From Nymphaea colorata (Eukaryota; Streptophyta; Magnoliopsida; Nymphaeales; Nymphaeaceae), in contig NC_045143.1 of assembly GCF_008831285.2 (NCBI RefSeq), forward strand, positions 806,001 through 870,000: a stretch of DNA of 64,000 nt. The letters run 5' to 3'. Positions 1-64,000 of this stretch are shown here, piece after piece. Each line of letters begins with the position of its first letter. The first letter of the stretch is position 1. The notes under the pieces are model-generated. The model had not been told where the DNA came from. It searched no databases and worked only from the letters and a program-made list of their open reading frames with translations. The translations under genes were made by a program, and so were the position numbers.

Positions 1-1647
1 TAATTAAAAACAAGGTGTAAGATTTATTAAAATAAATTCAATTCAAAAGGTTCCCCCATCTCATTAAATCAAGTAAAGTCTGTCTCTCAGATATAATATA
101 TCTATATCCCTCTCTGTCTCATTAATCGCTAGGTCGTATAGTTGCAGGGTTTCAGCAGCAACGGACCCACTTACTTCCCCAACGGAATGGGGCAGCAAAT
201 TCTTACTATATCCACCGGCCAACCAGACTTTGATTCACTGATGTGAATCTTTACACTGAGATCCACTTGTCAACTTCGATCAGATTTAAAACTACATATA
301 TTCCAAGATTAATCTAATTAATCTGGATCTGGATTAATATCCAATAGAAATTACCTTCTTTAGCTGTAAAAAGTAAACTTTTAGTGTATTGACAGCATCG
401 AACTCAAGTATGTCATTAATGATTATTGAACTTTTTAAGTGTGTCCTTGAGAAAAAGCCCTTGTATATATATGTATCTTGGATTGAGTACTAGATCTGCT
501 CTGAGCGACCGGATCTGAGTCTAATCTGGATTTGGGATAATGGTGTTTCAGATTTGGATTCGGTTCTGAGAAAATCCGTTTGGAACCCTGCCAAGACCAT
601 GTAAGCTTTCCCTCCACGCCTATGTCACATGGGTGCGGGTATGAAAAAAAAACATTAAATTAATAGTTCACTCTTATAAAAAAAATTGTTTCATCACAAA
701 AGTACTGAGTATTTGAAATGATTGTTCATCAAAATAATTGGATACATAAAAAAAAGATACCGCCTGGATACGCATGTCCATGTATCAGATATGGATAAGT
801 GGGCCAAACCCATGTATCCTTGTAACAGTGCACCACACTGCTCATCATTTACCACGTTGATTGTTTGAAATTGGTTTTTAACGTCAACTTCAGCTTTCCA
901 ATTTGGACTCCCACTTTCACCCAACTTAAAACTGCAACGACAAAGATTAGTTTCCCGTGACCCCTCTCTCTCTCTCTCTCTCTTTCTAAAACACATACAC
1001 ATATCTTTTTTTTTTTTTTTCTTTTAAAATTATCATGAGAAGGCCTTAAAGAGAATGGGCAGACTTAGGTTGTCTTGTACATCTCCTCAGAGGACTATGC
1101 TTTTGTATTGTAAGGAGAATAAGCCTTTTAATTGCAAGTTGAAGCACACCATATTAATTGCAAGTTGAAGCACACCATATGGTATTGCACACTTCAACCA
1201 CTCAAGCTAACTCTTTCAACTCAATTCTCCTTGCAATCCAAGTAGCGCCAACAGGCGTTGGCTACGCTACAAAGAGAGATTAAGAAAATTCAATTACATG
1301 TAGCCGTCAACCGGCAGCCATGGTTAATTAGTGGAAGAGTTTACCATTGGTAAAATACACATGCGTAGGGATGAGTCGTCGGTCAACTTTGTACGCTTAT
1401 AATCTGCAGAAGTTTCGGAGAGGAACTTTTGAATCGTAAAAAGGTAAAAGGCCAAGGCAAAAAAGGCAAAAGTAAATCGTCTTTTTGGTAATTAAACCCG
1501 AGAAATTGTGATGCTTAGGTCATCCAAGTAACTGGTCAAAACTCCATCGCCGTCGTTTGGTAAACTCTCTGCTGATGTGAGACTTCCAGTTTGGACTGTA
1601 CTCTTCTGCTTGGACACGTGAAGCAGCCATGTCGAGGTGCAAACTAC
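1..1647. other. Intergenic, repeat-derived, no gene
   Basis: No convincing gene was seen. The stretch holds degenerate gatctgga-type repeats at about 485-600, a copy of the terminal motif CTATGTCACATGGGTGC at about 621-638, a CT microsatellite near 962-983 and a 26-bp tandem duplication at 1128-1179. The short ORFs on the minus strand run through these repeats and have no recognisable protein features. Confidence 0.6.
1128..1179. repeat. 26-bp tandem duplication
   Basis: Two adjacent identical 26-bp units, each beginning ttaattgcaagttgaagc, sit 26 bp apart. This is probably a simple replication-slippage product. Confidence 0.85.
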
Positions 1648-1656
1648 TATATAAAT
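1648..1656 (+). promoter_or_regulatory. TATA box of the small ORF at 1754
   Basis: TATATAAAT lies about 106 bp upstream of the ATG at 1754. It would place transcription start near 1680, followed by a purine-rich leader. This supports the plus-strand ORF over its minus-strand shadow. Confidence 0.6.
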
Positions 1657-1753
1657 GCGGAATTATCTCAGGAAAACCACTACCCACGACCAGTCACTGC
1701 AACAGCCAAAGAAAGAAAGAAGAAGAAGAGAAGATTAGTCGATTAAGCTGAGA

Positions 1754-2053
1754 ATGTCGATAGAAGCGTTAGCCATGGCCGGCGCTGATTGGAAGAAGAA
1801 TGGCAGCGAACCCTCAGATGCGGAAGAAGAAGAGGCACCACCATACCTCTTGGTGGATGGCTTGCATGGTCCCTGCAAGAGGGGCTCGGCCACGCCGAGA
1901 TTGGAGGTTGAAGACGGAGAGGAGCAAAAGAAGAGGATGCTAAAGCAGTGGGCGAAAGCCGTGGCTTCCTCCATGAAAAAGTTCCTGCAGAATGACTGCC
2001 AAGACAAAGTTGGTGGTCGCCATGGTGACTCCGCTCTATCTACGGCAACGTGA
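1754..2053 (+). CDS. Small unassigned protein, 99 aa
   Basis: An intronless ORF starts MSIEALAMAG, has an acidic run of four glutamates near residues 24-27, a central PPYLLVDGLHGPC segment and a basic, helix-prone stretch near residues 55-76. There is no signal peptide or membrane segment. It follows a TATA box with typical spacing, and the start has a purine at -3. The opening MSIEALAMAG resembles the start of small uncharacterised plant proteins, but I cannot name a family or a function. The minus-strand ORF over the same bases is judged a shadow because the promoter elements face the plus direction. The case for a real gene is moderate. Confidence 0.55.
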   Translation: MSIEALAMAGADWKKNGSEPSDAEEEEAPPYLLVDGLHGPCKRGSATPRLEVEDGEEQKKRMLKQWAKAVASSMKKFLQNDCQDKVGGRHGDSALSTAT

Positions 2054-3307
2054 TGGCGGTTAACGAGCTTGCTGATTGCTGTCTGATATTAATTAGGATC
2101 CTAATTCGTAGAGGGAGAGACTGTTAATTTTGTTTCAATAGTTTTTTTTTTTCTTTTCATTAGATTGTGAATTTCTTTTTGGCGTCACGTTACTCGTTAG
2201 AAGACCATTCTTTTTCCATTGAACATTGGAGATACAATTTTTTTTCTTGCTGGCATCATTCTGCTTGTTAGAAAACTCACTCTTCCTTACAGACAGACAA
2301 ACCCGTCTGCAGTTTGGAATCAAGAATCAGTTTATGAATAATGTTCAGGATCCTGAAGAGAGAGAATATACCATCCCAGAGAAAAATATGCAAGTGCACG
2401 TTAGTTCTTACAATCTCTATAAAATATTAGGATCTTACGTATAAATAAACGATAGATAAGCTTTAGATGGAGCATTGCCTTATAACTTCTGCCTCCAAGC
2501 TTAGAATGATGACACCACAATACTTTGACGGCCTTCACGTTCTCGTCTCGTTGCTTGCAAGTTTACGTTACGACAGTTCTGCAATATTTGTTGCCCATGC
2601 TAAGGACCAGTTCTTCCAGTAATGCCTTGCTCTCCTCTAATTTGGTGCCAAACTTGCCGTGATGTTAGTAGCTGGTACCACTTTGTTCTTTGGGTTCAAA
2701 AGAGAAAAAATTGGGCATTTATGATGTATATGAATCATTTCAGAGCCTGTAAAAAATAATTATCTGGGTGTAAATGTGGTCCACAGGTTTGTTTGAACGG
2801 AAATGAGTGTCCCTTTCCCTTAATTAAGACCGATATATATATATATATTATGAAGGTATTGTGAAGAGGAGGAGGCACAAGCTTGAAATTATCAAGCTTT
2901 CTAAGCATCAATGGTCAATATTGTCAAGCTTGATAATATGGATTAGTCATACTCAGAAAGTAGACGAGCTTCCTTTTTTTAAAACAAAAAAATAAAAATT
3001 CACTATTGGCTTTCAAGAATTATCGCTGCAAGTGGCCAGATGAGAAAGAGAATGTGAACAGTGTCAAGTTGAAGACCATGAATTAAACCTCACTAGGTAA
3101 TCTTTTTTGCACGAACTTTACCATAATACTGTTCTTGGACGAGTTGATGGTCAAGGGGCAACCTAAATTTTCTTTATTAAAGTGTTCCTTGTCATTAAAA
3201 GAGAAAAAAAAGAAAAGAATAGAGGCATTTCAATTTTCAAGACGTTTCATAATTTCTTACTTTACGCAGGCTAATTTTACAAGAAAAGTAAGAGAAGGCG
3301 TTTATTA

Positions 3308-3397
3308 AAAGAACATACGTTCTTAAACATATCTAAATTACATGCTTCCCCAAAAGAACATACGTTCTTAAACATATCTAAATTACATGCTTCCCCA
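3308..3397. repeat. 45-bp tandem duplication
   Basis: The unit gaacatacgttcttaaacat and its following bases occur twice, 45 bp apart (3311 and 3356), essentially identical. This indicates a recent duplication. Confidence 0.85.
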
Positions 3398-3581
3398 ATA
3401 GCATGTTCTTGTTCCATAAAACAATGTATGATTGTGTCTACATTTTGATTGTCAGATTTAAGAACAACAATTCTTGTTAGATTTATAAGCAACAATTCCT
3501 GAAAATATCATGGTTCTGGAGTTCTTGATATACGTCTAAGACGAGTGTTCTACAAATTAAGGCTACCATCAAGACAGCGCA

Positions 3582-3870
3582 AAGAGTCGGGCTTGGGCCG
3601 GGCTGCAAACCATAACAGCTGCTCGGGCCGGCTCAATTCCTCGGGTCTGGCTCGATTGCTCGGGCCAACTCGGCGCAGTCCAATTAACTTTTTTAAAATA
3701 ATATTTTAATATAAAATTATATATAAATATAATATATAGAATTATATATATAAATTATAAAATAACATTAAATATAAGTTATCGAACCAAGACGGCTTTA
3801 ATCCAGCCTACCCGGGCCAACTGACGCCCAATTTGTAGGCCCAGGCCCAAACCTGAGTCGGACCAAGTAG
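3582..3870. mobile_element. Probable non-autonomous element with GGGC-rich ends
   Basis: GC-rich ends (gcttgggccgggctgc on the left, taggcccaggcccaaacc on the right) are partly complementary and flank an AT-rich core of ataaatata repeats. A related GC-rich tract occurs at about 60970-61080. The composition and inverted ends suggest a small DNA-transposon derivative. The boundaries are approximate. Confidence 0.4.
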
Positions 3871-4465
3871 TAAACAATCCCCAGTCTTACTACAAAATGC
3901 AATGTTCTTATGAAACCCCTCGAGAAGCCTGCCTACAGTTTACGTGGTAAACGATTGGCCATCTTACCAGCTTAAACACCGATGTGTTAATTCAAACGTA
4001 GCATGTTTACGGTTTACTTCATACATAGACCATCTTACAGATTAGACACCTAAAAGAATACATGCTTCTTCATGTTTGCAGCCAGATTTTTTTTTTTCAA
4101 TTGTTGCACAAAAAAACGCGATATGGGTCGCTTACCATTTGATTGGTCTGAAAAATAAAACATAGGGAATCATGTTCTTTACTTCATAAATAACTTGGGT
4201 TTTGACGTTGTGTGAGGAATGGCCTTCACCTCTTGGAACAACAATCCGCGTTGAGAGCAAAAACCTCTAAAAACACAATAACTTCTTCATTGTTGGATTT
4301 TCCAATCGACGTCGTGTGGTTTTAAAGCAACGTAGGTGTCAGCACACAACATCTCTTCCATAGTTGTACATAGGCTTGAAGAAACAGAACTTCATGCTTG
4401 AGATAGCTCAGGTGCGCAGAGCTGAACGCCTGAACCTGCAAAATTCGATATCGCTGATCCATAGA

Positions 4466-7400
4466 CTACACATTATCAGATTCATGACCTTCACCAGCAC
4501 CATCAATATCTTCTCGTCCGCCTGGCCTCTCATTGACTTCATGAGTACCCCAGTCTCTGCATTCATCAATTACTGGTGATGAGAATTATATAGGCAAAGA
4601 AGGGAACTAAGTAGCATCCACAAGAGAATTCAACCATCAAGAAATATATAGGACAACCTATACTCTTTAAAAGAGACCGGCTTCAGTATATGCACTCATC
4701 TTGCTGTAAATAATAAGATAATCACTAGAAAAGACTACTCGTGTAAGACGGCCGCCCATGAGGACCGGAATGCCAGAGAGAAGCTCGTTATACCATTTAT
4801 ATTGAATGAGTAAAACAAGACTAAATCCTATATGTTCGGCAGCCCACCTTCTCCTGGATGCTTCAGTTGCTTCATATCCTTGTTCAGATAGACTAACGGG
4901 GACATAGCCTGCCTTCCGATGGCTACTTCTATTACCACATAGTAACTTGTGGAAGCATGATGCAAAAATTTCCACTACAGGTCTGCAAAAGATAGACGAT
5001 AAAGTAGCTAGATGGAATATTCATCTTAAATCATGTAAATCGATATTTTAAAAAATAAGCAAAGGCTAAAGGCTACCTTAAGAAGCATGGAAAAAAGGTT
5101 GAGAAAGCAAATTCATCATCAGGATCACCAATCAGGTTGGTCTCTGGATTTCTTTGAAGATATCGCAGGTAAAGCCAACTCCCATAAGTTCCGAAGAGAA
5201 CAAACGGCAGGTAACTCATCACTCTTATGGTGAAAAAGCTTATGAAAACAGTAGCTAAAACTAGAAGTGATGGCAGCCACTGAAAAAGAAAAATATAAGT
5301 CAGTGACCTATAAGTCTCAACTGCTGGTTTAGGCCACCAAACATGGCAGCTCCAATATTTTATATAAGTAGGAAATATTAGACATTTTGAAAGTGCATGC
5401 CTCAGCTCTGAAATGGAGCTTTCCAAGCATAGTAATCTCCTGATCTGGCATCACCTGTTTCACTCCAACTAGGAATCCACATAGTACCCCATGAAATCCA
5501 GAAAAAGAACCATACCTGCAAAGCGCTAGACAAAGGTTACTCCTTTTTTATCAAATCAACACAAAGAATATGTTCAAGCAAGCAAAAAATTACCATGACA
5601 ATGAAATACTCCAGAGTAGTTATTTCGTGAAAAAAGAATACTAAGCTGATGAAACTCCGACACGATGAAACAAAAAAAATTGTTGCACCGGCTGATGGCC
5701 ATTTGAACAATGGGATAGGCTTTTTGAGTTCTGGGTTGTCATTGTTGGGAAAAGAACACACACATGTATAATATTTTACAAACCACAACATGAAGACAGA
5801 TGAAGTGATGTAGAAGCACCCTTGTTTGACAATTAGCAGAAGCAGACAACGACTCTTAGGTCTTCCCAGCACCTTGAGACATATGTCCGAAGGATATAAC
5901 TAAGAAAACAAGACGTCATTTTTGTGGCATTTTCTGCATTTTCATCTAAACTAGCCTACAAACGGACATGATACAAGCACATTTTGAAGCATCTCGAAGA
6001 CATGGATTGAGAAAAGACATAAGTTGAGAAAATTGTGTTCTCACAGGCTGACATAGAATTGCTGGTTCTTCTTCATCTAAACCAGCATAAAGGGAAAATA
6101 CCCTTCTCTAGGATCATTCAGCCAAATCTTATTCAATCCAGTACAGGCCATTCCCTGGTCCTCAAAGAATGCACTGAGATAGCACCACTATAAGTGATAA
6201 AAGTGCATGTTAAACTCAATTAAGATATTTACAAGCATGCACATAACTTTCTGTACCGCTTGTTACCAATTAAAGCTAAAGCTGATGATACAAAAATATG
6301 CAAAACAAGAAGCTAAAGGGGTATACGGAGATTGTATAATCTACTAAGAAGTAAACATTGGAAAACCAAGACTGGTTCTTGTAAGAATACAAAAAGAAAT
6401 AAAATATCAAAATCAAGACCAGCAGCAAGGAAGAAGTTCTTACAGGAATTTTTCTCTCTTGGTAAAATAGTAACAACTGACGGCAGTGACATAAACACCA
6501 AGTAAGGTGAAAAAGTTTACAAAAAAGACGAACTTCACGAATTCATGAGATCCCCATATTGGTTCTAGTAACTTGCCACCGACCAGAAGGCCATATATGC
6601 TCAAGATCAACTGCAAATAACATGTTCTTAACTTCAGGTCTCACAAATTATTCAGTTGAGCAGCAACATCAATTTCATACTGAAAATCACAATGAAATGT
6701 AAACTAAGGATCTAGGCATGATGAGAAAGGCCCATGCTCATCTTCGCTAGCTAAACACGAAATTTACATTTCGAAGATTAAAATACTAAAAAAAGAAACA
6801 GTTCAAAAATATCAGAGTTAATCAGCTACATCTTTTAAAAAATTACATAAATGAAAATATAGTATTTCAGTAATAATCATGATAAAAAAATCTTCCTTAG
6901 ACACAGAAGACCAGACAACCAAAGACAAAATCTCCACAGAGATTTAAAAAAAAGTCAAAGTTACAAGAAGATATCTACACATGTCCGCACAAAACATCTC
7001 CATACGTAACTGTGAGAGAGCATAAAATTCGTTCTATTGGAGGCACATCATGGTCAAAGGCACTATGATAAACTTAAAGGACCAGACAGAGAATATGAAA
7101 GTTAACTTGTGATGACGTGTCACGTAGATAAGGTTCACATGTTATACTGATGTTTGTGATATTACTCCACTGAATGTATGTAGTATATCAAGAAATTACT
7201 TTTCAACAGGCTAATAGAAAAGCATATTCCTGGTCCAAAATTTCCATGAAAACCAAGGTTAATACCTATAAAATTAATGTTTCATCTTATTAAAAATTGA
7301 AGCACGCACCAACAGGGCCATCTGATAGAGGTCCCAACATGAAATGGTATAAGATCAATGGTCATAAGGGAAAGTTTTATGGTCCATGCTATCTTACTTT

Positions 7401-10400
7401 TTATTTGAAAAATAATTTTTTTAAGGCATTTGATACTGGATAAAGCATGCATGACTTGGTCCATCTATCAGATGTTGTAAGGCTTAGTGTCCACTCTTTT
7501 AAGTGACCATATCCTCAACAATTTCTATTACATGCAGATAAATGCATGAGAAAAACTGATTAATTAGAACAAATCTTTGCAAAGATATCTGACATATAGT
7601 AGTCATATCTTTTCATTTAAAGATAGTCATGGAAAAAAAAAAAGAGATACTTTTAGTAGATCACCCCTGCCCCATTCAATGGTGAATGGCGTCGTAAAAA
7701 CCCTACATCCCTTTGCCCTGCAGGTTGAACAGCAGTCTAAGTATTATTTGAGAGATGCACACTAGTTCTGAACTCATGACTTAGTTCAACTTGGAAGGTC
7801 ATGAACTACTCAGCAGCATTTTTTTAGAATCCTCTTACTGGTGATGACTGCAACAATTTGTAACCCATTACGCTAATCTTCCACCAACATAGCAGATGAG
7901 TTATGAAGCCTTTTTAGTTTCTACAAGCCAACAAAAAGATTGAATAAGAACTTACACCAAACAATGACTGCTCCAAGTATCCAGCGGTTATAACATTCCA
8001 TGCAAAAGGTATGGTCCTGCACATGGTAATGATCAAAGAAAAACTGAATCTTATAATATAAGATAGACACACAACTTAGAAACTTGACATTAGAAAACAT
8101 TTGACTTGGTTTCACATATTTCAGCAGCTTAATGAGGATCTAAAATAGAAATCATCTTATAAACCCATAGAACATTCAATTTCTTGCTTTTTTTTGGGTA
8201 TTTCTGTTTCTAATTAATAAGTCAGCCAGCTTAATGAAGCGAGTGACAGCCAGTTTTGGTATGTTGGGAGCTATCATTTGCCAGACACTAGGCTATAAAT
8301 GTCAGCAGTACATAATGCATATTCTACTGCAGGCAGCATATCCAAAATTCCAAACCTCAAGAAGGTAGCAAATCACCATTGAGTCTAGCAGCTCTGGCTT
8401 CCACCGGCATAAATTACTTTAAGATCATGGCATGAAAACACCAGATGGTAGAACTTTCAATTCTTATGGATGAAAACCATGGTAAACAATTCAAGCACAA
8501 ATAGCATTAGGATGTATATTGCAATGAAAAACAGAACCATATTCAATCACCAAGTGCTGTTATAACAACTATCCTAGGACATGTTTTCAAATCCTGAATT
8601 AGTCTATTAGAAAGAAAGAAGTTTTTTTCATACCTCGCTGGGACCAGCGCAACAAATCGAGTTACCCAAGGAAAGAACAAGGAGACAACAAATACGATGA
8701 AGAGCACTCCAGACAGTCCTTTAGACAGCCTGGTGAAACCTGTGCCACCCTGGCAATCAATCAGTACAATTAATATCAATAGTCAAGGGAGGAAAACATC
8801 ACTTCTACTCCAGAGTCAACATTTGATAGCTGAAGCAGAACATTCGAGCAAATGATATGTGTGACAATTAAACAAGTCCATGCCTCAGATTTCTAGATAA
8901 TCAACAGAATCCACTTCCCAATGAACCAGTGGAAATTCATCTATGAAGCCTAAGATGATGCAGGAACTGGAAAGGAAAGCAAGTCTGACAGAAAAGAAAA
9001 CAGTGAAGACGTGAAGAAATTAACAATACAAAAAATGAATCACTTGTTCAGAAGGCAAAGAAGATAGGTCACCTTTGAACAGAGGAAGATTAAAGCGACG
9101 AAGGTTCTCCATGCAAGAAAACTAAATGGGTCAAGTAAAATAATAATAGATATTTCGCATGAAATGCCAAAATGTGACAAAACATATTTGTGTGCATCAT
9201 TTCAAAACGATACAGCAAGTATCTATTCCCTGTAAGTTAATGTAAAAGGAAGACTTGCATTTAGTTTTGGAAGTCTGTTTTCAGGTAACAGAAACTGATA
9301 ACATTCTAGATTTATGGTTTTCTAAAAAGTTGAGTTTACGGAAACCTATGGTGTATTAAGATAAGACTGAATATGTTATGTGATCATCATCTGGTTCAAT
9401 TGGTCATTGCTTAGTCTTGTCAACTTACTTGGCTCAATTTTCAGTAGTTTCACAGAACAATTCATCTAGGATAATGTTACTGACAAGGGATACTTCTCCA
9501 TCCACGGCCCTTTCTAGTTGGACATGCTTCGCACTCGTTCATACTTCTCTTGTTAACCGAACGGAACAAGTATAGCAAAAGTATGCACAAGAAGGGTCTC
9601 AAAAATCAACGATTCCAGAAGAAATAATATAAGAAAGATTCCTAAACGGTGCGGCTCCCTCGTAACCGTAAACACTACTTGGAAAAATTACAAAATGAAA
9701 ATGCTACGGGAATTTCCTTTTCACTATTCAACTGTGCCATTGAACTTGATATAGAAACTTCACATAAATTTCCTTTGAAAATTTGAAAATACCAGCAAAT
9801 ACGTATGCAAAAGTAAACGTTAAAATGCGAAGAAAATGTAAGTCCGGATATAAGACGAAACAGTTCAGTATAGATGATATTGGAAATTATCTCAATTTCG
9901 AGGTATTTTTTTTATTACAGAAAATGTCGAAGCATTGACCTTAAAATTACCGCTTCTGAAGTCCTGATATGTTCTAAAAATAGCAATTACATCCTTTAAA
10001 AAGCTTCAACTCCATCAGCTCCACAGCAAGCCAGTAAAAAATAAGAACCCGCCGTAAGGCCCACTTTTCAGTGGACAAACTAGTTGCTAAGTCAGTTACA
10101 TATGTCACGCCATAAGTTAAGATCTATTATCAACTACTGCCACCAGCGATCTGACTAGCAACAGGAATGCCTCGGATTATCGCAGATCCATGAAAGCAGT
10201 TCATTTTTCCTTCTTACGTCATCTACTCAGTCAGACATCCTAGCCCTAGTTTCATTCGTAAGGTGAATTTGCAAGCCAGTCAACAAGATAGAAACATTTT
10301 CCCCAACCATGACATCAAACAGTGGGCCTAAAATACAACCGCAGAACGGAAACTCTTTCCTTTGTCGTCACTCCCTTGTTCAAAGCCGTAGCCCAAGGGT

Positions 10401-10599
10401 GCCATCTTCCCGCCATGAATTCAAGCAAAAAACAAGAAACAAATAATAAACGAAGGGCACAGCAAGAACGAAGGTCAATCACGGAGACCACGCACTCCAA
10501 AATCAAGAACAGAAGGGCAGAATCCACCAAATGCAGACGGACGAAATGCAGATCGGAGAGATAGGGGGGGGGACTCACCGAAGAGTACGCCGGCGTCAT
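4466..10599 (-). CDS. TMEM115 / rhomboid-like Golgi membrane protein, 302 aa
   Basis: Eight exons join to an open 302-aa frame: 10579-10599, 8634-8749, 7956-8016, 6444-6610, 5401-5515, 5077-5279, 4848-4982 and 4466-4556. The protein matches the plant TMEM115 family (rhomboid-related, Golgi, thought to act in retrograde Golgi-ER transport). Visible hallmarks are the early FTRLSKGL, a first membrane segment, TIPFAWNVITAGYLEQ, GKLLEPIWGS, SGFHGVLCGFLVG, MPDQE and the late GTYGSWLYLRYLQRNPET followed by DDEFAFSTFFP. There are about five hydrophobic segments, then a hydrophilic tail with EASRRR and an acidic end. Rhomboid catalytic Ser/His motifs are not evident, as expected for the family. The first coding exon is only 21 bp (MTPAYSS). 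The fifth intron uses a GC donor. Length is normal for the family. Confidence 0.93.
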
Positions 10600-10672
10600 C
10601 GCCGTCAAAAAACTTCGTGGTAAAGAGCCAACGCCCGGGAAAATGTCAGAAGTACCGCGGATCCACCGTTCC

Positions 10673-10680
10673 AATTTATA
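10673..10680 (-). promoter_or_regulatory. TATA box of the TMEM115-like gene
   Basis: TATAAATT on the minus strand lies about 75 bp upstream of the ATG at 10599, in a position that would start transcription near 10645. No other ATG lies between it and the coding start. Confidence 0.6.
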
Positions 10681-11874
10681 GGGCCACCCTCGATAGACGC
10701 CCGTGGACTCACCGACGCGTCCCCAAAACCCAAAATAATTGTTCAAAAGCCCTTGTAGTTGCCGTTATTTATCATTCTGCCACTGCATGTGCATGGTAAT
10801 TACCACGCATCTCCTTACCTGCCACGCCTGCCGTTCATCTGCGAGATGGACGTACCTGAACAGTGAAGGGGGGTTTTGCGGCGGATCCCCGGCACTGGTA
10901 AGCCGTAAAAATGGAAATTTCCACAAGACTCTCAGACAAGGCTGAAATTCCTGCCTGCGACGAGTGTAAGAATGCTGCAGAAAACTCATAAAAGGATTTT
11001 AAATATTTCGTTCTGAATGAAATGTTCAACTTTTTATGTTTGTAATCAGTTTAACCACACGAAGATTTTTCTCCGACAAACTAAAAATAATTCATTAAAG
11101 AATTGGTCAATTAGAAGCGAGAAAACATATTTTTGAACTTATTATTACTGTTCTTGTGAAGGAGATATTATACCATCCATAAATTTTTGGATACTTTTTG
11201 TCCATGATTTCCACAACAGAATATGTGTCAAGAATTAGCAAAGTAACAAAAAATTAACATGAAAAACTAACAAAAAATTCACATGAAAGACTATATGTGA
11301 CCTCGAAATTCATTTTGTTTTTTTATATATTTTTCTTAACAAGCTTTAACTATATCTTGTGCACTACGTGATTGACTTAACAAGAGTTTGAAAAAAAAAA
11401 AAAGACCTTGGTGAAACGTATGAAGGATTTCAAAATTGTTTAAACTTTGGAAATTCAAAAGTACACAATCTTTACATTGAAAACCAAATAAAACACGTAC
11501 AAATCAGCGCAGTTGAGTACTCGTTAAGTGAAAAAATTAAAATTAGATTAACTTGTTAGCTTTTGATTCTGAAAGTGAGTAGATTGAGTAAGCAGCAACT
11601 AAAAGTAGAAGATGGAGGACCATCTTAGAGCTTCAAAAATGTCAACAAAAGAAGGTGACGATTGCAATGTAGCTGGGTTCGGGATGAGCCTAAATTAGGT
11701 ACTTATTTGGATCTGACCTAACCGGTTCGGAGCATTCACACTAGATCTAATACTGTCGTCATTTGGAATGATTGATAAGTCAAGTAAGCATATTACGTAG
11801 TAAACAAATTTTTTGAGCCCATGTGGGCAACTGCCCACTCGATCCAACGCATCCTTGAATTAGCAACGATTAAA

Positions 11875-12460
11875 CAAGGAAGTGGGGAATTCTTTGTAAG
11901 TACATGCTTATAGGAGCATAGTTCAACTGGGCAGCTCAGGGAATCCGAGGTCTGAATCTTGTGGTTGCAGACATGCTTCAATGGGTTATTTTTATAGGTT
12001 GAAAATGACGGCAAGTGTGATACCCAAGTTAATAAAAGATATATTGTACGTCCATTAAGGCTATGAAGTACTATAAAACTTCCAAGGTGTAAGGGTATAA
12101 TCCCAAAAGTGTATTATGTAAGTAAATATTAAGAAAATGAATGAAAAAGAGAAAAAATATGATAGGACAAGGAAGTGGGGAATTCTTTGTAAGTACATGC
12201 TTACAAGAGCATAGTTCAACTGGGCAGCTCAGACTCAAGGGAATCAGAGGTCTGAATCTTGTGGTTGTGGACATGGTTCAATGCGTTATTTTCATAGGCT
12301 GAAAATGATGGCACCCAAGTTAAAGAATATATTGTAAGTCTGCTCAAGCTTCGAGGCACTATAAAACTTTGAAGGTGTAAGGGTATAGTCCCGAAAGTGT
12401 ATTCTGTAAGTAAATATTAAAAAAATGAATGAAAAAAAGAAAAAAATATGATAGGAAATT
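11875..12460 (+). repeat. Tandem pair of SINE-like units (about 290 bp each)
   Basis: Two diverged copies start at about 11875 and 12168 (offset 293 bp). Each carries TAGTTCAACTGG (11919-11930 and 12212-12223), which resembles a tRNA A box, and GGTCTGAATCT (11949-11959 and 12249-12259), which resembles a B box. Each ends in an A-rich tract of gaaaaa type. The promoter-like boxes and A-rich tail suggest a tRNA-derived SINE duplicated in tandem. The box match is inexact, so the assignment is inference; the duplication itself is plain. Confidence 0.55.
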
Positions 12461-13130
12461 ACCAGGATTTTTTTTTTCTTTTGGGTAGTGAGAGAATAGG
12501 TAAATGGAAACGCCAAAGGTGGGATGGTGATTGGTGCCCCACCTCGTCTCGATTGTCGTCTTTCTTTGCAATAGCGAAGCGTAATAAGGTCAAGCACTTT
12601 GTTTTCATGCTTCTTGTGATGCCAGGAATGAAAGATCAGAACGTGAAACGTGATAGAGTGTGGATCTTGTGTTCCCATATTAAGATATTCCTCTTCATCA
12701 CCACCATTGACGTCTCTCTCTCTCTCTCTCTTTCGGGGCAACTCTTAATTATGACGATTGAAATATGATGAGAATATGGACATTTTCCATACATTTTTTG
12801 GGCACCGATCAGAGTGCCATCAACTTTGAATAGGCAATCTCACGATCTGATAACAGATATGTTTATCACGAATAGCATACCGACGTCCTTTCCCCAAAAG
12901 AAACAGAAGAAAACCACATGCTCAATCCCCATGGGAGCAGCAGTGAAAAACAACCAAAACCTCAAAGCTAATGAGTTCTTCTGCATGATATCCATTTGAG
13001 CCTTTGATTCGTAATCTTTTAGAAAGTATCTGTGTGTCATACATGAGGAACTCAAGTACTGATTCTTGGAAGACGAATCGTATTGATCAAGCACATACCG
13101 AGGATGAAATCAAGAAATTTTCTACATCAC

Positions 13131-13190
13131 ATCGTTTCTCAGCCTTTTGGTTAAGATCAAGTGTAAACTTATCGGTTTAATGTCACATTG
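13131..13190 (+). pseudogene. U2 snRNA 5'-end fragment (pseudogene)
   Basis: The segment beginning tttctcagccttttggttaa aligns with the conserved 5' end of plant U2 snRNA (stem-loop I and onward), including AAGATCAAGTGTA. It then drops about nine bases and resumes with CTTATCGGTTTAATGTC, which matches the U2 stem IIa region. The lost bases include the GTAGTA branch-point-pairing sequence, so it cannot be a working U2. No upstream snRNA promoter element is in the expected place. It is probably a retro-inserted or decayed copy. Confidence 0.7.
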
Positions 13191-14222
13191 TAGAGCCGAA
13201 TGGCCCCAATTCTCAATAAGGCTCTTACAAGCCTGCCAAAGGCCTTGTTCTTTTGCAAACATGTGGAAATTCACCACATGTTAAAGTTTCCACCTTCCAG
13301 CATCCCGAAAACACATCATGGTCATCCAGAGATTTATCCGCATATTAATCGGACTGATACTTTTGCTGACAAATGGTGGGAGTTTGTGTTGACAACGACA
13401 TTAATGGGGACTGCATTAGCGACCACTTGATTCAACCTCTCGCACAATTTATGAATTAATGCCACTATTCTTGCCTTTAGTTATTTTCTCACATCATTTT
13501 CCTACCGGATTAAGCTGGCATCGGACTAAAGGTGCAACTGAACCGGATGCTGATCATCTACACAGTATCAGATTGTTCAGAGATTCAAGAAAGCCTAGAA
13601 ACAGCAAAGAAAAGAAGACCCTTGTGAATTGGATCCATTTGCAGGCCTAGGTCAGACAGACCCTATGTTGACAATATAAAAACGGGCACATTAACAGCAA
13701 CTCATTTGTTTGAAACAATGACCAACATGACACTCTAGTTCAGGAATGTACCACAGGTCTTCCTAGGTTCTAAAACATCCCTGGACATCGATGCCAAGGG
13801 AAAGTGGGAAGGGATTCAGACCTTCTTTGGGTGTCTTCCAATCACCTGAAAATCGACTGTGATTTTGAAGGAAACATGGAGCCTCGCAAGAGAGCTAAGA
13901 CTCAACAGCTTGGGTCAAACTGAAGGTAAATGAGAAGAGACCTAAAACTCAGATGCTGCAAGCTCGAGAATAGTGTAAATGGGTCATTGCCAGCTTCACC
14001 ACCAAGAATAGATCTGTGCAGGAGCTCAAAAAATCCAGATGGAGATAAAGGAAAAAAAACTTTTCAGAACTTTGAATTGAACCCAAAACTCGATCACCAG
14101 CTCTCAGAATCCATACAAACAAGAAAAATAACATGAACATACACGAGGCAAACACAACTTCACACACTTTCTGCATGAGCAGCTATCCAGTCGTCTGTAC
14201 TCTAGCTCAATATACAAGTCAT

Positions 14223-15616
14223 TCATGGTACGGCCTCCAAGTCCTGGAAGTACTCGTGCTCAAGGGCACTGCGCGCTGTGATTCTTTTACTTGGTTCCAA
14301 GCAAAGCATTTTCTGAAGAATACATAACCGCCCAAGTCAGATCATAGATGTTATAAAAAGAATATTTTCTGATGTCAGGAATTGTTGGTTCATATCTCGA
14401 GCCAGTCAGTCGTGAAGTGGAAGAACACGATTTGCAAGAACATATTTCATTTTCAGTCATTCATTAGAGAAGATAATCACCTTGAGAAGATCAACGCCCA
14501 CCGGATCAAGACCAGGAACTAACGTTGCCATATCCTGTACAATAGAAGACAGTTACATAAAAGCATTAAGCGTTTGTTTGGTTGTGTGTGTGGGCCTGTG
14601 GCTGTGTGTGTGCGTGTGACAGAGAGAGAGAGAGAGACAGACAGACCTTAGGAGCCCACTTTGGAAATGATGACTTGTAGTCAGGCAGTGATGTCACCCC
14701 AGGCCAAGTTTCCTCAGTAGGGGTACCCAGGACTCTTCAGAAAGAGGAAAGGGAAGATTTAATAAAAAATTTTGGCAAGGATATTGACATGCACAAATCT
14801 TGCGAACTAGTTAAACATAAAACTCAAAGAAACCTGAATATTTTGAAGAGCTCATCAATCTCAGAATCACCAGGGAATAGTGGTCGGTGGTTCACCATCT
14901 CTGCAAAGATGCACCCTACGGACCAAACATCAACTGGTGTTGAGTAATGGTGTGATCCAAGCAGGATTTCTGGTGCCCTGTACCATAATGTCACGACCTG
15001 CAATGAATACATTAGACAAGATTGTCCAACCTAGAAAAGCAAATTAATAGGAAAGATATAAGATCATTAATCAAATAAGAATAATGATCATGTCTAAGAA
15101 TGATGAAATAGCAACAAGTGAAGAACTATGCAGAATAAAATGCAGTAACTTGACAAAGGCAACTTGGAAATAAATGCTTCTGAAAAACACAAAAAAACCA
15201 ATTAAACCAGTCACAACTAAGGGGAACAAAGAGTTAACAATAGAATACCTCATGAGTATATGTCCTCACTGGGATACCAAAGGCCCTAGCCAGGCCAAAA
15301 TCGGCAAGCTTTAAAGCATTAGTACTACGATCTATCAGCAAATTTTGTGGTTTCAGATCCCTGTGAAGAATCCTACGAGAATGGCAGTAAGCAATCCCAC
15401 GAAGCATCTGATAGAGGAATATCTGCATAAAAATTCAAAAGAAAGCACAGATCAGAAGACTCAGAGTTTGATCACGTAGAACACAAAACATCATATGTGA
15501 TAATGATTCAGAAAGAAGGCATATTACTTATGCTGGATAAATTCGAGCAAACAAGCAAAAAATACACATGCATGCATGTGATTCGTGCCTATACATCGAT
15601 AAACATTTGCATGCAC

Positions 15617-15665
<49 letters not shown>

Positions 15666-18600
15666 TAGCCACCTAATGCAATGTGTCATGCACAAACCTT
15701 ACATGAAAAGGCATCGCTAAGAATATAACATTTTCTGACAAAAATCACAAAGAGACTAACTTCTGTCACCTCTCTACTTCCTTGGCCATTCCAATTCTCG
15801 TTTATGTATAGTAAATGTCTCCACAAATGCTTTTTAGATAACCATTGGCAGAGTTATTTCTATTCTGGTAATCCTATATTTTACTGAAAGCAACAGAAAT
15901 TCATTATGTCGTCAAACCATGTCCATAAACGATTTATGCACATTTATGAAGCACATTGTTTCAAGTCGGCAGTCAGACTACTGAAGTTGCATCGAACATA
16001 TATGCTGAAACCTAGACATTTGATGACACGAGACTAAGTAAATGTCCCCAAAGTGGGCAGAACCAAAGCAAGGACATTGTAGAAGTTGCAGGCAAGTACA
16101 TAAAGTTACACCACATAAATTGACACAACCTGAGAAAACATGATTAAATTGAACAGGGCCAATACACAGTTCCAGGTAAAAAACAATTCTAATCACCTGC
16201 AAAAACGTAAGTTCAGCTATCAACATCACATCTCATATACAACCAGACTAAGTTATGGAAAAAAGTACTGAAAAATGGGTTGGCAACAGTTTAAGAAAAT
16301 AAACAGATGAGGTCCACATCCTAAAGACATCCAATGTACACAATGATGCACATGATATCAAGGAAAAGGGACAAGACAATCATATTCAGAAACCAGCAAT
16401 AATTTTTTTGTTCTCTATGCATTGGTGAGTCCTAAAGGCAGACCTATCCAACAGATCTATTTGCAAATACTGATAGACATAAACATGAAAGCCTCCTGAT
16501 GGGATAAACTCTATGGAAACAAATATCAGAATTTTCTCCAATGATTTAAAAAGAAAACCTGAATTTCCTTATCAATGAACCTGAACGCCAAAAAAAATGT
16601 AGACAACCTTGAGCGCAATGTTCCTTGGGAACAGAAATCATGAGAACTGATTAAATCTCCAAGGTCTTACATTCCTGCATTTGTGATGATGAGCAAACCA
16701 ACATCTACATATTTTTTATAACCTTACAAAGCAATGAATAAAAGGACAAAAAAAGTAGCAAGAACTAATACCCGATAATCACAAAAGATATATTAAGGAC
16801 ACAGCAATCAGTTCCACAAAGGAAACACAAAACAGTGAATGAGCGTTCAGAAAAAGTAATATAACTAAGAAACCAACCTCCAAAACACAGAAGAGAAGAA
16901 AGGAAAAACTATGACACCATGATCCATGTTCTTGCGCACCATACTGGGACAAGTAACGAATTCTGCTAGTTCTGGACATAGAATAACATGCTCAGGTTCT
17001 CTAGATAGCAAAACGGCTTTAAGTGTTGATTAAAATAGTAGATCCATATAACAGCTAAAATGAGAAATTGTAGGATACATTTTCTTTTCCAGACAAGTTT
17101 GTGTAACAATTTTCTAATAGCTATATCTGACGTGAAAAATTTACCTGATGTCATTTTTGGATTCAACCATTTCCAACATCATCATGGAGTAGATACATTG
17201 AAACTATGTCACATGGGTGCAGGCTATGATACACGGGTATGGCTATGAGGGTGGAGTACCCATCCGGTACCAGTACGACACCGGTACAGGTACGGGTACG
17301 GGCTTGAGTACGGGATGGTGCGGCGTTGACCGTACTGGGTACGGTCAACGTACGGAATGCCATATCCGTCTATTTTTCGATACGGTCAACTTTGACGGAG
17401 TTCAAATCCGTCCGTTTTTATTTTTAAAGATTATTTGATTTTAACTTTTAAAACCATTTTAACGTTACAAAAAAAAGAAACGAAACCCTTAAAACATTCG
17501 TTCCTCTGTTCTTACCTCTCACCGAGCGACAGCAGCGGCGACTGGCAACGACTTCAGGCGAGTGTGCAGCGGCAGTGGCGACTGCGACCGGCGACGACAA
17601 CGGCGACTGGCGACGGCAACGGTGACTGGCGAGGGCAACGGCGACTGGCGACTGTCACGGTATTTTCTTTTACTTTTTTCATTTTTCTTTTCATTTTCAT
17701 CTGCTCCACCCCTGCCTTCACCGCCGGTGATGACCGCCGACGGTGACTGCGACCACCCTTGCACACTCGCCGGAAGCCCTCTCCTACTGCTCGAAACCCT
17801 CATACTGAAGTATGGGGATTTGAATGTTAGAACTTCTAGTTTATCCTCGCCGGTCTACCACAATGCCATCCCTTTTTATCTTATGATGTATCAGGATCAA
17901 AATCGAATCAAGAGTTTATCTTATTCCTTTTGCTTTCCCCATTTTCTATGTAAAACTGTCTGAAATAGGGATTTTTGTAAGTTTAGTAATATGAACAACG
18001 ACAAGTAGTTGGCAAGCAAAGATGGCCCGTCTGATCTGCTTGTGTCTCCCGCTTGCCAGAGGCACGTGCATATGCCCCATGAACTGCCTTCACACCAATT
18101 TTCGGCATCGATGACAAACTGACACGATGATAGGCGTTTTGCTAGCATCTAATGGCGTCGTCTTTGTACTTTATAGAGTGTTTGGAGTTATAGATTTTTC
18201 ATCTCTGATATGTATACATATGTATATTATGTTGGTTGTTTAATTAAAGTTAATATTAACTTAAATCATATTTTGATTTTGTTGCAACTTGCAGTTCAAG
18301 ATCATCCAAGTATTGAGATGTTAATCCAGAGGACATTGACGTAGAACTTGAAGGAGAACATGAATTGCATGCTCTTAATATGGATCTTACAGAACCTGTT
18401 GTTCCTTCTAATCTTGATGATGCAACTGAGGAGTGAGGAGAATGAAAATCAACAAAGCTAATGTATTTTGAATGCTAATTATGAGACTGAGGATAATGAG
18501 AATCAAGACTGATAAATTTTGGATTATGATTTATGAATATGATAATATGTTATTATGTTTGTAATTTTTGATATATATATGTGTGAATATGTTATTCTGT

Positions 18601-18783
18601 TTAAAATTTTTTGACATATATATGTGTGTGTACGGCCGTACCCCCGTACCCAAGTTTTTTAAAAATGGTCCGTACCCGTACCCGCACCGACACCCATACC
18701 CATGTGACATAGGGTGCAAGGTGCGAATACTGGTGTTGGTGCTGGTGCGGCAACTTTTTTTAAAAAAAATTAAGTGTGGGTGT

Positions 18784-18841
<58 letters not shown>

Positions 18842-21800
18842 TTCACTGAACCGTGACTCTAACCATCGTCACATATATCGTGTACGGATATTATACGACG
18901 ATGAATTACTCGGGTATAATATGACAAAGTTGTATATCTTGGGAAATCTCGGCAAATTTTTTTAAAATTTAAAACATTTAATAAATCCTGAAAATTATAA
19001 AAAATAAAAAAATAATAAAAAATACAAAAAATGTCACGTTTTTTATTTTATGGCGTTTTTTTAAAAAAGACGCGTCTAATTGCCATTTTATATGGATGAC
19101 TCATTTTTTGCATATTATACGCATTTTTTTTCAATTAATACGCATTTTCTGTGACAATGACTCTAACTAAGGGTGACATTTATAGACATCAAATGAGAGC
19201 CATCCATCTTTTTGATCAAATGGCCCTCATTTGGCTCAATTTTTTATTTTATTTATTTATTTATTATTTATTTTCCATTTGTGCCTCCTATTGGGGCATG
19301 GATGGAGAAGGAGAGGAAGGAGGGATCCTCCCTCCCACCGACTGGTGGCGAGGGGAGTCTCGCTGCCGTCAAGCAATGGGAGGGAGGATCCCTCCTCCCT
19401 CTCCTTCCCCACCCCATCCTCCTGAACATCATCAAGAGGATGTGGAAGGAGGTTTCCTTCGCCTAATGCCATACGATGGAGGGGGACGGTCGGGCAGCAC
19501 CGGCCATCGGCCTGGGTGCTGCCGAAGGTGGGGAAGGGAGGGTGGAGGACCGGAGGTTGGATGGGAAATACTCCCCACAATAGATTACCCAAAAAAAAAA
19601 AGAACTTAAAAAAAAAAGAGTAAGCCAAATGAGGTCTATCCAATAAAAAACAAAGGATGGCCCTCATCTGATGTCCAAAAGTGTCACCTTAAGTTAGATT
19701 CACGATTCAGTGATTGTGTGTGTGTGTGCCTATATATATAGAGAGAGAGTTAATTAACTATTTAGTAGCCTATGTATCTACATTTACATTTTAGCCAGTC
19801 AAGTGTGCATTTCAAATGGTCAGTTTTGGCCCAATTCAGCTGACTGCACCGGAAGTACTATGTCAAAAAAGCACCAACATCAGGGTTGACATGGGTGTTG
19901 TAACCATTTAGGAGCACCCATGTGACATAGCATTAAATAGATGAGAAAGCAGATAAATGAACATGACCATTGCTTGGTTCAAAACTTTTAGGTGTCAATA
20001 ATGTCACCTCCTAAGAAATAAACAGAAAAGGAAAAGCAGTTCCTACATAATGGGAAAATGGCCGTAGTTGCCAAGTAATAAAATGATCCATAAAGCATAA
20101 TTATCAAGTATGTATCCAGAATTCAAATAGTGTATTCAGATATCAGGCTTCATATTTAAGTAACTAACTAATGCACTTCAAATTAGTGAAGCATATAACA
20201 TCGTGACAGCATTATATATATATATATATATAGTGATTAACACCACCAAACAAAGAAAATGAAAATGCATCAGGAAAAAGTGAAACAACAGTTCCCTTGA
20301 CTGCTGAACACAGTGCACGGACTGAAAAGTAAAAAATATTGCCAGCTTCCAACTATATTGACATAATATCTTCAGAAATTGCAGTCTCCAGGTAAATATG
20401 AACTTCAGGATTGTTCAGTGAATATACTAAAGGTGCTAAATTATCAAGTGTACAAGGAAAATGTCTTCCAAGTGATGGGGCCAATTCTCTCATTGCTTTG
20501 ACTAATCAGGCAGCAGATCGTTTTTGATAGCCATCAAAACTAACGACATATTTCAAATCCATATCATCTTCACACTGGCAGCTTTTGTGCCTTGGACATA
20601 TCCCAGAACCTTAAGCATGTGCTAATCAAACAATAGGAACGATGAGTTAAGCAAACTGATTTTAATCTTCTGTGAGTCAGAGAAAAGGAAATGTTTCAGT
20701 CGAATACATTCCATATATGAGGGAAGAAAAGAAAGATCAAGGCTGAATTGCTCAGCATTGTGCAACTGTCGCAGGACAAGGAAAGGCTTCAATTGTCAGA
20801 CAAAAACAGATGAGTTCACATAAACTTGGTATAAGACACCAATACGGGGCAACCTGGGTCAAAAATACTCCCTCAACTGCTAAAAGACCTGTAGGATCAG
20901 CCCAGCTAATTCTACAATATGCAGTTGCATTTCTATGCAGGAAGGAAAGATCTCACCTACTTTTATCAATTGGGGATTCTTAGCAAGTTCTGGGCAGGAA
21001 TCCATGTGCTTTTTGAGGTCCAGGTCAAGATACTCAAAGACTAAGTACAAGCGCTTTTCACTGTGCACAACATCTTGCAACCTGTATTTCACAATAAGCA
21101 TGTAGTTGAAGGTTAAAAAAGGCACGATATATTACAAAACATCTCAAGACAGTAAGCTATACAAAATGCAACAGAAAGGTGTTACAAAATCGTACAAAAA
21201 TAAAGATTAATAGATGGGATAACAATTAAACATGACCTATTATTAGAGCTGTAAAAGCAAACATGCAACAGTCATCAGGTAAATGCGTCAAGAGGAAGTA
21301 AAATCCATTTCTAAGCAAAAGCAAAATTTTCGTACTCCAAGAGCTTAGCTTGCAAGATGAAAGAAAATTAAGGTAACAAACAAACTGAGTTCTCATAATG
21401 GAAATATTTCATATACCTTTGCTGCCTCGAGTAAAAGCAATTAATTAGTCCGTTTAACAGTAGGACAAAAAAAAAACAGGATATTGCAACACAAATTTAC
21501 TACCAACAAGTAATTGTTGACAATTAAATAGACCCGTTAATGGCATGAAAACTGTACCAGCTCAAAAAGGTTGTCTAGAAAATACCAGCTCCAATTGAAC
21601 GACAACCAAACATTCAGTAAAAACAAGGACAAGAAATGCACAATGAGGACAAGACTTCTAAACCAGGAAAGAAGCAAGTTAGAACCTGACAACATTGCCA
21701 TGCTGCAATTCTTTGAGCAGGGAAATCTCCCGTAATGCTGTGCTAGGCACACCCTCATCTTCCTGCTCAAGACGGATCTTCTTAAGAGCAATTGTTGTGT

Positions 21801-22017
21801 TAGTCAAACGATCACGGGCCCTATACACAACACCATAGGTTCCTTCCCCAATCTTCTCAACTTTTTCATACTGACCAAATGGCAAAAGTTAAATGTTATC
21901 CACTTGAGGTCAGGCATCTTTTGAACTATTTATTCAAGCAACATAAGAAAGGATAATTCAACTACAAACAACCCCAAACTGGAGAACTTTGTGCAGGAAA
22001 TGGCTAACCTGCTCCAT
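14223..22017 (-). CDS. CDKA: Cyclin-dependent kinase A (cdc2 type), 294 aa, PSTALRE variant
   Basis: Eight exons join in phase: 22009-22017 (only MEQ), 21686-21870, 20961-21081, 15249-15422, 14834-14997, 14647-14734, 14481-14534 and 14223-14312. The 294-aa product is a Ser/Thr kinase of the CDKA class, which drives G1/S and G2/M when bound to cyclins. Visible are the glycine loop GEGTYG with regulatory T14/Y15, K33, HRDLKPQN (D127), DFG (D146), the activating T161 in RTYTHE, and the [10 protein letters not shown] region near the CKS face. Length is exactly the family norm. The C helix reads PSTALRE at 45-51 where CDKA nearly always has PSTAIRE. The DLDLKK, GIPVR and DSEIDE contexts are CDKA, not CDKB (PPTALRE/PPTTLRE). 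Intron 3 is 5.5 kb and transposon-filled. A leader intron (about 22663 to 22061) is likely. Confidence 0.96.
14616..14636. repeat. AG microsatellite in CDKA intron 6 boundary region
   Basis: A short gagaga run follows a tgtgtg-rich stretch (14576-14620) just outside exon 6. It is ordinary simple-sequence DNA. Confidence 0.7.
15619..15662. repeat. AG microsatellite in CDKA intron 3
   Basis: A nearly pure (GA)n run of about 44 bp, interrupted once by aaag, lies within the large third intron. Confidence 0.85.
17530..17660. repeat. GC-rich CGGCGACTG minisatellite
   Basis: Imperfect head-to-tail units of the form ggcgactggcgacggcaacg make the densest GC tract in this AT-rich intron. It produces spurious long arginine- and alanine-rich ORFs on both strands. 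Confidence 0.75.
18786..18843. repeat. TA run followed by T tract
   Basis: A (TA)n run of about 38 bp passes directly into about 20 T residues, next to the left end of the inverted-repeat element at 18844. Confidence 0.85.
18844..19712. mobile_element. Inverted-repeat (foldback/MITE-like) element in CDKA intron 3
   Basis: CACTGAACCGTGACTCTAA at 18844-18862 is nearly the reverse complement of 19694-19712 (one or two differences). A second, inner inverted pair begins near 19166 (gggtgacatttatagacatc) and 19690. The core 19300-19560 contains self-complementary ggaggatcc-type G/C-rich tracts. This suggests a foldback element inserted beside a TA tract, perhaps two nested insertions. No coding capacity was recognised. 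Confidence 0.6.
20214..20232. repeat. Short TA microsatellite
   Basis: A tatata run of about 19 bp lies in the distal part of CDKA intron 3. Confidence 0.8.
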
Positions 22018-22762
22018 GAACTCGCACGCGACAAAACTTTGTCGACAAACGAAGCAGAACCTAGAACAAAATCATCATGATCCTTGTCATAATATAGAAA
22101 AACAGATAAATGACACAAACCAAGTTCGTAATGGAAAATGATGAGGCAATAGAAGACCACCGGATCGTAAGATCCAACACAACCATCTATATTGCAAAAC
22201 AGAACTTCTCAAATCCTTCCATCAAGGAACATGAACAAATAAAATCGGAATCATAATTGAATCCAGAAAAAGGAAACGAAAACAAGCAACCATCCGGAAA
22301 TAAAAACTGCACAAGCGACCATCCGGAAATGAAAAGTGCACAAATAACGCCATCTTGGCTAGCTAAAATCGCATGGAAACCAATAACAATAACCTCCGAT
22401 CAATTAACCAACAAGCAATGCAAGCGTCATTTGTCCGATGAAGCTCAAGAAAATGATGGATGAACTCCAGAGGCATCACAAGCAAGCACAAACGAAGCGC
22501 AACTCCCGACACAAACCTGACTACGAGAACTACAGCGTCCCCGAACTCAAGGGCGAGATAAGGGGGAAACGGCGGAAGGCATTGGTTGCAACAAAGCCAG
22601 ACGAACAAAATAGAGGAAGAAGAAGAGAAAAGAAATCTTAGAGAAGGAGCAGCCGCAGTCACCTTCCGATCAAGCGCTAGTCGGCAAGCCCCCGTCGCCA
22701 GCCCTCCCCCCGCTTCCGGCAAGTCGACGACGGTCACTCGGTCAGAGAGTAGTTGTGGTGGT

Positions 22763-22784
22763 GGAGAGAGAGAGAGAGAGAGAG
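22763..22784. repeat. GA/CT tract in the CDKA leader
   Basis: A (GA)n run on the plus strand reads as (CT)n in the CDKA transcript, close to the predicted transcription start. CT-rich leaders are common in plant housekeeping promoters. Confidence 0.75.
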
Positions 22785-22820
22785 GGAGGGAGCGCTGCGG
22801 GGGACCCCGCTTGCTGCGAA

Positions 22821-22828
22821 ATTTATAT
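22821..22828 (-). promoter_or_regulatory. Probable TATA box of CDKA
   Basis: ATATAAAT on the minus strand lies upstream of a CT-rich leader. A start near 22790 would give a leader with a splice donor near 22664 (GGAAG then GTGACT) and an acceptor TTCTAG ending at 22061, shortly before the ATG at 22017. Confidence 0.5.
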
Positions 22829-22829
22829 G

Positions 22830-25800
22830 TGGAGAAAAATTAAAGCTTCAGTCGGAGGTCACTCGCTTGAAACGCTCCCCGCTAATTCTGTTTACGAGTA
22901 ATTCATGAAATTGTGTACGATTCTCCACTTATTTCAAAAACCTCCCACCTTCAGATCTCTCTTCTTAAAATTAATTTTAATTGGATTAGTGCAGAATTCA
23001 TAGTAGGTCAGACGGGTTAACATATCAAAATCCAATACCAATTTGAGTCTCTCGAATAATGGGTATCTCATTTTTCATTTAGGTTTCGAAGAGAACCGAG
23101 AAAAAAAAGGAAGATTCTTCATATTCAAATACCTCCATAGTTACCAAATATATATTTTTTTTTTCTCTAAAATTTGCTTTCTAACTTGTTCCCATTTTTT
23201 CCATTATTGTAACGTATTTACAAATATTTATTTCTAATTCAAGATGTGTATATTTCAGCCACTTCAAACACAGTGGCAATAGTAGATTTCTGATTATAAC
23301 CCAATTAGTGACAGAAACATCTTAGTAGAAAGTAATACATTTAAATTGAAAATCTTAGCTAATCAAAAATAAATGTTTAATACAAAAGTGCAACTAAACT
23401 TCTCCCATTATTCATTTGTGTAAAAAAATTGATACAAGTCCATTATCGGGCTGTTTTCTTGTACAAACTGCACCTGCTCATCGTAATAAATAAAAAAACA
23501 ATCGCCTTTATGAAATATCTAACTAGTTAGGCTGCGGACGGAAACGCCTCTCTCTCTCTCTCTAAGAAATATTTGGCTAATTTCGACCGCTTTCCTGTTG
23601 TCCGGTAAGCGTTGGCTGCCCACCATCTGGTAAGCGAAAATAAGTCCAAGACATGGATCGGGTCAGTTAGACATCCGGTTCGTTTGGTTCTCTTGTCTTG
23701 GATAAGATCCATATCCAAAGCAAGACCGAACCTGATTCTCTTGAACTGGACACTTACTGATCTATACTTTGATCTGGATCGCATTATCCAGATTTTAGTT
23801 GACATTTGATCCATTTGTAGCGTTTTCACATAAAAAAAAGAAAAAATCGATATTAGGCATAGATCTGAATCTCACATGGATACTACCCTAAATTCGGTGT
23901 ATTCAGATCATCTATAAATTGGATGATACTGCTCAATATTTTTAAAAATTTTCACTTGGCTTCTATAAAAGTTTCGAAAATTATATAGTGATTTTTTTTT
24001 GAAAAAAAATTTCTGACTCTCCCACTGGTGCTGGCTAAGACCGCCCGAGCTCACCGGGTTCAACCTATATTCATTCATTCTTTGAGACAGTTCAAGACCA
24101 AGATTAAAATCGCGAGCGGACCGAGAGAGAGAGAGAGACAGACCTGGTTTTAGCTGGTTAATTTTGTATCATGTGAAACACATTATCTCAATATTAATAC
24201 TAATAAAAGTTTAAAATCAAACTTATCTAGCTAAGCGAAAGCTGAGTTGTTAGAGTGCATTATTTATTGGCAAAACTAAGTAATTGACTCACTTGACACA
24301 TTTCACGAGTTCAAGTTAAAATATATATTTAAATAAAGCAAATGGGAAGTGGCGAAGTGAGTTTGCATCGAAACCGAGTCATATTTATGGATCTGAAGTT
24401 TGGACTTGGATACGCAAAGTAAAAAAAACCCAAACCAGGTTGAACTGCAAGTTAGACGATGGCCAATCCATGGGGCGTCTTTATGATTGATGTTGAGTAT
24501 GTCATCGGATCGAGCATTGATTGACAAGAAGGACGCCTCAAAGGATAGACCTGTCCCATGGGCCATGCAATTTAATGTGGACATCCTTCTGTATATGATC
24601 CCATTGACAGTTCACAAGATGGTAGTGATGAGAGCCACCTGTGTGATTTCATGAATCACAAGCAAGCAAGAATAATTGGAGAGTGAGAATGAGAGACAGA
24701 GCCGATAACATGAAAATGCATAAAAAAAAAATTTGGAACAAGAAGTTCTTTAGATTAAAAAAAACAAACAAAAAAAAAGCTGTAAAAATAAAACAGGAGA
24801 ATGAAACATAGAATACAACAACAGAGTAAGAGAGGGACAAAGGAAAGAGAGAGAAACTTCATTGTCTTCATATTTTTAACACTTAGACCTGAGATCCCAT
24901 ACGTGCACATGTGCATGCTTTAAAAGCAGTGGATTGTAACACCCAAGTAAAAATTTAATCTCGTGTTTAAGATTGTATGCACGAGAGAAAAATTTATGCT
25001 TTAAACGAAGTTGATTGTAACACCCGAGTACAAGTTTAATCTCTTAGATCCAAGATTGTGTGTGAGAGAGAGGGAAAAAGAGAGAAAACTTCTAAAGATT
25101 GTCCAAAAACTGATGAAATACCTCACCCTAACTTTTTAAAATTTTATGTAATGATATAAAACTTTGCATACATTCATATATGGTTGCTTTTCCTCAAATA
25201 TAAATTTACATGTTTGTGCTCTCCGCCACTAGGAAAAGAACTTGTTGATGTTTTTGTTTTGCAAATAAATTAGGCCAAAGCATTTTATTGTCTCTAACTT
25301 GTTGATCAATTGTCCGCTCTAAGAATTTGGATTCGAGCAAGCATCTTGAGTTGTTCATTCCATTCTTTGACATATGGTTCTCAGAAGTTTTAGACAAAGA
25401 CTTTGGTAGTTCACGGAATGTCTCGTACAATGTAGGTTTGAAAAAGGTAATTTCACAAATGCTACATAGTAAACCACCAACCATATTGATTAAACAATTC
25501 ATAATTAGTTCACATGGTTTTTATATTTATTCAATTCAGTGATGACTCAAAAATTTAATTTAGATTCAAATCGAGTTGGCATCCAAATGACAAACATATA
25601 GCCAACTCATTGATAGCTATAATGGCTAATACAATCCAAAAATATAGCATTTTAGGTGAGTAAGAGGAATATACTGATCTGGATACCAAACATTCTTTCA
25701 GTACTTTGGGGTGAGATTCATGATATGTTTCATACTTGCATATCAGTGTTTCTCATGATAGACCATAAAAAGTTGATATCTTAGGTGCTCGAAATCGAGA

Positions 25801-26665
25801 TTGGCTGCTTACCAACTTCGCCTACCTCCTTGAAAGATCGAACTTAGAATTTATATTTCCTTTGCAAAACCCCTTGTCACTAAAGTCAAACTTGGATAAT
25901 TAAATATAAAAACAGCTTTCGTCCAATCATTATTGGAAAAGATACATGAAACTTTTTAAAATGTTGAAATAATATCTTGAAGTGTCAGTAGATGACCAAA
26001 GTGGCATGTCCCATAACTACTGACTGCATCATCAGGCGATTCATCTTACTAGAAAGATACACAAAATCGACCTGTATTCTCCGTACTCAATTGGCCTGAG
26101 CATTTTCAAAATATTCCTTCTTAAAACATAAAAATAATAGTTAGGTCGATACAGGATGCTCTGTTGGACTCTTGGACAAAACCCTGAAGGCGCACGTGTA
26201 ATCTGGATTTGATCGTATCACGATGGTCAAAATTTCATATTGGATTTGGGCCGTAGTCTTCTGTTCGTTCTAGTTTCGAAGATCCAAGAGGAGCTGCTTT
26301 AACCTTGGAATTCCCTTCCACTTGCTATTTTGGATTTTGAAGTCTTAAGACAAACCCATATCTGATCTGTTAGTGCCCGTGACATTATCAAGAAGGACGC
26401 CGATATTCATAGATGTGAACCGAATCCGGCTTGTAATGTTGCGGATTTGAGTTCAATGAGCGTATGTGATAAATAAATATTGAAATAATAAGAGTGTGCA
26501 AAAAATAAAAACAAATAATGTTATTGAGCTAAAAATGCTCGAATTAATTGAGCCAGTTATATAGAAGGCATGAAACGTGAGAAGGGGACCTAAAACTCGA
26601 GTGTCTGAGGCATGCGGGGCGTCTTGGCTTGGGCGGGGTAGAGAGGAAAATGTTCAAAAAGTGAA
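22830..26665. other. Intergenic, AT-rich, no gene seen
   Basis: No protein-like ORF was found. The stretch holds a CT microsatellite near 23547-23564, degenerate ggatccatatcc-type repeats near 23640-23810 and 23870-23930, a GA run near 24123-24136 and a duplicated phrase around 24944-25040 (attgtaacacccaagtaaaa and its variant). A weak tRNA-like sequence lies near 24241-24320. Confidence 0.5.
26656..26660 (-). terminator. Pol III T-tract terminator of tRNA-His
   Basis: Five consecutive T residues on the minus strand lie six bases past the 3' end of the tRNA gene, the usual RNA polymerase III stop. Confidence 0.7.
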
Positions 26666-26737
26666 TGTGGCTGCTGGGATTCGAGCCCAGGTCTCCACGG
26701 CCACAACGTGGAATTCTTACCACTAAACTACAGCCAC
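26666..26737 (-). tRNA. tRNA-His (anticodon GTG)
   Basis: The 72-nt gene folds into a full cloverleaf. The acceptor stem GTGGCTG pairs with CAGCCAC, the discriminator is A, the D arm contains TAGTTTAGTGGTAAGAA, the anticodon loop TTGTGGC sits on a TCCAC stem, and the T arm is CTGGG-CTCGAAT-CCCAG. There is no intron and CCA is not encoded. The G-1 residue typical of tRNA-His must be added after transcription, as the genomic base opposite is not part of the stem. A T5 terminator follows. It appears functional. Confidence 0.95.
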
Positions 26738-28154
26738 AGGTGATGAAGCAAGATGCAAAAAGTATTTACTAAAAATGACCATTTGGCGGATGCGACACCA
26801 TTAGTTTTTTCCGTCGGTGCCAGCGTCCCACCGCTCTCTCATTTTTCCTTTTCCAATTCGATTTGTGATGTCTTGAACAGGACGAAGATTGGGAATCATA
26901 GTTTTCTAACCAGGCTTGCATTTCTTGAGGACAATTAATTCTTACCATAACCCCACCTTCTTCCCTCTCTCAATTAGATAATAAAATTGTTGAGCAGCTC
27001 CTATTGTACGTCTCAAGGCTTGACCAAATCCTAGCTGAGTTCAAATCCCGCTTACATATAAGGAATTAAGTATGCGAAATTGTGAATGGGTAGGATTCGA
27101 ATCATATGTACTCTTTATCATGTGTTTTTTGTTTTTATGTTCACATATTCAGATTTGAACGGGAATGAAAAACTCTATTACCAGATCCAAAACTCAAACT
27201 GAATTTACAATCTGAGTCCGATCTTTTGGTTCACGCCCAAGTCCAAATCTGACTTTGAAACTAAAATCCAAACTGTGTTTATTAGACCTTATAAGGGATA
27301 ATAGGACATTTGTTTCAAAGGGTCATTTATGATAGGAAAAATGGGTCATTTGAGAAGAACTTCTTCTTTTTTTGATGAGTTAAATCTGATCCTAGTCTAA
27401 ATCCAATTGGGTATTTAGTTTAATCCAAATTCAAATCCGATTAAATGTCATCTTTTTTTTCTTTTTTCAATCCAGTTCCTTAATCGAAATTCAAACATTT
27501 TTTTTTCATATGCTATTTTTTTTAAGTGATTCAATCTAAGTCTGGTATAAGTCTTATTTTTTGACATCCCTGCCTAAAGACATGTTGAGACTAAACCTGC
27601 CGAGGTAGAGAGACTAGAAAGAGTTATCCGGGCTCAATTATCTAAATGCAAAAAAAAATGGGTCAGTTTGCGCAAGTTAGTGGCTTGTTTATATGAAGAC
27701 CACTTTTAAAACAAGAATCCAGCAATTCGGAACTCCATTTCCAAACTTACACGCAATAAAATCAATTTTATCCAAATTGGCGCATATCAGCCCACGCGAC
27801 AACCGACCCAAAAACTGCCCTCAATCGGCTGATGCAGCTGCATGTCCATTGGATATATTGAAACTTATACACATTTTTTACGAATTTAGAGACATTTCTC
27901 CACAGAAAGCTCGTGTAAAAAGGAGATTGGAAAACATTCCATCTTATAAAAGAAGCAATGACATGGGGGCTCCAAACAGGAATGCTCAGAGATTGAACAT
28001 GCATATGCATGGTCAACAAATTACACAGCTTCGATTGATACATGGAACTAGTCAGTCTTTGATTAGATATAACCCTTCCAAGAAGCAGCCAAAGAACACC
28101 TACTGCAACAAGAAAAAGAAATGAAGTAATCTAGCAGCTCAAGCAGTTGATTCC
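26738..28154. other. Intergenic, no gene seen
   Basis: AT-rich DNA with degenerate repeats of the gatccaaat type (27150-27440). The last part may be the 3' untranslated region of the zinc-knuckle gene. The 143-codon plus-strand ORF at 27693-28124 has no recognisable features. Confidence 0.5.
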
Positions 28155-30686
28155 TCACCTATATCTGGTGAATCCACGTTCAAAGTTGCGGGCTGAAGGA
28201 CACTCATATGCCAAATGGCCGCGACCACCACAGGTGTGGCAGATCATAGACACAGCACAGTCCCTGGTGGTATGACCGTGTTGGTTGCAGGAGCGACAAA
28301 GTATATCCCTCAATGGAGCACCACCATCCAGCCCAGCTTTTGGGCACTGCCGTGCAACATGGCCGGAGATGTTGCACGAATTACAAACAGGTTCATTTGT
28401 GCAATCACGTGCAAAATGTCCAGTCTGACGGCACTTGTTGCAGGCCTTGTCGTTCGTGCATTCCTCGGCTAAGTGCCCTTGCTTGTAGCAGTTGCTGCAT
28501 ATCATTGCCTCACCCGGTCGGAAAACTGCGCTGTTGCACACTCGAGCTAGATGACCAGTCTTGCCACAGACATGGCAAAGGGGCTCGTTTGAGCACTGGC
28601 TGGCCATGTGCCCTGGTTCACGGCAGTTCCAGCACATGGTCGTTGTGGTACACTCGGAAGCAATATGCCTTCAATAAAGAAAGAATCAGCGAAAGACCAT
28701 TTCCAGAAAAGCACAAGATGAATATAAGACATCTAGAAACTCCACAAAAAATTTCTAACTGTATAGCTTTTCAGATCAGTGAGTTAACCAAGTTGGTGCA
28801 ATTGTGGTGCGAACATTGTGAATGCAGAAACCCGTTGTATGATTTGCCAACTCACCCAGGAAGCTGACAGTTGTTGCAGACTGCTTCATTTTGACAGTAT
28901 CTCGCAAAATGTCCAGGTCGTTTGCAGTTATTGCACAGAGGACCCCTGCAAAGGAGACAGGAACAACTCTGTTCAGCCTAGAAACCAAATGAAACGAAAA
29001 AAACAATGCAGGAAGCCTACCAGAAAAATATAGATGCATGTCAGTTTTTCAAGTAATAGTTACATAAAGCATCTAACAAACATAATGCACTGCAAATCAT
29101 TTGCAAGATGGACCAAACAGAAGCTACGAGCCATCAAGTACAGAAGACAACCACCAATTCTAGCCGATATGATGTTCTGATACGAGAATCCCATCTTTAG
29201 GACAACGTAAGAACAAAAACAGTTTTGTATTGCATATATCCTTCTTGTATCCTAATAAATTCAGCAGATGCCCAAGTGGCAGTAGCTGTATGAGCTTCAT
29301 TGCCAAATACTCACAAAATATTCCATGCTTGGGATGTTCAGACACTTTAAACCATGAGAAATAAATTTCTAATAAAAGTCATCATCCTTGAAGCTTCACA
29401 GTGCTATATCATAACGACAAGCACAGCATGCATCATATGCAACATAAAGTGGAAAGGACATCTGTATATAGGACAAGAATGACTAATTTACAGGAAATGA
29501 GTGTGATTATGATTTCCAATTTAGAACAGATGATCCAATTACAGATTTGTACCTTGTATACGACCTATTCAATTGGAGAATACTGAAACTGCAGTTTTAA
29601 AAGAGGAAAAGGTGGCAGGACAAACAAATAGCAAAAGAATATGAAAACAGTTCCAACAAAACCTTAAATGCTCATAATAATTAGATCATGAGCTCATAAA
29701 AGTTAAATGACACTTTCTTGAAGAACTCAACTTTACAAGATGTTGATGCAAAATAGCAACAGAAATAAATACAGAAAACCAAGCAATTTAGTGGGGGACA
29801 GGTCCCATTCTCTCCCTACTTGAGCTACTCCACACAAAAATAATCACAGAAACCTGGCACAAATCGGCCAATCTTGACTTGCTATTAAAGAAGAGATTTA
29901 TTAACCCACTGAGAAATGGTCAATTTCTCATTAGTACAAAGCCCCCATTTCAAAAAAGTGCACATATCAAATTATTACTTCTATAAGTTTTAGGTACTTA
30001 TCGTTTCTTTCCAATTTCAGTTTTTGCTATGCGGAAAACAGATATTGTTTCTAGTTAGGATTGAAAACTGATTAAACGCTTTCTTAACGACTCCATAATT
30101 GCTAGTTTTCCAGTTCATTTTTCTCACCTTGCCAAACATGCATGCTCACCGAGAAATAAGAAACAAATTTAACAGAATTAATTTGACTCCAAAAATTGCA
30201 CATACCTACATAAAGATATAACTGTAAATTTGAACAGTTTATAAAATTACTTGAACTCTAAAATAATTTTTCCTTGGTATTTGCCTGTAAATTGTAAGAT
30301 TTTCTTATTGATGTCCTTTATCGCTTTTTCATCAATAAACAGATTCATGTGCTAATCAAGATATCATCAACTCTTTCTTTCCCCTGGTATTCATCTAGTA
30401 CAATAGCTTCTTGCAAATTAATTTTATGGTATCATTTCATTTATTCATCCTTCTCATCGCCCCTTGGCCCGCCCCTAAGCAGATCACTAGCCCCAAATCA
30501 CTGACAAAACTTCTTCAGTAGTAGCACAAAAGGCTGACGCTCAAGAGGGTATTACAGCAAAGGACTCAAAAGGAAAGCAGACCTGGAACTGCGATAATCC
30601 CTCCTATATGGTGCATCACGATAAGAAGCCCGTTGACTGCCACGAAATACACGAGATCGTGGAGGACTTCTACTCTGAGGACACAT
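28155..30686 (-). CDS. CCHC zinc-knuckle protein (CNBP/GIS2-like), 235 aa
   Basis: Three coding exons join in phase: 30583-30686, 28856-28945 and 28155-28668. The protein has an Arg/Ser-rich N terminus (SRSPPRSRVFRG), then nine C-X2-C-X4-H-X4-C knuckles starting at residues 39, 58, 77, 96, 122, 141, 160, 189 and 208, and a short basic tail. It matches plant relatives of CNBP/GIS2, which bind single-stranded nucleic acids and act in translation or RNA metabolism; the specific target here is unknown. In-frame stops lie just upstream of the ATG, supporting the start at 30686. A slightly different upstream splice at a CCTCAG acceptor (30672-30677) would change the first four residues. A noncoding exon 1 ending at 31433 with donor GAG/GTCAGT is predicted. 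Confidence 0.93.
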
Positions 30687-31433
30687 CCTTCAAATTCACC
30701 TGTTTCGCCTATCTGCTTCTTCCAGTTTCACCTCTCCTCCTTGTCCTTCCTGTCCACATTTGCAAGAAGTGTGACATTTTTACAATAGTTCAAGACCACC
30801 TTAGCCGAAAGTGCACCAAGAAACACCAAGGAAACCACCACAGAAACTGGCAAGAGGAAAGAATGCCCAACTTCTAATAGAAATATATAACAAGAACAGT
30901 GCTTCCAACAAGATAACAACTAAAATATACCAACTTTAGCCCACCCAACTTCACTGGTGTAAGGCTCGACGAGTGATGAAAATGACCACATTGAATCCGT
31001 TATAGCTCAAACGACCGAATCACAAAAAAGCAAAAGGCACAGGAAACTATCATCCTCATGCACCAACATGGCCGAATAACACGGAGTTTCAACATGAGGG
31101 AAACGATCCCCAAAAGGGATGCTGGATACAATCCACCCACAGACTGCCTTATTAAATTAGGGAAACAACTAACATCCACAGAACAATTAGTTAGCCATAT
31201 TGAACATCCTGCGTGCAAAAAATTCGTTCAACAGCCAAAAATGATGTTATGAAGGCGAACAAGAAGAAAATCATTCGCCATCACCACCCAAAAAGCAAAA
31301 CCCTGACTAACTCAAAGCCCTAATTATTCGAACATTTTTAACTCTCGCATTCAACGAAAACCGAGGCAATCGTAAATATTCGAACAGGAAAGCAGGTTAG
31401 AAAATGAAGAAGCATAAGAAGGGGGAACTGACC

Positions 31434-31500
31434 TCGGAGAGAGCCGTTTCCTCTGCCGCGGGACGAGAAGAGAGGCAGGAAATGGAGGGAAAAGAAGCCA
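31434..31500 (-). other. Predicted noncoding first exon of the zinc-knuckle gene
   Basis: A pyrimidine-rich minus-strand leader without ATG ends at 31433-31435 in CTCCGAG followed by GTCAGT, a strong splice donor. It lies downstream of a TATA-like element. The acceptor is inferred to lie near 30750, so the first intron is about 0.7 kb. The exact ends are not certain. Confidence 0.5.
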
Positions 31501-31520
31501 GGGAGGAGGACCTCCCTCCA

Positions 31521-31530
31521 CTTATATTAA
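31521..31530 (-). promoter_or_regulatory. TATA-like element of the zinc-knuckle gene
   Basis: TTAATATAAG on the minus strand lies 30 or so bases before the predicted leader start. Confidence 0.45.
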
Positions 31531-31742
31531 GATGTCGGGTTTTTCAAATCTCCCGATATGACGCGATATTTTCTTCAAATGGATTAGACTACGAAAATAT
31601 ATCCAGTCCAAACTTTCGCAACATGTACTTTTAATCTAAATAATTTTCGCCGCGTGTTGTATTAACACGATAATTGATTTAGCAAACCTTTTAATTTTTT
31701 TCATGTTTCTAATCTAGTTTTCTAATATATTTTGTCTGCGGA

Positions 31743-33000
31743 TTCAATTAAACCTAATTATACAAATATCAATGGAACAAATTTGGATAAAATATCTGTT
31801 TTAAATATGTCGGATATGAAAAAAAAACATTAATATTTGGAGGGTCAAAAATCATACATCATTTTCTAATGAAAAGAAGTCCTTTACTTGATTGAGCGTA
31901 AACTTCCCAACTCACATTTACAATTCAGGTCCCCCCAAATGTATCAAAGTCAGTTGTAAGTCCAAATTTAGATTTCATACTTGTGCTTCCCAATTTAACA
32001 ATATTAGTGAACTGTTCTAGTAGTCCCTACTAATGTTACCATAATCATACTTTTGGAACAAGATCCATTAATCTGTTGATCCGGTGAATGGGCCGATTCG
32101 CCGGACCAATTGTTAATGGACAAAAATACATAAACAAAGTATATAAATATGGTGATTAATTAGACGTAAAAGTTGTAAAAAATAATTTAAAGAGAAGACG
32201 CAAAGCTTTCAAGTTGGGAGAAGCAAGCAAAAAGATCTTACTGGCTTCATATGACACGCTCGCGCGTAAACTTTTCTAATAGGCAAGAGAAGAGAAAGGC
32301 ACTTGAGAATCTTAGTCTCAAGGTTAGCTTAGCTTCAAGGACAAGTAAAACAGGGCACCATAAACAGGTTAGCTTAACCTTGAGACTAAGATTTTAGATG
32401 TAGGCGTTTATGGTGCCCTGTTTTACTTGTCCTTGAAGCTAAGCTAACCTTGAGACTAAGATTCTCAAGTGCCTTTCTCTTCTATTGCCTATTAGTCCTA
32501 TGAAGCCAGTGAGACCTTTTTGCTTGCATTTTTATAATCTTCTAACTTGAAAGCTTTAGGCCTTGTCTTTAAATTATTTTTTAGAACTTTTATGTTTAAT
32601 TAGTCATCATATTTATGTACTTCGTTTACGTATTTTTGTCCATTCACAATTGGTCCGGCGAATCGGCCGATTCACCGGACCATTAGAACAGTTCACTGAT
32701 ACTGTTAAATTGGGAAGCGGGTGGTTGATAGACATAGTGGAGCGCAAGTATGAAATCTAAATTTGGACTTACAACTGACTTTGATATATTTGGGGGGACA
32801 TAAATTGCAAATGTGAGTTGGAAAGTTTACGCTCAATGAAGTAAAGGACTTCTTTTCATTACAAAATGATGTATGATTTTTGCCTCTTTGCATACCACCT
32901 TCCAAATATTTTTTTTTTTTTTTTCATATCCGACATATTTAAAACAGATATTTTATCCAAATTTGATCCATTGATATTCTTATAATTAGGTTTAATTGAA
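31743..33000. mobile_element. 1.26-kb foldback element with 600-bp inverted arms
   Basis: The left arm (31743-32365) and right arm (32406-33000) are inverted copies for their whole length. The left starts tcaattaaacctaattat and the right ends with its complement. The left arm has an extra segment of about 50 bp around 32010-32080 missing on the right. The innermost 86 bp on each side (32280-32365 and 32406-32491) are complementary with a single mismatch, around a 40-nt loop. The loop itself carries a third copy of the ggttagctt-aaccttgagac phrase. No transposase is present. It is a non-autonomous inverted-repeat element; its RNA would be a very long hairpin. Confidence 0.85.
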
Positions 33001-33181
33001 AACCTAATAATAGTACATTTTATTAATTTGTTCTTTTATTTTTCAATGTACACGCAGGGGCTGGGGCGGTCTTTTACGTGCACACAAAGAATTATAACTT
33101 AAAAACGACAAGTTCCACTACTCCAAAGCGGATGAGCGCAATTACTTAAAAAATGGTTTATGTGGAGGTTTCTTTCCCATA

Positions 33182-33304
33182 AGGGTTCCCAGGGTTGAAG
33201 TTGGAGAGTATATTGAGAGGACGGACTGCAGAACCCAAGTGCAGCATGAGTTTGCTAGGCTGAACTTCAACATGGTGCAGACAATCCACCAGCACCATCG
33301 GCTC
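33182..33304 (+). pseudogene. Terpene-synthase-like exon fragment
   Basis: One reading frame gives RVPRVEVGEYIERTD, then EFARLNFNMVQTIHQ and a following HHRL. This resembles the terpene-synthase stretch in which a PR-x-E-x-R-x-YI motif is followed by LLEFAKLDFN-x-VQ-x-HQ. No ATG, donor or companion exons were found nearby, and the frame soon runs into stops downstream. It is best read as a stray, decayed exon, possibly carried by a repeat. The assignment rests on pattern recognition alone. Confidence 0.45.
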
Positions 33305-33810
33305 ACACGCGCGCCTCTGGTCGCAAGGGTCTCCATCCCACCGAGGTCCGCTCTATATTGGAGCCCGTTTTTTCCCTGTGAAGAGCCAATTTCTTGGACA
33401 ATTTATAAAAAGACGTGAAGCATGTGAACTTGGTCAAGTTCTACAAAAGGGGAAGTTGAGGACCCAACATGGTGGGTGACGATTTTGACACCATAAGTTC
33501 AAAATTACATTGTATACCCAATATATATCAGCTAATATACTGTTCTCCCACCTCGATGGCATAAAGACATATCACTTATCAGTGTCGATTCAACAATAGG
33601 GGACTCCACTCATTTTTTCTTGCTTTCATTGGACTTCTTTAAGTCATTTGTGCTACTTTTTTGCCAAAATTTTCACCTTATCTACAAATGTATTTTGTGC
33701 ATTTTGCCTGGTTGATGTCGTGAATGCTAATAAAAAATGCATAGCTTATCATGTAAGTCAGTTAACTTTTTTTTTTTAAAAAAAAAATTTAACGTAAAAC
33801 ACCCGACATT

Positions 33811-35799
33811 AAAGTTCTTTATTTGTCTACAGCTAGACCTTTTCACCGAATTTGAACTAAAGCTGTATTTCTATAGTAATGTAATCAAATGGGCAAAGTC
33901 AGATGAGGATCACGTTTTCCTAAAAATTAACATGAATAATTTTCAAAAGATCTTTACATGGGTGGGGGGAGCGGGGGAGGCAGTTGGTGTCGGCAATTGC
34001 CCACATAGACCACAAAAAAAAGAACATTTTATTTTTATATTGATATTTTTGAACAAATTTTCTCATTTACATATTGCTTCCTTTAAAAAATTTAAGTTGT
34101 ACATCTAACATCTCTTAGCCAAAATTTTCTGGCTTGGCCTTGATCTTTAAAAAGCTGAAATTGAAAGATCTAAAAAGCTGAAATTAAAAGATCAGGTTTC
34201 TACCTTAAACCCACGTAATTATTGGGACTGTTATGTAGGAGGTTGCACGGTCCCTCACCTTATTACGAGGATCACAAACTGTGACCATGCTTGCCTTGGT
34301 GAATTTACGTTTGTTTGGTGCATCAGTATAACTCCACTTTTATCAATCTGTTACATTCATGAAGGCCAGTAAGTTAGCATAGTTTTGCCAGCATTTCATT
34401 TTCATTGATGACTCATGTTTTTTTTCCCCTAAAAGATATAAAAAATACATGCAACACACTTGAATGCTGTTAAAAATACATAAAAAAATAATAAAAACAT
34501 GAGATTTTACGTGGTTTTCCACCACAGAAGGCCACCAAAGGATTAATAGTATGAGATTTGATATTTATACTATTTGTTTACAATAATATATAGATATCTT
34601 TTTGATTTTTTTTTACCTGTTTAGGTTGACGTATCTGTTGATAGAGATGCTATTATTATTTTTGTTGACTTCTTTATTCCTATAGATATCATTCCCTTAT
34701 ATATCGCAAAATTATTGCCAACAATAGTAACATTTCTTTTATTGAGCAAAAATGATAGTTACATTGCATAACATCAATATTGTTAGATTTGATATTTACA
34801 CTCACAGTTTACAATAATTTTCATAAACCCAATTTCCTTGCAAATTCAGGTGGATGACCTTCCTTATTGATAGCAATTTCATTATTATTTTTATTACATC
34901 TTTACTTTTATGGATATCATTTTCTTAAAGTCACCACATTACCTTTAACAATAATAACATTTCTTTTGTTGAGAAGATCTTCTTTGATAACGTTAATCAT
35001 TTGCACAACACTTTCCATTTTCAACAAGTCAACGACCTTCCTTGTTGATAATAATGCTACTATTATTTGTGTCCATCTTCACCTCCACAATATAATCCTC
35101 TTATAAGTCACAAAATTATTTTTTATCAATGATCACCTTCATTTTATTGTGAAAATTTTATTTAATAACATTAAACACTTGTATAATTCTCTTTATTTTC
35201 TGGTGCACCATATGGGGATCTTCCTGATCTAATACCATATTAAAAAGTAAATAATAAAAATCTAATATAGTTTTTATTTGCCCATACTAACCCCCCTTGG
35301 TTTCGCCCCTAGACAGATTTATGGAACACGGCGTTCTAGTATTTCATGGACATGTCTCGATCTTTGGGATGAATCCATGAAATACCATGTTTGTATTCAT
35401 GTTGTCAAACAGCTCTTAAGCATCACTTAAAATATTTTTATAGTAGAATTTATCTAGTCGGCCGTTAACTATGTTAACCATCAATGGGTAGGCATTGAAC
35501 AAAAAATTAAACAAATTGAAGATTAGATACCTTCAGGCCACATACTAACTGCATATTCGTATATTTTGTGATCAAGTGCGAACATCCACAACCGGTAACG
35601 TTTACTCTTGAAAGTAAGCTTTAATCAATCGGCAGTAGATGCTAATATGTGAGCCAATCGCAGGGCGTTTGGTAAGAAGAATTTGTATCCTTGGAATGCA
35701 TATTTTTTTAATACATGATAAGAAGGACATCATATTTGAGGAGTGATTATAAACATTGTTTCTAGTTCCGACAATTAAATACTGGACATTCTATAGGCA
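33811..35799. repeat. Dispersed 1.9-kb repeat, copy 1
   Basis: This block is repeated in direct orientation at 46645-48539. Shared landmarks are tttgtctacagctagacc near the start and actggacattctataggca at the end. Internally it has three diverged modules that each start GTTGATARNRATG-CTATTATTATTT (about 34637, 34865 and 35042), spaced about 180-230 bp. A segment of about 70 bp near 35245-35315, ending in ttcgcccctagac, is absent from copy 2. There are no coding features. It is a non-coding repeat of unknown family. Confidence 0.85.
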
Positions 35800-36224
35800 T
35801 ATTCTATTATTGTCGTCCCATTAAACAGAAAAGGCCCTGAAAAAAAATGGGAACGGAACGTCTTGTGCAATTTCAAGGCCATAGTTTAAAGTGAAGGCTT
35901 ACCCAAATATATTTCAATGGTGAGTCCTCATAATTAACCATACATCTCCATTTGAAATCCCATGGATTGGTTGCACCTTCTCTCGATCAGGACAATATAC
36001 CACATGCATACAGTTTTTGATTGAATGACAACCTGCACCTAATCACCGTCTAGGCGTCTAATTTGGTTGAAAACTATGCACTGTTGATTTGGAATGGGAT
36101 AAAAGGATCTAGTCATAGTTAGCAGCCAATGGCATTTACTTTGTCACAAAATTTTAACTATAAAGTTTGAAATTTTTAAGAGGCACCAATGAGAAGAAAT
36201 GCTCACAAATATTAATATAAAAAT

Positions 36225-36255
36225 AATTTTTTTTTTTTGGGGGGGGGGGGGGGTT
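36225..36255. repeat. T tract followed by G tract
   Basis: About 10 T then about 16 G residues lie directly before a ggcaattgcccacacc phrase that also occurs in the 1.9-kb repeats. Long G runs are unusual here and may reflect a repeat end. Confidence 0.7.
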
Positions 36256-36911
36256 CTGTGAGGGCAATTGCCCACACCTGCCTATAACCCTGCAGTGCAG
36301 TGATGGCCACTACTGAATCAAAAAAGAAGTGTGACCTTGGTGGTTGTTCCATTTGGTGGAGCTTTCTTTCTCCTATCCATCATCTTGAGGAAAAACTGCA
36401 CCGATATAAAGATAAATAATGGAAATCTGTCTTCTGAATGTAGAACTATCGTGATGTAGAATCATTTATGAAGATATCATCAGCCCGACAGAGATTTCAA
36501 TGAGAGGCGTGTCATTGGCATGGATATCCTACTTTTACATGGTTGAATTATTTATACCACAACGCAGCAAGCAGTGCAGAAAATAAGCATTTGATCAGAT
36601 GGACGAAGATTTATTAAGAGAGTCAAGCTTTCAAAAGTGAGATCGCGTTCACAACATTGGTCAAAATCCGTCTCCAGATCATCCTGGTCGACGTTTATTT
36701 CCAGCTGGTTAAAAGTCATGCCTTAATTTGATCATGGATGGGTTTATGGATAGAAGAAAAACTTTGCTTTTTTGCTTTTACCTATTAAATTTTGATGAAT
36801 TGTACACCTCGATTTTTTAAGTTCATGCATTCCTTAATGCACACTTCAATTTATTCCGACCAAATGGCACACTAGGTGATGCATCCCTACCCCGGCCAGG
36901 ATGGCTGAGAG

Positions 36912-37090
36912 GCAGTGGCGGAGCCAGAGCAGTCCAACCTTTGGATCTGAGTAGGGCCAAATAATTTAAATCTAAAAAATACATAAAGTAATTAAAAAAT
37001 AATTTTTTTTTCAATGTAAAAGTTTTTTTTTTCATTTTGCCAGGGTGGGGCCATGGCCTAGGCGCCCCCCCCCCTCCCTCCGCCCCTGCT
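36912..37090. mobile_element. Small element with ggcggagcc inverted ends
   Basis: GCAGTGGCGGAGCCAG at the left and CTCCGCCCCTGCTG at the right are imperfect inverted repeats around an A/T-rich core. The phrase gtggcggagcc is a familiar terminus of plant non-autonomous DNA elements. The right end carries a C10 run. Confidence 0.5.
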
Positions 37091-37130
37091 GAGAGGTACC
37101 AGCACAACAGCGTGGGCGCAGGCAAGGGGG

Positions 37131-37325
37131 CTAATCAAGACTGAGCCAGGTGAGGACAGCCTCTTCCTTGATTCCCAAGGCCTTCCAGAGTGCGTGGTAG
37201 GTTAAGTAAATGGGCCAGCCTCCGTCCGAGTTCAGCGGCTGCAAGCATCCCAACGGCCTCAGCCAGGCGCGGCCGAGGCAGCCCATCAGCTGCAGCCAGG
37301 GCGGCTGGTCAGCGATGTTGGCCAA
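37131..37325 (-). pseudogene. Unidentified protein-like ORF fragment, 64 codons
   Basis: The minus-strand frame reads NSDGGWPIYLTYHALWKALG and then ends IKEEAVLTWLSLD before a stop. The composition is more protein-like than the surrounding repeats and the start is not convincing. I do not recognise the family. It may be the C-terminal remnant of a decayed gene. Confidence 0.25.
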
Positions 37326-38223
37326 GCATGGACGAGAGAAGCTCGGGCAGCACAGTCCGCGTGTTCATTTGTGGCACAACACGTCGAGACACTGAAGACA
37401 TGGCAGCGGGACACAACGACACAGGGTTCCTGAACACCGTTCCAGATTTTGTACCTTGGGTTGGATTTAGATAGCCTATAAATCCAAACCCAAACCAACT
37501 CTTCTTTTTGGGTTTTGGATCTTTGTAAACGGGTCGGGTGTAGACCTGGACCCGACTCACTAATTTTGTACTTTGGTGTGATCCGGCTGAATCGATCGAG
37601 TGACTCAGATGAAACCGAGTCGACAACATTGCATGATCGGCTGAACCAGTTCGCCTGACCGACCGTCGCATTTACATTAGACGGCGGATGGAGACAGACG
37701 GCCGGCTAAAAAAATTCGGCATTTTAAAACGACTGACGTAGTTCTTCGATCGTATTCTTCGATGAACGAAATTGAAGGCGATCTCCGGCACCGTTGCTCG
37801 CTTCCAGCGCTACCAGCAGCTCCGAACCACTTCCGCAACACTCAGTGGAAGCAACACCATCGCTCGGTGAGTTTGCCAGTGGTCATACCACCTCGACTGA
37901 AAACCATCAACCCGTTGCTTATCCGGCGATAGAAATCAAACTGCACTTTCGCAAAGAAAAGGCATTGCATTTCTGGCGATTTCATCCATCGCAACAACTC
38001 CAACTCTTTCACGACCCTTAGTCAGGTTTCACTTTTGTTCGAGGAGCTCGCCGGCGGTGAAAAACACCGCCAGGACTTGACGAGGAACTCATCCCTGGCG
38101 TCTTCCCCGTGACAAGCCTCTTCATTGATTGGCGACACTCTTTTGCTGATTTTCGGCATCCGTTTGGTGGACTCCAACGGTTGACGGACAGGAAGCTGTT
38201 GGATAGTGGCCCTACCATATCCT

Positions 38224-38270
38224 TCATCTTCTAACTGTAAGGGGGCCTCATCTTCTAACTGTAAGGGGGC
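38224..38270. repeat. 24-bp tandem duplication
   Basis: tcatcttctaactgtaaggg plus four bases occurs twice in direct succession, period 24 bp. Confidence 0.85.
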
Positions 38271-38585
38271 TTGCAGTACAAGCTTTAATTCTCCTAAAAT
38301 CTCTCACTCGCTGTAACCGTCCGGTGAGTTGAGGAAAAACATATGAGGCAGCACTATATCTGCCCAACTATTCTTTGATATAGGGTTATATGTTGATCGC
38401 CCTAACTTGGAGTCTCATAGAAGCAAACCTGAAAATCCATTGCTCTCTTGTTTCTTTCTTTCTTCCTCTCTTGCTGACAGGTGCTGGGTGTGCAAGCATC
38501 AATCACTGCTGGTGGTGAACCTGCTGTAGAGAAGTGAGTCGATCGGCAGACGTCAAACACCATTCCGCTGCATAGAAACCAACAG

Positions 38586-38598
38586 TGGTATCAGAGCC
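38586..38598 (+). mobile_element. LTR-retrotransposon primer-binding site (tRNA-iMet type)
   Basis: TGGTATCAGAGCC is the standard primer-binding site complementary to the 3' end of initiator tRNA-Met, used by many plant LTR retrotransposons. The bases just before it end in ...aaccaaca, a plausible LTR 3' end. So a 5' LTR probably occupies sequence upstream to 38584. No gag or pol reading frame was recognised downstream (38600-40380 is AT-rich with direct repeats), so this would be a large non-coding derivative or a decayed copy. No matching 3' LTR was identified by eye. Confidence 0.6.
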
Positions 38599-39117
38599 AA
38601 AGGCAAACATGATAACTTATATTGAAATAAAAACAAATAGGATATAATTTTTTTTTTCACATATCCAAACCAGTCAGTTTAGATATGAAGCTAAACTTTA
38701 TGTAATGTGGATTTCATTAGTTCAAATATAGAAATTCAGAATAAACGAGCAATGTCCACAATACAACTAATTTGAATTAAAAAAACACACAAATGATCCA
38801 TATGAAATATTGTACAACATGATTTCAATAACAATGTTTGGGGCAAAACAATAGCCCAATTCTTGAGCAGAGTGAAACAAGAAAAATTTCTTTACCTTGT
38901 GATGATCCATACTAACTCATCATCCTTAAGAGCAAATAAAATAAGTCTCCAAATAAAAACATTCAAACTTTATATGGGTTTTAGTTCAAGAGTGTTACAT
39001 TACGCATCTTTAACATACATTTAAAACAAGTTCACATCAACAATGGAGTAAATAAAGCCTTGTTCAATAACACTCTAAAATGATTTGAATTCATATCTGC
39101 TAGTCATCTTTGCTAAG

Positions 39118-39653
39118 GGTCCAAAATGACGATGAATATTCGTAAAACAAGTATAATAACATACACTTGAACAAACATAAACAGGATATGAATTTTTAAC
39201 TAATATCCAAACAAATTTAGATCTGAATATGTCATGATTCATCTTTTATCTCAAGAATATTCTTCCATAAAGAGCACAAGAAATTCATCTTTTAGCACTC
39301 TAGTGCTACTCACATTGAATGTGTAAAACTCGTAAAACCATTAGATCTAAAAATCAATGCTCATCATAATATGTTTAGATCTAATATAAACAAGATATAG
39401 ATCTTGAACAAGTCAAATCAGATTATGCTCCAAAGGAGTGCAACGTTTAGTGTGAGATCCAAATTCAATAACTAAATGGATATATAAAACAAAGTTTTGG
39501 TCATATCTAATATCTGCATGGACCCAAAATGACGATGAATGTTCGTAAAACAAGTATAATAACATATACTTGAACAAACATAAACATGATATGGATTTTT
39601 AACCAATATCCAAAAAAAATTAGATCTGAATATGACATGATTCAAACTGAATA
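39118..39653. repeat. Direct repeat pair of about 125 bp, 411 bp apart
   Basis: 39118-39242 and 39529-39653 share aaaatgacgatgaat, cgtaaaacaagtataataac and tagatctgaatatg with few changes. They lie in the presumed internal region of the LTR element. Confidence 0.8.
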
Positions 39654-40379
39654 CAAATATGGATCTTAAACAACAATCAAATCCAAAGCAAAAATCCAAA
39701 TGATTATTTAGATTCAGATCTTACCAATGTGGATCCACACACAATAATATCAACACTATAATGGATATGTATTTACACAAATAAAGAAGATTCAAATTCA
39801 AATCCAATATAAACTTGTTTCAGCATAATATCCATGACACAAGGTTAATACCACTATTGAGTCATGCACATACAAAAAAACAAAATTGCGTAAGCATACA
39901 TACATGTTGCTAATCATTTTTTTTCTTCTGAAGCTCCCACTCATAAAAAGTAATATCTAAATTAATTCCATGACAAGTATAAAACAATAATACATGACCA
40001 ATAACATTTTAATATAATTTAAAATAAGGAACAACTCAATATTAAATTTTAGACCCCTTTTTCTGTAATTTTCAATCAGAATGGTACCTATATGTAATTG
40101 TAAAAGCCTTTGTTTTTTGCCGAAATTGCAAAACAATTTTTTGGAACCCTCTTTCAGTAATTTATAATAACTCTGAGGGTATTACCACAAAATTTCGTCT
40201 AAAATTGTCAGTTTTGCTGAAACTAACTTTCTCGAGCTTCTTTTTAAAAAACTTTTTAGCAAAAGCTATGTTGAATTAATTTATTAAAGTTATAACAGTG
40301 TTTATGAAAATGCTGATGAAATTATAGACTGATTTTACAATTTATGAAATTTGGGTATAAAAACCCCTTTCACGTTGAA

Positions 40380-41640
40380 AACATATCTTCACTTTGCTAT
40401 TCGGCTACGGCGCCGTGCTGTTCTACGGCACCGTCTTTCATCTATTGAGTGACTCTTTCACTTTCTCTCCACCACTTTTATTATGTTTTATTGTGCTACT
40501 AACTTGTATATTTTTTTTTATATTTTATTTATGCGATCTGTATATTTTTTTTATATTTTGTTTATGCGATTTGTTTTTATATTTAGAAAACTTCTTCTGT
40601 ACCCACATTCCGTCTCTTCTGGACTCTTTGGTCAAACCTATCGTCTAGGGTTTGTCCACCGTGCCTCTGCCGCTGATACTGCCGTGTTTCTTCACCGCCA
40701 CCGTGATGAAGACCTGCCTACCGGCACGGTGAGAACTTCCGGCAAGTCTCCTCTCCTCCCTTCTTACACTTCCACCGTACCCGACGCCCCACAGGAAAGG
40801 CAGGAGGCAACCTGCCAGGCTTCGTCCTCCAACTAGCGACTGAGAGGCCACGGTTTCTTCCAGGTGATAAACCATGGAGTGGAACACAGACCTCACATCT
40901 GCGGCACTTCATCACATGGATGAGTTTCTAGGCAGCCGCAGAACGAGAAGAAGAAGGTGAGGGGATCCTCCGATGGTCGTTCCACCGTTTCCCTTCCAAA
41001 TGCCTCGCTTTTCTTCCCCTTTCATGCCTCTGGACCATTTCCAAGCTACCATGGGCATTGGGCCACCATTGTTTTTTCTCATCAGGGTAGCCTAGATGCC
41101 ATTGACGATGAGGTTTGGGAGGAGGTTTCTACAATCATAGAGGGAGACGGTGATGCCCAAGGAGAGACCCAAAGCCATTTTGGTAATCTCCGGCCACAGG
41201 GAGACAGCCAGCCCTGCGTTAGCGTCATCACCACCGCCAATGCTACCATCTACGGTTTCTACGGCTTCTCCAAGCCCATGTACCAGTTGAGGAGATGAGA
41301 AGTACCATTTTCTATCTCATTGGAAATCTGATGCTGCTCTTCTTTTAAGAAAACCTGGGCTTCCTTTTCATAATTGGAGGCACAATCCGCGCACAAACTG
41401 AGTTTATCATAATCTTCATCCTTGATGAGACTGGATTTTAATATCTGCGTTCCGTGTAGATATTGTGGATAGTTCGCCCCTGTTATGGAATCCATACCAC
41501 TGCATTCACATTCAAAAAAGAAAACAAGTGAATGTTAAAGTTGTTACTATAAAGTTTTGTGCAAACAATCTCTCGTAACAAATTTGTTTATTGTTTTCCT
41601 TCCTAATAATATTTTCATATTTTACTGTTCGCTATCTTTT
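40380..41640. other. GC-richer block, no recognised gene
   Basis: This block has higher GC and several overlapping ORFs (40483-40836 and 40957-41298 on plus), with phrases such as ctacggcaccgtc. No conserved domain was recognised. It may be part of the LTR element or another repeat. Confidence 0.35.
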
Positions 41641-41652
41641 TTGTTTCTCTTG

Positions 41653-41994
41653 AGCATAATTTAATACATGTTGCAGGAGCGATAATGCTTGAAAAGCAAA
41701 AGAGTTTCAAGTTTCAACGTTCAAAATGCCGTAGTGGAATTCTGAGTTCTAATGTAAATGCCCTAGTGGAATTTTGAGGAGGTCACCCATCCAGTACTAC
41801 TCTCAAGCACGCTTAATGCTTAATTTCAGAGTTCTAATGAAATCTGGTGGGATATGGATGACTTCCTAGAAAGTCCTCCCATCCCCTCAAAATTCCACTA
41901 CGACATTTTGGACGTTGAAACTTGAAACTCTTTTGCTTTTTGAGCACTATCGCTCCTACTACTGCAACAACTGCAACATGTATTAAATTGTGCT
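41653..41994. mobile_element. Hairpin element containing 5S rRNA-derived sequence
   Basis: Outer arms 41653-41745 and 41889-41994 are inverted copies (agcataatttaatacatgtt at the left, its complement at the right). Between them, 41777-41850 is the reverse complement of the 3' two-thirds of plant 5S rRNA (ggaggtcacccatccagtac, then caagcacgcttaa and gagttctaatgaaatc). Next, 41857-41885 carries the 5S 3' end in the other orientation (gatgacttcctagaaagtcc). 5S sequence inside a repeat is typical of Cassandra-type TRIMs and 5S-derived SINEs. Here the pieces are in inverted arrangement. Confidence 0.65.
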
Positions 41995-41999
41995 AATTG

Positions 42000-44350
42000 T
42001 AAAATGCTGAACAATGCAAATGTGGTGAAGCCATCATCGTCGTCCCTCGGATCTCTTAGAGACGACTCGACCATCTTTTGAGTTTCGAACCAGCTCTAAG
42101 TTTTTAGGTGAGTGATTATCCGGTAGTCGCATTCAATCTTTTCCCGTCGTCATCTCTGATGTGGGTTGGATCCAACGCACCAAAGCTCGACACCAGAGGT
42201 GAGCTCTACGGGCCGGAATCTTCTGATTTCCAGCCGCCCCTGTTCTGAAGTGAATTATTCCAGCGGCTCTGTTCATCTCGGTGTCGTTGTTTCCTCCGGA
42301 GGTCCGTTGCCTTCCAAGTGCTCAGTCCAGATGCGGTTTCATCGAGCCCAAGCTTGACCAGTGTCGCCGATCCTGTTGGCCAGACTCTCGAGTTTGCCGG
42401 CCTCTCACCCAGCTGCCCCTGTTTTCGGGCGTGAGGAGCTTTCGCATCCGCGGGTGACGATTTCTGGTGACCGTTGGCTCCCCCAGTGCTCAGACGGATT
42501 CCCCAGCCAAAGGCGATCGTGAGGGACCCCTACTTCGGCTGGAAGTACTTCGGTGGACGGTCGGAATCCGTGAACTCCATCCTTCCTCTCTGCCTCTGAC
42601 CAACTGCTGAAGCCTCCCTTTTCAGCTTCAGACCGAGCTGCAGCGTTGCATCGGCCGTGTCTGCTGTCTCGGCGGCTGCTGTGACTGTTGTGGCCACTGC
42701 GGTAGCGACCTCCTTTCATAGGGAGCGGTATCGTGTCCTGCCCAGCCGCCTCGCCAACCGCTCAGTGGCGCCTCGGCGGATCGGTTCCCATCAGCCACAG
42801 ACATTTACTCTTTTCCCATCATTTGTTCAACTGAATCATGTAACATCTAATCTTTGCAAGATTGTGGCAGCAACACACTCTATAGGGAAGATTATGTTGT
42901 GGAAGTCACTGATATGCTATGGTTTTGAGCTTAATTGTTTTTATATATTTTTTAATGAAAACGTTGACTTTTTTCAATAAAAAAAAGTGAAACATGTTGC
43001 TGCGCTGCCATTGATAGGGAAAACATCTTATAAGGTCTTGTGTGGAACCAGTGTATCCAATATGACTCCTTATCCGGGAGCATTAGCCGATACGTATCGT
43101 ATGGGCACCTGTTGATATAATATGTGACTGATGCAGGTTTTTTAATTTTTTAAATCAATCAAAAACATTTTAATTAAAGTTTTTTAGACTTGTGGTAATG
43201 ATCGCAGCCATTCCTTTATTGCATGGTTTCTGCTTAATATTTGACGAAATAATCGCAAGTTCAATCAATTTTTTTAAGCCGCCTCATGACAAGATAAAGA
43301 AAAGTCTTTTCATATTATTTGAAACCAAGAAAAAGCAGGAAGTAGAAATTCCATAGTTATCAGGATCTGCTGGAGTCTGCCTAATCCATCTGATTATGTA
43401 AATAAACAAGTTGCAAGTAATTAATCAAAAGCTATAATGTAATTCCAATCACAGATTTAAAAATTTCCGAGGGACCAAATGTCCCAACGATCAGCCTTCA
43501 TCCATCGATCGCAAAACTCATCTTCCTTCGATAAACATATCCGCAACATTCTATACTCACAAGAACAGGAAATGGATTCATAATATTAATAAAATCCCTA
43601 AGCAATTACATACGGGAAGCTCACGAATTCACGTTGAACCAAAGTGCAGGGAACCTGAGACTTCTCAGCAGACGGTACTAGCACCTAAGCTATATCTCAT
43701 CACTGTGTCAGTCAGTGAGTTGCGAAATCCGCATCATTCTTGTTTAAGCATCCATTCCTTGTTCTTCCACATACGATCGTTGTAGCTATCCATCACATCA
43801 CAACTCGTTTATTCTTTCAAATAAATTCCCTTTGTTATAGTAGATTTCCTGTCCATCAAACGGGCCCTAAGCGTCATGTTTCTCCAAGCGCTTGGGTTGA
43901 AGCTGTCTTCGCCGTTCTTTTCTCCTGCCATTGCCTTCTCCACCTCTATGGATGACGTTGCAGAATTTTCACAGGCCACAGCATCCTCTGACATCCCGTG
44001 TCCCTCGTGGCCGTGACAACCTTCATTTGGCAGCCTTGAAATACTCTTCTCCTGATCATGCATTGCCTTCTTCTTCAGTGCAGCAACCCCTCTGCCCTGT
44101 TGGTGTATGGAACTTGATTCATACTGAACACTCGTATGCAAATGCGGATTTGCCCTAATCCTTATGTTGTGAAGGGGGCCGCAGTTTCTTTTATGGTCTT
44201 CTCTTTGAGAGTGTCTGTGTTGATCTGAGAGTGAATAGTGAAAGATCTGTGCGACCGTGGACGTAGAAGATTATTGCTCCGAACCATGTACTTCTTCTTT
44301 GTTGCTTTTATCTCTCTCTTGAGAGTGCGAAAGAAGAGTTTTGTGTGTTG
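42000..44350. other. Repeat-like DNA, no recognised gene
   Basis: 42050-42800 is a GC-rich tract with ORFs on both strands but no domain I can name. 42800-44350 is mixed. The 110-codon minus ORF at 43809-44141 and 71-75 codon plus ORFs overlap each other and lack protein features. Confidence 0.35.
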
Positions 44351-44356
44351 TTCCTA

Positions 44357-45050
44357 TGTTAAAAATAAGAAATATATTACAAAACCTGTGAGTGTATATT
44401 TAACTAGGGTGAGTGTATATTTAACTAGGGCGGATGCCACAGAACAGCGTCAATGACGTTATGAGAGAAGCAATTAGTTGGTTGCCTTCATGTAAAGATG
44501 GGATGGATGGATGCCATTAATTTCACGTTGAAAAACACAAATTTGAGAGAGAAAGGAAGATTTCTGAGAGAGAAGAGCGGATAAACTTGTTAAGCTTTTG
44601 GAGAAGCCTGCCAAGCATCAAGGTTGCCAAAAAGGAGGAAAAGCACCGACAGTTGAAGGCAAACAATCTTTCGAGTTTACCAAATTTACCGATCCACATC
44701 AACACCCTAACATAAGTCGTTCGACTTTGAATTGTAAAACTAACTTTCTAAAGATTGTTTGCCTTCAACTGTCGGTGCTTTTCCTCCTTTTTGGCAACCT
44801 TGATGCTTGGCAGTTGGCAGGCTTCTCCAAAAGCTTACAAGTTTATCCGCTCTTCTCTCTCAGAAATCTTCCTTTCTCTGTCAAATTCGTGTTTTTCATC
44901 GTGGAATTCATGGCATCCATCCATCCCATCTTTACATGAAGGCAACCAACTAATTGCTTCACTCATAACGTCATCTGACGCTGTTCTGTGGCGTCCGCCC
45001 TAGTTAAAGACATACTCACAGGTTTTGTGATATATTTCTTATTTTTAACA
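44357..45050. mobile_element. 694-bp foldback element with CTA target duplication
   Basis: The left end TGTTAAAAATAAG and right end CTTATTTTTAACA are perfect inverted repeats, and the complementarity continues for about 330 bp per arm with few differences. The flanks carry CTA on both sides (44354-44356 and 45051-45053), consistent with a 3-bp target-site duplication. The arms contain the phrase cttgatgcttggcag and a short internal tandem (gtgtatatttaactaggg twice) on the left only. ORFs spanning the arms are artefacts. There is no transposase, so it is non-autonomous. The 3-bp duplication fits PIF/Harbinger- or CACTA-like activity. Confidence 0.85.
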
Positions 45051-46644
45051 CTAGGAAGCCACGCACCAAACATCGACCCGGGCTTGATGAAATTGAAAGA
45101 GTTCATTTAATTGAAAGGAAATCTCGAATCCGTCACGCAATTGGGATTGAAAGCTTCTACTTGTATGCCGTTCCGGGGGTGCAAGGCTTCACAAGCGCAT
45201 AGTATACTCGAGACCTAAAGCTGAACCGTCGCGTATCATTGCATGCACCACCTTACACTAACTGAAATATATTGATTGCATTCACCAATCAAGAGGTTCT
45301 TTCATTTTCAGAATGTTACCAGCAATTTAACAATATTATCTGTGGACCAGAAGGCTATTTTACTTTCGGTGGTTAGAGGAAGATGAAATAGGAAAAGATT
45401 TAATCATTCTGTTGCCGCCGATCATTTTTGTATAATAAAAATGTCAAAGAAAAATGAAGTGCATGCTTCAAATTTGTCTACATTTTTCATTTTTTAGATT
45501 GATTGTTGAATTGTCCCGTGAAATGCACTATATTTACCTTTTAAGTTGCCAGATTCTATGAAAGCCTAGGTCCCCAATTGGATTCTGCGTTTTATCTTTC
45601 TTTTCTATTTCAAAATGACGAGTTTAGAATGGATTAAAAAAAATTATGAGATTCGAGAAAAAATGGTTGAAATCTAATGTGTAGATCACGTTATATTATA
45701 TTTAAAATACCTTTAATAGCGTAACTCGGCTCCCAAATTTCTAATGCAAACACGTCCATGTTTAGGATCCAGAAAGCGATTTTGTTGGATAAGAATATTA
45801 TATTTTTTGGTGCATGTTTTCAAAATATATAATTTATGTTATGTTTCATATTGATATCCTTTTGTGGTAGTACTGTACTACCACAAAAGTCAACACTATA
45901 GAAATTCAAAAATAAAATTGGCTGCCTATGTATATTGCTCCAAACCCCTCAAAAAAAATATATATATAATGTTATTGTAGATAATCTAATAATCAAACAT
46001 TAGATACAATTTTATCATACTTATTGAAACAAAATATATGATGCTTTTTCGTCGATATTCTTGTTGAAGTCCTCTAAACAATATTTGGTGCAACTGACCA
46101 TAAAGGAAAGCCAACTTAAAGCTGCCATGCTTTCCAGCAGTCAAGATTTCATTTTCCAATCACAAGTTGTTTTGGTAATATTTTTTACATGTATAATATT
46201 TTCATTACATAACGGTCGTCCAAATTTAAAGATTATATGAATGATTTAATTAATCATTTAATTAACCTAACTGATGGTTTATAAAGTATCACTTATAAAG
46301 CAATATTTGATAAATGAAACTTATACCATACATTTGGAAAATTAATCTTTAAATCACGTGCAGCCCATCATACTTATACATCCAAATGCTTAATGAAACA
46401 TTTATACCTCTTATAAGCCTCGTTTTAAGGTTACTTCTACTCAGGCGGGTTTGAGCAAGTGAAACTAAATGTTGGGAACTAAAATTGTTGGATATTTAGT
46501 ACCCTGTACTTTTTTGGTGGAAATCTTGTTTTACTTCCATTTGTTTCATTTCGTTTGATTTTATGAAATTCCTTACATTGAGAAGTTAATAGGAAAAAAA
46601 TTTATTCCAACATTGCTTGGTATTAAAGTTTCATAATAGCTTAA
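45051..46644. other. AT-rich intergenic, no gene seen
   Basis: No protein-like ORF was found. A 31-bp palindrome lies at 45859-45889. Confidence 0.5.
45859..45889. repeat. 31-bp perfect short palindrome
   Basis: The 14-bp arm CTTTTGTGGTAGTA is followed by 3 nt and its exact complement. Confidence 0.85.
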
Positions 46645-48539
46645 TGTTCTGTATTTGTCTACAGCTAGACCTTTTCACCGAATTTGAATTAAAGTTGTAG
46701 CTCTATAGTAAAGTTCCATGTAATCAAATGGGCAAAGTCAGATTAGGACCATGTTTTTCTAAAAATTAACATGATTAGTTTTCAAAAGATCTTTGGATTG
46801 GGGGCGGAGGGCGAGGCAGTTGCCAGATACTTGTAGGCAATTGCCTACATAGACCACAAAAAAAAAGAAACATTTTATTTTTATATTGATATTTTTGAAC
46901 AAATTTTCTCATTTACATATTGGTTCCCCCAAAAAATTTAAATTATATATGTAACATCTCTTAGCCAAAATTTTCTGGCTTCGCCCCGATCTTTAAAAAA
47001 CTGAAATTGAAAGATGAGGTTTCCACATAATTATTGGGAGTATTATGTAGGATGTTGCATGGTCCCTCACCTTATTAGAAGGATCACAACCTGTGATCAT
47101 GCTTGCATTGATGAAATTTTTTGCCAGCAAAAAATTTCAAACGTTCGTCATGTTTTTTTTTTCTAAAAGATATAAAAAATACATGCAACACACTTGGATG
47201 TTGTTCAAAATACATAAAAAAATTAATGAAAGCATGAGATTTAACATGATTTTCCACCACGGAAGGCCACCATGGGCCCTAAGGATCAATAGTGTGAGAT
47301 TTGATATTTATACACTTTGTTTACATAATATCTAGATATCTCTTTGATTTTTTTTACATGTCTAGGTTGACGTATCTCTTTGTTGATAGCGATGCTATTA
47401 TTATTTTTGTTGGCTTCTTTACTCCTATAGATATCACTCCCTTATAAATCGCAAAATTATTGCCAACAATAATAACATTTCTTTTATTAAGCAAAACTGA
47501 TAGTTACATTGCATAACATCAATATTGTTAGATTTGATATGTACAGTTTACAATAATTTCCAGAAACCCAATTTCCTTGCAAATTCAGGTGGATGACCCT
47601 CCTTGTTGATAACAATTTTGTTATTATTTTTATTACATCTTTACTTTTATAGATATCATTTTCTCAAAGTCACCACATTACCTTTAACAATAATAACATT
47701 TCTTTTGTTGAGAAGATCTTGTTTGATAATGTTAAATCATTTGCATAACACTTTCCATTTTCACCTCCAAAACATACTTGAAAAATCCAAGAGATCACAT
47801 TTCTACCCTTTTTTTTTTTTTTTTTTTTGCAACGAGTCAACGACCCTCCTTGTTGATAATGATGCTATTATTATTTGTGTCCATATTCACCTCCACAATA
47901 TAATTCCTTTATAGGTCACAAAATTATTTTTTATCGATGATCACCTTCATTTTATTGTGAAGATTTTATTTAATAACTTTAAACACTTATATAATGCTCT
48001 TTATTTTCTCGTGCACCATATGGGGATCTTCTTGCTATAATACCATATGCAGATTTATGGAACATGGCATTCTAGTATTTCATGGATATATCTCAATCTT
48101 TGGGATGGATCCATGAAATACCATGTTTATATTTATATTATTATTGCCAAACACCACCTAAGCATCATTTAGAATCTTTTATAGTAGAACTTATCTAGTC
48201 GGCCGTTAACTATGCTAACCTTCAATGGGTAGCCACTGAACAAAAAAAATTAAACAAAATGAAGATTAGATACCTTTAGGCCACATACTAACTTTATATT
48301 CATATGTTTTGTGATCAAGTGTGAACATCTACAACCAGTCACGTTTACTCTAGAGAGTATGCTTTAATCGTCAGTAGATGCTATTATTTGGCACAATCGC
48401 AGGGCGTTTGGTAGGAAGAATTTGTATTCTTGGAATGCATGTTTTTTTAATAGATGATATGAAGGACATCATATTTTAGGAGTGATTAGAGACATTTTCT
48501 TAGTTCCAACAAATGAAATACTGGACATTCTATAGGCAC
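46645..48539. repeat. Dispersed 1.9-kb repeat, copy 2
   Basis: A direct copy of 33811-35799 with moderate divergence. It carries the same landmarks (tttgtctacagctagacc, actggacattctataggca) and the same three internal gttgata modules. It lacks the segment of about 70 bp near the ttcgccccta phrase and gains a T20 tract near 47810-47828. Copies lie 12.8 kb apart. Confidence 0.85.
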
Positions 48540-50380
48540 GTGTCCTAAAAATGTCCTTCTTACTACACTCTCTTCAAACAAGACCACCAAACCAGATTCA
48601 GAAGTAGAATCTTCTTGTACGTGGTTTTTGCAACATCAGGTAGGAGATAGGTAGAGATGTAGTCTCATTCAAACACAGCAGCAAAAGCAAAGGAAGAAAT
48701 TTCATTCTGCTTGAGATTCTCTTCCCCACATTCAAACGCTCCCATGCAACCATGGAATGTCAAGGCAGCCGGGGTCTCCGTGGGACGTATTTCCATGGAG
48801 CCCACTCTTTGAAACATTGATTTAGTATTAAAACTTAAGTGAATTTGAGTCTAGTTATATGCACTACGATATTCGGGTAACTACTTCATAGTTAATTGAA
48901 AATTTGTTAATCATATATGAAGTCGCACATTTACATACGGATGACTCGACATTCACTAATTGTCAATTATGTTCGAAGCACATACATATATAAAAAAAAA
49001 ATATCATCTTTTATGGTGCGAGTGATGTGTTTGTCTATTGGTGTCTTCTCATCAGTCAGTCCCCAAATGGGTCCAGACATGACAAAGTGAGCATTCGAGA
49101 GTCCACGAACAACGAGTGGACCTGCTACAATGTTCACATCATGTCAATGAGACGAGTTCAACTAAGTGGGATCCATGACCCAGTGCTCTCTTCTTTATCC
49201 AACAACAAAGCCACGTGTTCTTAAACTTTCTTTGCACTAAAAGAAAAAAGGGAAAGAAAGTCTGTTCCTTCATAATGCAATAAGAATTAATCCACCCAAA
49301 TCATGGAACTGCACTCGATTCTACTGTCAAATGAACTGACGATGCCATCAACCCTGCAAACCTGGCTTGGACTGATCCACATGCAATGACAAATGTGTTC
49401 TTATTTCCTTTCAACAAATGAATAAATATCATGAACTTTTCCAAATAAAAGATCCCGACAATCAAGATTTATGGCTACGGGAAGATTAGTCAAGATAAGA
49501 AGCAGTAGCAAAGTCAAAAATTTTGATTGAGGAACACTAATCCAAAACTTTCACGCCCCTTGAAGGGGCTCCATATATATATATATATATATAATGTGTG
49601 TGTGTTAAATAATTGAGGGTAACAATGTAAAAGTAAAGGTATTTTGTGCGGCTGGTGTCGACAACTTTCTACAGGAGACAACATGTGGCTCAGCCACTGG
49701 ACGGGAGCATGTTTTAAGCTAAGGCAGAATGTTTTTGGACCCATCAGGTCATTCATGGCTTCAGGTTTCAGTGGGGCAACGTCAGTGATGGATGAGAAGG
49801 AAGCTACAAGGAAGCTGCCAATAAAAGGGTGTTTGATAACCTCACATGTTGTCTTTGGGTCTGCCCATCGGCTCTGACAATACTGTGCTATAATCTTAAT
49901 CCCTTGTTTCCGGCAGACTAATTATAATCTTTAACCATTAGCAGAAACAGACAAATTACTCCTGCCAAACTTTAGCAGAGAATTGCGATTACAATTTTTG
50001 AGCCGGAAGATCATCCCTCTCTCTAACGCATGAGATAAGAAGAAGAAAGAAACAGACTGCTGGACAACATGTAGCTGGCCTACCAGCCTTGTCAATTGGA
50101 TGGTGCACGATGATGTGAGGCTGCTGAGCTGATGTTCTGATTATCTCTTCTTATATTTCGAATTATATTTCTTCTTTTCAACTCCGAAGAGCCGACATTG
50201 ATAAGTATCGTGCGATATCGACAACACTGCTTTGAACGAGAATGCTTTTTCAGGCCGCATCGGCAGACGTCCCCACTATGTAGATACACCAGTGATTCGC
50301 CGGGCCTACAATGACTTGGATTTGCAGACCCATCAACGAACAGATAGCTAACTTTGGATCATGCATTCCCACAGATACAT
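48540..50380. other. Intergenic, no gene recognised
   Basis: No recognisable coding sequence was found. A TA run lies at about 49572-49592. Short ORFs (49027-49224, 49644-49877) have no identifiable features. Confidence 0.45.
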
Positions 50381-50551
50381 GAACATGAAAACTTTTTGGA
50401 CAATAAAGCTTGGTGGCGCATTTGGGATGAGTGCAACAAGAGAGTCTTTAGGGACACCTTCTCTTCACCGGATTCTGTGGCTCGTCTTGTGCAAGGGGAT
50501 GTCCAGTTTGCCATTCGGTTGAAACGCCGCTGTCCGTCTGCGACTGGGTGA
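50381..50551 (+). pseudogene. LINE (non-LTR retrotransposon) ORF2 C-terminal remnant
   Basis: The frame reads AWWRIWDECNKRVFRDTF then SSPDSVARLVQGDVQFAI and stops shortly after. The W-x-I-W-x-E/D-x-N-x-R-x-F pattern followed by a hydrophobic helix is typical of the tail after the zinc-binding domain in plant LINE reverse transcriptases. No upstream reverse transcriptase was found, as expected for a decayed fragment. Confidence 0.6.
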
Positions 50552-53242
50552 CTATGTCGCGCTGCCTTTCCTCTCGCTCTTATTTTTCTGTGCATTGAAT
50601 TATATATTTCCTCTTCCTGATCCTATTTTTGCGGTTTGTTCTTTGCGGATGTACTTAGGGGACCTCTTGTCCCCAAATTTATTTGTTCCCATTTTCATAT
50701 GAAGCGCCACGACGAATTCTCTATCAAGCATGGGCCTACGACTCTAGCAAAAACTCATGAAGGATCATGTGTTCCCTTGTATGTCTTGCTTTTAATTTAC
50801 TCCAGATGGGTGCTAAATTTGGGATGTGAAAGGAATATAAGTATACTTTTACGATATGATTGATGAAATCATGAAGGAAATACTAATCAAATTTGGATTT
50901 GGCATGCAGCGTCAAAACTGAACAATTATCTTTCCTTTCCAGTAATGAATAGATACCCGAACCAATTGCATATGAATGTTGGATTTGATGCTAGTAAGGC
51001 TTTCATAGAAAAGGTTTGAATTCTGACCCCATTAACATCACATTTTATGCTATACTTTTACATGTATAGTCTCAAAGGTTTCGCCAGAAAATAATTAAAT
51101 ATATACATATTTTTTGAAATACCATAACTTCAGCTACACCTTTTTTGTCTTTACGTCAAATTTTTCATAGTTCTGAAATGACAGGATCTTCTCTAAAATT
51201 TTCCATTATATACATACTGATTTTTTTCTGCCATGAAAGCAACTCTGCTTGGTCGTAAGATTTTTTCAACCCTTGCAAGATCTCGACAGCACATATGTGT
51301 GGTATGAAAAACCACGAGGAGGAGAGCTACCTAAATTCCTTTCCTTAGATTGAATGGTCAGGAAGTTTTGCACCATGACAGCCTTATGTGCTGACCGCTA
51401 TGGGCTGTGAATATTAAGGATTGCATTATTTAATTAATCATTTTAAAATGTTAATTTTAAAATAGAAAATGAAAATAGTCGAATACATGGGGATGCATAG
51501 ACCGAATGAAACCGAACCATTTGCGAGCCAGGCCAAACAGTCACGAATGGAACGAGAGGCCAAGTTCGTACGGGCAACGAGCAAGTGGGACGCACCCGTC
51601 CACGTTGAGAGCGAATGCAAGAAACAGAATCTTCTGCGGATCAATGAATTCAATTGTTTCGTTCACATAAAAACGATTTCACGTCCCTGTTCTCGGACGT
51701 GGCGTTTTGGTTCTGGGGCAAGGACAGCCTTGCTGCCGGAGCCACTTGAACCACGTGGACAGAAAGCTTCTGAGCAGATCCGTCACGGACAATAATCACA
51801 TTCTCGTGAGAAAGAAGTCGGCTAGATAGAAATCTAGCTCCATGTAAGAATCGTCTTTCTCAAGTCCCCGTAGAAAATTATTCACAGACGCCTCGTTCGG
51901 TGCCGCATTGTTACAGGCGTTGAGGTGTGCCAGAGAAGAGAATGCAGTGAACGAATAAGACGCTGTGGACAAAGCACAGTCCCACCAGTAACGTCTCATT
52001 AGGGCCTGCCTTTGCAATTCAAATCTGGATTCCTCCTAGACAGACCGACCAATTATTGCACCTAGATCGCTTCGAAACAGGAGGCTTCTGGCCGACTTGA
52101 TGCTCTTTGTTCATATTACCATGAAAGGCATCTGTGGGATCTTCCACAGTTTTCTGCCCCAGGTTTATTGATCTTCTTATCCGCTCCACTCGCCGCCGCA
52201 CCAAACAATGGGTTGTCTTATCTCTCATTTGAAGAGCGCGCCTGCTTATGCAGGCGCACCCACTCAACCACACACACACATACTTTCACACGAGCGCGAG
52301 CGTGCATACATCTCTCTCTCTCTCTCTCCCCCTCACACACACACACACAGTGACAAGCAAGAAGAGAGAGAGAGGCGTTGCATATATGATTGACAGCCTT
52401 CAAATGGGCTTGACTCAGATGAAGGATAAAATAATGGCAAATATCCAAATGGGTGACTCGGACTGACAACAGACAAAAGATAAAAGATGGGGGGTACTGG
52501 TCCTACTGGAGAAAACGATGACGAAGAAACAGTTTGGAAGGTGTAACCAAAAGTATGGGACCGCTGAAATTTTTTATATGCAAAAACGGACAAAGCTGAA
52601 CGGATTAATTTAATGAATCGAGGAACCATCTTCTGTGTTTGGTTTTCTTCACATGGAGGCATGGAGGTACAAGAGCAAGGACAAAAATAAAGCGCACAGT
52701 GGCATGACAGGATGGAAAATTATTGAGATAACTCCGACCATTCAATAGACAAAGCATTAGTGATTATATCCAATTCTGATTTGATCTTCGTCATGCACTG
52801 CAAATGTTACTAGAGATTGGAAAATTACAGACAGAACTGTGATAATTTGTTCAAAAGTGCTGAAGCAAAACCTACTCGATCGCTTATATGCTGTTACAAG
52901 AATGAGTAGTGAAGGTAAAAAAATGCAGGCAATCTGGAGCAACATGCCAAATTGGGTGCACAGTACAGAAAAAAGAAATTATGAAGCTGGAGACTACAGC
53001 ACCAGGAAGAATATGCTTGAGAATCATTGAAAGTTACCTGACAAGCTATTTCTCTACAAGTTGATGAAAGGGGCTGTACAGCTGGATCTCATTTCCAATT
53101 GCTTATTTGTTCTCTAGTACCTTCTACATAATACAAAGCGAAACAGATCTAAAAGAAAATAAACACGTCTTAATGTTATACCCTCATCTAATTCCAAGCA
53201 GGTGGCTTATCACACATTGCAGGGATTAATCGATTGCCACAG
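50552..53242. other. Intergenic, no gene recognised
   Basis: CA and CT microsatellites lie at about 52259-52352. ORFs at 51469-51795 and 52333-52662 have no recognisable domain. The final part probably includes the 3' untranslated region of the ACT-domain gene. Confidence 0.45.
52259..52352. repeat. Compound CA / CT microsatellite
   Basis: Runs of cacaca, tctctc and cacaca follow one another, with short interruptions. Confidence 0.85.
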
Positions 53243-56200
53243 TCACCAGCCCATCAATGTCCTCCTCACCCTGTCAACAATCTGATGTCTTGCTCGGTCA
53301 TTGCTGAGAGGGAATTCGCGTGTATCATCCAAAAGGAACCTGTAAACTTCCCATTGGCGCTCAGACGTCGAATGCCTCCCAATCTCAGCCTATACCAGAA
53401 GATACCAAATGTCAATATAATTTAATAGATGCCAGGGCCCAGCACATAGCAAGTTGGGACATCTAGATTCTAGAGTTGGTATGTTTTCCATCTTACCGAA
53501 AAAATGCAGATGCCCAGTGCTTTCAGGGCAAGGGTAACATCGTAAAAGACGCGAGGTCGTCCTTTACCACATAATTCAACTGGATTAGCAATCAAGAGCT
53601 CAGTATCGGGACCGCGGTTTGCGATTGTCAGGCGCAGTGGATAGAGCATTTCCATCCTCAGACGTGAAAATATGCTCTCCTGTTTCTCTGGACCTACTAT
53701 TTTTTTCCCATCTGCTTGCACAATGAACAGATCCAGCTCACAGTAGCCCTTCGGATTGGATGAGAACCGCCCATGAGCAATCTAAACAGGAATCAAAATC
53801 AAGGAATCAGCAAGACAGCCATTTAGAGAAGAGACCAATGAAATCAAAAGTTAGAAGACAACCTTGATTCCGCAGTCCTTCAAAGTTCTCATTATGTCGT
53901 AGAGAAGACACTTCTGATCGAGACACTGTATTTGAAGTAATGTATGTGCAGGACTTAGAGAATTGTCTATGGACAAGGTAGCCTTCTTTAGGCGTAAGAT
54001 ATCTGGAACAAGGGTTTGTGAACAAATTTCTGCTTCTGATAGATCAGAGCAGAATAATTCATCAGCTACAACTGGAGGCAGTGAAGAAAAGCCATGCTGA
54101 TAAGATTCATATTCTGGACCAGCCGGCTGCAGTTCACAACTCTGACAGGATTCGCCCAGAACCTCAGTTAATCTTGCACAGGTGTCTTCCTTCCTTTGTT
54201 TGGTGTGCAACAGCTCCCTAAAAAGAAGATCAAAAGGGCGCAACTGATGCAAATCAGAATCCAAGTAATAGTAATTCTTTTGAAAAACTCATAGTCCAAA
54301 GCCAAATATAAGAACAAACTCATGTCCTAAAATTTTGACTATCGTCTCTGCGCACATGGATACATGTACTTGACTACGAGCAGAAGGAAAGGCAAATTTT
54401 AGCTACACAAGAGGTAGACCATATGTGAAAGATACAGAAAGTGACAGGCCAATTTTAGCTACTTAAGCAAGTTTCCACGTCATCAAACAAACCTGAAGCA
54501 GGAACCCTATGACCTTAGCAAGAAAAAAGGAAACGAACTAACCTGCAATCCGTGATGAAGAAGAGGTCAACAACACCTCCATCGGGGGCTGTTGACACTT
54601 TAACTTTGTGAATCATTAGCTCGAGCTCAGTGAGGACATGAGTGACATCTGTTACTCGGAGATAAAAGGAGAAAACAGAAAGAAACTCAGAAAGTCACCT
54701 CCGCGCCAAAAAGGAGAACGATAAACAGTGGGAGATAAAAATTTACCATTCAGAAGTCCTTTTCTATCGGAGCAAATGAACTTCAACAAGTATACAGAAG
54801 ATTTCTGCGGCTTTGCCTCAGGGATATAGTATATCGGAACAGAACAGGAAGGACATATGGACAATAGCCTGGTTTTCAAGTTGGACCATCTTATGGGTCT
54901 GAAGGAGCCAGGCTGAGGCACCACCCAGAATACAATATAGCACCATCTACCATCAGTGAAAATATCTAGCACAATAGAAGAAACAGCAAGTTATCGTCTG
55001 GCTGCATAGTCGGATTTTTAACCACTCCCAGCGAATATGCATTAAAAAGACATAAATAAGTGGAGATGTTACTCGCACAAGAAAGCTAAGTAATTCTTAA
55101 GAGAGCAACAGGTCCTAGCTCCATATGATTAACCAAACTAGATAAAACATGCAATTTCTCAACCAGAAACAACCATCTTTCAGGCATGCATTCAAGAAGC
55201 AAGCTCACGGTATTTGAGTAATTTCAGCTAAGCAGGGAAATTTTGTGCGTTTATCACGTTATTTTCAGTCACATTCTAGCCTTCACAAAAAAGATAATCA
55301 AGCAACAACATGTGCAACAAGATGTCCTACAAAAACTTACCTCAAATTCATGCAATTAGTGATTCAGGAGAATACTACCCTAAAAGCAGAGCATAGTACA
55401 TCATTCACACATTCGGAAGCGGATCCTAGGTGCCCTTATTAATTAGCGACATTATTCAAATGCATACACATTAGAAAGAAAAAACAGACAACTGAAGTAG
55501 AACAATTATCAAAAATTCACATCTACCATGTTCCACAAAGAAGTGAACTAAGTATTAATGCTACCTAATGATAACATGACCAAGGCGCAGATCTGAATTT
55601 TTTCATCTTTGTTGAAGGGCTAATCTTTGAGCAACTGTCTCAGCCAGTATAAAATTTCAGTTACCATGTTTCTGCAACACATTACTCATAAATTCCTTCA
55701 TCACTGGCCAACAACGCGGTCAAGGAAGACCGATCAAGCATGCAATTTTGCGTTCTCTCATATCCTAAAATTTCTTAATTGGTTAACCGAATACGGAAAC
55801 TAGATTTTCTGCGCTAGCACCATCCTCTGCAGTACATCTAGTATAGCAAAAGAATTAAAAAAGCAACCGGGAGCTCTCCAAGGGACTGGAACCAAGCAAA
55901 GGGCAAAAACTCCAAGCTATGCGCATGAATTCAATGTAAACGACTGGAGGAGTTCACCAATCTCAAGAATTTAGCAGAAAATAAGCAGATTCTGCATTTT
56001 TAGAAACCAAAGTCACATCAAGAAAGAGATCAAAGGACGGGGAACCATCGTTAGTTCATATCACAGGAAAATTCAAGAAAATTTATTGGTTCAAAGAGCG
56101 AGACATTCTTTGGAAACCTAAAAGTTTCCGGAACAGAGAGAACGCAATTAATCATCGATCAGCATTACTGGGAAACGCCACCTCCATCTATACTCCGGCT

Positions 56201-56735
56201 TTTGCAGGATCGGAAGAGAGAGAGAGAGAGAGAGAGCATGAGATCCTAGATTTTCAGAAACGGCAACAGTAGGCAGCATTCCCGGAAAACACAAGCTTCC
56301 TTCGGTGATCCAGCAGTCGAAGAATCTCCCCGCCCAAAAGAATAAGCAGACGAGGACAACAGTGCAAACTTCCAAGCTAAACAGAACTCTAACGCACTCC
56401 AAAGAAAACAAAGGCAATAAACCGGAGCTCCACCGACGCCTCTCGGGCTCCTCTTTTCCTTGTTAGCCACCGAAGGCCAGCAAAATAGAAAGTTTCACAG
56501 GCAACCAACTCTTTCAGAAAAGGCATTTAAAAGCAAGCGAGAGAGGTGAGAGGATCGGACCAAGACACCGGAAAATCTTACCTCCACGGTTGATGCTGAG
56601 CCCGAACTCGAGGATTATCCAGCAGAGGTCACACCCGAGCCCCGTCTTGTTGGGGCAGTTGACGGTGATGACCGCCGGCTCCCCTGCTTTCAGGCCATGC
56701 CGGACGAGCACAACGTCGTCGCAGGGCAGGCCCAT
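53243..56735 (-). CDS. ACT-domain repeat protein (ACR9/ACR10-like), 421 aa
   Basis: Six exons join in phase: 56582-56735, 54747-54965, 54543-54648, 53863-54217, 53497-53781 and 53243-53389. Plant ACR proteins are soluble ACT-repeat proteins thought to sense amino acids. ACT units are visible at residues about 20-100 (VITVNCPNKTGLGCDL, then RWCYIVFWV), 110-160 (LLKFICSDRKGLL) and 253-315 (LLQIQCLDQKCLLYDI, DLFIVQADGKKI). A last ACT-like region follows (RGPDTELLIANPVEL, then GKGRPRVFYD and AEIGRH). The end GW before the stop is also seen in the family. The length fits ACR9/ACR10. The third ACT unit has Cys263 where the family normally has the glycine of the K-G-L-L motif. The start MGLPCDDVVLVRHG aligns with family N termini. 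Function is inferred from family only. Confidence 0.94.
56215..56236. repeat. GA microsatellite in ACR intron 1
   Basis: An (AG)n run of about 22 bp lies in the 1.6-kb first intron. Confidence 0.8.
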
Positions 56736-57011
56736 CTCGCCGCCGGAAAACTCACAACTAGTCGCTCGCCTTCCCCCGAGAGGGGAAACCGACAGGTTCT
56801 CCGGCTAAGGACGCGAAACTCCTCCCATTTAGAGGAGACAATAAAAAAAATACGGCAGAAAACAGAGCCAGCAAGAGAAAGACAGTGAGGAATACCCCGA
56901 TGGTATCCTAGGGACGGACACCGCCGGCCGTGCGCCGGAAAAATGGCCGGACGCGGGAGATGGCGCTCTCCGAGACAGAACCAGCACGAGGGCTCCCTCC
57001 ACCCGCAGCCC

Positions 57012-57019
57012 TCATATAG
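57012..57019 (-). promoter_or_regulatory. Possible TATA box of the ACR-like gene
   Basis: CTATATGA on the minus strand lies about 280 bp upstream of the ATG. The match to consensus is partial. Confidence 0.35.
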
Positions 57020-57572
57020 ACCATCCACGTCAGCGGTTGCCACGTGGTCGTATTGAAGCCTGCCACGCGGCTTACCTGCGAATGGTCGTTCTCCGCCAGC
57101 TTGGTTATCGCAGTGCTTTCGACGGCGACGGTGGACAACGGATCGGGTACTCGCGATCTGGACAAAAGAAAATCCGGATTATAAAATATGGCAATCGATC
57201 CGGATTTGAAATTTGCCCCGATAAAATGGAAAATATGGACCAAAAAGCCCCCTAACTAAGACTCCATATTTCCCAATTTTATTTTTTCAAGTATAACTTC
57301 ACACTTAATATACTTCACAAGTGCTAACAAACCAATTTTAGGGCAATCTAGTCCGTTTTGAGCTCACGGGTTCGGATCCTCATGATCCAAATTCAAGCAT
57401 CGGGTGGTCCGTTCTCTTTGGGGATGTTAACTAAACTAAAAGCGAGTTCATCTGCAGACTCTCTTATTCCGTGATCTTCCGATTCGATCTGCCAATAGTT
57501 GCGGTTGGAATGGGCCAAAGCTGGAATCTAGCGGGGCGACAAACCAGAGCGGAATCCCAACCTCACCAAACC

Positions 57573-57574
<2 letters not shown>

Positions 57575-57651
<77 letters not shown>

Positions 57652-57652
57652 G
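57575..57652. repeat. (TA)29 followed by (GA)10 microsatellite
   Basis: An uninterrupted TA run of about 58 bp passes directly into a GA run of about 20 bp. It is the longest simple repeat in the window and is probably polymorphic. Confidence 0.95.
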
Positions 57653-60600
57653 TAAATATTTAAAGATGTCCTTTAAAAATTAAAAAAAAAAATTACACAT
57701 GTGGTTGCAGCATTGCAAGGACTAAGTCTTTATTTACTTTAACGGAATTAAAATCATATTATCTATCAGCAGGAACTTGGAACAAAGTTGGTATAGCAAA
57801 TGATTTTGACCCACAACTATACCATAAGATTGCATTTGATAATACTATAAGATTGCATTTGATAGCCCCGAATCTTAGGTCTAAGGTCGGATTTGCTGAG
57901 TAAATGCGAGGTTTATCAAACTATAGACTTAAGGACCATACATTTCAGGTCCGTAAGAGTGCTGAAATCCATAGATCTTAAATCAGGTATGACTTCAACC
58001 GTAGATTTTAGATCCAAGCATCAAAAGTAGAGAGGAAAGAAGGCTAAATGAGTGCATCAAGTACGGCCTTTTAAAACCTCAGATCTCAGATCCAAGGTTT
58101 TAAAATCTGCCCTGGATCAACACACAACGATTAGATCTTTCCACTGTAAGTTATATCCAAATTTATCAAATGGATGTGATCTATGTGCTTGATTCGACTG
58201 AAGCAATATCACCAGAATCTATTTCATGATGTTTTCGAACAGCCACATGCAAAATATGCATATCAAATTTGATCAAGAGGGTTTAAAACAATCAAATTCT
58301 TCTGAGGATACATATCCTTGATGTTCGATACGCTTTTATATTGCAAATGATTCTTTTTTTAGATAAATATGGATACGAGACCATGATTATCTGTATTAGT
58401 TTCTAAATAAATAAAGAAAAAAACAGTTGTAAATGTCAATGCCAATCAAGGCAACAAAAATCACGTGATTTGTCTTCTCAAGTTCGCGTTCTTGCTTCAA
58501 ATGCTATCTCTTCACATCAGATTTAGCTGTGATTTTGAATGCCAATCAGATTCAACAAGCCTTCAAGATTGTTTGTTGTTTCAAGGTTTGGATGGATCTA
58601 CGGTACATCATTCACCTCGCGTGTCAGGTTTACCGCTGTTTGCAACTCATATGTGCAACACAATGACAGCAACAATGAGATTCAAGAAACAAATGGCACA
58701 AGAAAAAAGAAGCATGTTGTGGTTATGGATACTGTTTTTAGATTTAACAATCAAATATATCATTGCCATGTTCCCTGAAATAAGAACACATTCTTCTCGA
58801 AGCATGTATTCAAGAACATCATGTTCTTCTTATGAAACATTCTTTTAAGCTCGATTGAAGGGTGATGGTGGATATTCCTAACCTAGGAAAATTGATCGCA
58901 GCAAACTGAGAAATTGGACACTTCTCAAGTGAGAAAAGATTTCATAGCTCCCAAACAGTACCTAAAAGGGAAAAGAGAACGTGCCCAAATTGAAATTCTC
59001 TTCTTCTTCTTCTTATGTTGCTTTCCCTAGTCAACCTGCATTAGCAAGGGCTCATAGTGGGTCAGCTGAAGGCGGCTTGGACTCATTGACATGTGTGGGC
59101 TCATACTCAGCCAACCAACCCAAGTGGACTTGGGTGGGCTCATGCTGACCAAAACAATCCAACCATCCATGTGGCAAAGCTCAATCTGTTTGACTTGTAG
59201 GACGTACTCACCATGAAAGCACCAGATTCAGAGGACCCGACGCAACATGAGTTTTTGAATTGAGAGATGCTGATGGTTGAGATTCATGGAGTTAAGTGCA
59301 TTGAAAGTTAGATTTGGATTGCATAAATACATTAGAAGTCGAATATCAATCATTTGTATACTTTTAAACAACGACAAAAATCCGGGCCCTTCGATGACTC
59401 ATTTGCGCTTTTAAGGGTACGCTCGTGCTCATCTGAAAAATCCAGTAGAGTAAGCAAGCGCCAGATTTTCATCTTGTAAAAAAGAGGATTGAGATACTCA
59501 GTATATGATGCGTAAAAAAGATGATTTGAGATCCTCAATATGTGACAAATGCCCCCTAGATGAGTTAGTTACATTTTTTTTATGAAATACATTCGATTTA
59601 GTGCGTATTTGTTAGTACATAAGCAATATGAGAAGCATCTAAAGGTGTAAATTTAAGAAGTCGTTTCCATTGATCTGTAGCAATTCAAAAGAATTACTGC
59701 AAGTCTTCAGCTTAACATGTTGATTCTTAGATTTCAGAAGCCCATGATCACTTCCTTCTGTTCGAGAAGGGAAAGGACAAAAATATATTATTCAAAAGGA
59801 AGCAAAATAATAGTCATAGCTCATTCTCCTTCTCTGTCTTTCGGCCGACTCACATGTAATCCAAGGGGCCCTTGGCCTACCAAAGTGCATATAAATGTCC
59901 TTTTTCCTCTTCTTTAACTAAAAATCTACATATATGTGGCCACTTAAGTTAAGTTGCATTTGATAGCCTTAGATCTTACATCTTAGATTCAAAGTGATCT
60001 GATTTTTACATTCAATCATGAATCTAAGATCTACTGTCTTCCTATTTTAGATCATCTAATTAGATCTGACATCCAAGGCAAAGAAAAAAAGCCTCAACGG
60101 TCTTAATGAAGCCATTTAAAATTTCTTGCACCTAACATATCCCCTTATGTATGGCATTATGCGGCAGTCACATGCCTCCCCTTTCTTAAGAAACGAAAAT
60201 TCAAATTTGACATAATGCTAGCCATGATTCAGATTCTCCTTTTTTAACAAGCTGGTGGGCACATATTCCAAGAAAAATATAACGAAAGCCAATGAAACTC
60301 GAAAGATCAACAAGAGCTCTATCCACATAACTAGATTAACATTATTCAAGATGTTCACTTTAAAGGCGTCAACTAAAGTTATGCCAGTGAATTCAGTTTC
60401 AGGAAAACGGATCCAAATCACAGTCTCGATCCGAACCTAATTGCATAGAATCCGATTAAGTGAAGAGCGCTTCGCACTTAGGTCAAGAAATCCACATGTG
60501 CATTTCAAGATGCAGAAACATCACGTGTTTGATGGGGTAAAGTTAAACCAGCATTAACTTACAAGATATAAAAAAAAGAAAACCCAATTTGTTTTTCCTA

Positions 60601-60773
60601 TTGAAGATATCTAAGAGTTGAAGTCCTTGAATTTGTAAACTGCAACTTTGTTGTAATAAAAAAATGCATTACCACAATAACTTATGCACCTTTTAGATGA
60701 TTAATCTCATAAAGCATATCCACTCGCTTTCAATAATGGACTTAATTCTCTTTCTCCTATACATTATTGGCAG

Positions 60774-60879
60774 GTTACAGGATATGATTAGGGCCCCTCC
60801 GGCAGAATACCAGTACATCGTGACGCCTAAAATGAGAGCAGTTTATGAAACAAAAGGGCATGAGCCAGTGCCATGCTGA
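60774..60879 (+). pseudogene. Unidentified exon-like reading frame
   Basis: After a pyrimidine-rich stretch ending TTGGCAG (a good splice acceptor), a frame reads LQDMIRAPPAEYQYIVTPKM, then RAVYETKGHEPVPC and a stop. The codon composition looks protein-like and differs from its AT-rich surroundings. I do not recognise the family, and no matching upstream exon was seen on this strand. It may be a terminal exon of a decayed or captured gene. Confidence 0.3.
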
Positions 60880-61418
60880 GTCTGCAGGGTCCACCATAGT
60901 ACTCCCATCAACATCAACCTACTCACTCAACCTTAACTCTATCTTCAAATGAGTGCCAAGTAGAGCTGAGCATCTGGCCGGGGCCGCCGGGCCCAATTCA
61001 AACTCAGGCTTGGGCAACCAGTGACTGTGCCTATAAACTCGGCCTGATCATCAAGACCCAAGCACTGCCCAACCTGATTTAATAAAAAAAATATTGAAAA
61101 TAAACAAATTTAATATATAAACTTATATTTATAATAAAAATCTGAATCTAAGAGATAGAAATTTTACGTTATATTTCGTTCTCCATTTCATATATATAAT
61201 GAGTGAACGGTGACTATAGTTATTTAGAGTCACGCAACCATTCAACCACAACTATCCATTTGATGTAAATAAACAATTGAAAGAAAAACATGAATAAACA
61301 TGTAAAAACTGATACTAAATAACAAAAATATCATTCACTTTTTTCTCGTAACCATCCATCATGATGAATTGCGGAATAGCTTGCCCCACTCCCACCCAAT
61401 GTCAAGAAAAATGATGGC

Positions 61419-61540
61419 CAGAATTTGTTTCGGAGCAGTAGAAAACGTACACACTTTTATTTACACAGTGTAATCACAGCCAGAATTTGTTTGGGAGCAG
61501 TAGAAAACGTACTCTTTTATTTACACAGTGTAATCACACC
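61419..61540. repeat. 62-bp tandem duplication
   Basis: Two units beginning cagaatttgttt start at 61419 and 61481. They share agcagtagaaaacgtac and tttacacagtgtaatcaca with few changes. Confidence 0.9.
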
Positions 61541-63677
61541 CGGCCACGTTTGCAAACCAATACCATTGCCGCCGATACAATGGATTGTAGAAGCTTGTTT
61601 TAACAATTTTATTAAATATTTTAATATACTTCTTAATTTTTCAACACAAAAATTTATATAATCGTTCCATATAAGCCGAAGTGCATTATTTTCCGAGGTA
61701 ATGTGCGAGATACAAAGCTGATGCTTACAACATTGTTCAGACTCTTGCATTGGAGAAAAGTTGCCAAGATATCCATGCTTGCTCAGCAAACGGCAAAAAC
61801 AAGATATCTGAAGTGGCTGGTTAGCAATAAAAGTATTTCATGCATATCAGTTGAGAAAACTAGGGCAGATTCATCAAACATTTAGAAGTAATTTGACATC
61901 AATAATAAACTGTTGCTGTCTAGTGAAACCGCTTCAAAAATTGAAGTGAATTCAACATAATATTTCATGAAACGGACAACAAACTTAATATGGATGTCAA
62001 ACAATATGTTTTGTAAATCTGTATATTTTATGAATCAGTCTCAAACTTATTGGCAGATTTATGGAACACCTACATAACGCTCTTACTATCAAGCAACCTC
62101 CAAAGGTGTTGAGTTGAATACCTTCAGATTCAGTGCTACCATTATATCTTTGAAGCTTTCTCACCTCTCCAACGGCTCACTCGTCATTTACGACGACGAT
62201 TGAGTATATGAAACAGCCCAATGAGAAGGAAAAGACATGCACCTTCGGTATAGTGATACACTTTTGTTGGGAGTTATCCTCCGAGGCCAGCCAAGAGACA
62301 AAATGAGGCCTTGTCATATCGCCGAAATATTCATTGCCAGGACACAGAAAAATACAGGATAAGTTACACGGATTCTTTGTCGTTGGTTCTTGATCTGCGA
62401 AGTTGGCCACAGCAAAATGGGTAAATTTCATAAGAACCAAGTTACAAATAAATGATTTCATTCTTCTCAGCAACATGCACTATATGCCATTAAAGATAAT
62501 GATCAAAAGATTCAAAAGCAAACAAAAACTTGCATCAACATGAGAACCAGAAAAAGTGTGGTTTTTATTAAGAAAATTATATTTTACTGTCGTATATAAT
62601 ACTGTAATGATTTTGTAAATATACCCTTTAGTTTATCAACTTCTTTTAGCCTTCTAATTCAACAATCCGATTGAAAAGTATGGTTTTACTAAGAAAATTA
62701 CAGAAAACAACTTTGTTTTTTCCGAGTATAAAAACAAATAAGCACAAAAAAAGACGAAAAAGTTCCCTGTCAACTAACAAGGGCCAATACACAAATAACT
62801 GATGACAGCCATTAAGATCTACTCACAGCTTCATTTTCAAACTGAAGACAACAGGAACACGTGTTCCCATTGCCCCATCAGCAAGAACAACAAACAATTA
62901 CAGACATATTTGCATCAGGGAATGTAGAATTTTGGTGTCAGTGCTTCAAAATTGATTTGAACCAAACGATTCAAATCAGATCGATGGCCTACAAATAAAA
63001 ATTTCAAATGAGTAGACAAGGGGTTGAAAATCGATAAATTAATTTAATCATATCATGTGCATGATTTTGTTTAGTTATAATTGAAGAAAAAAATAGACGC
63101 CCTGATCAACTTGCTTTCACCGATTTTTATTGTGGACCGCTCTACATCACTGATTTCATTGACATGGCTCCAAAGCCTCACGACCACCTTTACCATCACT
63201 GTCATTGAAGATTAATTGGCCACCAACAGAAATATTATTGGCACCTATTCCCATAAGCTACAAAAACTTCCCGATCGATCTCTCTTACAATCAAGAAAAC
63301 AACCCATCTTCCTGGACGTGTCAACTGACCAGACAAAAACGTGGGATTACAAGATGAAGTTCGTCGCGTTTCTTGATTCTTCAAGCGACGAACGGAGAAT
63401 AAAACGAATACGCAGGAGAAGTCCCAACACCCAAAACGACACACCCAAAAAAAAAAAAAAAAAAAAAATCGACTATGACCAGGACCAAGCATCTCCGATC
63501 AAAATCGCACGAACCTAAACGCGCGGCTTGTTGGCACGAATTCAAAACCACAGAAGATCGATTTCCGAGGACAAAAAATATGACGTAAACCGATTTGTAT
63601 TTCACATCGGACAGTAGCAAATCGATAACATTCTTTTAGTCACCAGTTCAACAGTGAAAGCAACAAAGAGATGCAAC

Positions 63678-63998
<321 letters not shown>

Positions 63999-64000
63999 CT

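Follow-up and report, generated by a model that had tools for sequence, protein, structure and literature searches.

The window, the whole 64,000-nucleotide stretch of DNA analysed, contains a complete CDKA gene on the minus strand at 22017-14223, with eight coding exons that together provide 885 bases, including the stop codon, and encode a protein of 294 amino acids. A tblastn search with Arabidopsis CDKA;1 as the query located the main exons, and the exon ends were then set from the splice junctions. All seven coding introns (138, 604, 5538, 251, 99, 112 and 168 bp) are GT-AG introns, and the 294 codons are read through without a stop or frameshift. Coding exon 1 (22009..22017, minus strand, as are all the exons) is a nine-base coding stretch, ATGGAGCAG (MEQ), that holds the ATG and is followed by a GTTAGC donor. 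An intron of 138 bp separates it from the kinase exon, coding exon 2 (21686..21870), which encodes the glycine-rich loop with T14/Y15, K33, the PSTALRE helix and E51. Exon assembly places coding exon 3 at 20961..21081, coding exon 4, which contains Y160 and T161, at 15249..15422, and coding exons 5, 6 and 7 at 14834..14997, 14647..14734 and 14481..14534, respectively; coding exon 8 (14223..14312) carries the TGA stop. T14, Y15, K33, E51, D127, D146 and T161 are all present in the translated kinase. A lost start codon was considered, as the kinase exon alone has no in-frame start (LLPFGQYEK), but was rejected because the upstream mini exon supplies the ATG. A retrocopy or an old pseudogene was likewise rejected, in view of the introns and the intact frame.

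Upstream of the coding region, a putative promoter end and 5′-leader were delineated by eye and by script at 22061..22827 (minus strand). There is a TATAAAT sequence near 22827, a CT-rich leader exon and a probable 5′-UTR intron that ends with TTCTAG near 22062, and the assumed spliced leader (179 nt) has no ATG. These elements would fit the ninth (5′-UTR) exon of known CDKA genes; the cotton and Arabidopsis CDKA genes are described as having 9 exons and 8 introns, 7 coding and one in the 5′-UTR (PMC3382222). The third coding intron (15423-20960; 5,538 bp) contains inverted repeats and runs of AT dinucleotides. The inverted repeats, with 19300-19337 paired with 19377-19414 and 19209-19250 paired with 19609-19650 among the 25 of 64 pairs listed, and the AT runs are perhaps a small inserted transposon.

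Several other features lie elsewhere in the window. On the minus strand, a reading frame at 63681-63998 is taken, from its sequence, to encode histone H4; its best Pfam match is CENP-T_C, with the Histone model below the cut-off. Four open frames of a gene for an ACR9/ACR10-like ACT-domain protein lie at 53473-56804 (minus strand), and a protein with six CCHC zinc-knuckle stretches is encoded at 28158-28670 (minus strand). ARAGORN identified a tRNA-His (GTG) at 26665-26738 (minus strand); Rfam agrees that this is a tRNA and, at gathering scores, reported nothing beyond this one tRNA.

The protein encoded by the CDKA gene matches the Pfam Pkinase model over residues 4-287 (256.5 bits), and its nearest PDB chains, among the best 60 of 132 matches, are those of CDK3, CDK2 and CDK1. 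Identities and tree distances to the plant CDKA, CDKB and CDK2 reference sequences used for comparison are indicative. On this basis, the protein is 81.0%, 84.0% and 86.4% identical to Arabidopsis CDKA;1, rice CDKA;1 and a eudicot CDKA, respectively, but only 66.9% identical to human CDK2 and 58.7% to CDKB1;1, and its overall sequence is therefore nearest to CDKA rather than to CDKB or CDK2. In a tree of seven sequences, the window protein and six references, a branch with 100/100 support parts two CDKBs from four CDKAs (the window protein among them) and CDK2, and the window protein lies at a path length of 0.16-0.26 from the other CDKAs, 0.77 from CDK2 and 1.42 from CDKB1. The other three inner branches are unsupported, including the CDKA/CDK2 fork, so that it is identity and path length that place the protein with CDKA rather than CDK2. 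The gene resembles CDKA genes in number of coding exons (8) and coding introns (7), and the Thr14/Tyr15 and Thr161 sites are present. It departs from them in the hallmark motif, which reads PSTALRE rather than PSTAIRE and so fits the CDKB pattern P[P/S]T[A/T]LRE, whereas its sequence does not group with CDKB, from which the fully supported branch separates it. Since sequence and exon number are those of a CDKA although the strict motif fails, the gene is assigned here to CDKA, with its motif regarded as a variant. The full-length CDKA of 294 amino acids proposed by the first-pass annotation is thus confirmed by the spliced frame, the Pkinase domain and the alignment to reference CDKAs. These likenesses point to a land plant, probably a flowering plant, as the bearer of the gene.

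The PSTALRE motif, residues 45-51 of the cyclin-contact helix, was also predicted from inspection of the sequence, and exon assembly and translation bear this out. It is encoded at 21727..21747 (minus strand) by the codons CCT AGC ACA GCA TTA CGG GAG; the interval originally assigned to it, 21721-21741, overlaps the true site but is about six bases too low, the motif actually reading from 21747 to 21727. Codon 49 (21733..21735, read from 21735 to 21733) is TTA, as had been reported, and encodes Leu where the three reference CDKAs have Ile in the alignment. When the motif was sought as a loosely defined DNA pattern, there were 7 matches versus 2.59 expected, a result uninformative on the one-residue change. 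The activation segment contains RTYTHE, with Y160 directly before the activating T161. The initial observation that this residue is Phe in most plant CDKAs holds for the three reference sequences aligned; Tyr is present at 160 in the aligned CDK2 and CDK3 PDB chains and in the reference CDKB1;1.

Leu49 had been attributed only to CDKB, as PPTALRE, and to animal CDK5. Both do have Leu, and in solved CDK5 chains (PSSALRE) it occupies the position equivalent to 49, but this list was incomplete as the exact PSTALRE sequence has been printed for other kinases. PSTALRE is given for CDKB of non-flowering plants (PMC13237563), for the CDKB of the green algae O. tauri and Botryococcus (B. braunii) (PMC8533097), for the CDKA of the red alga C. 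merolae, the CDKA2 of the brown alga E. siliculosus and of the diatoms P. tricornutum and T. pseudonana and the CDK1 of the slime mould Dictyostelium (PMC4392632, PMC2872877), and for CDK1/2/3 of the Symbiodiniaceae, which are dinoflagellates (PMC7686383). The CDK5 motif is given as PSSALRE in a review (PMC11218289), and moss CDKB is reported, as unpublished data, to have PATTLRE (PMC3840290). PSTAIRE is considered the hallmark of CDKA (PMC13237563), is identical in all of the CDKAs of PMC8533097, those of its algae included, and is also documented in CDKA of Phalaenopsis, peanut and Arabidopsis. Among the matches listed from the openly licensed literature, chiefly titles and the starts of abstracts, there was no land-plant CDKA with PSTALRE. 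PSTALRE in a CDKA is then present, uncommon in print and conservative and, with PSTALRE or Leu49 and Tyr160 known in related kinases, the change is less surprising than was originally suggested. Relatives of the window CDKA were not found in viral contigs, with none among 6 and none among 250 pattern matches. In prokaryote contigs there were none among 92 pattern matches and four among 559, these four being bacterial loci of 26-30% identity that were not used.

The three reference CDKAs agree with one another at 236 alignment columns, and at 15 of these the window protein has a private difference. Leaving out each reference CDKA in turn gave corresponding counts of 17 (Arabidopsis), 10 (rice) and 4 (the eudicot CDKA), and the terminal branches in the tree have lengths of 0.11 for the window protein versus 0.13, 0.033 and 0.026, respectively. 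By these measures, the window CDKA is about as diverged as Arabidopsis CDKA;1 and more diverged than the rice and eudicot CDKAs. For cotton CDKA, the reported identities are 91.5-94.2% to the CDKAs of nine other plants, including two conifers, and 86.7% to that of Arabidopsis (PMC3382222), so that the window protein, with identities of 81-86%, falls on the diverged side. A strongly accelerated paralog was considered and rejected, as the number of private differences does not single out the window protein. Four of the 15 (I49L, M58L, I63V and F160Y) match the reference CDKB1;1, and M58L, F160Y, A240S and K288Q match the reference CDK2. Gene conversion from a CDKB, to which the matches of L49 and V63 with CDKB1;1 could point, was also rejected as the principal explanation, since Ser46 and other residues nearby remain CDKA-like.

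The gene probably encodes a working CDKA in which the conservative change from Ile to Leu at residue 49 is near-neutral or mildly tuning, an interpretation drawn from sequence comparison. As several related kinases have the same helix, PSTALRE is probably a minor variant here. The protein would be made and would bind cyclins through this helix, with residue 49 predicted to pack hydrophobically on the cyclin and Leu filling that contact. In CDK2, Ile49 is reported to make a hydrophobic contact with cyclin E1 (PMC4463590). Activation would occur by phosphorylation of Thr161, with a role at G1/S and G2/M as for other CDKAs, and Leu49 would presumably alter cyclin affinity or partner choice modestly, if at all. 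The protein may have an altered cyclin preference, for example one shifted to the mitotic cyclins in the manner of a CDKB. A temperature-sensitive cdc28 yeast is complemented by Oikopleura CDK1d, which has PPTSLRE and is specialised for M-phase (PMC8832800), but as its helix also has S46P and A48S, this complementation does not isolate Leu49. The same paper, citing yeast screens, describes every mutation of the cdc28 PSTAIRE helix as lethal, and so a neutral effect of Leu49 cannot be presumed; helix variants within that paper nonetheless rescue cdc28 yeast. CDK2 with P45L has weaker stable cyclin binding but near wild-type activity in lysates, and rescues cdc28 yeast (PMC3111755).

Other explanations are less probable. 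A duplicated CDKA might have shifted to a CDKB-like mitotic duty through Leu49 and Tyr160, with another, PSTAIRE-containing CDKA retaining the general role. There are precedents for such a shift in Oikopleura CDK1d, which has its own cyclin B (PMC8832800), and in the diatom CDKA2s, for which transcription of a PSTALRE kinase peaks at G2/M (PMC4392632, PMC2872877), and the four private differences shared with CDKB1;1, together with identities to the reference CDKAs that are below those printed for cotton (PMC3382222), are consistent with a specialised duplicate. Arabidopsis CDKA;1 is, however, equally diverged, by its private differences and by its 86.7% identity to cotton CDKA, M58L and F160Y match CDK2 as well as CDKB1;1, and Ser46 and the surrounding sequence are still CDKA-like, so that this shift of duty is unlikely. 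That a land-plant CDKA independently gained PSTALRE and Tyr160, and with them a CDKB-like mitotic cyclin pairing, is likewise unlikely.

The change could also be fixed or segregating, perhaps lineage-wide, with no functional consequence at all. The substitution is conservative and Leu does occur in other CDKs, but the CDKAs of PMC8533097 and of Phalaenopsis, peanut and Arabidopsis have PSTAIRE, and complete neutrality is improbable. A single first-position change, ATA read as TTA, would suffice for the motif to result from a base error in the assembly; this is very unlikely, given that the frame and splice sites of the remaining gene are intact over eight exons and that the 14 other private differences suggest true divergence. 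Least likely of all, and hardly credible, is a silent or just-decaying duplicate. The 15 differences at sites common to the three reference CDKAs could be read in this way, but the 294 codons hold no stop or frameshift and none of the 7 introns departs from GT-AG, and the TATA-like box and the assumed leader, free of upstream ATGs, also speak against it.

The seven-residue motif serves to sort plant CDKs into classes. Here a gene that is a CDKA by its remaining sequence has the motif reported for non-flowering-plant CDKB, and the motif alone can therefore misfile genes. The gene is also a natural allele for probing what share residue 49 has in the choice of cyclin. Should a CDKB-like pairing be true, it would constitute a natural, near-single-residue test of the CDKA/CDKB distinction, comparable with Oikopleura CDK1d and diatom CDKA2.

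When compared with known systems, the CDKBs of non-flowering plants and green algae have a seven-residue motif identical to that of the window CDKA, but the window protein is CDKA-like elsewhere and does not have the insertion that follows residue 71 in the reference CDKB1;1. Diatom CDKA2, which has been grouped in a stramenopile CDKA/B-like cluster, C. merolae CDKA and Dictyostelium CDK1 are likewise CDK1- or CDKA-like kinases with PSTALRE, but from distant lineages. Oikopleura CDK1d shares Leu49 and differs in S46P, A48S and in changes elsewhere. Animal CDK5, activated by p25, also shares the Leu, and differs by a Ser at position 47 and in its overall sequence. The closest likeness is with the plant CDKAs. 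The coding exon number equals that of the Arabidopsis and cotton genes, which the probable 5′-UTR intron also matches, and the length of 294 amino acids and the T14/Y15/T161 sites are shared with Arabidopsis CDKA;1, rice CDKA;1 and cotton GhCDKA; the reference members of this class, however, have Ile49 and Phe160 where the window protein has Leu49 and Tyr160.
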